A stretch of 37,397 nucleotides of DNA, taken from the IMG/VR virus record IMGVR_UViG_3300042466_000272, positions 1 to 37,397 of that record. One strand, written 5' to 3'. This stretch comes from a virus. A model generated the notes under the pieces. It saw only the letters and a program-made list of their open reading frames with translations. It did no database searches and was not told where the DNA came from. This document shows positions 1 to 37,397 of this stretch, one piece after another (position 1 is the stretch's first letter; every line of letters starts with the position of its first letter). Made by a program: the position numbers and the translations under genes.

Positions 1-879
1 ATATGCACTGATGGCTCCGCCTCATATGGCGGTGCTATGCGGTTTATGACTGCTGGCAGTGGAACCCTAACAGAACGTATGCGCATCGACGCCAGCGGTA
101 ACGTCTCTATCGGAGCAGTCGGTGCCTTTTCTATCCCCGGTACAAAGCTGTCAGTTACAAACCCATCGGCAAACGCATATTTAAGTGTTTATGGTGGAGC
201 AGGATCAACGGACGGCGGTATCTTGTTAGGTGGTAACAACGCAGAAAACTTTGCAAATATCTTTTATAGTACGAGTTCAAACTATGTGCAGATAGCCGCA
301 ACCCCGGCGGGATCGCAACTTAAATTTGATACCGCTGGCGCAGAACGCGCCCGCATCGACGCCAGCGGCAACTTGCTGGTGGGGACGACGAGCCAACTTG
401 CTAGTGAAAAATTAGCTGTCGTTGGGTCATTTGGCGCTTACTTTAAGGCGACTGGAGGAGCGGGTAATGAACCGCTCAATCTTTGGAATGACGCAACAAG
501 CGGAACTATCTACCAAATTAGTTTCCGTGATGGTGCGTCGGCCATTTCACGCGGGTCAATCACCACCAACGGAACTAATACAGCGTACAACACCTCATCG
601 GATTACCGCCTCAAGGAAATTGACGGGCCTGTCGCCAACAGCGGTGCTTACATTGATGCGCTGAAGCCAGTGCAGGGTAGTTGGAAGGCAGATGGTAGCC
701 GGTTTATCGGTCTGCTGGCCCATGAAGTTCAGGAAGTCTCCGAAACGCCAATCGCCACGGGCGAGAAGGACGGCGAGGAAATGCAGGGTATGGATTACTC
801 TGCACCTGAACTCATCGCTAACCTCATCGCAGAAATTCAATCACTCCGCGCCCGCGTGGCACAACTAGAAGGAAACTAA
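1..879 (+). CDS. Tail fibre/spike protein, C-terminal part with self-cleaving S74 chaperone (partial)
   Basis: The reading frame is open from base 1, so the N-terminal part lies outside this edge; the start of what is probably the same gene is at 36085-37397. The product would be a trimeric receptor-binding fibre. Repeated strand-turn motifs of the type RIDASGN(V/L)xxG are visible near residues 28-38 and 115-125 (numbering from base 1), as in many phage fibres. The end is an intramolecular chaperone of the endosialidase type (Peptidase S74): the motif SDYRLK at about residues 200-205 carries the Ser and Lys, five apart, of the known autocleavage dyad, with cleavage expected just before that Ser (codon 598-600). 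The last 25 residues (LIAEIQSLRARVAQLEGN) form a short coiled coil. Domain call is firm; the receptor is unknown. Confidence 0.85.
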   Translation: MCTDGSASYGGAMRFMTAGSGTLTERMRIDASGNVSIGAVGAFSIPGTKLSVTNPSANAYLSVYGGAGSTDGGILLGGNNAENFANIFYSTSSNYVQIAATPAGSQLKFDTAGAERARIDASGNLLVGTTSQLASEKLAVVGSFGAYFKATGGAGNEPLNLWNDATSGTIYQISFRDGASAISRGSITTNGTNTAYNTSSDYRLKEIDGPVANSGAYIDALKPVQGSWKADGSRFIGLLAHEVQEVSETPIATGEKDGEEMQGMDYSAPELIANLIAEIQSLRARVAQLEGN

Positions 880-881
880 GG

Positions 882-1334
882 GTGCAAAAGCTGCTTCCTT
901 TAAAAGACTTGGATCTGTCCGGGTATAAATATATTGATGGCAAACTTTATAAGGAAGTCGGACATGAAGCGGGATATGGTTATCGCCGCGTTTCAATCAA
1001 CGGGGTCCGGTATCTTGTTCATCGTATAATATATTTCATGCACCACGGATCTGAACCTGAAGTGGTGGACCACATAGATAGGGACACAACAAACAATTCT
1101 ATTGAAAATCTAAGGGCGGCAACCAAAGCGGAGAACGCATACAACTGCAGCGTCAGAGCGGATAGCTCAAGCGGATTTCGCAACGTATCATGGCACAGTC
1201 AAAAACTTAAATGGCGAGTTATGTTGATGCGGGGCAATAAGCGCAAGTCTTATGGTTTTTATGACGACATTGAAGAAGCAGCGCTCGTAGCTGAAACGGC
1301 GCGCAAAGATAATTACGGCGATTTTGCCACATAA
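882..1334 (+). CDS. HNH homing-type endonuclease with AP2-like C-terminal domain
   Basis: 150 aa, GTG start two bases after the tail-fibre stop. Residues 40-82 carry an HNH_3-type nuclease core: VHRIIYFMHHG around H47, VDHIDRD with H64, and a TNNSIENLR segment (N71/N72, N76), which should bind a metal ion and cut DNA. Residues 97-150 (SGFRNVSWHSQKLKWR onward) match the AP2-like DNA-binding module often fused to phage HNH enzymes. Free-standing enzymes of this build are usually homing endonucleases that spread between phage genomes, and insertion between a fibre gene and the next structural gene fits that. A packaging-related role, known for some phage HNH proteins, is less likely because the terminase genes are far away. 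Confidence 0.85.
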   Translation: MQKLLPLKDLDLSGYKYIDGKLYKEVGHEAGYGYRRVSINGVRYLVHRIIYFMHHGSEPEVVDHIDRDTTNNSIENLRAATKAENAYNCSVRADSSSGFRNVSWHSQKLKWRVMLMRGNKRKSYGFYDDIEEAALVAETARKDNYGDFAT

Positions 1335-1346
1335 TAGGAGGTTTAT

Positions 1347-1676
1347 ATGAGCATTGTTAACACTTGGAATGTGGTAAGCATGGACGCATACCCAGAACTC
1401 GACGGCGAAACCGACGTAGTGTTCACGGTTCACTGGACTCTCACCGGCACTGACGGCACCTACAACGGCTCAGTATACGGCTCAGTCGGCGTCACGCTCA
1501 ATCCTGATGCACCCTTCACACCATATTCTTCCCTCACGCAAGCGCAGGTCATTGGCTGGGTGCAAGACGCACTTGGCGAAGAGCAAGTTGCAAGCTATGA
1601 AGCTAATGTGGCGCAGCAGATAGAGAACCAAATCGATCCTCCTGTTGTCACACCCCCGTTACCATGGAGTGAATAA
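1347..1676 (+). CDS. Conserved phage protein of unknown function (tail/lysis-module neighbour)
   Basis: 109 aa with a strong Shine-Dalgarno, AGGAGG at 1337-1342, before the ATG. No membrane segment or signal peptide. The protein is rich in beta-forming residues in the first 70 positions (VVFTVHWTLTGTDG) and ends in a proline-rich tail, TPPLPWSE. I recognise this shape (N-terminal xIVNTWxVxxM, C-terminal PPLPW) as a family of small conserved proteins found beside tail-fibre genes in many marine and freshwater phages (I believe DUF7936), for which no function is established. It follows the HNH gene and its stop overlaps the next start (TAATG), so it is probably co-translated with the 50-aa gene that follows. 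Confidence 0.7.
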   Translation: MSIVNTWNVVSMDAYPELDGETDVVFTVHWTLTGTDGTYNGSVYGSVGVTLNPDAPFTPYSSLTQAQVIGWVQDALGEEQVASYEANVAQQIENQIDPPVVTPPLPWSE

Positions 1677-1828
1677 TGGAAATCAATCTTACGTTGAACG
1701 TAGACGAGGTAAACGCCGTCCTTCAGACTTTGGGCAATCTGCCCACGTCTTCAGGCGCGTTCCCGCTTCTCATGAAGATCAAGCAGCAGGCTGAAGGCCA
1801 ACTGCCGCAAGAACAACCCGAAGAATAG
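1676..1828 (+). CDS. Small conserved phage protein, 50 aa, unknown function
   Basis: The ATG lies in the TAATG overlap with the preceding stop, so translation is probably coupled. The product begins MEINLTLNVDEVNAVL and continues with LGNLPT, FPLLMKIKQQA and an acidic/glutamine-rich end. It looks like a beta strand followed by two helices, with no membrane segment. Very similar 45-55 aa proteins (xxxLTVxEVNxVLxxLGxLP followed by xxLxxKIKxQA) occur near tail fibres of many podoviruses and siphoviruses, where the function is unknown. The conserved pattern and the coupled start support a real gene despite the size. Confidence 0.7.
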   Translation: MEINLTLNVDEVNAVLQTLGNLPTSSGAFPLLMKIKQQAEGQLPQEQPEE

Positions 1829-1838
1829 GTCTTAGTCG

Positions 1839-2057
1839 ATGGATACAAGCTTCGGCCTTGATACCCTTCTAACGGTAATCGCTGGCATCTTTGGCCTTAT
1901 TGGCGTGTGGACGCAGTTGAGCAACCGTCTCGCCATTCTGGAAACAAAGCTGGACTATGGCGAAGAAAAGTTCAACGCCATCGATAAAAAGTTCGACGAG
2001 GTGATGATGCACCTCCGCCGGATCGAAGACAAGCTGGATCATAAGGCAGATCGGTAA
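1839..2057 (+). CDS. Membrane-anchored coiled-coil protein, lysis cassette
   Basis: 72 aa. Residues 7-28 (LDTLLTVIAGIFGLIGVWTQ) form one hydrophobic membrane segment. The rest, from LSNRLAILETKLDYGEEKF to RRIEDKLDHKADR, has heptad-like hydrophobic spacing typical of a coiled coil. The layout is the reverse of XhlA-type hemolysin proteins (coiled coil first), so I do not assign it to that family. Its place just upstream of lipoprotein, holin-like and endolysin genes points to a role in lysis or in the host envelope. The stop overlaps the next start (TAATG). Confidence 0.65.
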   Translation: MDTSFGLDTLLTVIAGIFGLIGVWTQLSNRLAILETKLDYGEEKFNAIDKKFDEVMMHLRRIEDKLDHKADR

Positions 2058-2242
2058 TGAAGTGGTTCCTGCTACCCCTTGCGGCTTTGGCCCTCATGGG
2101 TTGCGAAGACCGCTATCGTTACGACTGCCAAGACCCAGAGAACTGGCAGGAGGATATTTGCAAAAAGCCCAAGTGTGTAGCTATGGGCTACTGCACCGAA
2201 TGGCTGATTGATACGGGTGAAGAAGTTGTCGAAGAAGGTTAA
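2057..2242 (+). CDS. Small outer-membrane/periplasmic lipoprotein
   Basis: 61 aa. A short positively charged start (MKW), a hydrophobic stretch and the lipobox LMGC predict a signal-peptidase II lipoprotein with the lipidated Cys at residue 16. The mature part is about 45 residues, acidic, with four further Cys (CQDPENW, ICKKPKC, GYC) that could form two disulfides in the periplasm. The CEDRYRYxCQDPxNW pattern recurs in small lipoproteins next to tail and lysis genes of other phages. Possible roles are superinfection exclusion (receptor blocking) or help in lysis; neither is shown. Its 3' end overlaps the next gene by 26 bases. Confidence 0.7.
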   Translation: MKWFLLPLAALALMGCEDRYRYDCQDPENWQEDICKKPKCVAMGYCTEWLIDTGEEVVEEG

Positions 2243-2516
2243 ATACTGGTCGCCGGAGGAACTGCTGCGTTTCATCGTCGGCGTTGTGCTTTCGTTTACG
2301 CTCATGTTTATCGTGGCGACGGTGCTGTATTCGCTGATATTTGTATCGCAGCCGATGGAGGGCCAGTCCCCCAACGACGCAGAATTTTTTAAGCTGATCA
2401 ACCCAATAGCTACGTTTATCGTTGGGGCATTGGCTGGGCTTATGGCGGGGCAGGGCAATGGCTCTATGAAACCCAAGAAGCCAGACGAAGGAGAAGATAA
2501 TGAGTTTCCTCAATAG
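2217..2516 (+). CDS. Two-segment membrane protein, holin candidate (paralogue of next gene)
   Basis: About 99 aa from GTG 2217; a TTG at 2208 in the same frame is an alternative. Neither start has a good ribosome-binding site, so translation probably depends on coupling to the overlapping lipoprotein gene. The protein has a basic N-terminus (KKLSKKVKYW), a long hydrophobic stretch (LLRFIVGVVLSFTLMFIVAT and onward), then a second membrane-like segment INPIATFIVGALAGLMAG, and an acidic, lysine-rich tail. The second segment resembles INPAFQTIIGAFVGLLGG in the next gene, so the two are probably a diverged duplication. Position directly upstream of the endolysin makes them the best holin/antiholin candidates in the genome. 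Confidence 0.65.
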   Translation: MKKLSKKVKYWSPEELLRFIVGVVLSFTLMFIVATVLYSLIFVSQPMEGQSPNDAEFFKLINPIATFIVGALAGLMAGQGNGSMKPKKPDEGEDNEFPQ

Positions 2517-2964
2517 TTTTGAAAGCAAGCATGACGGCGTGAACGACACCGTTGAGTTTGTTGTGCGCGTGGCCATCGTCACGCTATCGGCAGTTATCCT
2601 TGTTGTTGTGCTGACACTGGCCGTAGGTCTGTTTGTCCCCAACGACGTGGTTGATAGCACGGCCATCATTGAGATGATTAACCCTGCGTTCCAGACCATC
2701 ATCGGTGCGTTCGTCGGCCTGCTGGGCGGGCTAAGCCTTAACGCCAATGCGCGTGACAAAGAGCCAGAGGTAGCGCCAGAACCCGAAGCGCCCAAGCCAT
2801 ACAGCGATCCGAACGGCACCGTCTTTATTGGTGAGCCTGAAGAGGACGAAGACGACGACATGGAGCCGTGGGAGAAGTATCGCAACGACCTACGCTACGA
2901 CGTCACCGGCGACGGTGTGGTCGACGAAAACGACTTCCCTGCTTGGCGGAGTGCTGGCAAATGA
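2500..2964 (+). CDS. Two-segment membrane protein with C-terminal EF-hand/dockerin-like loop, holin-related candidate
   Basis: 154 aa; the ATG at 2500 lies inside the previous gene and follows a good AAGGAGA site. Hydrophobic residues about 22-46 (FVVRVAIVTLSAVILVVVLT) and about 63-85 (INPAFQTIIGAFVGLLGG) predict two membrane segments. A long acidic, proline-rich stretch follows (EVAPEPEAPKP, EPEEDEDDDMEPWE), then a C-terminal DVTGDGVVDENDF loop with Asp/Thr/Asp/Asp/Asp at calcium-ligand spacing, as in dockerin-type EF hands. The domain is probably extra-membrane and calcium-binding. The stop overlaps the endolysin start (ATGA), so the two are probably translated together. A holin or holin-regulator role is inferred from position and topology only. 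Confidence 0.65.
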   Translation: MSFLNSFESKHDGVNDTVEFVVRVAIVTLSAVILVVVLTLAVGLFVPNDVVDSTAIIEMINPAFQTIIGAFVGLLGGLSLNANARDKEPEVAPEPEAPKPYSDPNGTVFIGEPEEDEDDDMEPWEKYRNDLRYDVTGDGVVDENDFPAWRSAGK

Positions 2965-3572
2965 GCCTTGTTGAACTGCAAAAGAAGATCGGAGTAACGG
3001 CAGATGGCGCATTCGGTCCGGGTACTTTTAGGAAAGCTGCGGCTTTTTATAAGCTATCACCTGATCGTGCTGCACATTTCTTTGCTCAAACTGCGCATGA
3101 AAGCGGCGGCTTCAAAGCATTCTCGGAGAATTTGAACTATGGCGCAAAAGGACTTCGCAGCATTTTTAGGAAGTATTTCCCTACTGATGCAATGGCTAAA
3201 GCGTATGAACGCCAGCCAAAAAAGATTGCTAATCGGGTATACGCAAATCGCATGGGCAATGGTGATGAAGCGTCTGGGGATGGCTGGAAGTTCCGTGGAC
3301 GTGGCGCTCTCCAACTTACTGGAAAAGCAAATTACCAAGCTTTCGCAAGCTACATCGGACGACCCCAAATAATGGATAACCCCGACCTTGTGTCGGGTGA
3401 ACTGTGTTTTGAGAGCGCGTTGTGGTTCTTCGACAAGAACAAATTGTGGGGCATCTGCGATCAAGGCGTCGGCGACGGCGCGATCCTCGCGCTGACGAAG
3501 CGCATTAACGGTGGCACGCACGGCCTTGATGACCGCAAGGCCAAGACGAAGAAGTACGCCGCATGGCTGTAA
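2961..3572 (+). CDS. Endolysin, GH19 chitinase/lysozyme family
   Basis: 203 aa from the ATG at 2961 (ATGA overlap with the preceding stop); a longer reading frame from 2868 would run through the upstream protein in another frame and is not used. Residues 1-32 resemble half of a peptidoglycan-binding repeat (LQKKIGVTADGAFGPGTF). The catalytic domain follows: FAQTAHESGGF with the general acid E47, ENLNY with the second Glu at about 57, and the GWKFRGRGALQLTGKANY substrate-cleft motif. The enzyme should cleave glycan strands of peptidoglycan. There is no signal peptide or anchor, so it needs a holin to reach the wall, consistent with the two membrane genes just upstream and the spanins downstream. 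Confidence 0.92.
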   Translation: MSLVELQKKIGVTADGAFGPGTFRKAAAFYKLSPDRAAHFFAQTAHESGGFKAFSENLNYGAKGLRSIFRKYFPTDAMAKAYERQPKKIANRVYANRMGNGDEASGDGWKFRGRGALQLTGKANYQAFASYIGRPQIMDNPDLVSGELCFESALWFFDKNKLWGICDQGVGDGAILALTKRINGGTHGLDDRKAKTKKYAAWL

Positions 3573-3937
3573 ACCCATTCCTATTGTACGCCATTGGCGG
3601 CGCGCTTATTCTCGGTGCGGCCTCTGGATACAAGGTGCGCGACTGGCAGTGCGATGCGGCATACGCAAAGGCGTTCGAGAAAACCGAAAAGTCGCGCGTC
3701 GAAAAACAAGGAATAGTAGATGATGTTTCGCAAACCTACGAATACGAACGAGATCAAGCCAATGTCGTGGCAACCGAACGAACCAACACTATTCGTGAAA
3801 TATACAAAACGGTTCCTGCCACCCCTGCTGATTGCGCTGCTCCTGATGCTGTGCGCGGGTTGCTCGAAAGCGGTGTCCGTGACGCCAATGCCGCTTCCTC
3901 CGGCAAACCTAGCAGCGAAGTGTCCGGCTCTGAGTAA
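3563..3937 (+). CDS. Rz: Rz-type inner-membrane spanin (i-spanin)
   Basis: 124 aa; the start overlaps the endolysin stop by ten bases. The N-terminus MAVNPFLLYAIGGALILGAA is a single uncleaved membrane anchor. It is followed by a charged helical region (residues 25-80: DWQCDAAYAKAFEKTEKSR, YEYERDQANVVATERTNTI) expected to form the periplasmic coiled coil that joins the outer-membrane partner. The C-terminus is low-complexity Ser/Ala-rich. Topology, position right after the endolysin and the overlapping lipoprotein gene identify it as Rz, although spanins share little sequence. It acts in the last lysis step by fusing inner and outer membranes. Confidence 0.8.
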   Translation: MAVNPFLLYAIGGALILGAASGYKVRDWQCDAAYAKAFEKTEKSRVEKQGIVDDVSQTYEYERDQANVVATERTNTIREIYKTVPATPADCAAPDAVRGLLESGVRDANAASSGKPSSEVSGSE

Positions 3938-4073
3938 TCCGCCACTGGTGCTGATCGACCCTGAGCGGGCGCTCTGGGAAGCCGACATCATTGCAAAGTA
4001 TACGGATTGTAGTGTAAAGCATCGCCTGACAGTTCAAGCATGGGAAGAGGCTGTAAAAATCCCAAATAAGTGA
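3720..4073 (+). CDS. Rz1: Rz1-type lipoprotein spanin (o-spanin), overlapping Rz in another frame
   Basis: 117 aa from ATG 3720, which has an AAGGA site seven bases upstream; ATG 3723 and 3762 are in-frame alternatives. Over 200 bases lie inside Rz in a different frame, the hallmark of Rz/Rz1 pairs. A basic stretch (KYTKRF) and hydrophobic core (LPPLLIALLLML) end in CAGC, giving a lipidated Cys at about residue 48; Cys in the -3 position is unusual. The mature part starts proline-rich (VTPMPLPPANLA), as Rz1 proteins do, but extends some 60 residues past the end of Rz with Cys residues that could form disulfides. It should sit in the outer membrane and bind Rz. Confidence 0.75.
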   Translation: MMFRKPTNTNEIKPMSWQPNEPTLFVKYTKRFLPPLLIALLLMLCAGCSKAVSVTPMPLPPANLAAKCPALSNPPLVLIDPERALWEADIIAKYTDCSVKHRLTVQAWEEAVKIPNK

Positions 4074-4107
4074 TATAAGAACTTTAGTCTTACGCACAGG
4101 TAATTAA

Positions 4108-5589
4108 ATGGCGCTTATCCCTATCAGTATCCCGCCGGGTGTTTACCGCAACGGAACCGAACTTGACAGTTCTGGCCGGTGGTATGACGTGAACCTTGTG
4201 CGCTGGGTTGAGGGGATGATGCGTCCCGTCGGTGGGTGGCAGGAGCGAACCACAACCGCTCTTACCGGTAAAGCCCGTGGCATGATCGCATGGCGCTCTA
4301 ACAACAGCACCCGCTACATCTCTGTCGGAACGCACTCGAAGCTTTACGCTATTACACAGTCCAGTGTGATTGTGGACATCACGCCTGTCGGTTTTGTTCC
4401 CGGCAACCCGAATGCGTCTGTCGGTGGCGGCTATGGCGTCGGTCTTTACAGTGCTGGCTTTTACGGTACACCGCGCCCAGACGTTGGCGTTGTTACCCCG
4501 GCCACGACATGGACGCTGGATACATGGGGCGAGTATCTCGTCGGCTGCTCAAACTTTGACGGCAAGATTTATGAGTGGCAGTTGGACACGACAACGCCGA
4601 CAAAGGCTGCTGTCGTAACGAACGCGCCGACATCTAACACTGGCGTTCTAGTCACGAACGAACGCTCGATGTTTGCTCTTGGTGCGTCTGGCAATCCGCG
4701 TAAGATTGCATGGTCTGATCTTGAAAACAACACGGTGTGGACGGCATCCTCCACGAACCTTGCCGGTAGCCTAGAGCTACAGACGGGTGGTAAGATTATC
4801 ACCGCCAAGCGTGTTCGTGGCCAAGTTCTCGTTCTCACGGACATTGACGCGCACGTCGTGTCCTATGTCGGCCAGCCATTTGTATATACATCTGAGTTCG
4901 CCGGTCGTGCGTGCGGCCTTGCTGGACCGAATGCGATTGCTGTTCAGGATAACTTCGCGGTCTGGATGGGTTCGCGTGGCTTCTATATGTACGACGGCTA
5001 CGTCAAATCTGTGCCGTGCGAAGTGTCGGACTATGTGTTCTCCGACATCAACCAAGCGCAGATCAGCAAGGCTTACGCCGTCAACAACTCGCAGTTCGAT
5101 GAAGTGTGGTTCTTCTATCCGTCCGCCTCCAGCCAAGAGAACAACCGCTATGTGATTTGGAACTACGCCCAGAACAACTGGTCGATTGGCTCGTTGGGCC
5201 GTTCAGCCGGTATTGACCGTGGCGTGTTCGCCAACCCATTGATGGTGTCCGATGACGGCTTTATTTACGATCACGAGATCGGGATGAACCACGGGACGGA
5301 AAGCGTGTTCGCCGAGACAGGGCCAGTGCAGATTGGACAAGGCGACAACATCCTGTATATCAACGAGATGATCCCAGACGAACGCAACCAAGGCGAAGTC
5401 ACTGCGACCTTCTCTTCTCGCTATTATCCGAATGGCGATAAGCAGACGTTCGGCCCCTATACCCTGACGAACCCTACGTCTGTCCGCTTCAATGGCCGAC
5501 AAATCCAGATGAAGGTGACGGCGGTTAATAACTCCGATTGGCGGGTTGGGACGCAGCGGCTTAACGCTATACCGGGTGGGCGTCGATGA
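4108..5589 (+). CDS. Tail nozzle / packaged-DNA stabilisation protein, P22 gp10-like
   Basis: 493 aa. It begins MALIPISIPPGVYRNGTELD and has repeated short beta units with aromatic and Gly residues (GKARGMIAWR, ISVGTHSKLYAI, LVGCSNFDGKIYEW, FAVWMGSRGFYMYDG, VIWNYAQNNWSIGS). This fits the beta-propeller fold of P22-type gp10 hub/nozzle proteins, and the length is close to P22 gp10 (about 470). The C-terminal W-R-x-G-x-x-R-L-x-x-x-P-G-G-R-R signature is typical of these tail proteins. In the virion it would plug the portal-adaptor channel and hold packaged DNA. It overlaps the next gene by ATGA. The fold assignment is by pattern, not alignment. Confidence 0.7.
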   Translation: MALIPISIPPGVYRNGTELDSSGRWYDVNLVRWVEGMMRPVGGWQERTTTALTGKARGMIAWRSNNSTRYISVGTHSKLYAITQSSVIVDITPVGFVPGNPNASVGGGYGVGLYSAGFYGTPRPDVGVVTPATTWTLDTWGEYLVGCSNFDGKIYEWQLDTTTPTKAAVVTNAPTSNTGVLVTNERSMFALGASGNPRKIAWSDLENNTVWTASSTNLAGSLELQTGGKIITAKRVRGQVLVLTDIDAHVVSYVGQPFVYTSEFAGRACGLAGPNAIAVQDNFAVWMGSRGFYMYDGYVKSVPCEVSDYVFSDINQAQISKAYAVNNSQFDEVWFFYPSASSQENNRYVIWNYAQNNWSIGSLGRSAGIDRGVFANPLMVSDDGFIYDHEIGMNHGTESVFAETGPVQIGQGDNILYINEMIPDERNQGEVTATFSSRYYPNGDKQTFGPYTLTNPTSVRFNGRQIQMKVTAVNNSDWRVGTQRLNAIPGGRR

Positions 5590-6698
5590 GGCTCAAACTA
5601 CCGCCAGCACCGGGCGCGTATAGTCCTGAGTATGACGCCCAGCGCAATCGTCTTATCGAGGCTTTCGCCAATGGCACTTACGCCAAAGGCGAAGATGTTG
5701 GCGTCTATCAGCCCGCAAAGCTAATCGCGTCTGACATGTCGTTTGTGACGACGGACACGCACACTCCAACGACGGCGAGCCTGTCGTGGAACACCATTGA
5801 CGGGACGCTCGATCTCGGCATGGAATATGGTGTCGTTCAACAGGTTGGGCAAGAGACGTTTGCCCGCGTTCAGAATAGCACCGGCAGCACCATTCCAAAC
5901 GGGACTGTTGTCGGTTTCGCTGGCGTTGGCGCGAACAATGTTCTTTCCGTCACAAAGTATCTGGCCGATGGCTCGACGCCTACACTTTATATTCTTGGTG
6001 TTCTTACCCATGACCTTCCGGATAGCGGCGAGGTTGGCTACTGCACAACATTCGGCCACGTTCGCGGCGTCAACACAAGCGGCTTTGCTGTCGGTAACCT
6101 ACTCTACGCCTCGCCAACTACGGCTGGGGCGCTCACGAACATAAAGCCAACAGCGCCGAACAACGTGGTTCCGGTCGCGGCTGTTCTAAAAGTAGGCACA
6201 ACGGACGGCGAGATATTCGTTCGGCCTGCGATTGAGCAGCAATATTATTTCGGCCAGTTCACCCACAACACGACAGTCACACCTGCCGCTGCGAACACAG
6301 CCTATGCGCTGGCGTGGGACACGACGGTTATTTCCGAAGGCATCTCCCTGACCGGAAGCCCCACAACGCGCCTGACGGTAGCGCACAGCGGCCTCTATAA
6401 CTTCGCAGCCCGCATTCAGTTCTCCGCCTCAAACTCAAACGCGAAGTCAGGCTGGATGTGGTTGAAAAAGAACGGCTCGACGAACATCGGGTCAAGCACG
6501 GCTGTTGGTTCGCTGAAAGATAGCGGTGGGTACACGGTTCTAACTATCAATGACTTTGTGTCTCTAGCAGCAAATGATTACGTTGAGTTGTTTTACGCGG
6601 TGGACGATACAGCACTGAAGCCAACGAATGTGGCGGCAACGGCCTTTGCCCCATCCGCTCCAACAGCACATGTTGCGATAACGCAGGTTCAGCAGTAA
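5586..6698 (+). CDS. Virion fibre/decoration protein with C1q-like C-terminal domain
   Basis: 370 aa, coupled to the nozzle gene. Three parts can be seen. The N-terminus (1-55: LPPAPGAYSPEYDAQRNRLI) is a short helical attachment region. A middle beta domain (about 65-215) contains DGTLDLGMEYGVVQQVGQE and VQNSTGSTIPNGTVVGFAG, a module found widely in phage capsid-cement and fibre proteins, with periodic Gly and Thr. The C-terminal 150 residues (GQFTHNTTVTPAAANTAYAL, then SGLYNFAARIQFSASNSN) resemble a C1q/TNF-like jelly-roll trimer head. This suggests a trimeric surface fibre or head/tail decoration. Which structure it decorates cannot be told from sequence. Confidence 0.6.
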   Translation: MRLKLPPAPGAYSPEYDAQRNRLIEAFANGTYAKGEDVGVYQPAKLIASDMSFVTTDTHTPTTASLSWNTIDGTLDLGMEYGVVQQVGQETFARVQNSTGSTIPNGTVVGFAGVGANNVLSVTKYLADGSTPTLYILGVLTHDLPDSGEVGYCTTFGHVRGVNTSGFAVGNLLYASPTTAGALTNIKPTAPNNVVPVAAVLKVGTTDGEIFVRPAIEQQYYFGQFTHNTTVTPAAANTAYALAWDTTVISEGISLTGSPTTRLTVAHSGLYNFAARIQFSASNSNAKSGWMWLKKNGSTNIGSSTAVGSLKDSGGYTVLTINDFVSLAANDYVELFYAVDDTALKPTNVAATAFAPSAPTAHVAITQVQQ

Positions 6699-6768
6699 TG
6701 GGCTGTCAATCTATTTTGTTTTGTGTTAATAACGAAGGATTAGGCGGCCAAACCGCACGGGGAATATA

Positions 6769-7614
6769 ATGGCGACTACAACAACCACTGCACAGCAACT
6801 CAATCCTTTCATTCAGGATATTCTGGCGCGTAACTATGGGGCCGCACAGCAAGTCGCGGCTATCCCGTATCAGGCGTATCAGGGGCCACGCGTCGCTGGG
6901 TTCCGCCCAGCCGAAGAGCAGGCGTTCCAGACGGCAATCGGGGCTGCGACCCAGCAAGTCGGGATGCCGCAACTTCAGCAAGCCACCCAAGTTGCCCAGC
7001 GTGCGGCAGGCTACTCGCCACAGCAGTTTCAGCAAGATGTCTCCGGCTTCATGTCGCCGTTCCAGACCAACGTCATCGACGCCACGATGGCTCGACTGGC
7101 ACAGAACCGCGCCGAGCGTGACGCTGCTACCAAGGCTCAGCTTGCTTCTTCGCGGGCATTCGGCAACGAACGTCGTGGTGTATATGAGGCGCAGCTTGCG
7201 GGCGAAGAAGATTTGAATACGGCTCAAACGCTGGCGAACCTGTACAGTCAGGGATACTCGCAAGCAGCCGGAATGGCGCAGAACCTTCCGAGCCAGCAGC
7301 TCGCGGGTGCAGCCGCTCTGTCTGGCTACGGCCAACAGGCGCTTGGCAATCAGCAGACTTATGCGGCAATGCTTCAAGGTGCGGGCCAAGCACAGCGCGG
7401 CATGGCTCAGCAGAACCTCGATCTGGCTTACAAGGACTTCCTCGAACAGCGCGGCTTCCCGCAGCAGCAGCTTCAAACACTGCTCATGGGATCGCAAGGT
7501 CTTCCGTCTCCAATGACGCAGACGACAACTCAGCCGGGGCAGGGTGCCCTCGGAACGGCCGGTGATATCGCAGGTGTGATTGCTGGTCTTAAAACCCTTG
7601 GTATTTTTAAGTAA
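6769..7614 (+). CDS. Probable internal virion / DNA-ejection protein, Gln/Ala-rich
   Basis: 281 aa, strongly enriched in Gln and Ala (for example AQQVAAIPYQAYQGP, AAMLQGAGQAQRGMAQQN). Mostly helical, with a C-terminal Gly-rich hydrophobic segment (LGTAGDIAGVIAGLKTLG) that could insert in a membrane. A recurring motif in such phage proteins, FMSPFxTNVIDATMARL, is present at about residues 90-108. It is the first of four consecutive genes of this style that end in a lytic transglycosylase gene, the arrangement expected for proteins stored in the capsid and ejected ahead of DNA to build a trans-envelope channel (compare P22 gp7/gp16/gp20 and T7 gp14-16). The function is inferred from context and composition. 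Confidence 0.6.
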   Translation: MATTTTTAQQLNPFIQDILARNYGAAQQVAAIPYQAYQGPRVAGFRPAEEQAFQTAIGAATQQVGMPQLQQATQVAQRAAGYSPQQFQQDVSGFMSPFQTNVIDATMARLAQNRAERDAATKAQLASSRAFGNERRGVYEAQLAGEEDLNTAQTLANLYSQGYSQAAGMAQNLPSQQLAGAAALSGYGQQALGNQQTYAAMLQGAGQAQRGMAQQNLDLAYKDFLEQRGFPQQQLQTLLMGSQGLPSPMTQTTTQPGQGALGTAGDIAGVIAGLKTLGIFK

Positions 7615-7624
7615 GGCGTAGATA

Positions 7625-8263
7625 ATGGCATTTAATCCGCTCGGTCTTTTTGGTCAAAACCCTGTGCCCTCCGCCACGCCGCTTACTGACGCCGAGAAGT
7701 TGGCGCAGGTTATGGGCGGCAACTTGAGCGGTACGCTCACTGGGGCCGACAAACTTATGGGTCTTAGTGCGCTCCTTAAATCAGTGGCACGGGGAAGTCA
7801 GACAACGCCGCAACAAGCGATAGCGCAGCTTCAGCAGCAGAAATCCGCTGAACTTCAGAACCGCATTACTATAGATCAGGCGCGTAAGCAGGCGGAGCGT
7901 GCGGCTCTGATGAAGGCCCAGAAAGATCAAATTATCTCGACACTTCCTGCGGAAATGCAAGCGGAAGCCCGTTTAATTCCCGACGACGTATTTTTTGCGT
8001 CTTACGGTAAGAAATTTGAGAGATTTATTGCACCGGAGACTTATGCTCCAACCGAAGAAATGAAAAACGCTGCGGCTATGTTCCCAGTAGGAAGCCCCGC
8101 GTATAGAGCGTATCTTGACGCTCTTAGCGGCACTGGTAAGACTATTGCTACTCCGCAAGGTCTTGTACAAATTCCCGGCGTACCCATCGAACGAAAAACT
8201 GTTGTAAAAGATGGTAAGCCGATGACTGTCGTCGTTATTAACGGCAAAGTATTCGAACAATAA
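7625..8263 (+). CDS. Probable internal virion protein, helical
   Basis: 212 aa, ten bases after the previous gene. The N-terminus MAFNPLGLFGQNP has an F-N-P-L-G-L-F pattern. The middle (residues 60-105, QQAIAQLQQQKSAELQNRI) is a Gln/Lys/Ala-rich amphipathic helix. The end (VQIPGVPIERKTVVKDGKP) is a compact beta stretch with KDGKPMTVVVINGKVFE. No catalytic motif is seen. I do not recognise a family. Its place between two other low-complexity helical proteins of the ejection block is the only clue to function. Confidence 0.55.
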   Translation: MAFNPLGLFGQNPVPSATPLTDAEKLAQVMGGNLSGTLTGADKLMGLSALLKSVARGSQTTPQQAIAQLQQQKSAELQNRITIDQARKQAERAALMKAQKDQIISTLPAEMQAEARLIPDDVFFASYGKKFERFIAPETYAPTEEMKNAAAMFPVGSPAYRAYLDALSGTGKTIATPQGLVQIPGVPIERKTVVKDGKPMTVVVINGKVFEQ

Positions 8264-8273
8264 GGAACGCGAA

Positions 8274-8945
8274 ATGGCAACCGGCGATCAAATTACTGAC
8301 CCTGAAATCCTTCGTCAGCTAAACATGGGCGGCGCTCGGCCTGCTGGGCCGCGTGTGGTATTGCCAGCTACGACAGGCCCCCTAAAGCCGCTTGAAACGC
8401 CGGGCGGTAAAGCTGCGGCAGCACAGGCTGAAGCACCCGTTCCTACTCAGCAAATTTACCAAGATTTGACCGCTGCAAGATCGCAAGTACGCAGCGTCGA
8501 AAAGCAACTTAACCGCGTAGAACAGATCTATAATCGTTCGCTGAAGGGTGTTGAGCCTTGGCGGGTAGTGCGGGAATATTTCCCAAGCATAGCCCCCACG
8601 TCGTCTGTTAGTAAAGATGTAGGCCGGTTTAATACTGCGGCAAGTCAATTGTATTCTCTTGCGTCACAGATCACTCGTGTTCCGGGTGAAGGTTCGCAAG
8701 ACAGGGCTGAATTTCAGCAGAAGTTGGACGCCTTTAAGCCAAGTTCTAGCGATAGCGACTCAAAAATTGAAGAAAAAATGAGTGGGATTCGTTCATTAAT
8801 GAATGAGCGCGGTGCGTTTCTCGATGCTCGTATTTCTGAAGTACGTCCGGGTAAGTCCCCAGCTATGCGCGCCGCGCAGGCTGCTGTTCTCCCCAAACCT
8901 ACAAAGACTCTTACATACGATGCTAAGGGGAACCGAATCAAATGA
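8274..8945 (+). CDS. Probable internal virion protein, coiled coil
   Basis: 223 aa. A Pro/Ala-rich disordered N-terminus (residues 1-58) is followed by a helical region with coiled-coil spacing (QQIYQDLTAARSQVRSVEKQ, LNRVEQIYNRSLKG). A second helical bundle (RFNTAASQLYSLASQITRVP) contains many small polar residues, and the C-terminus is basic (KPTKTLTYDAKGNRIK). No enzyme motif or membrane span. The stop overlaps the next start by ATGA, tying its expression to the 600-aa ejection protein. The family is unrecognised; a virion location is inferred from the operon. Confidence 0.55.
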   Translation: MATGDQITDPEILRQLNMGGARPAGPRVVLPATTGPLKPLETPGGKAAAAQAEAPVPTQQIYQDLTAARSQVRSVEKQLNRVEQIYNRSLKGVEPWRVVREYFPSIAPTSSVSKDVGRFNTAASQLYSLASQITRVPGEGSQDRAEFQQKLDAFKPSSSDSDSKIEEKMSGIRSLMNERGAFLDARISEVRPGKSPAMRAAQAAVLPKPTKTLTYDAKGNRIK

Positions 8946-10744
8946 GCATTAAAGCCGTATCGGCAGATGGGGTAGCCCACGAGTTTCCAGATGGAACGCC
9001 GCAAGAAGTTATCGACGCGGCTATGAAGTCGTATGCTCTTTCTAAGCCGGTAGCGGAACGGCCATCGGCTCCCGGGGCTTTGGGCACAGTTGCTGATATT
9101 GTTGAAGGACTTTATCTTGGCGCTAGGCAGCCTTTGGATACGGCGGCTATGCGGCTCGAACAAGCATTCCCTTCAGTAAGTCGTTTTGGTGCAAACTTAG
9201 GATTTGCTCCGTCTGCGGCCGATATATTAGCCCAGCAGAACATTCTGCGCGCACAAAGCCCCGCCAAGATATCACAAATCGTTGGCAATGTAGCTGGCGT
9301 AACTCCTTTTCTTGTAGCCGGAGGCGGCTCTGTGGCTCCCGCTACTTTTGGCGGTTCTGCGGTAACAGGCGGCGCGACTAGCGCGCTTCTTTCACAAGCA
9401 CAGACGCCTACCGAGTTTGCGGGAGAAACTGCTACTGGAGCGGGCCTTGGCGTTGTCGGGAAGGGTGTTGGCGATTTTGTTGGTAGCACTATCGCCCCGA
9501 AGGTATCTGAAGGTATCCGCACGCTTTCTGATCTCGGCGTTCGTCTTACGCCGGGTGCTATTCTCGGAGCCGCCGATACTGCGGTTGGCCGAGCCGCAAA
9601 TATGGCGGAAACTGCCCTTACTTCGATCCCCGGTCTTGGCGCGCTTATCAGCCAAGCCCGTGGTACGGTTCCAGAAGATTTTGAAAAGGCGGCAGTGACT
9701 AAACTTGCCGATTTCATTAATGTAGACCTTCCCAGCAACCTATCGGGAGATAGGGCCGTCAGTTGGGTTAAGAAGAGTATTTCTGATAAGTTTAACAACC
9801 TTGTGCCAAATCTAGATATGACGCTGCCGGGTAATTGGCAGAATGATGCTCTTGATATTTTTAGTAATTTGAATGTCCCAGCCAGCCGTAAGGGTTTGCT
9901 GGACGATTTCCTGTCTACGGTAACGCAAAACGTAGAGGCAGTAGCCGATAATATGGGCCGTATCTCTGGCCGTAATTTACAGAACGCACTTAGCGGCCTT
10001 TCAGATACCGCTCGTACTTTTATGAAGTCTAGCGATGGGTTTGAACGTCGTGTCGGTTCAGGTTTGGCGCAGGTCCGTAGTTGGATGCTCGACACTTTAG
10101 CCGAACAAAATCCGGCTCAGGCGGAGGAACTTCTCCGTCTTAATAAAGCGTGGAACGCTCAAACAGTTCTGGATAAAGCTGTTGGATACGCCGATAATAC
10201 GGTTAGCCCTACAAGTCTTACCCGCGCAGTTAAGTCCCTTGGTGGTGGCAAAATAGGCGGGTTCTACGAAGACCTTGCACGGGCCGGTATGGAGTTGCCC
10301 AAAGGCCTCGCCGAAAGCGGAACTTTTACCCGTGCGGCTACCGCGCAAGCACTTGGCCTTATTGGGGCCGGGGCCGGTGGGACGTATCTGGCGCAGCAAG
10401 AAGGCGCTGTTCCGTATGAATTGCCGGTATCTACGTTGGCCACACTGGCCGCATTGTATACCCCGCAAGGACGGCAGAGTTTACAATACCTTATGACTCG
10501 TGAAGCAGGCCCAGCAGCGCAGCAATTGGCTAATATGGCCCGGATTGGTCTGAGTCCGGCAACTGCTGCGGCTGCCGCTACAGAACCTGTGGTTAAACCT
10601 CCGCTCCAGCCGTCAAGTGATATGCTTCAGAGATTTCGTGATGAAGCGCCAAAGGGAGAGGTCTTGATAGACGTACAGTCTGATGAGATGGGCGGCTTTG
10701 CACCTATCTACGGTGAAAAGCGATCTTTTGGTAAGGGCATCTGA
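8942..10744 (+). CDS. Large probable internal virion / DNA-ejection protein, 600 aa
   Basis: Begins with a short conserved phage motif, DGVAHEFPDGTPQEVIDAAM (residues 10-29), often found at the start of large virion proteins. Residues about 110-185 are Gly/Ala-rich and hydrophobic (VGNVAGVTPFLVAGGGSVAP, TGAGLGVVGKGVGDFVG), able to form membrane helices after ejection. The centre (250-450) is helical with few charged clusters and reads like a globular bundle. A second hydrophobic Gly-rich stretch (ALGLIGAGAGGTYLAQQ) lies at about 470-486. Size, two membrane-active regions and the lytic transglycosylase directly downstream resemble the large pore-forming ejection proteins of podoviruses. No catalytic residues are seen. 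A tail role is less likely. Confidence 0.6.
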   Translation: MSIKAVSADGVAHEFPDGTPQEVIDAAMKSYALSKPVAERPSAPGALGTVADIVEGLYLGARQPLDTAAMRLEQAFPSVSRFGANLGFAPSAADILAQQNILRAQSPAKISQIVGNVAGVTPFLVAGGGSVAPATFGGSAVTGGATSALLSQAQTPTEFAGETATGAGLGVVGKGVGDFVGSTIAPKVSEGIRTLSDLGVRLTPGAILGAADTAVGRAANMAETALTSIPGLGALISQARGTVPEDFEKAAVTKLADFINVDLPSNLSGDRAVSWVKKSISDKFNNLVPNLDMTLPGNWQNDALDIFSNLNVPASRKGLLDDFLSTVTQNVEAVADNMGRISGRNLQNALSGLSDTARTFMKSSDGFERRVGSGLAQVRSWMLDTLAEQNPAQAEELLRLNKAWNAQTVLDKAVGYADNTVSPTSLTRAVKSLGGGKIGGFYEDLARAGMELPKGLAESGTFTRAATAQALGLIGAGAGGTYLAQQEGAVPYELPVSTLATLAALYTPQGRQSLQYLMTREAGPAAQQLANMARIGLSPATAAAAATEPVVKPPLQPSSDMLQRFRDEAPKGEVLIDVQSDEMGGFAPIYGEKRSFGKGI

Positions 10745-10751
10745 GGTATTT

Positions 10752-11345
10752 ATGCCAAAAAACTATACCAGTTATGTAGACCAGATGGCCGACAAGTATG
10801 GCGTTCCACGTTCGCATGTTCGCGCTATATATGAGAATGAAACCGCCAGCGGTAAAAATGTTCGTTCTTCCTCGGCGGGGGCGCAGGGTCATATGCAGCT
10901 TATGCCCGGCACCGCGAAAGAGATGGGCGTTGCGGATATAGCCGATCCGTACCAAAATATTGAAGGCGGTGTTAAATACTATGCAAAGATGCTGAAGAAA
11001 TTTGGTGATCCCGTGGTCGCCGCCGCTGCATATAACGCCGGTCCCGGAAATGTCCGCAAGTACGGCGGCGTACCACCCTTTGCCGAAACAAAGAATTATG
11101 TCCGTAAATTCGTAAAATTGGTTGGTGCGCAAGACCTCATGGGTGAGCCGAATACAGAGGTAGTTATGTCTCCGAAGAAAGAGACGACGACTAAAGTCGC
11201 TATGGCTGCCGCTCCGGTTTCACTAGCCCCGCAGGCTTCGCCAGAAGATGTCGCCTCACAGTTTTCCGCTATTATGGCAACTCTCGGCAAAGGCGCAAAG
11301 AAAACTAAGCGCGATAAGTTGATCGGGCTTCTTTCGGGGATTTAG
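10752..11345 (+). CDS. Virion-associated lytic transglycosylase (SLT domain)
   Basis: 197 aa from ATG 10752, seven bases after the previous stop; an in-frame upstream extension to 10683 would overlap that gene and is not needed. Residues 5-140 form an SLT/goose-lysozyme-type domain. The catalytic Glu is E30, placed 13 residues before GAQGHMQLMPGTA as in the family, and AAAYNAGPGNVRKYGG is the typical second signature. It should cleave the glycan strand with formation of 1,6-anhydro ends. Residues 145-197 are a linker and basic tail. At the end of the ejection-protein block and far from the lysis genes, it most likely makes the local hole in the wall during DNA entry. Confidence 0.88.
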   Translation: MPKNYTSYVDQMADKYGVPRSHVRAIYENETASGKNVRSSSAGAQGHMQLMPGTAKEMGVADIADPYQNIEGGVKYYAKMLKKFGDPVVAAAAYNAGPGNVRKYGGVPPFAETKNYVRKFVKLVGAQDLMGEPNTEVVMSPKKETTTKVAMAAAPVSLAPQASPEDVASQFSAIMATLGKGAKKTKRDKLIGLLSGI

Positions 11346-11347
11346 TA

Positions 11348-11479
11348 ATGGCCAAGAAGAGTGGTGCTAAGGACATGTCATGGCGGCCGCAGCCAAAGTC
11401 AAAGCGTCGCCACAAACCCGACGGGCTTCGCCATCGTAAGTCTTTGGGGCCACGCAGTCACTTGCGAACTAGCTTCTAA
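11348..11479 (+). CDS. Very small basic protein, 43 aa, unknown function
   Basis: ATG three bases after the transglycosylase stop. The product is extremely basic: MAKKSGAKDMSWRPQPKSKR and then RHKPDGLRHRKSLGPRSHL, with about 15 Lys/Arg and only 2 Asp. Such a charge suggests binding to nucleic acid or DNA packaging inside the head. No domain is recognisable. The tight spacing, lack of any other use for this stretch and biased composition favour a real gene, but the short length leaves doubt. Confidence 0.5.
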   Translation: MAKKSGAKDMSWRPQPKSKRRHKPDGLRHRKSLGPRSHLRTSF

Positions 11480-11496
11480 TACTGTACGCATCGCCC

Positions 11497-12024
11497 ATGA
11501 AGTTCATGGGCATTGATCCCGGCGCGTTCGGGGCTGTCGCTATTCTGGATAAGGATAGCCGAGAACTTGTCATCATCGATATGCCTACCCTGAAGGTCAA
11601 GCGCGGGCCGCGTGTCGTCAATCAGGTTGACGCACACATGCTGGCCGATGCTTTGCGCGGTCACGTCACCGCCGATACTTCCGCTCTTATCGAGAAGGTT
11701 CACGCCATGCCCGGCCAAGGTGTGTCCTCGATGTTCAGCTTCGGCCGGGCAGCGGGTATCGTCGAAGGTGTCCTTGCTGGCCTGTCTGTATCTTTTGAGT
11801 TGATACCGCCTGCGACTTGGATTAAGTCTATGCGCACGTTCGGAGGGAAGGACGGTAGTCGGCAGCGGGCGCAGGAGTTGTTCCCGGATTACGCCCATCT
11901 CTTCGCACGGAAAAAGGACGACGGACGGGCCGAAGCTGCGCTTCTCGCCTGTTACGCCGCTGAGAGGGAGCAACATGAACCACCTATTCGATTACCAAAA
12001 AGTCGGCGCAGACTTTCTTTGTAA
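11497..12024 (+). CDS. RuvC-like Holliday junction resolvase
   Basis: 175 aa, RNase H fold. The first strand MKFMGIDPGAFGAVAIL has the metal-binding D7. E66 lies in ALIEKVHAMPGQGVSSMF, a motif typical of phage RuvC-like nucleases, followed by the SFGRAAGIVEG helix. The last acidic cluster is KKDDGRAEAALLA (D141/D142, E146). These residues bind two metal ions for cutting branched DNA. The C-terminus is basic (PKSRRRLSL). It would resolve Holliday or replication-fork junctions before packaging, and its 3' end overlaps the SNF2 helicase by 50 bases. The start lacks a clear Shine-Dalgarno. Confidence 0.85.
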   Translation: MKFMGIDPGAFGAVAILDKDSRELVIIDMPTLKVKRGPRVVNQVDAHMLADALRGHVTADTSALIEKVHAMPGQGVSSMFSFGRAAGIVEGVLAGLSVSFELIPPATWIKSMRTFGGKDGSRQRAQELFPDYAHLFARKKDDGRAEAALLACYAAEREQHEPPIRLPKSRRRLSL

Positions 12025-13258
12025 GAACCCCGCCGCATTCCTTGCCGATGAGCAGGGCCTTGGAAAAACACTTCAAGTTATCGCAGCGTGTGATACACTC
12101 GGCCTGACAAAGATCGTCGTGATCTGCCCAGCCATCGCCAAGATCAACTGGCGTCGTGAGTTCGAGCGATGGGGAACCGTCGAGCGCGAAGTCAAGGTGT
12201 TCAGCTACGACAAGATTACCCAGTCGAAGGAGGTCCGCAATGAGATTGCCAAGTTTGAGCCAGACGTTCTTGTCTTGGATGAAGCGCATTATCTCAAGAA
12301 CCGTACTGCTAAGCGCACAAAGTATCTATATGGTCAGTACTGTCGCGGCGATGGCCTTGTTCGTTTCGCTGATCGTGTTTGGCTTCTTAGTGGTACTCCC
12401 ATTCCTAACAACGTCAGTGATTTCTGGACACATCTCAAAGCGATTTGGCAGTACCCTCTAAACTTCGCCGACTTTACGATGTATTTCTGCAAGACTTGGA
12501 GTGGCCAGTTCGGTCTTCAGGTTCTTGGCAACAAGACCGAACGCATGGCAGAGTTCAAGACCGTGCTGAAAGCAATCATGCTGCGCCGTAAAGGCGAGGT
12601 TGTGCTGAAAGATTTGCCGCCGATCTGGTGGCAAGATGCACCCGTCGAGATTGATAACTGGAACGACAGGAAACACATCGACGATCCACGCCAAGCCGAA
12701 GCGGTCGATATGATCCTCGCGCATTCGCTGACAAATCAAGACTTGTCTACCGAGATCGAGAGCATCGCCCCGCACATCGCGTCACTGCGTCGGCTGACAG
12801 GTGTGGCCAAGGCAGCGCCCATCGCCACACAGATAGCGGGCGAGTTGGCTGATGATGCCTACGACAAGATTGTAATCTTTGCCTACCACACCGACGCAAT
12901 CCAGACGCTTTACGATAGGCTGAAGGACTTCAACCCTGTCGTTGTCGCAGGCGGTACGGCAACAGCCGACCGTCAAGCGGCGATTGATAACTTCCAAACT
13001 GATCCGAAGGTGCGCGTATTCATCGGCCAGATCACGGCCTGCTCAACCGCCATCACATTGACAGCCGCAAATCAGGTGGCGTTCGTGGAGATGGATTGGG
13101 TTCCGGCGGTGAACGCGCAGGCGGCTAAGCGTTGCCACCGCATCGGCCAGACAAAGCCCGTCATCGTGCGGACCTTTGGCCTTGTCAATTCTGTCGATGA
13201 GATTGTGGCTAAGACCTTAGCCAAGAAAGCCCAGATGATTTCTGAGGCTTTAGATTAA
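11975..13258 (+). CDS. SNF2-type (SF2) DNA helicase/translocase
   Basis: 427 aa. Helicase motifs appear in order: motif I DEQGLGKT (25-32), motif Ia VVICPAIAKINWRREFERW, motif II DEAH (102-105), motif III LLSGTPIPNN (137-146), motif V/VI region ending QAAKRCHRIGQ (382-392), which is diagnostic of SNF2. It is a minimal two-RecA-domain enzyme with no chromatin-type accessory domains, the size usual for phage members. It would use ATP to translocate on duplex DNA, probably in replication or recombination with the resolvase that overlaps it upstream. It converges on the leftward replication genes and ends at the hairpin at 13261-13293. Confidence 0.9.
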   Translation: MNHLFDYQKVGADFLCKNPAAFLADEQGLGKTLQVIAACDTLGLTKIVVICPAIAKINWRREFERWGTVEREVKVFSYDKITQSKEVRNEIAKFEPDVLVLDEAHYLKNRTAKRTKYLYGQYCRGDGLVRFADRVWLLSGTPIPNNVSDFWTHLKAIWQYPLNFADFTMYFCKTWSGQFGLQVLGNKTERMAEFKTVLKAIMLRRKGEVVLKDLPPIWWQDAPVEIDNWNDRKHIDDPRQAEAVDMILAHSLTNQDLSTEIESIAPHIASLRRLTGVAKAAPIATQIAGELADDAYDKIVIFAYHTDAIQTLYDRLKDFNPVVVAGGTATADRQAAIDNFQTDPKVRVFIGQITACSTAITLTAANQVAFVEMDWVPAVNAQAAKRCHRIGQTKPVIVRTFGLVNSVDEIVAKTLAKKAQMISEALD

Positions 13259-13260
13259 GA

Positions 13261-13293
13261 AGGGCCGGGGCGACTTCCAAACTCCCCGGCCCT
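13261..13293. terminator. Strong hairpin between convergent operons, likely bidirectional terminator
   Basis: AGGGCCGGGG (13261-13270) pairs perfectly with CCCCGGCCCT (13284-13293) around a 13-base loop. It begins 3 bases after the helicase stop and ends 9 bases before the stop of the leftward DUF2815 gene. There is no strict T tract; CCCCTTCATTTAG follows on the plus strand and TCTTAATC on the minus strand. Position in a 44-base gap between converging stops is the main support. Confidence 0.7.
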
Positions 13294-13302
13294 CCCCTTC
13301 AT

Positions 13303-13863
13303 TTAGAGCAAATCGTCAAGGTCCGAGATGTCTGCGGACGGGCGTTCCGTCGCAGTGAACTCGTCCGCAGCAGACAGACGGCCGTCCATACGGGGGCCAT
13401 CGCCTACCTTCTGAAGATTGCCCAGTGAGAAGGCAACGCCATTGTTGCCGTTCACGCTGTACGCATACGCCCGCAGTGAGGCGCGAACCTTTGCACCCGG
13501 ATAGATTTCCTTGGGGTCAATAATCGGAGCAGGCTTGCCGTTCTCGCCAGCAAACTTGCTGACAACACCGGGCTGCTGCTTCGACTTGACGTTCATGAAG
13601 ACCGACCCTTCAGGGTAGCCCTTCTCTTCGCCATCGTTGCGGAAAGGCATACGGATTTTGCCGCCTTCCATCAACGACTTGGTCTTGTCTCCCCACTTCT
13701 CCTTGGCCACCGCAGCCGCCGTCGCCTTCAGTTCGGACATGTCAGTCCCGTCAAGGAATACAAGGCAGCAAGAATATACTGGCTCACTTGCACCCGGAGG
13801 GGTCTGTGGTTCGAACACATGCGGGTAGGAGATGATTGCTTCAGGTGTAATAACTTTTGACAT
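13303..13863 (-). CDS. DUF2815 family single-stranded-DNA-binding protein
   Basis: 186 aa from ATG 13863, which has an AAGGAAA site; the frame is open a further 16 codons upstream into the next gene's end, but that start has no support. The order of features fits the OB-fold DUF2815/gp2.5-like family: VFEPQTPPGASEPVYSCCLV near the start, the KEKWGDKTKSLMEGGKIRMP segment, YPEGSVFMNVKSKQQPGVV, and IYPGAKVRASLRAYAY for the last strands. The acidic tail ADISDLDDLL is typical of phage SSBs, where it contacts polymerase and helicase. It is the last gene of the leftward polymerase-DUF2800-DUF2815 cluster. Confidence 0.85.
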   Translation of the reverse strand: MSKVITPEAIISYPHVFEPQTPPGASEPVYSCCLVFLDGTDMSELKATAAAVAKEKWGDKTKSLMEGGKIRMPFRNDGEEKGYPEGSVFMNVKSKQQPGVVSKFAGENGKPAPIIDPKEIYPGAKVRASLRAYAYSVNGNNGVAFSLGNLQKVGDGPRMDGRLSAADEFTATERPSADISDLDDLL

Positions 13864-13873
13864 CGGTGTTTCC

Positions 13874-15019
13874 TTATTCAACGTTGAACTCGTCTGCTGC
13901 CAACAGGGCAACAGCCGGACGGTTATCTGTATCAGCGACCATTGATGTGCCGGATGATACAGCTATAACGAGCGATGTCGGCAAGTTCTTCTTGCCCACG
14001 ATACGCTCGATCTGCGGTGGCGACTTCAACTTCTTTTCGTAGATGTCGTCGTCATCCAGACCTTCTTCTGCGGCCCAAGCCACAAATTCTTCTTCGACAC
14101 GCCAGCGACGGGTCGGTCGTTTCTCAACCAGCTTGTAGCCGGGAAGCCCACCGCCAGTTTCTAACAGGCTATTGGCGTGGCGGCGCAAAGACTTGATCCA
14201 CTCTTCAATCAGCGGAACCCTTTCCAGAAAGTCCGCGATCTCTTGAGGGGATAGGTCATTGATGTTTCGCACTGTGCCGAACTCGTCTTGTGCGATTTCA
14301 AGGGCGTTGTTGCGCAGGGCCGAACAGGTCCCCGCCGCCAGACAGAACTTGCAGTGATCGCCAGAGATGCGCGGTGCGTCCGGCTTCATAGCTGCGTGCG
14401 CTGCGTCAATAAGGTCTGTGCCAAAGTCCATGATCTCGTCGCGGGTGTAGCTATGCTGCCGTATCGGCCCATCGGAGTGCATGGCGCGTGGTTGGACAAC
14501 AACCGTCACAACCTTGTTGACCGGAGCCTTGTCGCCGATTTCAAGTATGCCTCCGAGCGCATAATATTTAAGCTGCTCGTTATGCTCGACTTCAACTGCA
14601 ACACCTTGGCCGTGCTTGTAGTCGATGACGTAAAGCGTGCCAGTCTCTTTTCCGTAAATGATGCAGTCAGCCGTGCCGAACATCGGCATGGGCGGATCAA
14701 GTTTGTCGAGGCTGAAGCGTTTCTCATAGCGGCAGATGCTTGGTTCCAAGGCGGCCGTCTCGCGGATGTGGTCTATGTAGACCTGCACCGCACGGGCCAT
14801 GTTGTCGTCAACCTTGTGGCCGTTAAACTCTTCGCCAATGAAGGAGAAGGCAAGGACATGGTTATTGACTAAGCAGAACTCCCCAAATTCATGCGCTGCT
14901 GTACCAAGTTCGGCGTAAGGTGAACTCTCATTAGGGAACGGAGCCTCGGCGTTGAGTGAGCCGGGGCAGTTGATGCGGCGCTTCGCATTCGACGCGCCAA
15001 ACTTAGCGTGTGCTGTCAT
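13874..15019 (-). CDS. DUF2800 family RecB/Cas4-like nuclease
   Basis: 381 aa from ATG 15019, which overlaps the polymerase stop (ATGA). PD-(D/E)xK nuclease residues can be seen: H43 in GTAAHEFGE, D118 in GTADCII and D133-Y-K135 in LYVIDYKHGQG, followed by the QLKYYALGG helix. A Cys in NCPGS (C18) and three more in HCKFCLAAGTC (C223, C226, C232) are spaced as in Cas4 and AddB, where four Cys hold an iron-sulfur cluster. It is therefore probably an Fe-S exonuclease acting on DNA ends in recombination or replication. DUF2800, DUF2815 and family A polymerase are a standing neighbourhood in many phages. Confidence 0.85.
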   Translation of the reverse strand: MTAHAKFGASNAKRRINCPGSLNAEAPFPNESSPYAELGTAAHEFGEFCLVNNHVLAFSFIGEEFNGHKVDDNMARAVQVYIDHIRETAALEPSICRYEKRFSLDKLDPPMPMFGTADCIIYGKETGTLYVIDYKHGQGVAVEVEHNEQLKYYALGGILEIGDKAPVNKVVTVVVQPRAMHSDGPIRQHSYTRDEIMDFGTDLIDAAHAAMKPDAPRISGDHCKFCLAAGTCSALRNNALEIAQDEFGTVRNINDLSPQEIADFLERVPLIEEWIKSLRRHANSLLETGGGLPGYKLVEKRPTRRWRVEEEFVAWAAEEGLDDDDIYEKKLKSPPQIERIVGKKNLPTSLVIAVSSGTSMVADTDNRPAVALLAADEFNVE

Positions 15020-16923
15020 TTCCGATACCTCTTTCCTTCTTTGCCCTCGGCGTTGATCGGGCAGCCTTCGGCCCATGCAGGAACTCGTGTCATGATGTCA
15101 ATCATTTCGTCAAGCGAACCAAAATTATCTGGCACTTCGCAGATGATTTCATCGTGTACGGACAGGATGACATTGTAGCCCTTGACTTCCAACGCCATCA
15201 TGGCCGTGGCCATCAGGTCGCGGGCGGTTGCTTGCACCACGTTCTCCGTCAATAGGCCACCCCAGATTATCTGGGATACCCACTGACGGGTTACACTATT
15301 CAGCGTATCGACTTGGGCTGTGTCGCGCATAGCCCCCCAAGGTGTCTCTCGCTGAATGATGCGCGGATTGTGGTAAGTAAGCGACCGCCCGCTAGGTAGT
15401 GGAAGCGGGACCGTCCCAACACGGCCCGCCCCCTTCACCATCTCTACAAAATCGTTCTCAACATCACGCCAGTATTGCGCAATCCTGTTGTTCTTCTCAC
15501 GATAGACGGACACGATGCGCTTAGCTTCGTCCTCGTCTACCCTAATCCCCATGCTGGCGCACTGCTCGGCGAAGCGTTTGCCGCCCATGCCATAGCCGCA
15601 ACCCAAGATTGCCATCTTGCCAACTTGGCGTTGTTTGTCGGTGACGCTCTCCACGCCCACGTTGTAGATGGCCGATGCCATTTCTATATACACGTCTCCC
15701 CCCTTTCGGAACGTCTCAACGAGATCGTTCTGCCCCGCTACCCACGCAAGAACGCGGGCTTCAATCGCCGAGTAGTCGGCGAACATAAGACGGTGGCCGT
15801 CGCCCGCTATCAGCATCGAACGCAACAGGTCGGACGCTAGGACCGTTCCTGCCCCATGTTCTGACACATCTTCGCCCGCTTTGAGTTTGGCGATGATCTC
15901 GTCCAACTCGTCTTGTTTCTTTTGCGGACGCGGGAAGTTCTGCGGCTGGACAAGTCGCCCCGACCACCGCCCGGTTGCCGCGCCGTGATAAACAAGAAGG
16001 CCGCGCATCCGTCCGTCCGCGTTTACCGCGTGTAGCATTGCATCATACTTAGCGGTGCTGGACTTGGCTCCGTTCTGCCTGAGTTTTAAAACCTCACGGA
16101 TCACGGGGTGCAATCGGTCAAAAGCTAACAGCCGGGCAACGGTTTGTTTGTCAACAGACTTGGCGCGGATGCCATGCGCGTTTAGCCACGCGGTCAAGTC
16201 CATAGCATTTGTCGCTGCTTTGACTTGGCCTTTGGTGAGGCGTTGGATTTCCGCATCAATCTCTAGGCTGGCGTTGTTCGCCAGTTCCTTAATGCGATGC
16301 ACCAAGTCAACGTCAAGCGCCACGCCCCGGTCGTTGACACGCTGATCGAGTTGATAAAGACGGCGCTCACTGTCAGGCATTGCGTGCAGTGTCTCTGCGA
16401 CCGACAGTTCCGTCCGCACGTCTTGGCGACAATACGCTACAAGCGCATCGAGTTTATCCTTGGTGTTCCACCATGTGTAGCTGCCGTCGGCGTTCACCTT
16501 ACGCGGCCGTGCCATCCGGAGCATAAGGGCCGCGCCAGTCTTGTCCTTCTGTTCTTCAACGCCAAGGACCGCAGCCGCTTGGCCTAGTGCGCGAGGCAAT
16601 CCCATCGCGCTGGCCTGCGCCATTGTGCAACGCCATTGCTTAATGCCTGTGCGGGGCCATTGGTAACGGCCGACCATGATCTCGTTCCAGATCGTGCGCT
16701 CGAAGTTGGCGTTCCAAGCCGAGAGCAACCCGCCCTCAACAATCCAATCTTCAAGGCGTGCATCTACCTCATCGCCCGGCAACCATACCTGCACGTCGTC
16801 AGACCACGGGGCCTTGTATGCCATGCACCAGATGTCGGTCGATGGATCGGAGGCGTACTTATAGACGCCCGTCTTGCGGAGATCGACGGCGCTGCGCGTC
16901 TCGAAGTCGATGCTCACTACCAT
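15016..16923 (-). CDS. Phage family A DNA polymerase with 3'-5' exonuclease
   Basis: 635 aa from ATG 16923, preceded by GAGGGAAAG; an upstream start at 16983 would add 20 residues without a better site. Exonuclease motifs: SIDFETRS with D6 and E8, SAWNANFERTIW, and YCRQDVRTEL (Y164, D168). Polymerase motifs: ATGRWSGR (316-323), motif A FADYSAIEAR (D383), motif B region KMAILGCGYGMG (436-447), and motif C SVHDEI (H590, D591, E592). There is no 5'-3' exonuclease domain, as usual for phage replicases. It should replicate the genome together with the primase-helicase on the other strand. First gene of the leftward operon. Confidence 0.95.
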   Translation of the reverse strand: MVVSIDFETRSAVDLRKTGVYKYASDPSTDIWCMAYKAPWSDDVQVWLPGDEVDARLEDWIVEGGLLSAWNANFERTIWNEIMVGRYQWPRTGIKQWRCTMAQASAMGLPRALGQAAAVLGVEEQKDKTGAALMLRMARPRKVNADGSYTWWNTKDKLDALVAYCRQDVRTELSVAETLHAMPDSERRLYQLDQRVNDRGVALDVDLVHRIKELANNASLEIDAEIQRLTKGQVKAATNAMDLTAWLNAHGIRAKSVDKQTVARLLAFDRLHPVIREVLKLRQNGAKSSTAKYDAMLHAVNADGRMRGLLVYHGAATGRWSGRLVQPQNFPRPQKKQDELDEIIAKLKAGEDVSEHGAGTVLASDLLRSMLIAGDGHRLMFADYSAIEARVLAWVAGQNDLVETFRKGGDVYIEMASAIYNVGVESVTDKQRQVGKMAILGCGYGMGGKRFAEQCASMGIRVDEDEAKRIVSVYREKNNRIAQYWRDVENDFVEMVKGAGRVGTVPLPLPSGRSLTYHNPRIIQRETPWGAMRDTAQVDTLNSVTRQWVSQIIWGGLLTENVVQATARDLMATAMMALEVKGYNVILSVHDEIICEVPDNFGSLDEMIDIMTRVPAWAEGCPINAEGKEGKRYRK

Positions 16924-17066
16924 ATTCTTTCCCTCTTTTTTGTCGGTATCACGTTTGCTTTCCCTATAGCTGGCACAAATCATATAGTGCCGTCAACAAA
17001 AAAAGTTCTTGCATTCGATATTCAACTTGTGCCACCCAAGAAGGGCAACAAGAAAGTAGGGAGATT
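16924..17066. promoter_or_regulatory. Divergent control region between the leftward replication and rightward early operons
   Basis: 143 bases separate the divergent starts of the polymerase and the SANT-like regulator. An inverted repeat GGCAC-N10-GTGCC lies at 16972-16991 and a third GTGCC at 17030-17034. A run of A (16998-17004) gives an AT-rich core. Hexamers such as TATAGT (16983-16988) resemble -10 elements but I find no convincing -35 at the right distance. The region must hold promoters for both sides; the exact boxes are uncertain. Confidence 0.5.
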
Positions 17067-17837
17067 ATGGATAACAGTTTTACCGCGTGGAGCGCCGAAG
17101 ACGACGCCACCCTGATAGGGCTTTACGAGAATAAGCTGACGCACGCGCAGATCGCAGACGTGCTTGGCCGTTCAATCGACGCGATTGATGCTCGGCGTAG
17201 AAAGCTGGGGCTAAAGCGTGGCGTCATCATACGCAAAGCGCAAACGCCAGATGATTTCGAAGAGATGGCGAAGACCATGAACATGGCGCAACTCGCTGTC
17301 CATTACGGCCGTGTTAGGTCAGTGATCGCCCGCTGGGTCGAAGAACTCGAACTTACGGACCTTATTGTTGACCGACGTGGGACGGTGAAGGCTATCCCGC
17401 ATAACTTCCACAAGATGGCCCCGACTATGACCCGCGCCGAACTGATGCGGCTTTACAACACTGACCGCCTAACGATTAAGGGTTGGCTTAGGGAAGTGGG
17501 TATCACTTGCCAGTCGATTACGGAACGGCGTGCGCAAAATGCCAAGTCCGCTCCGGTCAAGATTGAGGAAGACGGCCCGGTTGTTCGGCGTGAATTCAAC
17601 GGCCGCACAAAATTGGTTGCCGCTGAAGCTGCGCGTTTTCTGCGCCGCCTACATTCGTCAGTCCATCGTGCGGATATAAAAATGTATGAGCATTCATCTC
17701 ACACATGGGGTGACGTTAAGAACATACCCCACCGAGGCATCAACCAATATTATGTCGCAGGCAAAGGCATCATGTGGCTTGATGACCTCATCGACTACGC
17801 TACATCAAAAGGTTTTAAGATAAAGGAATTAACATGA
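17067..17837 (+). CDS. Phage DNA-binding regulator with SANT/GcrA-like N-terminal HTH
   Basis: 256 aa from ATG 17067 with an AGGGAG site; the frame is open upstream across the control region and polymerase, but the divergent layout argues against it. Residues 6-52 (WSAEDDATLIGLYENKLTHA, QIADVLGRSIDAIDARRRKL) form a three-helix SANT/Myb-like domain like that at the start of GcrA regulators. Two further helix-turn-helix-like units follow: MNMAQLAVHYGRVRSVIARW at about 71-90 and MTRAELMRLYNTDRLTIKGW at about 121-140. So it reads as a triple-HTH protein. As the first gene of the rightward early operon it is probably a transcription factor for phage genes. The C-terminal 80 residues are not recognised. 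Confidence 0.7.
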   Translation: MDNSFTAWSAEDDATLIGLYENKLTHAQIADVLGRSIDAIDARRRKLGLKRGVIIRKAQTPDDFEEMAKTMNMAQLAVHYGRVRSVIARWVEELELTDLIVDRRGTVKAIPHNFHKMAPTMTRAELMRLYNTDRLTIKGWLREVGITCQSITERRAQNAKSAPVKIEEDGPVVRREFNGRTKLVAAEAARFLRRLHSSVHRADIKMYEHSSHTWGDVKNIPHRGINQYYVAGKGIMWLDDLIDYATSKGFKIKELT

Positions 17838-18010
17838 TAGCACGTCCTAAAAAAACTACTGACGCTAAAGTTGAAGCGGTTTTTGTGAAGCCAGTCGTGA
17901 ACGAGACGGAAGCGATCGTCGCTTGGCTTCGTTCGCCAAAGATAAATATGTTTGAGCGCAACACCCGCTGGCTGGCGGATCGGATTGAAGAAGGGGAGCA
18001 TTTGAAATGA
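17834..18010 (+). CDS. Small early protein, 58 aa, unknown function
   Basis: Joined to the regulator by an ATGA overlap and to the next gene by another, so it is sandwiched in a translationally coupled chain. The N-terminus is basic (MIARPKKTTDAKVEAVFVKP). The second half, AIVAWLRSPKINMFERNTRW LADRIEEGEH when read as two helices, contains two Trp and a net neutral charge. No domain is recognised. Coupling on both sides is the strongest evidence that it is translated. Confidence 0.6.
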   Translation: MIARPKKTTDAKVEAVFVKPVVNETEAIVAWLRSPKINMFERNTRWLADRIEEGEHLK

Positions 18011-18378
18011 CAGACATTAGAGAAAAAGCCTTGGCGCTGGTGAACGAGTTGTTTGCCGAAAGTGGCGGTTCGCCGATTGATTACGCCGCGCTATTTGGCG
18101 CAGGTGATATCGTTACGCTTGCACTATGCCGCGCCATCGAACAGCACGAAGCCTTTAAGCAAAAGATGAGCGATGCGGTTGAAAGTGCTTTGCTTGATGC
18201 AGAGGACGGCGCAACAATCAGGAACAACCTTGGACACTTCATCATCCCCAAGCCCAAGCCTGACCCGCTGGTGGAGGTGTTGGATTATGTGGAATGGCCC
18301 GACAAATATGCGCTTGGCAAAGATATCAGCGACGCACTGGACGCCCTTGGCTTTGAGATACGGGAAAAGGGGCAATGA
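18007..18378 (+). CDS. Early protein, 123 aa, unknown function
   Basis: Starts in an ATGA overlap. Mostly helical: IREKALALVNELFAESGG, then DIVTLALCRAIEQHEAFKQK and ESALLDAEDGATIRNN. A proline hinge (IIPKPKPDPLVEVLDYV) leads to a last helix (DISDALDALGFEI). No enzymatic motif, Cys cluster or membrane span. Small acidic helical proteins in phage early operons often act on host enzymes, but nothing here identifies a target. Confidence 0.65.
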   Translation: MTDIREKALALVNELFAESGGSPIDYAALFGAGDIVTLALCRAIEQHEAFKQKMSDAVESALLDAEDGATIRNNLGHFIIPKPKPDPLVEVLDYVEWPDKYALGKDISDALDALGFEIREKGQ

Positions 18379-18512
18379 CAAACCCAATTCAAACTAAGCG
18401 TATTGAGATGGCTGACAAACGCAAGGGCCGAAGCTGCTTCTATTTTTCGGGGAGCAGGTCTGGCCGCATTTCGTGGGCTGACTGGTTTTATATACGGGAG
18501 AAGCGCAAATGA
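18375..18512 (+). CDS. Very small early protein, 45 aa, unknown function
   Basis: ATGA overlaps at both ends. The sequence starts MTNPIQTKRIEMADKRKGRS and ends SWADWFYIREKRK, highly basic with a central aromatic-rich patch (CFYFSGSRSG). This composition would suit a nucleic-acid or protein-surface binder. No family is recognised. Without the two stop-start overlaps I would not call it. Confidence 0.5.
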   Translation: MTNPIQTKRIEMADKRKGRSCFYFSGSRSGRISWADWFYIREKRK

Positions 18513-18715
18513 CCGACCCAGCATCCGAATGGCAGTCAGGTTATGACGCTGGCATCGAAGCCGCAATCAATGCGCTAGAAGCCGACGCCAAGCTATGCGA
18601 CTGCGCTGCACGGGAAGAACGCGAGTGCGGCTGTGGCGCATGGTGGGATTACAAAACGATTAAGTCAGAACGAGCGGTCGAGATTGTCCGCGCACTAAAG
18701 GGAGAAACGAAATGA
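18509..18715 (+). CDS. Small Cys-rich early protein, possible zinc binder
   Basis: 68 aa, ATGA overlap upstream and downstream. Helical N-terminus (WQSGYDAGIEAAINALEADA) followed by four Cys in CDCAAREERECGCGAWW, spaced C-x-C then C-x-C with eight residues between, which could hold one zinc ion. The C-terminus is a charged helix (SERAVEIVRALKG). The pattern xYxxGxxAAxxAL followed by a CxC pair is often seen in small phage early proteins of unknown function. Confidence 0.6.
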   Translation: MTDPASEWQSGYDAGIEAAINALEADAKLCDCAAREERECGCGAWWDYKTIKSERAVEIVRALKGETK

Positions 18716-18954
18716 AACAGGTATTAGCAGCACAACTGGCCGAGTGGATTGCCGACAACACACACGGCTTCACCAAACGGGACGGCAACGATATTTATAT
18801 CGAAGGCATCATTGATGCTTACGATCTTCTCGTATATGTCCAGTCGCTTATAAACGACAGAAGCACGAAGCAAATCCAAGCGGACAACAAAGCGTCTTAC
18901 ACCGGCCGGGTTATAAAGGTTGCAGTTGAGGGTGGCGACTTCACGGAGGCATAG
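18712..18954 (+). CDS. Small early protein, 80 aa, unknown function
   Basis: Coupled upstream by ATGA. Residues 1-18 (MKQVLAAQLAEWIADNTHGF) and 31-48 (IEGIIDAYDLLVYVQSLIND) look like two helices around a short charged loop (TKRDGNDIY). The C-terminal part is probably beta (ASYTGRVIKVAVEGGDF). No recognised motif. It is followed after two bases by the next gene. Confidence 0.6.
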   Translation: MKQVLAAQLAEWIADNTHGFTKRDGNDIYIEGIIDAYDLLVYVQSLINDRSTKQIQADNKASYTGRVIKVAVEGGDFTEA

Positions 18955-18956
18955 TC

Positions 18957-19178
18957 ATGGACAAGATAAGATGGAAAGACGAAGAACAAAAAGTGGACTT
19001 TGTTCCAGTATTCATAATCGGTTTTGAAGAAGAGTTTGAGCGCGGCGTAATAATATCAACCGCCGTGTATAAACTGATAGCCGAAACCGGGCATGATGCC
19101 GAACTCTATGTGATAGACGCGGCGGTAGATATGCTGATGCAGAAGCGCGACCAAATTGAAAAGAGGGATTTGAACTAA
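18957..19178 (+). CDS. Small early protein, 73 aa, unknown function
   Basis: Alternating strands and helices: VDFVPVFIIGFEEEFERGVI, STAVYKLIAETGHDAELYVI, then an amphipathic helix DAAVDMLMQKRDQIEKRD. Its stop overlaps the primase-helicase start (TAATG), so it probably couples translation to that large enzyme. No Shine-Dalgarno of note and no known domain. A role as a replication accessory is possible from position alone. Confidence 0.6.
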   Translation: MDKIRWKDEEQKVDFVPVFIIGFEEEFERGVIISTAVYKLIAETGHDAELYVIDAAVDMLMQKRDQIEKRDLN

Positions 19179-21649
19179 TGAAATTTAAGACACTGTATGA
19201 GGTCGGGTTCACCGACCTCGTGTCCGTTATCCCACCGAACGCTGAGTTGTCGGCCATGTCTAAAATCCAAGCGGATCAGGCAGGCAAAGCGCCCGGTCGG
19301 CAGAATGCGCAAGGCACATGGGGCGGCTATGCTTGGCAGGACTATGTGCCTACGCCCAATGATGTTGAGCGGTGGGACCGCAGCCATGCTAATATCGGCT
19401 TGAAGGCCAGCAAATATCCTGCGGTTGACATTGATGTTGTTAACGAGGGGCTGGCTAGGGTCATTGGCGATATGGCGGTGAAGGCATTGGGCAAAGCCCC
19501 GATGCGTATTGGCCGCTATCCTAAGCGGCTGCTCATGTACCGCACCGATGAAAAGATTGGTCGGATGCAGGTGCGGTTTCGTGACGGCATGGGCGTCGAG
19601 CAGCTTGTAGAGTTTCTAGGGGACGGGCAGCAATACGTCATCGCAGGTATTCACCCTATCACTAAGGAGCCATACAGTCTCGATGTGGACTTGGAGGCAC
19701 GCGGCCCGGCTGGGTTGAAGAAGGTCACGCGGGAAAAGATTGAGCGGTTCTTTGCTGATCTGACGGAGACGTTGGAGATGATGGGCTGCGAGATTATCCA
19801 CGCCGACAAGACGGCACAGAAGGCAGTCGAGCGGCAGTCGGTCGATCAGGCTTCGCTCACCGCGCCAAGCGTTATCCATGTGGCTGCTGCCGTGACCGCG
19901 ATCCCGAACAAGACCGAACACTTCCCTGACCGTGATGACTATATCCGTATGGGCTATGCTATAAAAGCAGCATGTGGCCCTGACAATGAGACGGATGCGT
20001 TCGAGATTTTCGCAGGCTGGGCCGAACGTTGGGAAGACGGCGTTAACTCGCTCGATACTATCGAAGCAGACTTCGGCCGTATGCACCCACCCTATGAGTT
20101 GGGTTGGGACTGGCTGGCGAACAAGGCTGCGACCTTTGGTTACAAGCGCGAGGTCGATGAGTTCGATGTGACGGACTTCAGCGACGAAGACTTCGGCGTG
20201 GTGGCCTCGGCTGGCGAAACGCCGATTGAGTATAGCGACATTGCATTGGCGCAGCGCGTTGCTCGGCTACACGTTTCGGATATCCGATACGTTGTGGGCG
20301 GCATGGGCTGGGTCGCATGGGATGGCAACAAGTGGGCCAAGGACGTAGCGAACAAGCATCTATCCATCGTCCGCAAGGTCTGCGCGCAAGCGTCGGCCGA
20401 GGCGTTGCAGAACATTGAAAGCCCACAAAAGGGTGAGCGGATCGCGCAGCGTGTGGCGTCGTACAATGTGATAGCCAACGTGGCGAAGCTGGCGGCTGTT
20501 GAGCCTGCCATGCAGGCGACAACCGAACAGCTAGACGCGGACATCTATATCCTCAACACCCGGTCGGGCATGGTGGACTTGAAGACGGGGGTCTTGTTCG
20601 CGCATGATCGTTCTCGCATGTGTACAAAATGCACATCGGTCGAGGCGGACTTCAGCAAGCCAGCCCCGCAATGGCAAGCGTTTCTCAATGAGGCGTGCAA
20701 CGGTGATAGTGAGTTAATCACTTACCTTCAAAGGTTGGCTGGCTATTCGGCTACAGGTTCGACCAAAGAGCATGTCCTCGCCTTCGCCCACGGCTCCGGC
20801 GGCAATGGCAAAGGAACCTTCCTCGGAGCGATAGGCAATATCCTTGGCGATTATGCCACCGTGGCCAGTGCGGACGTATTCTTGGCGTCGAACAATCAGC
20901 GTCACCCTACGGAGTTGGCGTCGTTGATGGGCGCTCGGCTGGTTCACGCGCAGGAGATTGACCCGTCGCGCAAGTGGGATGAAGCCAAGGTGAAGGCGCT
21001 TACTGGCGGGGACAAGATCAGCGCACGCTTCATGCGGCAGGATCTGTTTGAGTTCAATCCGCAGTTCACGCTTGTAATCGCGGGCAATACGAAGCCGGAG
21101 ATTACTAACGTGGACGACGCTATGCGTCGGCGTATGCACCTGATCCCGTTCGAGACTAAGCCGCTCCGCAAGGACGTTGACTTGCCGGACAAGCTGAAGG
21201 AAGAATACCCCGCCATCTTGGCGTGGGTTATCGAGGGTGCGAAGGCTTGGCTGGAGCAGGGCTTGAACCCACCGCAGGTAGTTATCCAAGCTACCGACGA
21301 GTATCTTGCGGGAGAAGATGCGTTGGCCCGCTGGATTACTGAGCGCTGCGTGGCTGGGCCTGACAACGAGATGACTACCAATGAGGCGTTCAATGATTTC
21401 CGTGACTGGTGCAAGGAAAACAACGAGGGCAAGGGGCGTGACTGGTCGCAGCGTAAGTTCAATGGAGAGATGAAGACGCATGGCTATGAACCCACAAGGG
21501 ATCGGGCGACACGAACGAAGCGTGTGTTCCGTGGTCTTGAACTTCTCATAGGCGATGAGGACTATATGGTTATCAACGCCATGATCGATGAGCAGTCGGA
21601 CGATTTCTTTGGCGTTCAGATAAACTTCAAAGCAGGTGAGGAGGATTAA
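19178..21649 (+). CDS. Bifunctional primase-polymerase / SF3 (D5-like) helicase
   Basis: 823 aa. Residues 1-200 form an archaeo-eukaryotic-type primase-polymerase domain: NIGLKASKYPAVDIDV with metal-binding D84 and D86, then VEFLGDGQQYVIAGIHP. Residues about 248-312 (DRDDYIRMGYAIKAA, DAFEIFAGWAERWEDG) match a PriCT-type linker. The helicase part has a D5_N-like region, Walker A GSGGNGKGT (539-547), Walker B RLVHAQEID (587-595), sensor NTKP (637-640) and an arginine-finger candidate at MRRRMH (649-654). It should prime and unwind DNA for the family A polymerase. The adjacent repeat-rich noncoding block is a natural site for it to load. Confidence 0.92.
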   Translation: MKFKTLYEVGFTDLVSVIPPNAELSAMSKIQADQAGKAPGRQNAQGTWGGYAWQDYVPTPNDVERWDRSHANIGLKASKYPAVDIDVVNEGLARVIGDMAVKALGKAPMRIGRYPKRLLMYRTDEKIGRMQVRFRDGMGVEQLVEFLGDGQQYVIAGIHPITKEPYSLDVDLEARGPAGLKKVTREKIERFFADLTETLEMMGCEIIHADKTAQKAVERQSVDQASLTAPSVIHVAAAVTAIPNKTEHFPDRDDYIRMGYAIKAACGPDNETDAFEIFAGWAERWEDGVNSLDTIEADFGRMHPPYELGWDWLANKAATFGYKREVDEFDVTDFSDEDFGVVASAGETPIEYSDIALAQRVARLHVSDIRYVVGGMGWVAWDGNKWAKDVANKHLSIVRKVCAQASAEALQNIESPQKGERIAQRVASYNVIANVAKLAAVEPAMQATTEQLDADIYILNTRSGMVDLKTGVLFAHDRSRMCTKCTSVEADFSKPAPQWQAFLNEACNGDSELITYLQRLAGYSATGSTKEHVLAFAHGSGGNGKGTFLGAIGNILGDYATVASADVFLASNNQRHPTELASLMGARLVHAQEIDPSRKWDEAKVKALTGGDKISARFMRQDLFEFNPQFTLVIAGNTKPEITNVDDAMRRRMHLIPFETKPLRKDVDLPDKLKEEYPAILAWVIEGAKAWLEQGLNPPQVVIQATDEYLAGEDALARWITERCVAGPDNEMTTNEAFNDFRDWCKENNEGKGRDWSQRKFNGEMKTHGYEPTRDRATRTKRVFRGLELLIGDEDYMVINAMIDEQSDDFFGVQINFKAGEED

Positions 21650-21651
21650 CA

Positions 21652-21942
21652 ATGTATGGGAACGATTTTATGAAATACAAAGCCATTCGGGATGCGCTCG
21701 ATCAGGATGTAGTCGATGTGGTCAATAGCCCTCCGCATTATAAGTCCGGTGGCATCGAGGCCATCGAAGGGATCGAAGCGTCGATGGAGCCGGAGGCATA
21801 TGCTGGCTACCTCAAGGGCAATATCATGAAATATATGTGGCGCTATGAGAGGAAGGGGAAGCCCGTTGAGGACTTGAAAAAGGCACAATGGTATCTTGGT
21901 CGGCTCATCGCTGCGCAGGAGAAAGTGAGCAGCCGAGATTGA
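21652..21942 (+). CDS. DUF3310 family protein
   Basis: 96 aa, two bases after the primase-helicase. The signature VNSPPHYKSGGIEAIEGIEA, YLKGNIMKYMWRYERKGKP and DLKKAQWYLGRLI is the full DUF3310 domain (residues 23-87), a small helical module common in phages and related in pattern to parts of nucleotide-metabolism or MazG-like proteins. The biochemical role is not established. The first 22 residues are not conserved. It is the last gene of the rightward early operon and is followed by an intrinsic terminator. Confidence 0.85.
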   Translation: MYGNDFMKYKAIRDALDQDVVDVVNSPPHYKSGGIEAIEGIEASMEPEAYAGYLKGNIMKYMWRYERKGKPVEDLKKAQWYLGRLIAAQEKVSSRD

Positions 21943-21979
21943 GATGCGCACCTAAATGTTGGCGCTGTTGAAAAATAGG

Positions 21980-22027
21980 TTTACGCGAACGTAAAGTAGA
22001 CTGAGGGGGCTTCGGCTCCCTTTTTTT
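21980..22027 (+). terminator. Intrinsic terminator of the early operon (two hairpins)
   Basis: A first hairpin TTTACG-CGAA-CGTAAA (21980-21995) is followed by GGGGGC-TTCG-GCTCCC (22005-22020), one G-T wobble, with a stable UUCG tetraloop and seven T (22021-22027). This is a textbook rho-independent terminator 62 bases after the DUF3310 stop. Confidence 0.9.
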
Positions 22028-22327
22028 AAATCCGTGCACGGTTTGAGATGGTTCGGGCCGGGTTGGTGCCGGGTTTAGGGCCAGATAAAATGGCTGAAAT
22101 CTAAGGATGTGCCGGGAGTGCCGGGTTTAAAAAAGTTAATTGCCCCTAATATAAGTAACAGTGTTAGAAGTGGTCATATTACAATGTTACTTACTTATGG
22201 GGACTAATGCGCCGACAAACCGTGCACTCCCGGCCCAATGGCGGAAATGCGTGGGTAAACCCGGCCCTAAACCCGGCCCGAACCGTGCACGGAGATATGC
22301 AAACCGTGCACGGATGGCAGTTTTCCG
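22028..22327. other. Noncoding block of nested direct and inverted repeats: candidate replication origin or pac site
   Basis: No credible gene. Three perfect palindromes CCGTGCACGG (22032-22041, 22283-22292, 22304-22313; the last two 21 bp apart) and a partial CCGTGCAC (22220-22227) are present. GCCGGGTTTA occurs twice forward (22068-22077, 22120-22129) and twice inverted (22256-22265, 22268-22277), with shorter GCCGGG copies at 22057, 22111 and inverted at 22229. A 15-bp perfect inverted repeat, GGTTCGGGCCGGGTT, joins 22050-22064 and 22270-22284. The centre is AT-rich and has its own inverted repeat TAAGTAACA / TGTTACTTA (22152-22160, 22185-22193), framed by CCCC and GGGG. Iteron-like arrays plus an AT-rich core beside a primase-helicase suggest an origin. 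It also abuts the small terminase gene, so a terminase-binding site is the main alternative. Confidence 0.6.
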
Positions 22328-22858
22328 TTAATCGTCGTCAAAAACACCCGGCAAGTCGTCCGCATCGAGGTTATGAGAGCCGACTTGCTTGGTTGGTGTG
22401 ACGTCGATGGTGACTTCTTCTTCATGTGGGTTTGACCCGTCATGGTTTGATGACGCCAAGTTTAGCTGGCGCAGTGCATCAAGGTGGAGTTGGTTCACGT
22501 TGACTTGGACCGCTGTGGTCGGCTTGGCTTGGAACTTCTCTGGTGCTGCAACACCAGCCAACCATTTGCGTGTCTCGATCTTGAGCCTGTCAGCATTGGC
22601 CGATGTGTTGTCCGAGGCATCGGCGATGTCGAGGCACTCGTCCGCCCATTGGTCAGCCGCGATTGCCCGCGCCTGCTTGAACCGCTCCTCCCGATCTGGG
22701 TCTTTGCGTATCCAATGATAGAGAGAAAGGTTGCTGATGTTAAGTTCACGAGCAAGGCCAGCCATTGTCAGGCCGGATGCAATCTTCTCCAGCAGAACAG
22801 TCTCGCCAACCTTATCTAAGTTCGACGCAATCGTGCGCCGTTTAATATGTCCAGCCAT
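22328..22858 (-). CDS. terS: Small terminase subunit
   Basis: 176 aa, ATG 22858 with an AAGGA site. An N-terminal helix-turn-helix (residues 17-52: VGETVLLEKIASGLTMAGLA, RELNISNLSLYHWIRKDP) should bind the packaging site. The middle helical region (ERFKQARAIAADQWADECLD, then KIETRKWLAGVAAPEKF) is the oligomerisation core typical of small terminases of this type. The C-terminus is acidic (HNLDADDLPGVFDDD), probably the contact to the large subunit. Unusually it is on the minus strand, 2.1 kb from terL, as the last gene of a leftward regulatory operon, and has a perfect 11-bp inverted repeat in its leader. Confidence 0.85.
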   Translation of the reverse strand: MAGHIKRRTIASNLDKVGETVLLEKIASGLTMAGLARELNISNLSLYHWIRKDPDREERFKQARAIAADQWADECLDIADASDNTSANADRLKIETRKWLAGVAAPEKFQAKPTTAVQVNVNQLHLDALRQLNLASSNHDGSNPHEEEVTIDVTPTKQVGSHNLDADDLPGVFDDD

Positions 22859-22869
22859 GTCTTATCCTT

Positions 22870-22914
22870 TATATGCCTCTAGAAGCCCGTATAAAGCCCA
22901 TAGAGAGGCATATA
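22870..22914 (-). repeat. Perfect 11-bp inverted repeat in the small-terminase leader
   Basis: TATATGCCTCT (22870-22880) and AGAGGCATATA (22904-22914) are exact reverse complements, 23 bases apart. On the mRNA the hairpin would end just before the AAGGA site of the small terminase, so it could control its translation. As DNA it could be an operator or part of a packaging site. Confidence 0.7.
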
Positions 22915-22946
22915 GGGCGATTGCTAGGTAACTATCCCGATTGTAG

Positions 22947-23126
22947 CTATGCACGCCCTATGCCCCTTAAAAACGTTTCTAGGAGTATAGAGACTGGAGC
23001 GGGCACAGACCGACCGCCTTGCTCATAGTATCTGATCGACCGTTCGGACAGTCCTATCTTGTAGGCAAGCTGGCCCTGCGTCAGCTTCAGCCTCTCGCGT
23101 GTTGCTTTAAATTCTTCACTTGTCAT
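22947..23126 (-). CDS. XRE/Cro-type HTH regulator, 59 aa
   Basis: ATG 23126 overlaps the preceding stop (ATGA). The sequence MTSEEFKATRERLKLTQGQL, AYKIGLSERSIRYYEQGGR is a classic XRE helix-turn-helix: R-x-x-L-x-L-T-Q-x-x-L-A, then G-L-S-x-R-S-I-x-x-Y-E-x-G as the recognition helix and its cap. Only about 20 residues follow, so it is a minimal Cro-like protein without a peptidase or large dimerisation domain. It is probably the repressor or anti-repressor of this operon; a perfect palindrome sits in the promoter at 23884-23896. The gene is followed by an 88-base gap before the small terminase. Confidence 0.8.
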   Translation of the reverse strand: MTSEEFKATRERLKLTQGQLAYKIGLSERSIRYYEQGGRSVPAPVSILLETFLRGIGRA

Positions 23127-23323
23127 GCTTCATCCTTTAGCGCCTTTTCGGCGTCCTCAATCAAGTCGATGGGCGGGTAGCGCAGGTAAGATACATGGTC
23201 TTTGCCTATCACGCCAAGAAACTCCAGATATTCCATCAAGCGGTAGGCCAAGGTTTCGCCCGCCCGTTCGATGTATCGTTCGGGCAGCGCCAATTCGTCA
23301 TCCTCATCATCATAGTCTGTCAT
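23123..23323 (-). CDS. Small acidic protein, 66 aa, unknown function
   Basis: Coupled by ATGA at both ends. Begins MTDYDDEDDELALPERYIER, very acidic, followed by AGETLAYRLMEYLEFLGVIG and IDLIEDAEKALKD, two probable helices. No known domain. The DNA-mimic-like charge of the N-terminus (8 acidic residues in the first 11) could mean it interacts with a DNA-binding protein, perhaps the regulator encoded next, but that is speculation. Confidence 0.6.
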   Translation of the reverse strand: MTDYDDEDDELALPERYIERAGETLAYRLMEYLEFLGVIGKDHVSYLRYPPIDLIEDAEKALKDEA

Positions 23324-23595
23324 TTGATTTCCTTTAGTGCTGCGCGGCCCTCTATCTCAAAAATAACAGGGTTAATTGCCGGGTTGTCCGTTGCTTCTAA
23401 AATACGGCTTATACATTCTTGCGCGTCAATCCCGTCTGGCGGGAGGTAGGCGCGGGTTGCTTCGACAACAGCGATGACGGCGTCCTCCAGCAACTTAATG
23501 CGCAGCGCATCGGTCTGGGGTTGGCTATCCCAGCGTCCGTTCCATCCAATCTCGCCCAGTTCCTGCTTTGCATCGTCGTCATCATAGAAAGTCAT
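23320..23595 (-). CDS. Small protein, 91 aa, unknown function
   Basis: Coupled on both sides by ATGA overlaps. N-terminus MTFYDDDDAKQELGEIGWNG resembles the acidic start of the next protein (MTDYDDEDDEL). The core RIKLLEDAVIAVVEATRAYL and QECISRILEATDNPAINPVI is helical. No metal, enzyme or membrane motif. The similar beginnings of this and the 66-aa protein may reflect a distant duplication or simply shared composition. Confidence 0.6.
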   Translation of the reverse strand: MTFYDDDDAKQELGEIGWNGRWDSQPQTDALRIKLLEDAVIAVVEATRAYLPPDGIDAQECISRILEATDNPAINPVIFEIEGRAALKEIK

Positions 23596-23729
23596 TTGCT
23601 TTGTTCCTTTTCACGTTCTGCGCGGCGTTCCGCGAATGTCTTTCCGTCCAGTCCGCGCAGCGGCCAAGCACTGTCGGAGGATACACGGTGGTTCCGGCCC
23701 ATTGGCGCGGCTTGTTGTGGCTTAATCAT
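23592..23729 (-). CDS. Very small basic protein, 45 aa, unknown function
   Basis: ATG 23729 with an AGGAAG site; stop coupled to the next gene by ATGA. Sequence MIKPQQAAPMGRNHRVSSDS, AWPLRGLDGKTFAERRAERE, ending KEQSK. Basic, with a short C-terminal helix of alternating Arg and Glu. The pattern GLDGKTFAERRAERE is reminiscent of small phage proteins of unknown role. It is too short for a firm call, but the overlap and the ribosome site favour translation. Confidence 0.5.
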   Translation of the reverse strand: MIKPQQAAPMGRNHRVSSDSAWPLRGLDGKTFAERRAEREKEQSK

Positions 23730-23731
23730 GC

Positions 23732-23845
23732 TTACTTCCTCTTGTGATCGTTACGGCTGGCAAATGCTAGACCAGCCAACATGCTGGCTACCCATATCAA
23801 TGCGAATACATTGAATGAAATATACTGTGATAAATCAAAAGCCAT
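23732..23845 (-). CDS. Single-span membrane miniprotein, 37 aa, first gene of the leftward operon
   Basis: ATG 23845 with a good AGGGAG site and a short leader from the promoter at 23878-23906. The sequence MAFDLSQYISFNVFALIWVA and SMLAGLAFASRNDHKRK gives one hydrophobic segment (residues 9-29) and a basic tail, so the C-terminus should face the cytoplasm. Small single-span proteins in a repressor-containing operon may be superinfection-exclusion or membrane-sensing proteins. No family is recognised. Its position right behind a regulated promoter makes it worth noticing. Confidence 0.55.
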   Translation of the reverse strand: MAFDLSQYISFNVFALIWVASMLAGLAFASRNDHKRK

Positions 23846-23877
23846 TTGATAGTCTCCCTTTTGCTGTTGATAGACAT

Positions 23878-23906
23878 TGAATAGGAACACTGTTCCGGTG
23901 TGTCAA
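23878..23906 (-). promoter_or_regulatory. Leftward promoter with a palindromic operator in its spacer
   Basis: Reading leftward: -35 TTGACA (23906-23901, consensus), 17-base spacer, -10 TATTCA (23883-23878, three of six). The spacer carries the perfect palindrome GGAACA-C-TGTTCC (23884-23896). A repressor bound there would block RNA polymerase. The start site would be near 23871, about 25 bases before the first ATG. The likely ligand is the XRE protein of the same operon (autoregulation). Confidence 0.65.
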
Positions 23907-23939
23907 CAACTATTTTACCTTTTTTTTAGGGTCACTAAA

Positions 23940-24114
23940 TCACATCGGAATGTGAACAGCTAGGCATTACGGTGTAGTGGAGCAGGAACGATGTGCCGCT
24001 CTAAGGAAGGAAAGAGGCAGCGCCGCGCCTCGTTTCTTGTGCGCCTCCGACGCCATTTGGTCCAGCACTAATACACTGTTACAGTCTGAAACCCGCAGAA
24101 ATGCGTGGCTTTTT
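23940..24114 (+). ncRNA. Candidate structured noncoding RNA ending in an intrinsic terminator
   Basis: Noncoding stretch with several pairing segments: GAGGC / GCCTC (24014-24018, 24027-24031), the palindrome ACTGT-T-ACAGT (24075-24085), and a final hairpin CCCGCA-GAAA-TGCGTGG (24092-24108, one bulged T, GNRA loop) followed by CTTTTT (24109-24114). That last element looks like a terminator on the plus strand, which would make the upstream 150 bases a short transcript. Its place beside a repressor gene invites comparison with antisense immunity RNAs of P1/P4 type, but I cannot show homology and see no clear promoter. Confidence 0.3.
24091..24114 (+). terminator. Terminator-like GNRA hairpin with T tract
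   Basis: Stem CCCGCA with TGCG-t-GG around a GAAA tetraloop (24092-24108), then CTTTTT. The bulge weakens the stem. It lies inside the noncoding gap upstream of the recombinase and would end a rightward transcript that begins in that gap. Confidence 0.5.
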
Positions 24115-24122
24115 GGGTATGA

Positions 24123-24174
24123 GGGTCAAAGTGCCCTTCGGTTTGACCCCCCCCCGTCCCCGCCTTGCGCGGGG
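24123..24174. repeat. Two GC-rich hairpins flanking a run of nine C
   Basis: GGGTCAAA (24123-24130) pairs perfectly with TTTGACCC (24142-24149) over an 11-base loop. CCCCGC (24158-24163) pairs with GCGGGG (24169-24174) over five bases. Between them is a run of nine C (24147-24155), unusual in this genome. The remaining DNA up to the recombinase start (24175-24334) is AT-rich with no gene. Confidence 0.65.
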
Positions 24175-24282
24175 GGCGTGTGCGTATAACTAAACAGACA
24201 CCGAAATGTAGCCCCTACCCCCCTGTACCCTTGTATTTAACATAATGCCGTCCGAAAAATTTCTAACTTTTTGCTTGCCAAG

Positions 24283-24306
24283 TTGTAACAATAAATTGTA
24301 ACAGTG
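24283..24306. repeat. Tandem TTGTAACA sites just upstream of the recombinase
   Basis: TTGTAACA occurs at 24283-24290 and 24296-24303, 13 bp apart, and the second is extended to TGTAACAGTG, the exact reverse complement of CACTGTTACA at 24074-24083. The pair overlaps the region where the recombinase promoter must lie, 30-50 bases before its start codon, so it is a good candidate operator or recombinase-binding site. Confidence 0.5.
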
Positions 24307-24334
24307 ATGCACAACAAGAAACGGGAGAAATACG

Positions 24335-25015
24335 TTGGCAGTTTTTGGGTACACACGCGTCTCGACTGAAGACCAGATCGAGAACACATCGCTCGATGAT
24401 CAAGCCCGCCAAATCCAAGGCATCGCGCTCACGCATAATTTGGAACTGGACCATATATACGAAGAGCGCGGCGTCTCTGGCGGTGTTCCGCTGCTACGCC
24501 GAGAAGAAGGCTGCAAGCTGGCGTTCCTCCGGCCGGGCGATACCGTTATCGTATCGAAGCTGGACCGTATGTTCCGCGATGCGAGAGACGCACTAAACGT
24601 GATTGCCGACTGGGAGACGGCGAACATTAATCTCATCATCAATGGCTACGGCAATGTGATGGACAAGGCCAACCCGAACGGCCGCTTCATGTTAGAGATC
24701 ATGGCCGTCTTTTCTGGCGAGGAGCGCCGCCGTATCAGAGAACGTGTCACCGCCGGTAAGAGAGCCAAGCGTTCGCAGGGTGGATATGTCGGTGGCAAAG
24801 TGCCATTCGGATTTAAGAAGTCGGGCACAGGCCGCAAGGCCAAGCTGCACCCAGAACCAAACGCGCAGGACGCATTGATAACAATGAAAGCCGCACGCGT
24901 TAAAGGCCATAGCTACCGCGATATTGCTATTATCGTAGCAAAGCGTCATGGTATCACGGTCAGTCACCAAACAATCGCACGAGTAATCAGGGGAGATAAG
25001 AATGACGAAATCTGA
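24335..25015 (+). CDS. Small serine recombinase (resolvase/invertase family)
   Basis: 226 aa, TTG start with GGGAG eight bases upstream. Resolvase catalytic domain: VFGYTRVSTEDQ with nucleophile S10, IVSKLDRMFRDARDALNV with the conserved Arg residues, and GRFMLEIMAVFSGEERRRIR leading into the long E helix. The C-terminus (YRDIAIIVAKRHGITVSHQT) is a helix-turn-helix DNA-binding domain. Size and layout match resolvases and invertases, not large serine integrases (450 aa or more with zinc-ribbon domain). It could resolve multimers of a circular phage form, invert a segment, or integrate DNA. No crossover site is proven. It overlaps terL by 14 bases, so a repressed recombinase promoter would also affect packaging. 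Confidence 0.88.
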   Translation: MAVFGYTRVSTEDQIENTSLDDQARQIQGIALTHNLELDHIYEERGVSGGVPLLRREEGCKLAFLRPGDTVIVSKLDRMFRDARDALNVIADWETANINLIINGYGNVMDKANPNGRFMLEIMAVFSGEERRRIRERVTAGKRAKRSQGGYVGGKVPFGFKKSGTGRKAKLHPEPNAQDALITMKAARVKGHSYRDIAIIVAKRHGITVSHQTIARVIRGDKNDEI

Positions 25016-26411
25016 ACCAAACTTCTTTCTGGAATTCCTGAAGAAGTACCGCGATGATCCCGTCGGGTTCGTGCGCGATATTCTAAGAACCAAACCGGAC
25101 CCGTGGCAAATCGAGTTTCTGAAGGCGATTAGTTCGGGGGAGCGTCGTATCTCCGTCCGTTCAGGCCACGGTGTCGGTAAGTCTACGGCCGCAAGCTGGG
25201 CCATGCTGCATTACTTCCTGACGCGGTATCCGGTGAAGGTTGTCGTGACTGCGCCGACATCCGCACAGTTGTTCGATGCGATGTTCGCGGAACTGAAGCG
25301 ATGGGTGAATGAACTGCCGGAAGTGCTGAAGGTTCTGATCGAAGTCAAGGCCGACCGTATTGAATTGAAGGCCGCATCGAGCGAAGCCTTTATCTCCGCC
25401 AGAACGAGCCGGGCGGAAACGCCCGAAGCCTTGCAGGGTATCCACGCCGACAACGTGTTGCTCGTCGCCGACGAAGCGTCCGGTATACCTGAAAGTGTGT
25501 ATGAAGCTGCGTCCGGTTCTATGTCGGGCCACAATGCGACGACGCTTCTTCTCGGAAACCCAACGCGAAACACCGGACTATTCTACGACACCCACAACCG
25601 GCTTAAAGGTGAATGGAAAACATTCCACGTTAGCTGTCTCGACAGCCCACGCGTATCCGATGCGTTCGTCCGAGAGATGCAGTTGCGATACGGTGAAGAC
25701 AGCCCGGCCTATCACGTCCGCGTTCTCGGTAACTTCCCGCCGCGTGAAGAAGATACGGTTATCCCCGTCGAGTTGATCGACGGAGCTATGAACCGCGAAA
25801 TCAAGATTGCCAAGAACACCAAGAGCGTATGGGGCCTAGACGTTGCGCGTATGGGGTCGGACGCAAGCGCGCTCGCCAAGCGACGCGGCCCAGTTGTAGA
25901 AGAGATACAGACTTGGAAAGGTCTGGACCTGATGCAGCTAACAGGCGCAGTCGTAGCCGAGTTCGAGGCGCTAACGCCATCCGAGCAGCCAGTCGAGATA
26001 CTGGTCGATAGCATCGGGTTGGGGGCCGGTGTGCTTGACCGTCTGCGCGAACTGGGTCTGCCAGCGCGTGGGATCAACGTTGCGGAAAGCCCCGCGCTCA
26101 AAGGAACTTACGCCAACCTACGCGCCGAGTTGTGGTTCAAGTGCAAAGGGTGGCTGGCGAACCGTGACGTTAAGATACCGAAGGATGAGCAGTTGTTCGC
26201 CGAGTTGGCGTCACCGCGTTACACCTTCACCTCGTCGGGCAAGATGCAGGTGGAGAGTAAAGAGAGCATGAAGAAGCGCGGGCTTCCGTCACCCGACAAG
26301 GCGGACGCTCTCTGCCTGTGTCTGGCCACCGATATATCGACGATCATGCACGGATACTCGATGGCCAACAAGTCAGGCGCACTGCGTAGAAATATTAAGG
26401 GGGTAGTTTGA
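25002..26411 (+). CDS. terL: Large terminase subunit
   Basis: 469 aa. The ATPase half has Walker A SGHGVGKS (54-61), the coupling TAPTSAQ motif near 83 and Walker B VLLVADEASG (152-161). The nuclease half has the RNase H-like acidic residues D280 (GLDVARMGSDAS), D336 (LVDSIGLGAG) and the SPDKADALCL motif at 430-439. It powers DNA into the prohead through the portal and cuts concatemers. The N-terminus (EFLKKYRDDPVGFVRDIL, DPWQIEFL) is the adenine-binding region usual in this group. The start overlaps the recombinase. The partner terS is 2.1 kb away on the other strand. The end of the gene contains the -35 box of the late promoter. Confidence 0.95.
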   Translation: MTKSEPNFFLEFLKKYRDDPVGFVRDILRTKPDPWQIEFLKAISSGERRISVRSGHGVGKSTAASWAMLHYFLTRYPVKVVVTAPTSAQLFDAMFAELKRWVNELPEVLKVLIEVKADRIELKAASSEAFISARTSRAETPEALQGIHADNVLLVADEASGIPESVYEAASGSMSGHNATTLLLGNPTRNTGLFYDTHNRLKGEWKTFHVSCLDSPRVSDAFVREMQLRYGEDSPAYHVRVLGNFPPREEDTVIPVELIDGAMNREIKIAKNTKSVWGLDVARMGSDASALAKRRGPVVEEIQTWKGLDLMQLTGAVVAEFEALTPSEQPVEILVDSIGLGAGVLDRLRELGLPARGINVAESPALKGTYANLRAELWFKCKGWLANRDVKIPKDEQLFAELASPRYTFTSSGKMQVESKESMKKRGLPSPDKADALCLCLATDISTIMHGYSMANKSGALRRNIKGVV

Positions 26412-26435
26412 CATAAATAAAAGATGTGATATATT
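26408..26435 (+). promoter_or_regulatory. Near-consensus sigma-70 promoter for the late head genes
   Basis: -35 TTGACA (26408-26413), 16-base spacer, -10 TATATT (26430-26435), with an extended TG at 26427-26428. The -35 box overlaps the terL stop codon (26409-26411). The start site would be near 26442, exactly at the foot of the hairpin at 26442-26479. The leader to the first gene is about 186 bases. This is the best promoter I can find in the window. Confidence 0.75.
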
Positions 26436-26441
26436 TGTTTT

Positions 26442-26479
26442 GCTCGGCAGGTTTTTTCTCTCTCCCTCTCCTGCCGGGC
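26442..26479 (+). repeat. Hairpin with all-pyrimidine loop at the 5' end of the late transcript
   Basis: GCTCGGCAGG (26442-26451) pairs with CCTGCCGGGC (26470-26479), ten pairs with one G-T wobble. The 18-base loop contains only T and C. Placed at the predicted transcription start, it could protect the late mRNA from 5'-end-dependent decay. The remaining leader (26480-26627) holds no gene that I can see. Confidence 0.65.
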
Positions 26480-26627
26480 GTCTTGGGTGCTAAGGGGTGT
26501 GCGAGGCTGTGCCGCCGGTAATAGCGACTGAATGATATGCAACTCCCATCTCATTCGAAACGCCGCCACCCCGCTTTTTTGCTTTTCCACAAACTTTAGG
26601 CTATAGGCGTCTGTAGGGAGCGTACCC

Positions 26628-27053
26628 GTGGAAACAAAAACTTGTCCAGAATGTGGCGAAGAGAAGCCGACTGATGACTTCTATTTCCAGAGACGCGCCT
26701 GTAAGCCGTGCGTGCGCGAACACCAACGCCGCTTCAGAGACTCCCAGCCAGACTACAATCACTCCCGCAATCTCCAACGCCGGTACGGTCTTAGCGTCGA
26801 TGAGTACCAAACACTCCTCGCCAACCAGAATTTTGCTTGCCCTATTTGCGAGGTAGAAATATCGAATACAATAGAGTATAAGGGAAAGCGACCAGTTGCC
26901 GTTGATCACAACCACGAGACGGGTGATGTGCGCGGCATACTTTGTTCGATGTGTAATTTAATGCTAGGCCACGCGAGAGAAAATACCAGTATTCTTTATC
27001 GGGCCATCGTGTATTTGAGTGAGCGCGGCGCGTATGCGCCGAAAGGTAAATGA
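26628..27053 (+). CDS. Endonuclease VII family (HNH-type) recombination endonuclease
   Basis: 141 aa, GTG start after TAGGGAG. An N-terminal zinc ribbon, CPECGEEKPTDDFYFQRR with CKPC, precedes the endonuclease VII core: a CPIC pair in NFACPICEVEI, the catalytic VDHNHETGDVRGILC, and CSMCNLMLGHARENTSILYR. The four Cys of the core hold zinc and the DHNH residues bind the metal used for cutting. Members cleave branched DNA before packaging (T4 gp49 type) or act as homing endonucleases. As the first gene of the late transcript, next to terminase and portal, either a debranching role or a homing insertion is possible. Confidence 0.88.
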   Translation: METKTCPECGEEKPTDDFYFQRRACKPCVREHQRRFRDSQPDYNHSRNLQRRYGLSVDEYQTLLANQNFACPICEVEISNTIEYKGKRPVAVDHNHETGDVRGILCSMCNLMLGHARENTSILYRAIVYLSERGAYAPKGK

Positions 27054-27054
27054 T

Positions 27055-27231
27055 ATGAAGAAGCTAGACGCTGCTGCTAAGAAGATTGGCAAAGTTATGG
27101 GCGAGTATAAGCGCGGCACATTGCACGCTGGCGTAAATCCTAAAGGCCCTGCAAAGGCTCCCTTGGCTAAATCGCGTAAACAGGCTATAGCTATCGCCCT
27201 GTCCGAAGCTGGCAAGTCAAAAAAGAAGTAA
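27055..27231 (+). CDS. DUF6496-like small basic protein
   Basis: 58 aa from ATG 27055, one base after the endonuclease stop; an in-frame ATG at 27019 would sit inside the endonuclease gene and is less likely. Conserved pattern: KVMGEYKRGTLHAG, then the block KSRKQAIAIALSEAGKSKKK. This pattern is found in many small phage and bacterial proteins of unknown function next to head genes. Strongly basic, no membrane span, probably nucleic-acid-associated. Confidence 0.75.
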   Translation: MKKLDAAAKKIGKVMGEYKRGTLHAGVNPKGPAKAPLAKSRKQAIAIALSEAGKSKKK

Positions 27232-27240
27232 GGCTAAAAT

Positions 27241-29595
27241 ATGGCATATCGCAATAATCGTAAGCCGACTAAGGATCAGATGGCTAAGAACAACCGTATG
27301 TATCAGGATACGGGTGTTACCAACACCAATTCTGAAAACGACGATAGCGAAGATATGTCCGATGAAACTTCGATGGAACTTCCCGACGGTACGGAAGTTA
27401 CTATTGAAGAGCCGGAAATGGAAGACGAGCAGGTAGAAGACCCTGTATCCGAAGAAGAACTCCAGAACATTATCACCGCCGAGATTGACGACGCGCAGGA
27501 CTACATCGACGATGTGATCTCGCCGGAGCGTGCGCTTGCGGGCCAGTACTATAAGGGCGAACCCTTCGGCAACGAAGAGGAAGGCCGGTCGCAGGCAATG
27601 TCGATGGATGTACGGGATACTGTACAGGCCATGATGCCGTCGATCATGAAAGTATTTTTCGCGGCGAACAACGTCGTCGAGTTTGCGCCGAACGGCCCAG
27701 AAGATATCGACAGTGCGCAGCAAGCGACGGATTATGTTAACTACTGCCTGACACGCGACAACAACCTATTTAATGAATGCTACTCCACATTCAAGGACGC
27801 GCTGATCCGTAAGAACGGTATCATGAAAGTCTGGTGGAATACCGAGAAAGATGTCACGACCCACTACTTCACGGGTCTGGACGAAGCTACCTTCTCGGTC
27901 CTTCAGGCCGATGAGAATATCGAAGTCAAGGACGTAGAGATTACCTACGGCCCGATGCCGATGGTTCCGCCTGAAATGATGGGCATGGAGCCTCCACCCC
28001 CACCCGCGACATACGACTGCACCGTTGTCCGCACCACGGAGAAGGGCCGCCTGTGCGTCCAGTCCGTACCGCCCGAAGAGTTTCTGATCGACCGCCGTGC
28101 GCGCTCTATCGAAACCGCCGAGTTTGTAGCCCACCGTCGTTACGTTACAGTATCCGATCTCGTGAAGATGGGCTATGATTTCGATGAGGTCCAAGACCTT
28201 GGCTATGAAACGCTTGATGACTTTGAAGGCAACCAAGAAGCCTTTGACCGTAACCCGCAAGCGTTCGTTCAGATCACAGGCCGCACAGATACGACATCGC
28301 GCAAAGTCCTTTACATCGAGGGCTATGTGTATGTTGACATGGATGGCGACGGGATCGCGGAACTTTGCCGCGTCTGCGTTGCTGGCACGGCCAACAAGAT
28401 ACTTCACTACGAACCCTGCGACTTTATTCCGTTCGTAGACTTCTGCCCTGATCCAGAGCCGCACACATTCTTCGGCATGTCGATTGCCGACGTGACGATG
28501 GACATTCAGCTTATCAAGTCGAATATCCTGCGTAACACGCTGGACAGCTTGGCTCAGTCTATCCACCCACGCACGGGTGTTGTCGAAGGCCAAGTCAATC
28601 TTGAAGACGTGATGAACACCGAAGTCGGTGGCATCATCCGTATGCGCGCACCGGGCATGGTGCAGCCGTTCACGATGCCGTTCGTCGGGCAGCAAGCCTT
28701 CCCGATGTTGCAGTACATGGACGAACTGCGCGAGAACCGCACAGGTATTTCCAAGGCCGCGTCTGGCCTCGATGCGAATGCGCTTCAGTCTTCGACCCGC
28801 GCTGCTGTTGCAGCCACTATTACTGCTGCGGCGCAACATATCGAACTGATCTGCCGTATCTTCGCCGAGACGGGCATGAAGGGTCTGTTCCGCAAGTCGT
28901 TGCAGCTTATCGCCAAGAACCAAGATGCTCCGCGCATGGTGCGTCTGCGCAACACGTTCGTGCCGATTGACCCACGGGTCTGGGACGCAAGCATGGATGT
29001 CGTCGTCAATGTCGCTATCGGGACTGGTAGCAACGAAGAGAAGATGGCGTTCTTAGGTCAAGTCGCGGCCAAGCAAGAGATGCTGATGCAGATGGGCGCT
29101 CCGCTGGTGGACATGCAGGGCTACTATAATACGCTGGCCCAGATGATGGCGCTGGCTGGATACAAAGACCCAACGGTGTTCTTCAAAGACCCAGCCATGA
29201 TGCCGCCTCCGCCACCGCCTGCGCCACCGCAGCCGACACCGGAAGAGATGCTGTCTCAGGTTCAGATGGAAGCAATTCGTGCGGACATCCAGAAGAAGGC
29301 GGCTGAACTTGAGTTGCAGCGCGAAGAGATGCTGCGCAAGGATGACCGTGAGCGCGACAAACTCGACGCCGATATGATGATTAAGGCAGCCGAGATTGAA
29401 GCCAAGTATGGCGCGCAAGTCAACACGGCCAACATCGAAGCGTTGATGCAGCGCGACCGTGAGTTGCTACGCCAGCAAGGCGAGATGGATCGTGCGGCGG
29501 TGCAAGCTGCACAGGCCACGCAGAACGCACAGATGGCGCAGGCAGTTCAGCAAGCACAGATGCAACCTGAAATGCCACCAGAAGGTATGATGTAA
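27241..29595 (+). CDS. Portal protein (SU10/P22-type)
   Basis: 784 aa. It starts with an acidic, disordered stretch (residues 1-85), then the portal core: DAQDYIDDVISPERALAGQY, DVRDTVQAMMPSIMKVFFA, KDALIRKNGIMKVWW, and the stem/wing motif FGMSIADVTMDIQLIKSNIL. The clip region includes ELRENRTGISKAASGLDANA. The C-terminal 150 residues carry a polyproline run (PPPPPPAPPQ), then a long Glu/Lys/Gln coiled coil (EEMLRKDDRERDKLDADMMI) and a Gln/Ala/Met-rich tail, like the barrel of long portals. Twelve copies form the DNA channel of the head vertex and the terminase dock. Stop overlaps the next start (TAATG). Confidence 0.9.
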   Translation: MAYRNNRKPTKDQMAKNNRMYQDTGVTNTNSENDDSEDMSDETSMELPDGTEVTIEEPEMEDEQVEDPVSEEELQNIITAEIDDAQDYIDDVISPERALAGQYYKGEPFGNEEEGRSQAMSMDVRDTVQAMMPSIMKVFFAANNVVEFAPNGPEDIDSAQQATDYVNYCLTRDNNLFNECYSTFKDALIRKNGIMKVWWNTEKDVTTHYFTGLDEATFSVLQADENIEVKDVEITYGPMPMVPPEMMGMEPPPPPATYDCTVVRTTEKGRLCVQSVPPEEFLIDRRARSIETAEFVAHRRYVTVSDLVKMGYDFDEVQDLGYETLDDFEGNQEAFDRNPQAFVQITGRTDTTSRKVLYIEGYVYVDMDGDGIAELCRVCVAGTANKILHYEPCDFIPFVDFCPDPEPHTFFGMSIADVTMDIQLIKSNILRNTLDSLAQSIHPRTGVVEGQVNLEDVMNTEVGGIIRMRAPGMVQPFTMPFVGQQAFPMLQYMDELRENRTGISKAASGLDANALQSSTRAAVAATITAAAQHIELICRIFAETGMKGLFRKSLQLIAKNQDAPRMVRLRNTFVPIDPRVWDASMDVVVNVAIGTGSNEEKMAFLGQVAAKQEMLMQMGAPLVDMQGYYNTLAQMMALAGYKDPTVFFKDPAMMPPPPPPAPPQPTPEEMLSQVQMEAIRADIQKKAAELELQREEMLRKDDRERDKLDADMMIKAAEIEAKYGAQVNTANIEALMQRDRELLRQQGEMDRAAVQAAQATQNAQMAQAVQQAQMQPEMPPEGMM

Positions 29596-31589
29596 TGTTT
29601 GAAGATTATTACATGCCACAGTTTGATGCAGACTATTTCAATAGCCCTGCATTCCAAGAGGCTATCGCAGATGCAATAGGGCAGTATTTCCCACCTGTTG
29701 CGGAGCAGGCGTATTACGCTCCAGCCGTAGAGCCTATGACTGTTGCGGCTGAACCTATCATGGGTATCGGCTTAGACAGCCTGTTGGGTACGAACTTCGG
29801 CACAGATTTTACCAACCTCGCGGAACAACCATACGTTGCGCCATATGTAGAACCATACGTTGCGCCATATGTAGAACCATACGTTGCGCCATATGCAGAA
29901 CCATACGTTGCGCCATATGTAGAACCATACGTTGCGCCATATGTAGAACCATACGTCACTCCTGTCGAAACCGCAGCACCTCTCGCAGCACCTCTCGCAG
30001 CACCTGTCGAAACCGCAGCACCGGTTGCTGCGCCTTTGGCGGGGCCTCTTGCAGCACCTGTCGAAACCGCAGCACCTGTCGAAACCGCAGCCCCTCTCGC
30101 GGCTCCGCTAACAATCGAAGAGCGAGAAGCGCGGCGGATTGCGGCGAACACGCCACCTCAAGGCACGCTCATAACGTCTTCGCTGTCCAACAAGGGGAAC
30201 GCAACTGGCTTTGGTCAGGGTAACACTTTCCGCGTCCGCGATGACCAAGAAGTGCGCATCACCGACAACAAAGGCAAAGTGCTGTTTAGTGGCTTTGGTC
30301 CTGAAGCGGCTCGGCAAGCTGTCGCTCTCGGCCAATCTATAACAAACGAAAAAGGTAACAAGGCTGGCTGGATGATCCAGACTGGCGACCGCACGATAAA
30401 CGCCGACGGCACTGTGGGCAGTACGCGCTGGAATGATGTTGCGCGTGAGAAAGTCAACGAGAGCGTTCTCGGCAAGATTGCAGATGTGGCGTTGCCGGTT
30501 GTTGGCGGGATTTTAGCAGGCCCATTAGGTGCGGCTGCTGGTTCTGCGGCATCAAGCGTTGCTCAAGGGCGCAGTATAGAAAACACATTGCTCCGCGCCG
30601 GATTGTCTGCGGGTACTACTGCTCTTGGTGGTCAAGTGTTTGGGCCGGCTAGTTCCGCGGCTGGCTCTGCCGCTGGGTCAACGGCTGGTTCTGCTGCGGG
30701 TGGAGCGGCTGGTGCTGCTGCCGGAACTACCGCTGGCTCCGCGCTTGGTTCTGTTGCGGGCGACATCGTTGTAAACGCAGCGAGAAGCGTAGCGCCTAGC
30801 CTTCTTGGTTCGGCAATTGGCAGCACGGTGGGTTCCGTAGTTCCATCGCTTATTAATACTCCCCCCTCTATCCCGGAAGAAATTGTAGTTACCGGAACGA
30901 GGCCGACAGAAGTAGACCTTGGTGGAGTGCTTGGCGCGTTAACGCCACCAGCGCCGACACCGACGACTCCTTCCATCCCGGAAGAAATTGTAGTTACCGG
31001 AACGAGGCCGACAGAAGTAGACCTTGGTGGAGTGCTTGGCGCGTTAACGCCGACAATAATATCGCCTACGCCTACGCCTACGCCTACGCCGACCACGGCA
31101 GCGCCTGAAGAAATCGTTGTTACCGCGCCACAGGCAACGGCCGCGCCCTTACCAATACCGGGCTTTGAAACCGCTATCCCTGCGATAACGGGCGGTGCGC
31201 TTACCGCAGCGCAGACGGCAGGCACACCGCCTTCTGCTAAGGACGGCTTTCTTGGTACTGGTCTAACCATACCTCAACTCCTATCCCTCGGTGGTGTCGG
31301 GGCTGATCTTCTAAAAAATCTTTTGGCTGGTGGTGGCGGCGCAGGCGCGGGAGTACCCTATGTCTCGCCATTTGGCACGGGCGTAGGTTTTGCCCCCGGC
31401 CAAGATATGCGCGCCAATCCAAACATCATGGACTATGAGCGGTATGGTTTCGGCCCAGAAGCTATGTTCTTCCAGCCGGGCTACGGCCTTCTCTCTGCGG
31501 GCGCTGCTCCCCAAGCGCAACCCATTATGGCAGTTCCCCAAGCACAGCCCGCAATGGTAACTAACCCTAGATACGAGCCGTTGATCTAA
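29595..31589 (+). CDS. Repeat-rich 664-aa protein with TonB-box-like motifs, unknown function
   Basis: Four regions. Residues 79-118: five tandem PYVAPYVE units (24-bp DNA repeats), then Ala/Pro-rich VETAAP and APLAAPLAA blocks. Residues about 175-300: a folded domain containing FRVRDDQEVRITDNKGKVLF and GWMIQTGDRTINADGTVGST. Residues about 300-420: Gly/Ala/Ser-rich zipper-like stretches (AAGSAAGSTAGSAAGGAAGA) able to enter membranes. Residues 426-513: EEIVVTGTR twice in a 35-residue repeat and EEIVVTAPQ once, resembling TonB boxes of outer-membrane receptors. The C-terminus is Gly- and aromatic-rich (NPNIMDYERYGFGPEAMFF). It lies between portal and scaffold genes, so a virion or ejected protein is likely. 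No known family assigned. Confidence 0.7.
   Translation: MFEDYYMPQFDADYFNSPAFQEAIADAIGQYFPPVAEQAYYAPAVEPMTVAAEPIMGIGLDSLLGTNFGTDFTNLAEQPYVAPYVEPYVAPYVEPYVAPYAEPYVAPYVEPYVAPYVEPYVTPVETAAPLAAPLAAPVETAAPVAAPLAGPLAAPVETAAPVETAAPLAAPLTIEEREARRIAANTPPQGTLITSSLSNKGNATGFGQGNTFRVRDDQEVRITDNKGKVLFSGFGPEAARQAVALGQSITNEKGNKAGWMIQTGDRTINADGTVGSTRWNDVAREKVNESVLGKIADVALPVVGGILAGPLGAAAGSAASSVAQGRSIENTLLRAGLSAGTTALGGQVFGPASSAAGSAAGSTAGSAAGGAAGAAAGTTAGSALGSVAGDIVVNAARSVAPSLLGSAIGSTVGSVVPSLINTPPSIPEEIVVTGTRPTEVDLGGVLGALTPPAPTPTTPSIPEEIVVTGTRPTEVDLGGVLGALTPTIISPTPTPTPTPTTAAPEEIVVTAPQATAAPLPIPGFETAIPAITGGALTAAQTAGTPPSAKDGFLGTGLTIPQLLSLGGVGADLLKNLLAGGGGAGAGVPYVSPFGTGVGFAPGQDMRANPNIMDYERYGFGPEAMFFQPGYGLLSAGAAPQAQPIMAVPQAQPAMVTNPRYEPLI
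29829..29948 (+). repeat. Five tandem 24-bp repeats
   Basis: Unit CCATACGTTGCGCCATATGT plus AGAA, five copies (one base change in copy three), encoding PYVAPYVE. A half copy follows (29949-29957). Such arrays change copy number by slippage. Confidence 0.9.
30870..31051 (+). repeat. 77-bp perfect direct repeat, 105-bp period
   Basis: 30870-30946 and 30975-31051 are identical as far as I can read. Each encodes IPEEIVVTGTRPTEVDLGGV and the following LGALT. Exact DNA identity points to a recent duplication or gene-conversion event. Confidence 0.9.
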
Positions 31590-31819
31590 TGGACCCTATT
31601 ACAAAAGCTAACCACGCCAAGCGTCTTCTTGAGGATGACATTCTCAAGGAGGCATTTGCCGCAGTGGAAAAAGATATTTTTGAAGAGTGGCGTATGTCAG
31701 CACATACTGACTATAGCGGACGCTCTGACATGTTTCACACGCTCAAAGGACTTGAGCGGTTGAAAGCCCGCCTACAGGCAATTCTTGATGACGGCCTAGT
31801 CGCCCAATCGAGGAGTTAA
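31589..31819 (+). CDS. Small conserved head-module protein, 76 aa
   Basis: Starts in a TAATG overlap with the preceding stop. Helical throughout: KANHAKRLLEDDILKEAFAA, VEKDIFEEWRMSA and the last helix LKGLERLKARLQAILDDG. The pattern A-(K/R)-x-L-L-x-D-x-x-L-x-x-A-F-x-x-(V/L)-x-x-D is shared by many short phage proteins located between portal and capsid genes. The function is not known. Possibilities are a chaperone or minor scaffold component. Confidence 0.7.
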   Translation: MDPITKANHAKRLLEDDILKEAFAAVEKDIFEEWRMSAHTDYSGRSDMFHTLKGLERLKARLQAILDDGLVAQSRS

Positions 31820-31841
31820 CATTTAACAAAGAAGGTGCTAT

Positions 31842-32852
31842 ATGACGGAACAAGTCGGCAACCCCAGTGCAGGGATCGGCCTCCACGAAGCAACACTAGC
31901 CATCGACCAATTGCTTGGCCCTGATGAGGACACCCAAGACGAGGCCGAGGCGCAAGAGCCTGAAGAGGCTCAGGACGACGCGGAAGAAACTGAAGCCGAG
32001 GATTACTCGGAAGAAGAGGAATACGAACAGTCCGACCGAGATGAAGAGGACGACAACGAAGAGGTTATCGAACAGGAACTTCCTGACGATCTAACCATCA
32101 AGGTTAAACTTGACGGTGAAGAAACGGAAGTCACCCTTGACGAACTTCGGAAAGGTTATTCTCGTTATTCGGATTACACACGGAAAACTCAGGCATTAGC
32201 CGAAGAACGCAAGTCGTTCCATGGCGAAGCCGAAGCGATCCGAATGGAACGCGCTCAATACGCGGAACTGCTACCGGCGCTTAAAGCGCAACTTGAGGTA
32301 CAGTCCGAGGCTGAGCCTGATTGGGACAATCTTTATAACGAAGACCCCATTGAGGCGGCGCGGTTGGAACGGCATTGGAATAAGTCTCGTCAAGAACGAG
32401 CCGCTAAACTTCAGGCTATTAATACTGAACAGCAGCGGATTGCTCAAGAGATGACCAAAGAGCAACAGCGGGCATTGGCTGACATTGTGCAGTCAGAGCG
32501 CGCCAAACTCACCGAAGTCATTCCGGAATGGAAAGACGAAGGTACAATGCAAAGCGAAGCTAAGGAACTTCGTGAATGGGCGATAAACAATGGGTTTAGT
32601 GAACGCGACCTAAGCGCACTTGTTCAAGCCAGTCACGTCTCGATCCTTCGCAAAGCTATGATGTTTGATAAGGGTTCGAAGAAAGTGGAAAAAGTGAAGG
32701 CCCAGCCAAAGAAGGTTGCCCGGATCGTTCGCCCCGGTTCTTCAGGAACTCAAGTCAATAACCGTTCTTCCGATGTAAAGAAAGCGTCCCAGCGCCTTGC
32801 GCGTACAGGCCGTGTTGCAGATGCAGCGGCCTTGTTGGATAAACTCATTTAA
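31842..32852 (+). CDS. Capsid scaffolding protein
   Basis: 336 aa with an AAGAAGGTG site. Residues 25-82 are almost purely acidic (EDTQDEAEAQEPEEAQ, EEEEYEQSDRDEEDDNEE). A small conserved module IKVKLDGEETEVTLDELRKG YSRYSDYTRKTQAL when split at the Gly lies at about 87-122 and is typical of phage scaffolds. Long coiled coils (about 120-240) follow, and a basic C-terminus (KKVARIVRPGSSG) should bind the inside of the capsid shell. Directly precedes the major capsid gene, where scaffolds are found. It is not expected in the mature virion. Confidence 0.85.
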   Translation: MTEQVGNPSAGIGLHEATLAIDQLLGPDEDTQDEAEAQEPEEAQDDAEETEAEDYSEEEEYEQSDRDEEDDNEEVIEQELPDDLTIKVKLDGEETEVTLDELRKGYSRYSDYTRKTQALAEERKSFHGEAEAIRMERAQYAELLPALKAQLEVQSEAEPDWDNLYNEDPIEAARLERHWNKSRQERAAKLQAINTEQQRIAQEMTKEQQRALADIVQSERAKLTEVIPEWKDEGTMQSEAKELREWAINNGFSERDLSALVQASHVSILRKAMMFDKGSKKVEKVKAQPKKVARIVRPGSSGTQVNNRSSDVKKASQRLARTGRVADAAALLDKLI

Positions 32853-32867
32853 TAAGGATTTGAACTA

Positions 32868-33830
32868 ATGGCTATTGTAGCAAATACATTTACCCGGTAC
32901 TCCGCTATCGGTATTCGTGAAGACTTGTCGAACGTTATCTATAACATCTCGCCAGAAGAAACCCCGTTCATTTCGAACATCGGCCGCGAGAGCGTCAAGA
33001 ACACCTACTACGAATGGCAGACAGACGTTTTGGCTGCGGCCTCAGCTTCTAACGCCGCTCTCGAAGGTGACGACATTTCTTCGTTCACTGCTGTTACGCC
33101 AACCGCTCGCGTTGGTAACTACACGCAGATCAGCACGAAGAACGTCGTAATCTCCGGTACGCTTGAAGCAGTCGATAAGGCTGGTCGTCGTAACGAAATG
33201 ACCTATCAGCTTGCTAAGCTGGGTTCGGAACTGAAGCGTGACATGGAAAGCGCATTGCTTGCCAACCAAGCTTCTGTTGCTGGTAACACCACAACTGCAC
33301 GTCGTACCGCTGGTCTGCCTGCGTGGTTGACTTCGAACACCTCGTTCGGTTCAGGCGGTGCGAACCCAACTGTTGGCTCGACCCCAACTGCTGCTCGTAC
33401 CGATGGTACGCAGCGTGCGTTCACGGAAACACTGTTGAAGGGTGTTATCCAGAGCGTCTGGACTTCGGGTGGTACGCCTAAGATGTTGATGGTTGGTCCG
33501 TTCAACAAGACGGTCGCTTCCGGTTTCACAGGTATCGCCACACGTTTCCGTGACGTTCCTGCTGGCCAGCAGGCACAAATCATCGGCGCAGCCGACGTGT
33601 ATGTGTCTGACTTCGGTACGGTCAACATCGTTCCTAACCGCTTCCAGCGTGACCGCGATGCGTTCATCGTCGATCCTGACTACGCATCGTTGGCAGTTCT
33701 TCGTCCAATCCAGAAAATGGACTTGGCGAAAACTGGTGACGCCGAGAAGGCTCTGTTGCTTGTTGAGTACGGTCTGAAGGTGAACAACCAAGCCGCTCAC
33801 GGTATCGTAGCTGACTTGACCACTTCGTAA
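32868..33830 (+). CDS. Major capsid protein, SU10/DUF5309 family (HK97 fold)
   Basis: 320 aa with an AAGGA site. The N-terminus TFTRYSAIGIREDLSNVIYN, ISPEETPFISNIGRES is the signature of the SU10-type (DUF5309) capsid family, followed by YYEWQTDVLAAASASNAALE GDD when read across, the glycine/threonine-rich E-loop region and the KRDMESALLANQASV spine helix at about 125-140. It ends with DYASLAVLRPIQKMDLAKTG and VEYGLKVNNQAAHG, the P-domain strand pattern. Several hundred copies form the head. Codons look strongly optimised (many GCT, GGT, AAC), as for a highly expressed gene. A perfect hairpin follows the gene. Confidence 0.93.
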   Translation: MAIVANTFTRYSAIGIREDLSNVIYNISPEETPFISNIGRESVKNTYYEWQTDVLAAASASNAALEGDDISSFTAVTPTARVGNYTQISTKNVVISGTLEAVDKAGRRNEMTYQLAKLGSELKRDMESALLANQASVAGNTTTARRTAGLPAWLTSNTSFGSGGANPTVGSTPTAARTDGTQRAFTETLLKGVIQSVWTSGGTPKMLMVGPFNKTVASGFTGIATRFRDVPAGQQAQIIGAADVYVSDFGTVNIVPNRFQRDRDAFIVDPDYASLAVLRPIQKMDLAKTGDAEKALLLVEYGLKVNNQAAHGIVADLTTS

Positions 33831-33845
33831 GAAGGTCTATCTGGG

Positions 33846-33868
33846 TGAGGGGGCATAGTGCCCCCTCA
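33846..33868 (+). terminator. Hairpin after the major capsid gene, partial terminator or mRNA stabiliser
   Basis: TGAGGGGGCA (33846-33855) pairs perfectly with TGCCCCCTCA (33859-33868) around a 3-base loop. No T tract follows directly, so complete termination is unlikely. Hairpins after capsid genes often protect the upstream mRNA or reduce read-through to tail genes. Confidence 0.7.
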
Positions 33869-33887
33869 TCTAACTATTGAGGGTTTT

Positions 33888-34193
33888 ATGACTAAACGCC
33901 TTATCAACGACGATGCTTTCACAGGCGTCAAAACTTTTTACGACTATGATGCCGGTAAAGACGAAGCGATCATCTCGAAAGAGCAAGACGTTTCCGCAAT
34001 CATCGAGCAGAACAAACGCGAATTTAACGATGCGCCCGAACGTTGGGGTGAGTGGACAAAGGTTGGCAGCATCCCGATTTCAGTGTATTATGAACTTGAG
34101 CGCCAAGGTATAACTAAAGACCAAGAGGCGATGAAGAAGTGGCTGAACGATCCTGACAATCGTTACTTCCGCACAAGGCCGGGGACTGTTTAA
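33888..34193 (+). CDS. Conserved structural-module protein, 101 aa
   Basis: ATG 33888 with a GAGGG site; an in-frame ATG at 33858 lies inside the hairpin and is unlikely. N-terminus KRLINDDAFTGVKTFYDYD reads as a beta hairpin. The second half, RWGEWTKVGSIPISVYYELE then DPDNRYFRTRPGTV, matches a pattern (xxxxARIPxSVxYxL, LNDPDNRxFRTRPG) in small proteins encoded after capsid genes in many phages. No function has been proven; a head-completion role is plausible. The stop overlaps the adaptor start (TAATG). Confidence 0.75.
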   Translation: MTKRLINDDAFTGVKTFYDYDAGKDEAIISKEQDVSAIIEQNKREFNDAPERWGEWTKVGSIPISVYYELERQGITKDQEAMKKWLNDPDNRYFRTRPGTV

Positions 34194-34813
34194 TGGCGAT
34201 TACGACGTATTCAGAGTTGAGGACCGCAGTCGCCGATTGGCTCAATCGATCCGATCTGACGGCTGCTATTCCGAACTTCATCTCGCTTGCTGAAGCGCAG
34301 ATGAGCCGCCAAATCCGTCACCGTAAGATGGTGACGCGGGCGACCGCAACTATGGATACGCCGTACTTTGCTGTTCCTGCTGACTGGAAAGAAACAATCC
34401 GGTTCCAGTTGAACACAAACCCAATTACTCCGCTGCTCTACGTCACACCCGAACAGCTTCTCGAAGACAGCTACTCCTACAGTTCCGCAGGCCAACCACT
34501 GTTCTTCACGACCGTTGGCCAGCAGTTCGAAGTTCTGCCGCAGCCCGATGGGTCTTACGACGCAGAACTCCTTTACTACGCCAAGCTGACGCCATTGTCT
34601 GACGCAGCGCCGACTAACTGGCTTTTGACTGAAAGCCCAGACATCTACCTGTATGGCACGCTGGCTCAGTCCGCGCCGTACTTAAAGGAAGATGAACGCA
34701 CCGCCATCTGGACTTCTTTGTACGAGAAGCTGGTAGAAGATATGCGTATTGCCGACGAGCGTGCGCGTATTGGTTCGTCTAAACTGAAACCCCGCATAAG
34801 GACATTCGGATGA
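34193..34813 (+). CDS. Head-tail adaptor protein (SU10 adaptor/gp4-like)
   Basis: 206 aa. The N-terminal helices ITTYSELRTAVADWLNRSDL and IPNFISLAEAQMSRQIRHRK are the hallmark of adaptor proteins that bind the lower face of the portal ring in SU10- and P22-like phages. A beta insert (TPYFAVPADWKETIRFQL and YSSAGQPLFFTTVGQQFEVL) and C-terminal helices (SPDIYLYGTLAQSAPYLKED, YEKLVEDMRIADERARIGSS) follow, as in the family. Twelve copies would extend the channel to the nozzle encoded at 4108. Coupled to both neighbours by overlaps. Confidence 0.85.
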   Translation: MAITTYSELRTAVADWLNRSDLTAAIPNFISLAEAQMSRQIRHRKMVTRATATMDTPYFAVPADWKETIRFQLNTNPITPLLYVTPEQLLEDSYSYSSAGQPLFFTTVGQQFEVLPQPDGSYDAELLYYAKLTPLSDAAPTNWLLTESPDIYLYGTLAQSAPYLKEDERTAIWTSLYEKLVEDMRIADERARIGSSKLKPRIRTFG

Positions 34814-35190
34814 GTTTTTCTAATTATCTTGAGAACAAAGTTCTCGGCCATGTGTTTGGCGCAACGCCGTACACCGCACCTGCCACTTTGTATGTCGGCC
34901 TGTTTACGTCTGATCCGGGCGAAGGCGGCGGGGGCACAGAAGTTTCTGGCGGCTCCTACGCTCGGCAAACGATTGCGTTCACAGTAACGGCCAATCAGGC
35001 GTCTAATACGGCGGCTGTTGAGTTCCCAACTGCGACTGCTTCGTGGGGCACAGTAACCTACGCGGCGGTATATGACGCTTCCACGAGCGGCAATATGCTT
35101 GCCTATGGTGCGTTGTCCACGAGCAAGACGATTGCAAGCGGTGACGTTCTCCGTATTCCTGCGGGCGACTTCGATATCAATCTGGACTAA
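34810..35190 (+). CDS. Tail-fibre-associated/tail protein, Gp80-like
   Basis: 126 aa, ATGA-coupled to the adaptor. The start SFSNYLENKVLGHVFGATPY TAPATLYVGLFTSDPG, split at the Tyr, and EVSGGSYARQTIAF are the conserved features of a small beta-rich phage tail protein family (Gp80-like). The rest is beta strands with many Thr and Ala (SWGTVTYAAVYDASTSGNML). Such proteins connect fibres or decorate the tail. The exact position in the virion is not known. Confidence 0.7.
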   Translation: MSFSNYLENKVLGHVFGATPYTAPATLYVGLFTSDPGEGGGGTEVSGGSYARQTIAFTVTANQASNTAAVEFPTATASWGTVTYAAVYDASTSGNMLAYGALSTSKTIASGDVLRIPAGDFDINLD

Positions 35191-35194
35191 GTAG

Positions 35195-36076
35195 ATGGCT
35201 GGCTACGGCAGCGGCTTATACGGACGTGGTAATTACGGGATAGACCCTAAAGAGGCGTCTATCACCGTTAATGCCGCGTCTAGTGTTGCCGTAACCGCCA
35301 ATCGTGTTCAGAGTATTTCCGTCGCGTCTAGCGCGGTATCATCTACAACTGTTGTAGCGAACCGCGTTCAAAGCGCGTCTGCGACATCGACAGCCACATC
35401 GTCCACAACCGTAACCGCCAACCGGGTTGCGTTTGCGGCGATCACAACAACGGCAACATCTAGCGTCTCTGTAGCCGCTCAAAGGCTGGCTGTGGCCTCG
35501 ATCACAGTCAACGCGCAGTCATCCACCTCTGTCACTGCCAATCGCATCCAGAGCGTTTCTGCGACCGTTAACGCAACATCGTCGGTCAGCGTCTCTGCTA
35601 TTCGCTACGCCGACATTGTGGTTTCATCTACGGCCACCTCATCGACATCCGTTGCAGCGCAGAGGATTGCTCTTGCAAGCGTAACGGACACCGCGACATC
35701 GAGCGTGTCGGTAAACGTAAATCGTATCGCGCTGGCGGCAGTAACGTCGAACGCCGCATCGTCGGTAAGCGTATCGCTTCAAGGTGTGTTCCTTGTGATC
35801 GTCACATCGAATGCGACATCCTCGACAAGCGTTACTGTAAACCGCCGAATGACGGCTGCGGCTAATTGTAACGCCCAATCTAGCGTCACGATTAACGCCA
35901 CAAAGAAGTGGGAGCCGCAGCCAATCACGCCGGAAACGTGGACTGCGGAGACGGATACATCTGAGACTTGGACACCCGTCGAAGCGATTGCAGAAACTTG
36001 GACACCGCAATCAATAACAAACGAGACATGGACGCCAATTTCTGATACAGCAGAAATATGGCAGCAAGCTGCGTGA
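35195..36076 (+). CDS. Repeat-built tail protein, 11 twenty-residue repeats plus ETWTP repeats
   Basis: 293 aa. The start MAGYGSGLYGRGNYGID is a conserved short motif at the beginning of several phage tail proteins. About eleven units of 20 residues follow (pattern ASxTxxATSSxSVxxNRIxx; DNA period 60 bp, diverged at the DNA level), probably a stacked beta rod. The last 55 residues carry five ten-residue units with ETWTP or a variant (ETWTAETDT, ETWTPVEAIA, ETWTPQSITN). The pattern suggests a rigid thin fibre or spacer with a tryptophan-rich tip. It lies directly before the tail-fibre gene. No family is assigned. Confidence 0.7.
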   Translation: MAGYGSGLYGRGNYGIDPKEASITVNAASSVAVTANRVQSISVASSAVSSTTVVANRVQSASATSTATSSTTVTANRVAFAAITTTATSSVSVAAQRLAVASITVNAQSSTSVTANRIQSVSATVNATSSVSVSAIRYADIVVSSTATSSTSVAAQRIALASVTDTATSSVSVNVNRIALAAVTSNAASSVSVSLQGVFLVIVTSNATSSTSVTVNRRMTAAANCNAQSSVTINATKKWEPQPITPETWTAETDTSETWTPVEAIAETWTPQSITNETWTPISDTAEIWQQAA

Positions 36077-36084
36077 GGACTTAA

Positions 36085-37397
36085 ATGGCTGATACAACCA
36101 CAACAAACCTTGGATTAACGAAACCCGAAGTAGGCGCATCCGCCGATACTTGGGGGACAAAGGTTAATACCGATCTCGATCTAGTCGATGCGCTCTTTGC
36201 TGCGGCTGGTACAGGAACTTCCGTCGGCTTAAATGTCGGTGCAGGCAAGACGCTGGCCATAGCTGGCAACGTGTCCGCCAATGGCGCGACGATCAGCCCA
36301 ACCGAACTCAGCTATCTGGACACTGTTTCTTCAAACATCCAGACGCAGCTTAACGCTAAAGAACCGACAATCACCACACTGGGTGTCGCCAAGGGTGGTA
36401 CAGGTACGTCCACTGCATTCACCGCTGGCTCGGTCGTCTTTGCTGGCGCTTCTGGCGTATATACGCAGGACAACGCTAACCTGTTCTGGGACAACGCCAA
36501 CGACCGGCTTGGGATTGGTACGGCTTCGCCGGGTAGTAAGCTAGATGTTGTCGGAACCATCAACGCCTCTGACGGGACCAACGGCAATATCCGTGCGTAT
36601 GTTGATGGCACTTCTGCATATCTCCAGAGCCTTAACCAAGCAGCCAACGCCTATCGCCCACTATTAGCTATGGGTTCTACAATCTCGTTTGCCAATAACG
36701 GCGTGACGAATATGACCTTGGATGCCAGTGGTAACCTTGGGATTGGTGCTACGCCGAGTGCTTGGAGTGGCGGCTTTAGGGCTGTTCAGTTTTCTGGCGG
36801 TAATTCTTTTTATTCTCAAGGGGGGCAATCGTCGTTAGGTTCTAACGCCTATAACGATAGCGGCTGGAAATACGCTGGAACAGGGACAGCGGGGCTGTTT
36901 ACGAATGTCCAAGGTGAATTTGCTTGGTATAACGCCGCATCCGGCACAGCAGGAAACGCTATCTCCTTCACACAGGCGATGACGCTGAATGCGAGTGGCA
37001 ACTTGCTGGTAGGAACAACGACTGCGCTATTCGGCACCACTAACCGGGGCAATATAACGCTGAATGGTTCTACCGACAGTATATTTGTGCTGGGCACCGG
37101 TGGAAGTGCTAGGGCTTGGCTCTATGCCACTGCGTCTAATTCCTATTTGTCATCGGCAAACACTCTAATTTTTGAGACGAACGGTGCAAACGAACGCATG
37201 CGCATCACCAGCGCGGGTGATGTCGGGATTGGTACGGCTGCGCCGGGTGCGAAGTTGGATGTTTCTTCAACAACTGACGGAGATACAATTCGGGTTTCGT
37301 TTCCAAGCGCTGCCACTGGGACAATAGGCGGCGGTATCCAATTCCGTGCGTATACCAATTCCGCAGTCCTAGTGGAACAAGGCCGTATACAGACAAT
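36085..37397 (+). CDS. Tail fibre protein, N-terminal part (partial, continues at base 1)
   Basis: Open from ATG 36085 to the window end, 437 codons plus two bases. The N-terminus [35 protein letters not shown], split at the Ala, is the classic phage fibre attachment motif (LxLTKPxxGxxDTWGxxxNxDLxxID). AKGGTGTST follows at about 112-120, and then repeats such as [44 protein letters not shown] and [17 protein letters not shown], matching those at 1-400. If the last two bases AT are the same as the first two of the window, the frame runs on unbroken to the S74 chaperone end, giving a protein of about 729 aa. Confidence 0.88.

Follow-up and report, generated by a model that had tools for sequence, protein, structure and literature searches.

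An inward-facing repeat block, probably read by a P4-family primase-helicase, as the probable replication origin of an uncultured tailed phage and its close relatives

The record analysed here is a linear viral contig of 37,397 bases, the whole of which is referred to as the window. It codes for a primase-helicase of the P4 family, and 0.4 kb downstream of this gene, with one small gene in between, lies a block of repeats flanked by two convergent genes, DUF3310 on the plus strand and the small terminase subunit gene (TerS) on the minus strand. The features of this region are as follows.

19178..21649, plus strand: primase-helicase, 823 aa, the proposed initiator (D5_N, DUF5906, TIGR01613 'phage/plasmid primase, P4 family')
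21302..21550, plus strand: C-terminal winged helix of the primase-helicase, residues ~709-791, the proposed origin-binding domain (AlphaFold2 model)
21652..21942, plus strand: DUF3310 gene, between primase-helicase and block and outside the origin; it serves as the control for hitch-hiking
~22004-22027, plus strand: terminator-like hairpin and T run, read from the sequence, which ends the primase/DUF3310 transcript before the block
22030..22129, plus strand: left iteron array, five sites facing the core, a layout shared by relatives
22032-22045, plus strand: left array site CCGTGCACGGTTTG
22052-22064, plus strand: left array site TTCGGGCCGGGTT
22066-22077, plus strand: left array site GTGCCGGGTTTA
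22109-22129, plus strand: left array head-to-tail pair GTGCCGGGA/GTGCCGGGTTTA
22143..22202, no strand: AT-rich core with its own dyad, the presumed melting site
22217..22314, minus strand: right iteron array, six sites facing back to the core
22217-22237, minus strand: right array head-to-tail pair AAACCGTGCAC/TCCCGGCCC
22256-22279, minus strand: right array, two copies of TAAACCCGGCCC
22281-22292 and 22302-22313, minus strand: right array, two copies of AACCGTGCACGG
22328..22858, minus strand: small terminase subunit TerS (Sf6-like), convergent neighbour of the block

In the block (22030-22315), a repeat of 8-12 bp forms a left array of five sites and a right array of six, which are mutually inverted and face each other across the AT-rich dyad. 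Its axis of symmetry falls at ~22172, and the outermost sites lie ~142 bp away on either side. The first-pass annotation of this DNA had described repeats pointing inward from both sides, and this is indeed the arrangement, with GCCGGGTTTA occurring twice rightward (22068-22077, 22120-22129) and twice leftward (22256-22265, 22268-22277). The 15-bp perfect inverted repeat that had been said to join the two flanks is also found (22050-22064/22270-22284), within a 53-nt inverted repeat of 77% (22030-22082/22263-22315), and the inner pair of sites forms a further one of 86% (22108-22128/22217-22237). The AT-rich core possesses the inverted repeat that had been ascribed to it, with arms at 22143-22164/22181-22202 (77%), and its 60 bp, with a GC content of 35%, rank in the bottom 1.2% of stretches of this size in the contig. 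The palindromes reported for the outer flanks are present on both sides, yet they number three rather than two; CCGTGCACGG has a single left-hand copy (22032-22041), two right-hand copies (22283-22292, 22304-22313) and none in the rest of the 37.4 kb. As for its position, the block does lie between a terminator and the small terminase gene, as had been noted, and near the primase-helicase on its downstream side, but does not adjoin it, since the DUF3310 gene sits between them.

The block greatly exceeds what chance would produce. Perfect inverted repeats in it reach 16 nt, the commonest 8-mer has 7 copies and the 8-mers present at least three times amount to 50 copies in total, compared with at most 11 nt, 5 copies and 5 copies, respectively, in 200 dinucleotide shuffles. 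There is no copy of GTGCACGG in the record outside the block, and the iterons cluster at the block alone in 11/11 genomes checked. Cumulative GC skew, which had been proposed as a check for an origin, has a detrended peak at 22531 that is compatible with one, but the gene orientation switches there and confounds the signal; in 4/6 near-complete genomes the peak is likewise within ~0.6 kb of the block, where gene orientation also changes.

A scan with TerS gathered 80 loci of relatives, and every one of them that reads far enough has the block, directly after the TerS stop. The arrays are conserved in two mutually exclusive spellings: spelling A is GTGCAC or GGGCCGGG, and spelling B is GGGACG. 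Each of the 72 classifiable blocks belongs to A or to B and contains no more than one stray match to the other class, and in each the whole array changes spelling together. In 61 distinct loci that contain both the block and the end of the primase gene, the A sites are GTGCACGG (278 occurrences), GTGCATGG (91), GGGCCGGG (80) and GTGCCGGG (43), and the B sites are GGGACG/GGGACA (207); GGGCCGGG and GGGACGGG are one base pair apart, this position being C in A sites and A in B sites. Both spellings can be found in one sample, as in IMG/VR 3300049827, from which L010 carries A and L050 carries B. The spelling is scattered on the tree of flanking sequences, with 14 changes, at least 8 of them forced, against a mean of 15.1 when shuffled; across the sequences of the 61 loci it is thus independent of the flanking genes.

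The cores of the relatives also fall into two kinds, which are unrelated AT-rich dyads: type I, AAGTAACANTGT...ACACTGTTACTT, and type II, GGGTATT...AAATACCC. All four combinations with A and B occur. On the flank tree, the core types swap 16 times, independently of A/B (window 22143-22202; L007, L011-L014, L018, L051, L053), and there is no column tied to core type in the primase, DUF3310 or TerS. In many relatives with a type II core, a gene resembling HNH endonucleases lies between the block and DUF3310 (L007, L008, L011, L012, L013, L018, L073), and other relatives carry different cargo beside the block.

The distribution of the two spellings allows the protein that reads the repeats to be sought among those encoded by the phages. 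For this purpose, 21 shared proteins were aligned over 30 genomes (18 A and 12 B), and columns that separate A from B were sought. Perfect separation is found at residues 762 and 774 of the primase-helicase in all 18 A and 12 B genomes, and such a column is absent from all other shared proteins with a sample above 8 genomes. HNH1 and p4108 have one separating column each, in a sample of 8 genomes only, and DUF3310, HTH286 and EndoVII are much more variable than the primase-helicase, yet are devoid of an A/B column. Over the 61 loci, six residues of the primase-helicase carry the signal (733, 735, 762, 763, 772 and 774; NMI 0.64-1.00), and the runners-up reach a maximum of 0.30 in the primase, 0.17 in DUF3310 and 0.19 in TerS. 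The codons concerned form three groups.

21374..21382, plus strand: codons 733-735, at the start of helix 2; residues 733 and 735 covary with spelling (NMI 0.76 and 0.64)
21461..21466, plus strand: codons 762-763, in the recognition helix; N/G with A, T (S, I)/A with B (NMI 0.87 and 0.76)
21491..21499, plus strand: codons 772-774, in the first strand of the wing; residues 772 and 774 (NMI 0.70 and 1.00)

Residue 774 is a perfect indicator of the spelling, being Arg in 44/44 A loci and Lys in 17/17 B loci, and it tracks the spelling in 8/8 independent pairs on the flank tree (p=0.008). At the nucleotide level, an NMI above 0.3 is reached by 10/863 variable sites, all within codons 733-774, and by 0/172 sites in DUF3310 and 0/210 in TerS. 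Hitch-hiking by linkage is rejected, as both the intervening DUF3310 gene and the sites outside codons 733-774 ignore the spelling. Some of the synonymous sites in codons 733-774 follow the spelling as well, which makes it probable that recombination transfers the allele in a short tract of ~125 bp.

The same comparison bears on other functions that could be proposed for the block. It might be a pac site recognised by the adjoining TerS; pac sites are often located in or near terS, the adjacency of the TerS gene is constant in the relatives, and the core may have such a role. However, no column of TerS tracks the spelling (maximum NMI 0.19), and the repeats seem to switch with no matching change in TerS, as exemplified by L004, where a TerS 100% identical to that of the window is accompanied by B repeats. 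Binding of the repeats by TerS, as entertained in the first-pass annotation, is thus unsupported, and a pac function for the block is very unlikely. The small serine recombinase at 24335-25015 is encoded 2 kb from the block, and the inverted repeat of the core would suit a res or attP site for this enzyme, yet it is 92-99% identical across both spellings and core types, with no apparent discriminating column, and 11 iterons in two arrays are unlike a recombinase site; a recombination site is an explanation to which we give almost no credence. Much the same can be said of an array of operators bound by a transcription factor, for which the 286-aa HTH protein (16977-17837) would be a candidate. 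This is among the most variable of the shared proteins (45-93%), but none of its columns appears to follow the spelling, and the genes around the block converge, the window showing no evident promoter that it could control; an operator is extremely improbable. As readers of the repeats, TerS with a pac site, the serine recombinase and the 286-aa HTH protein are all rejected for want of covariation. An origin read by the primase-helicase is the only interpretation found that would explain why the iterons covary with its winged helix and with no other well-sampled shared protein. The covariation strongly supports recognition of the repeats by the primase-helicase, points to its C-terminal domain as the part that would recognise the iterons and lends support to the origin of replication that had been suggested for this site.

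The primase-helicase matches TIGR01613 at 8.9e-89 (297 bits; cut-off 108.7), D5_N at 2.5e-24 and DUF5906 at 1.5e-12; the PHROG family 'DNA primase' covers nearly its full length, and a match to PriCT_2 falls below the cut-off. Its last 175 residues were modelled by AlphaFold2 with 29 phage sequences, and the model (mean pLDDT 72; 78-88 across the winged helix) predicts a C-terminal winged helix that would serve as the origin-binding domain. In the predicted fold, residues 733/735 open helix 2, the recognition helix contains 762/763, and 772/774 belong to the wing. Its structural matches are the tail of AsfvPrimPol (Z 9.4), the RFX DNA-binding domain (Z 8.7) and the origin-binding domain of phage P4 (1ka8, Z 7.8), three folds which have been grouped together in a published comparison (PMC10516667). 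When a sequence profile of the C-terminal domain was compared with solved structures, AsfvPrimPol alone was returned, with a weak E-value of 0.055.

The rule that connects residues and spelling extends to a sister group of phages, the primase of which is ~75% identical. Asn762/Arg774 is accompanied by GTGCAC repeats in L211, L213, L215, L217, L218, L222, L226, L228 and L232, and Ser or Thr762/Lys774 by GGGAC-type repeats in L205-L210, L219, L223, L224, L230 and L233, and by AGGACG in L214; Ser762/Arg774 is found with GCGGAC in L220 and L221. Two loci are exceptions. L216 combines an A-type domain with a B-type block, and its sequence matches L213 as far as the middle of DUF3310 and then diverges; L216 may represent a true mismatch, a recombinant or an assembly chimera. 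In L225, a collapsed block joins two types.

Among the loci found by pattern, 60/108 have a cluster, and nearly all of these carry genes of this phage family. The remaining clustered loci are L389 and L399/L425, which have distant primases, and the weak L438. No stand-alone arrays, which might be decoys or satellites, were found in IMG/VR with the two patterns. L389 (IMGVR_UViG_3300031396_000319, 2578-5270) codes for a P4-family primase of 26% identity and has, directly downstream, a small origin-like block in which pairs of GGGACGGAAGGGACGG face each other across an AT-rich stretch. Two further small blocks, L399:98-420 and L425:3377-3700 (IMGVR_UViG_2551306562_000001), have pairs of GGGACGGAAGGGACG and mirrored AAGGGACGCT sites, and this 48-kb contig also encodes a distant P4-family primase.

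The gp-alpha protein of phage P4 combines primase, helicase and a winged-helix origin-binding domain in one protein, and the primase-helicase described here has the TIGR01613 P4-family domain and a predicted C-terminal fold matching 1ka8. The iteron sequence is different from that of P4 ori/crr, and there is a single block, no second iteron region having been found in the 11 genomes checked. The O protein of lambdoid phages is an unrelated initiator, which loads the host DnaB helicase and has its iterons within the O gene. It is similar in that a phage initiator binds iterons beside AT-rich DNA, and initiators and iterons also differ between lambdoid phages (PMC7466680). Cch2 of SCCmec is a Primase_Cterm helicase, the isolated C-terminal domain of which binds repeats downstream of its own gene, at a putative origin; its primase is a separate protein and its repeats are direct, spanning 23 bp with AAGTG as the iteron (PMC7581432).

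A close parallel in layout is provided by the pri-rep-ori replicons of PICIs and SaPIs (EcCICFT073, SaPIbov1, SaPI5). The first-pass annotation did not recognise the nested mirror arrangement, yet in PICI/SaPI origins an AT-rich region lies between two sets of iterons (PMC6092414 Fig. 2); as an origin, the block is of a known kind, the PICI/SaPI-type iteron origin. These elements, like the phage, have a P4-family primase-helicase or Rep and, as would be the case in the phage, an origin just downstream and a C-terminal domain that reads the iterons; allelic variants of the initiator exist in them as well. Their origins function on plasmids, and differing alleles of initiator and iteron are known between PICIs (PMC6092414). 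SaPI Rep, like Cch2, binds iterons downstream of its own gene via the C-terminal domain, apparently as two hexamers (PMC7581432). The present case differs from them in that it concerns a tailed phage that encodes an A-family polymerase, an exonuclease and an SSB of its own, that a DUF3310 gene intervenes between initiator and origin, and that near-identical genomes repeatedly exchange one of two exclusive iteron spellings for the other. No description of such a repeated switch of the whole array among phages with ~93% identical primases, or of its six-residue rule, was found in the open-licence literature.

The block is very probably the replication origin of the phage, with iterons that the C-terminal winged helix of the P4-family primase-helicase would bind. 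By analogy with SaPI, PICI and P4, the winged helix would bind the 8-12 bp iterons and, because the arrays face in opposite directions, two oppositely oriented assemblies, probably hexamers, would form on either side of the AT-rich core. The core would then melt and allow helicase rings to load onto the single strands, and the N-terminal part of the protein would prime synthesis, such that replication may proceed away from the block in both directions. That recognition serves initiation is suggested by these relatives, and covariation as such indicates recognition rather than initiation. The primase-helicase could therefore bind the arrays for copy-number control, incompatibility or autoregulation, in the manner of P4 crr, with the true origin elsewhere; P4 itself has two iteron regions. 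Against this, one cluster per genome is present in the 11 genomes; moreover, the arrays converge from both sides on an AT-rich core, an arrangement also seen in PICI origins, and the block is found at the end of converging transcripts, away from the primase promoter. A control element is, on these grounds, an unlikely account of the block.

In this manner, natural variation alone links a repeat block from an uncultured phage with its most likely protein reader. The near-identical initiators differ at a few DNA-facing residues, each is accompanied by ~11 matching sites, and the combination has switched independently at least 8 times. Such naturally matched sets of initiators and sites would render the reading rule of P4-type origin-binding domains amenable to testing in vitro. 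They also raise the question of why a phage keeps changing the spelling of its origin. One conceivable answer, which we advance tentatively and consider rather doubtful, is that the two spellings are specificity groups held in balance within phage populations: a short tract for part of the winged helix and the separate block would be exchanged together repeatedly, because mismatched pairs would fail and because the rarer spelling would escape an exploiter or blocker of the common one. If so, the latter may be a rival phage infecting the same cell, a satellite or a decoy of the origin in the host.

The terminase and portal of the window are closest to those of phage contigs from spring water and of Sinorhizobium phage phiM5, which hints at an alphaproteobacterial host; a nucleotide search of named phages gave no match. 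In L204 (CP070811.1, an Anaerolineales MAG chromosome), the one genome hit, Ns connect a relative of the phage primase with unrelated bacterial sequence, a join that is likely due to mis-scaffolding or contamination and is uninformative with regard to the host. The 286-aa HTH protein shows 45-93% identity between phages with ~93% identical primases, and the serine recombinase, a short protein of 226 aa with a resolvase domain, is encoded beside TerL and retains 92-99% identity in the relatives.
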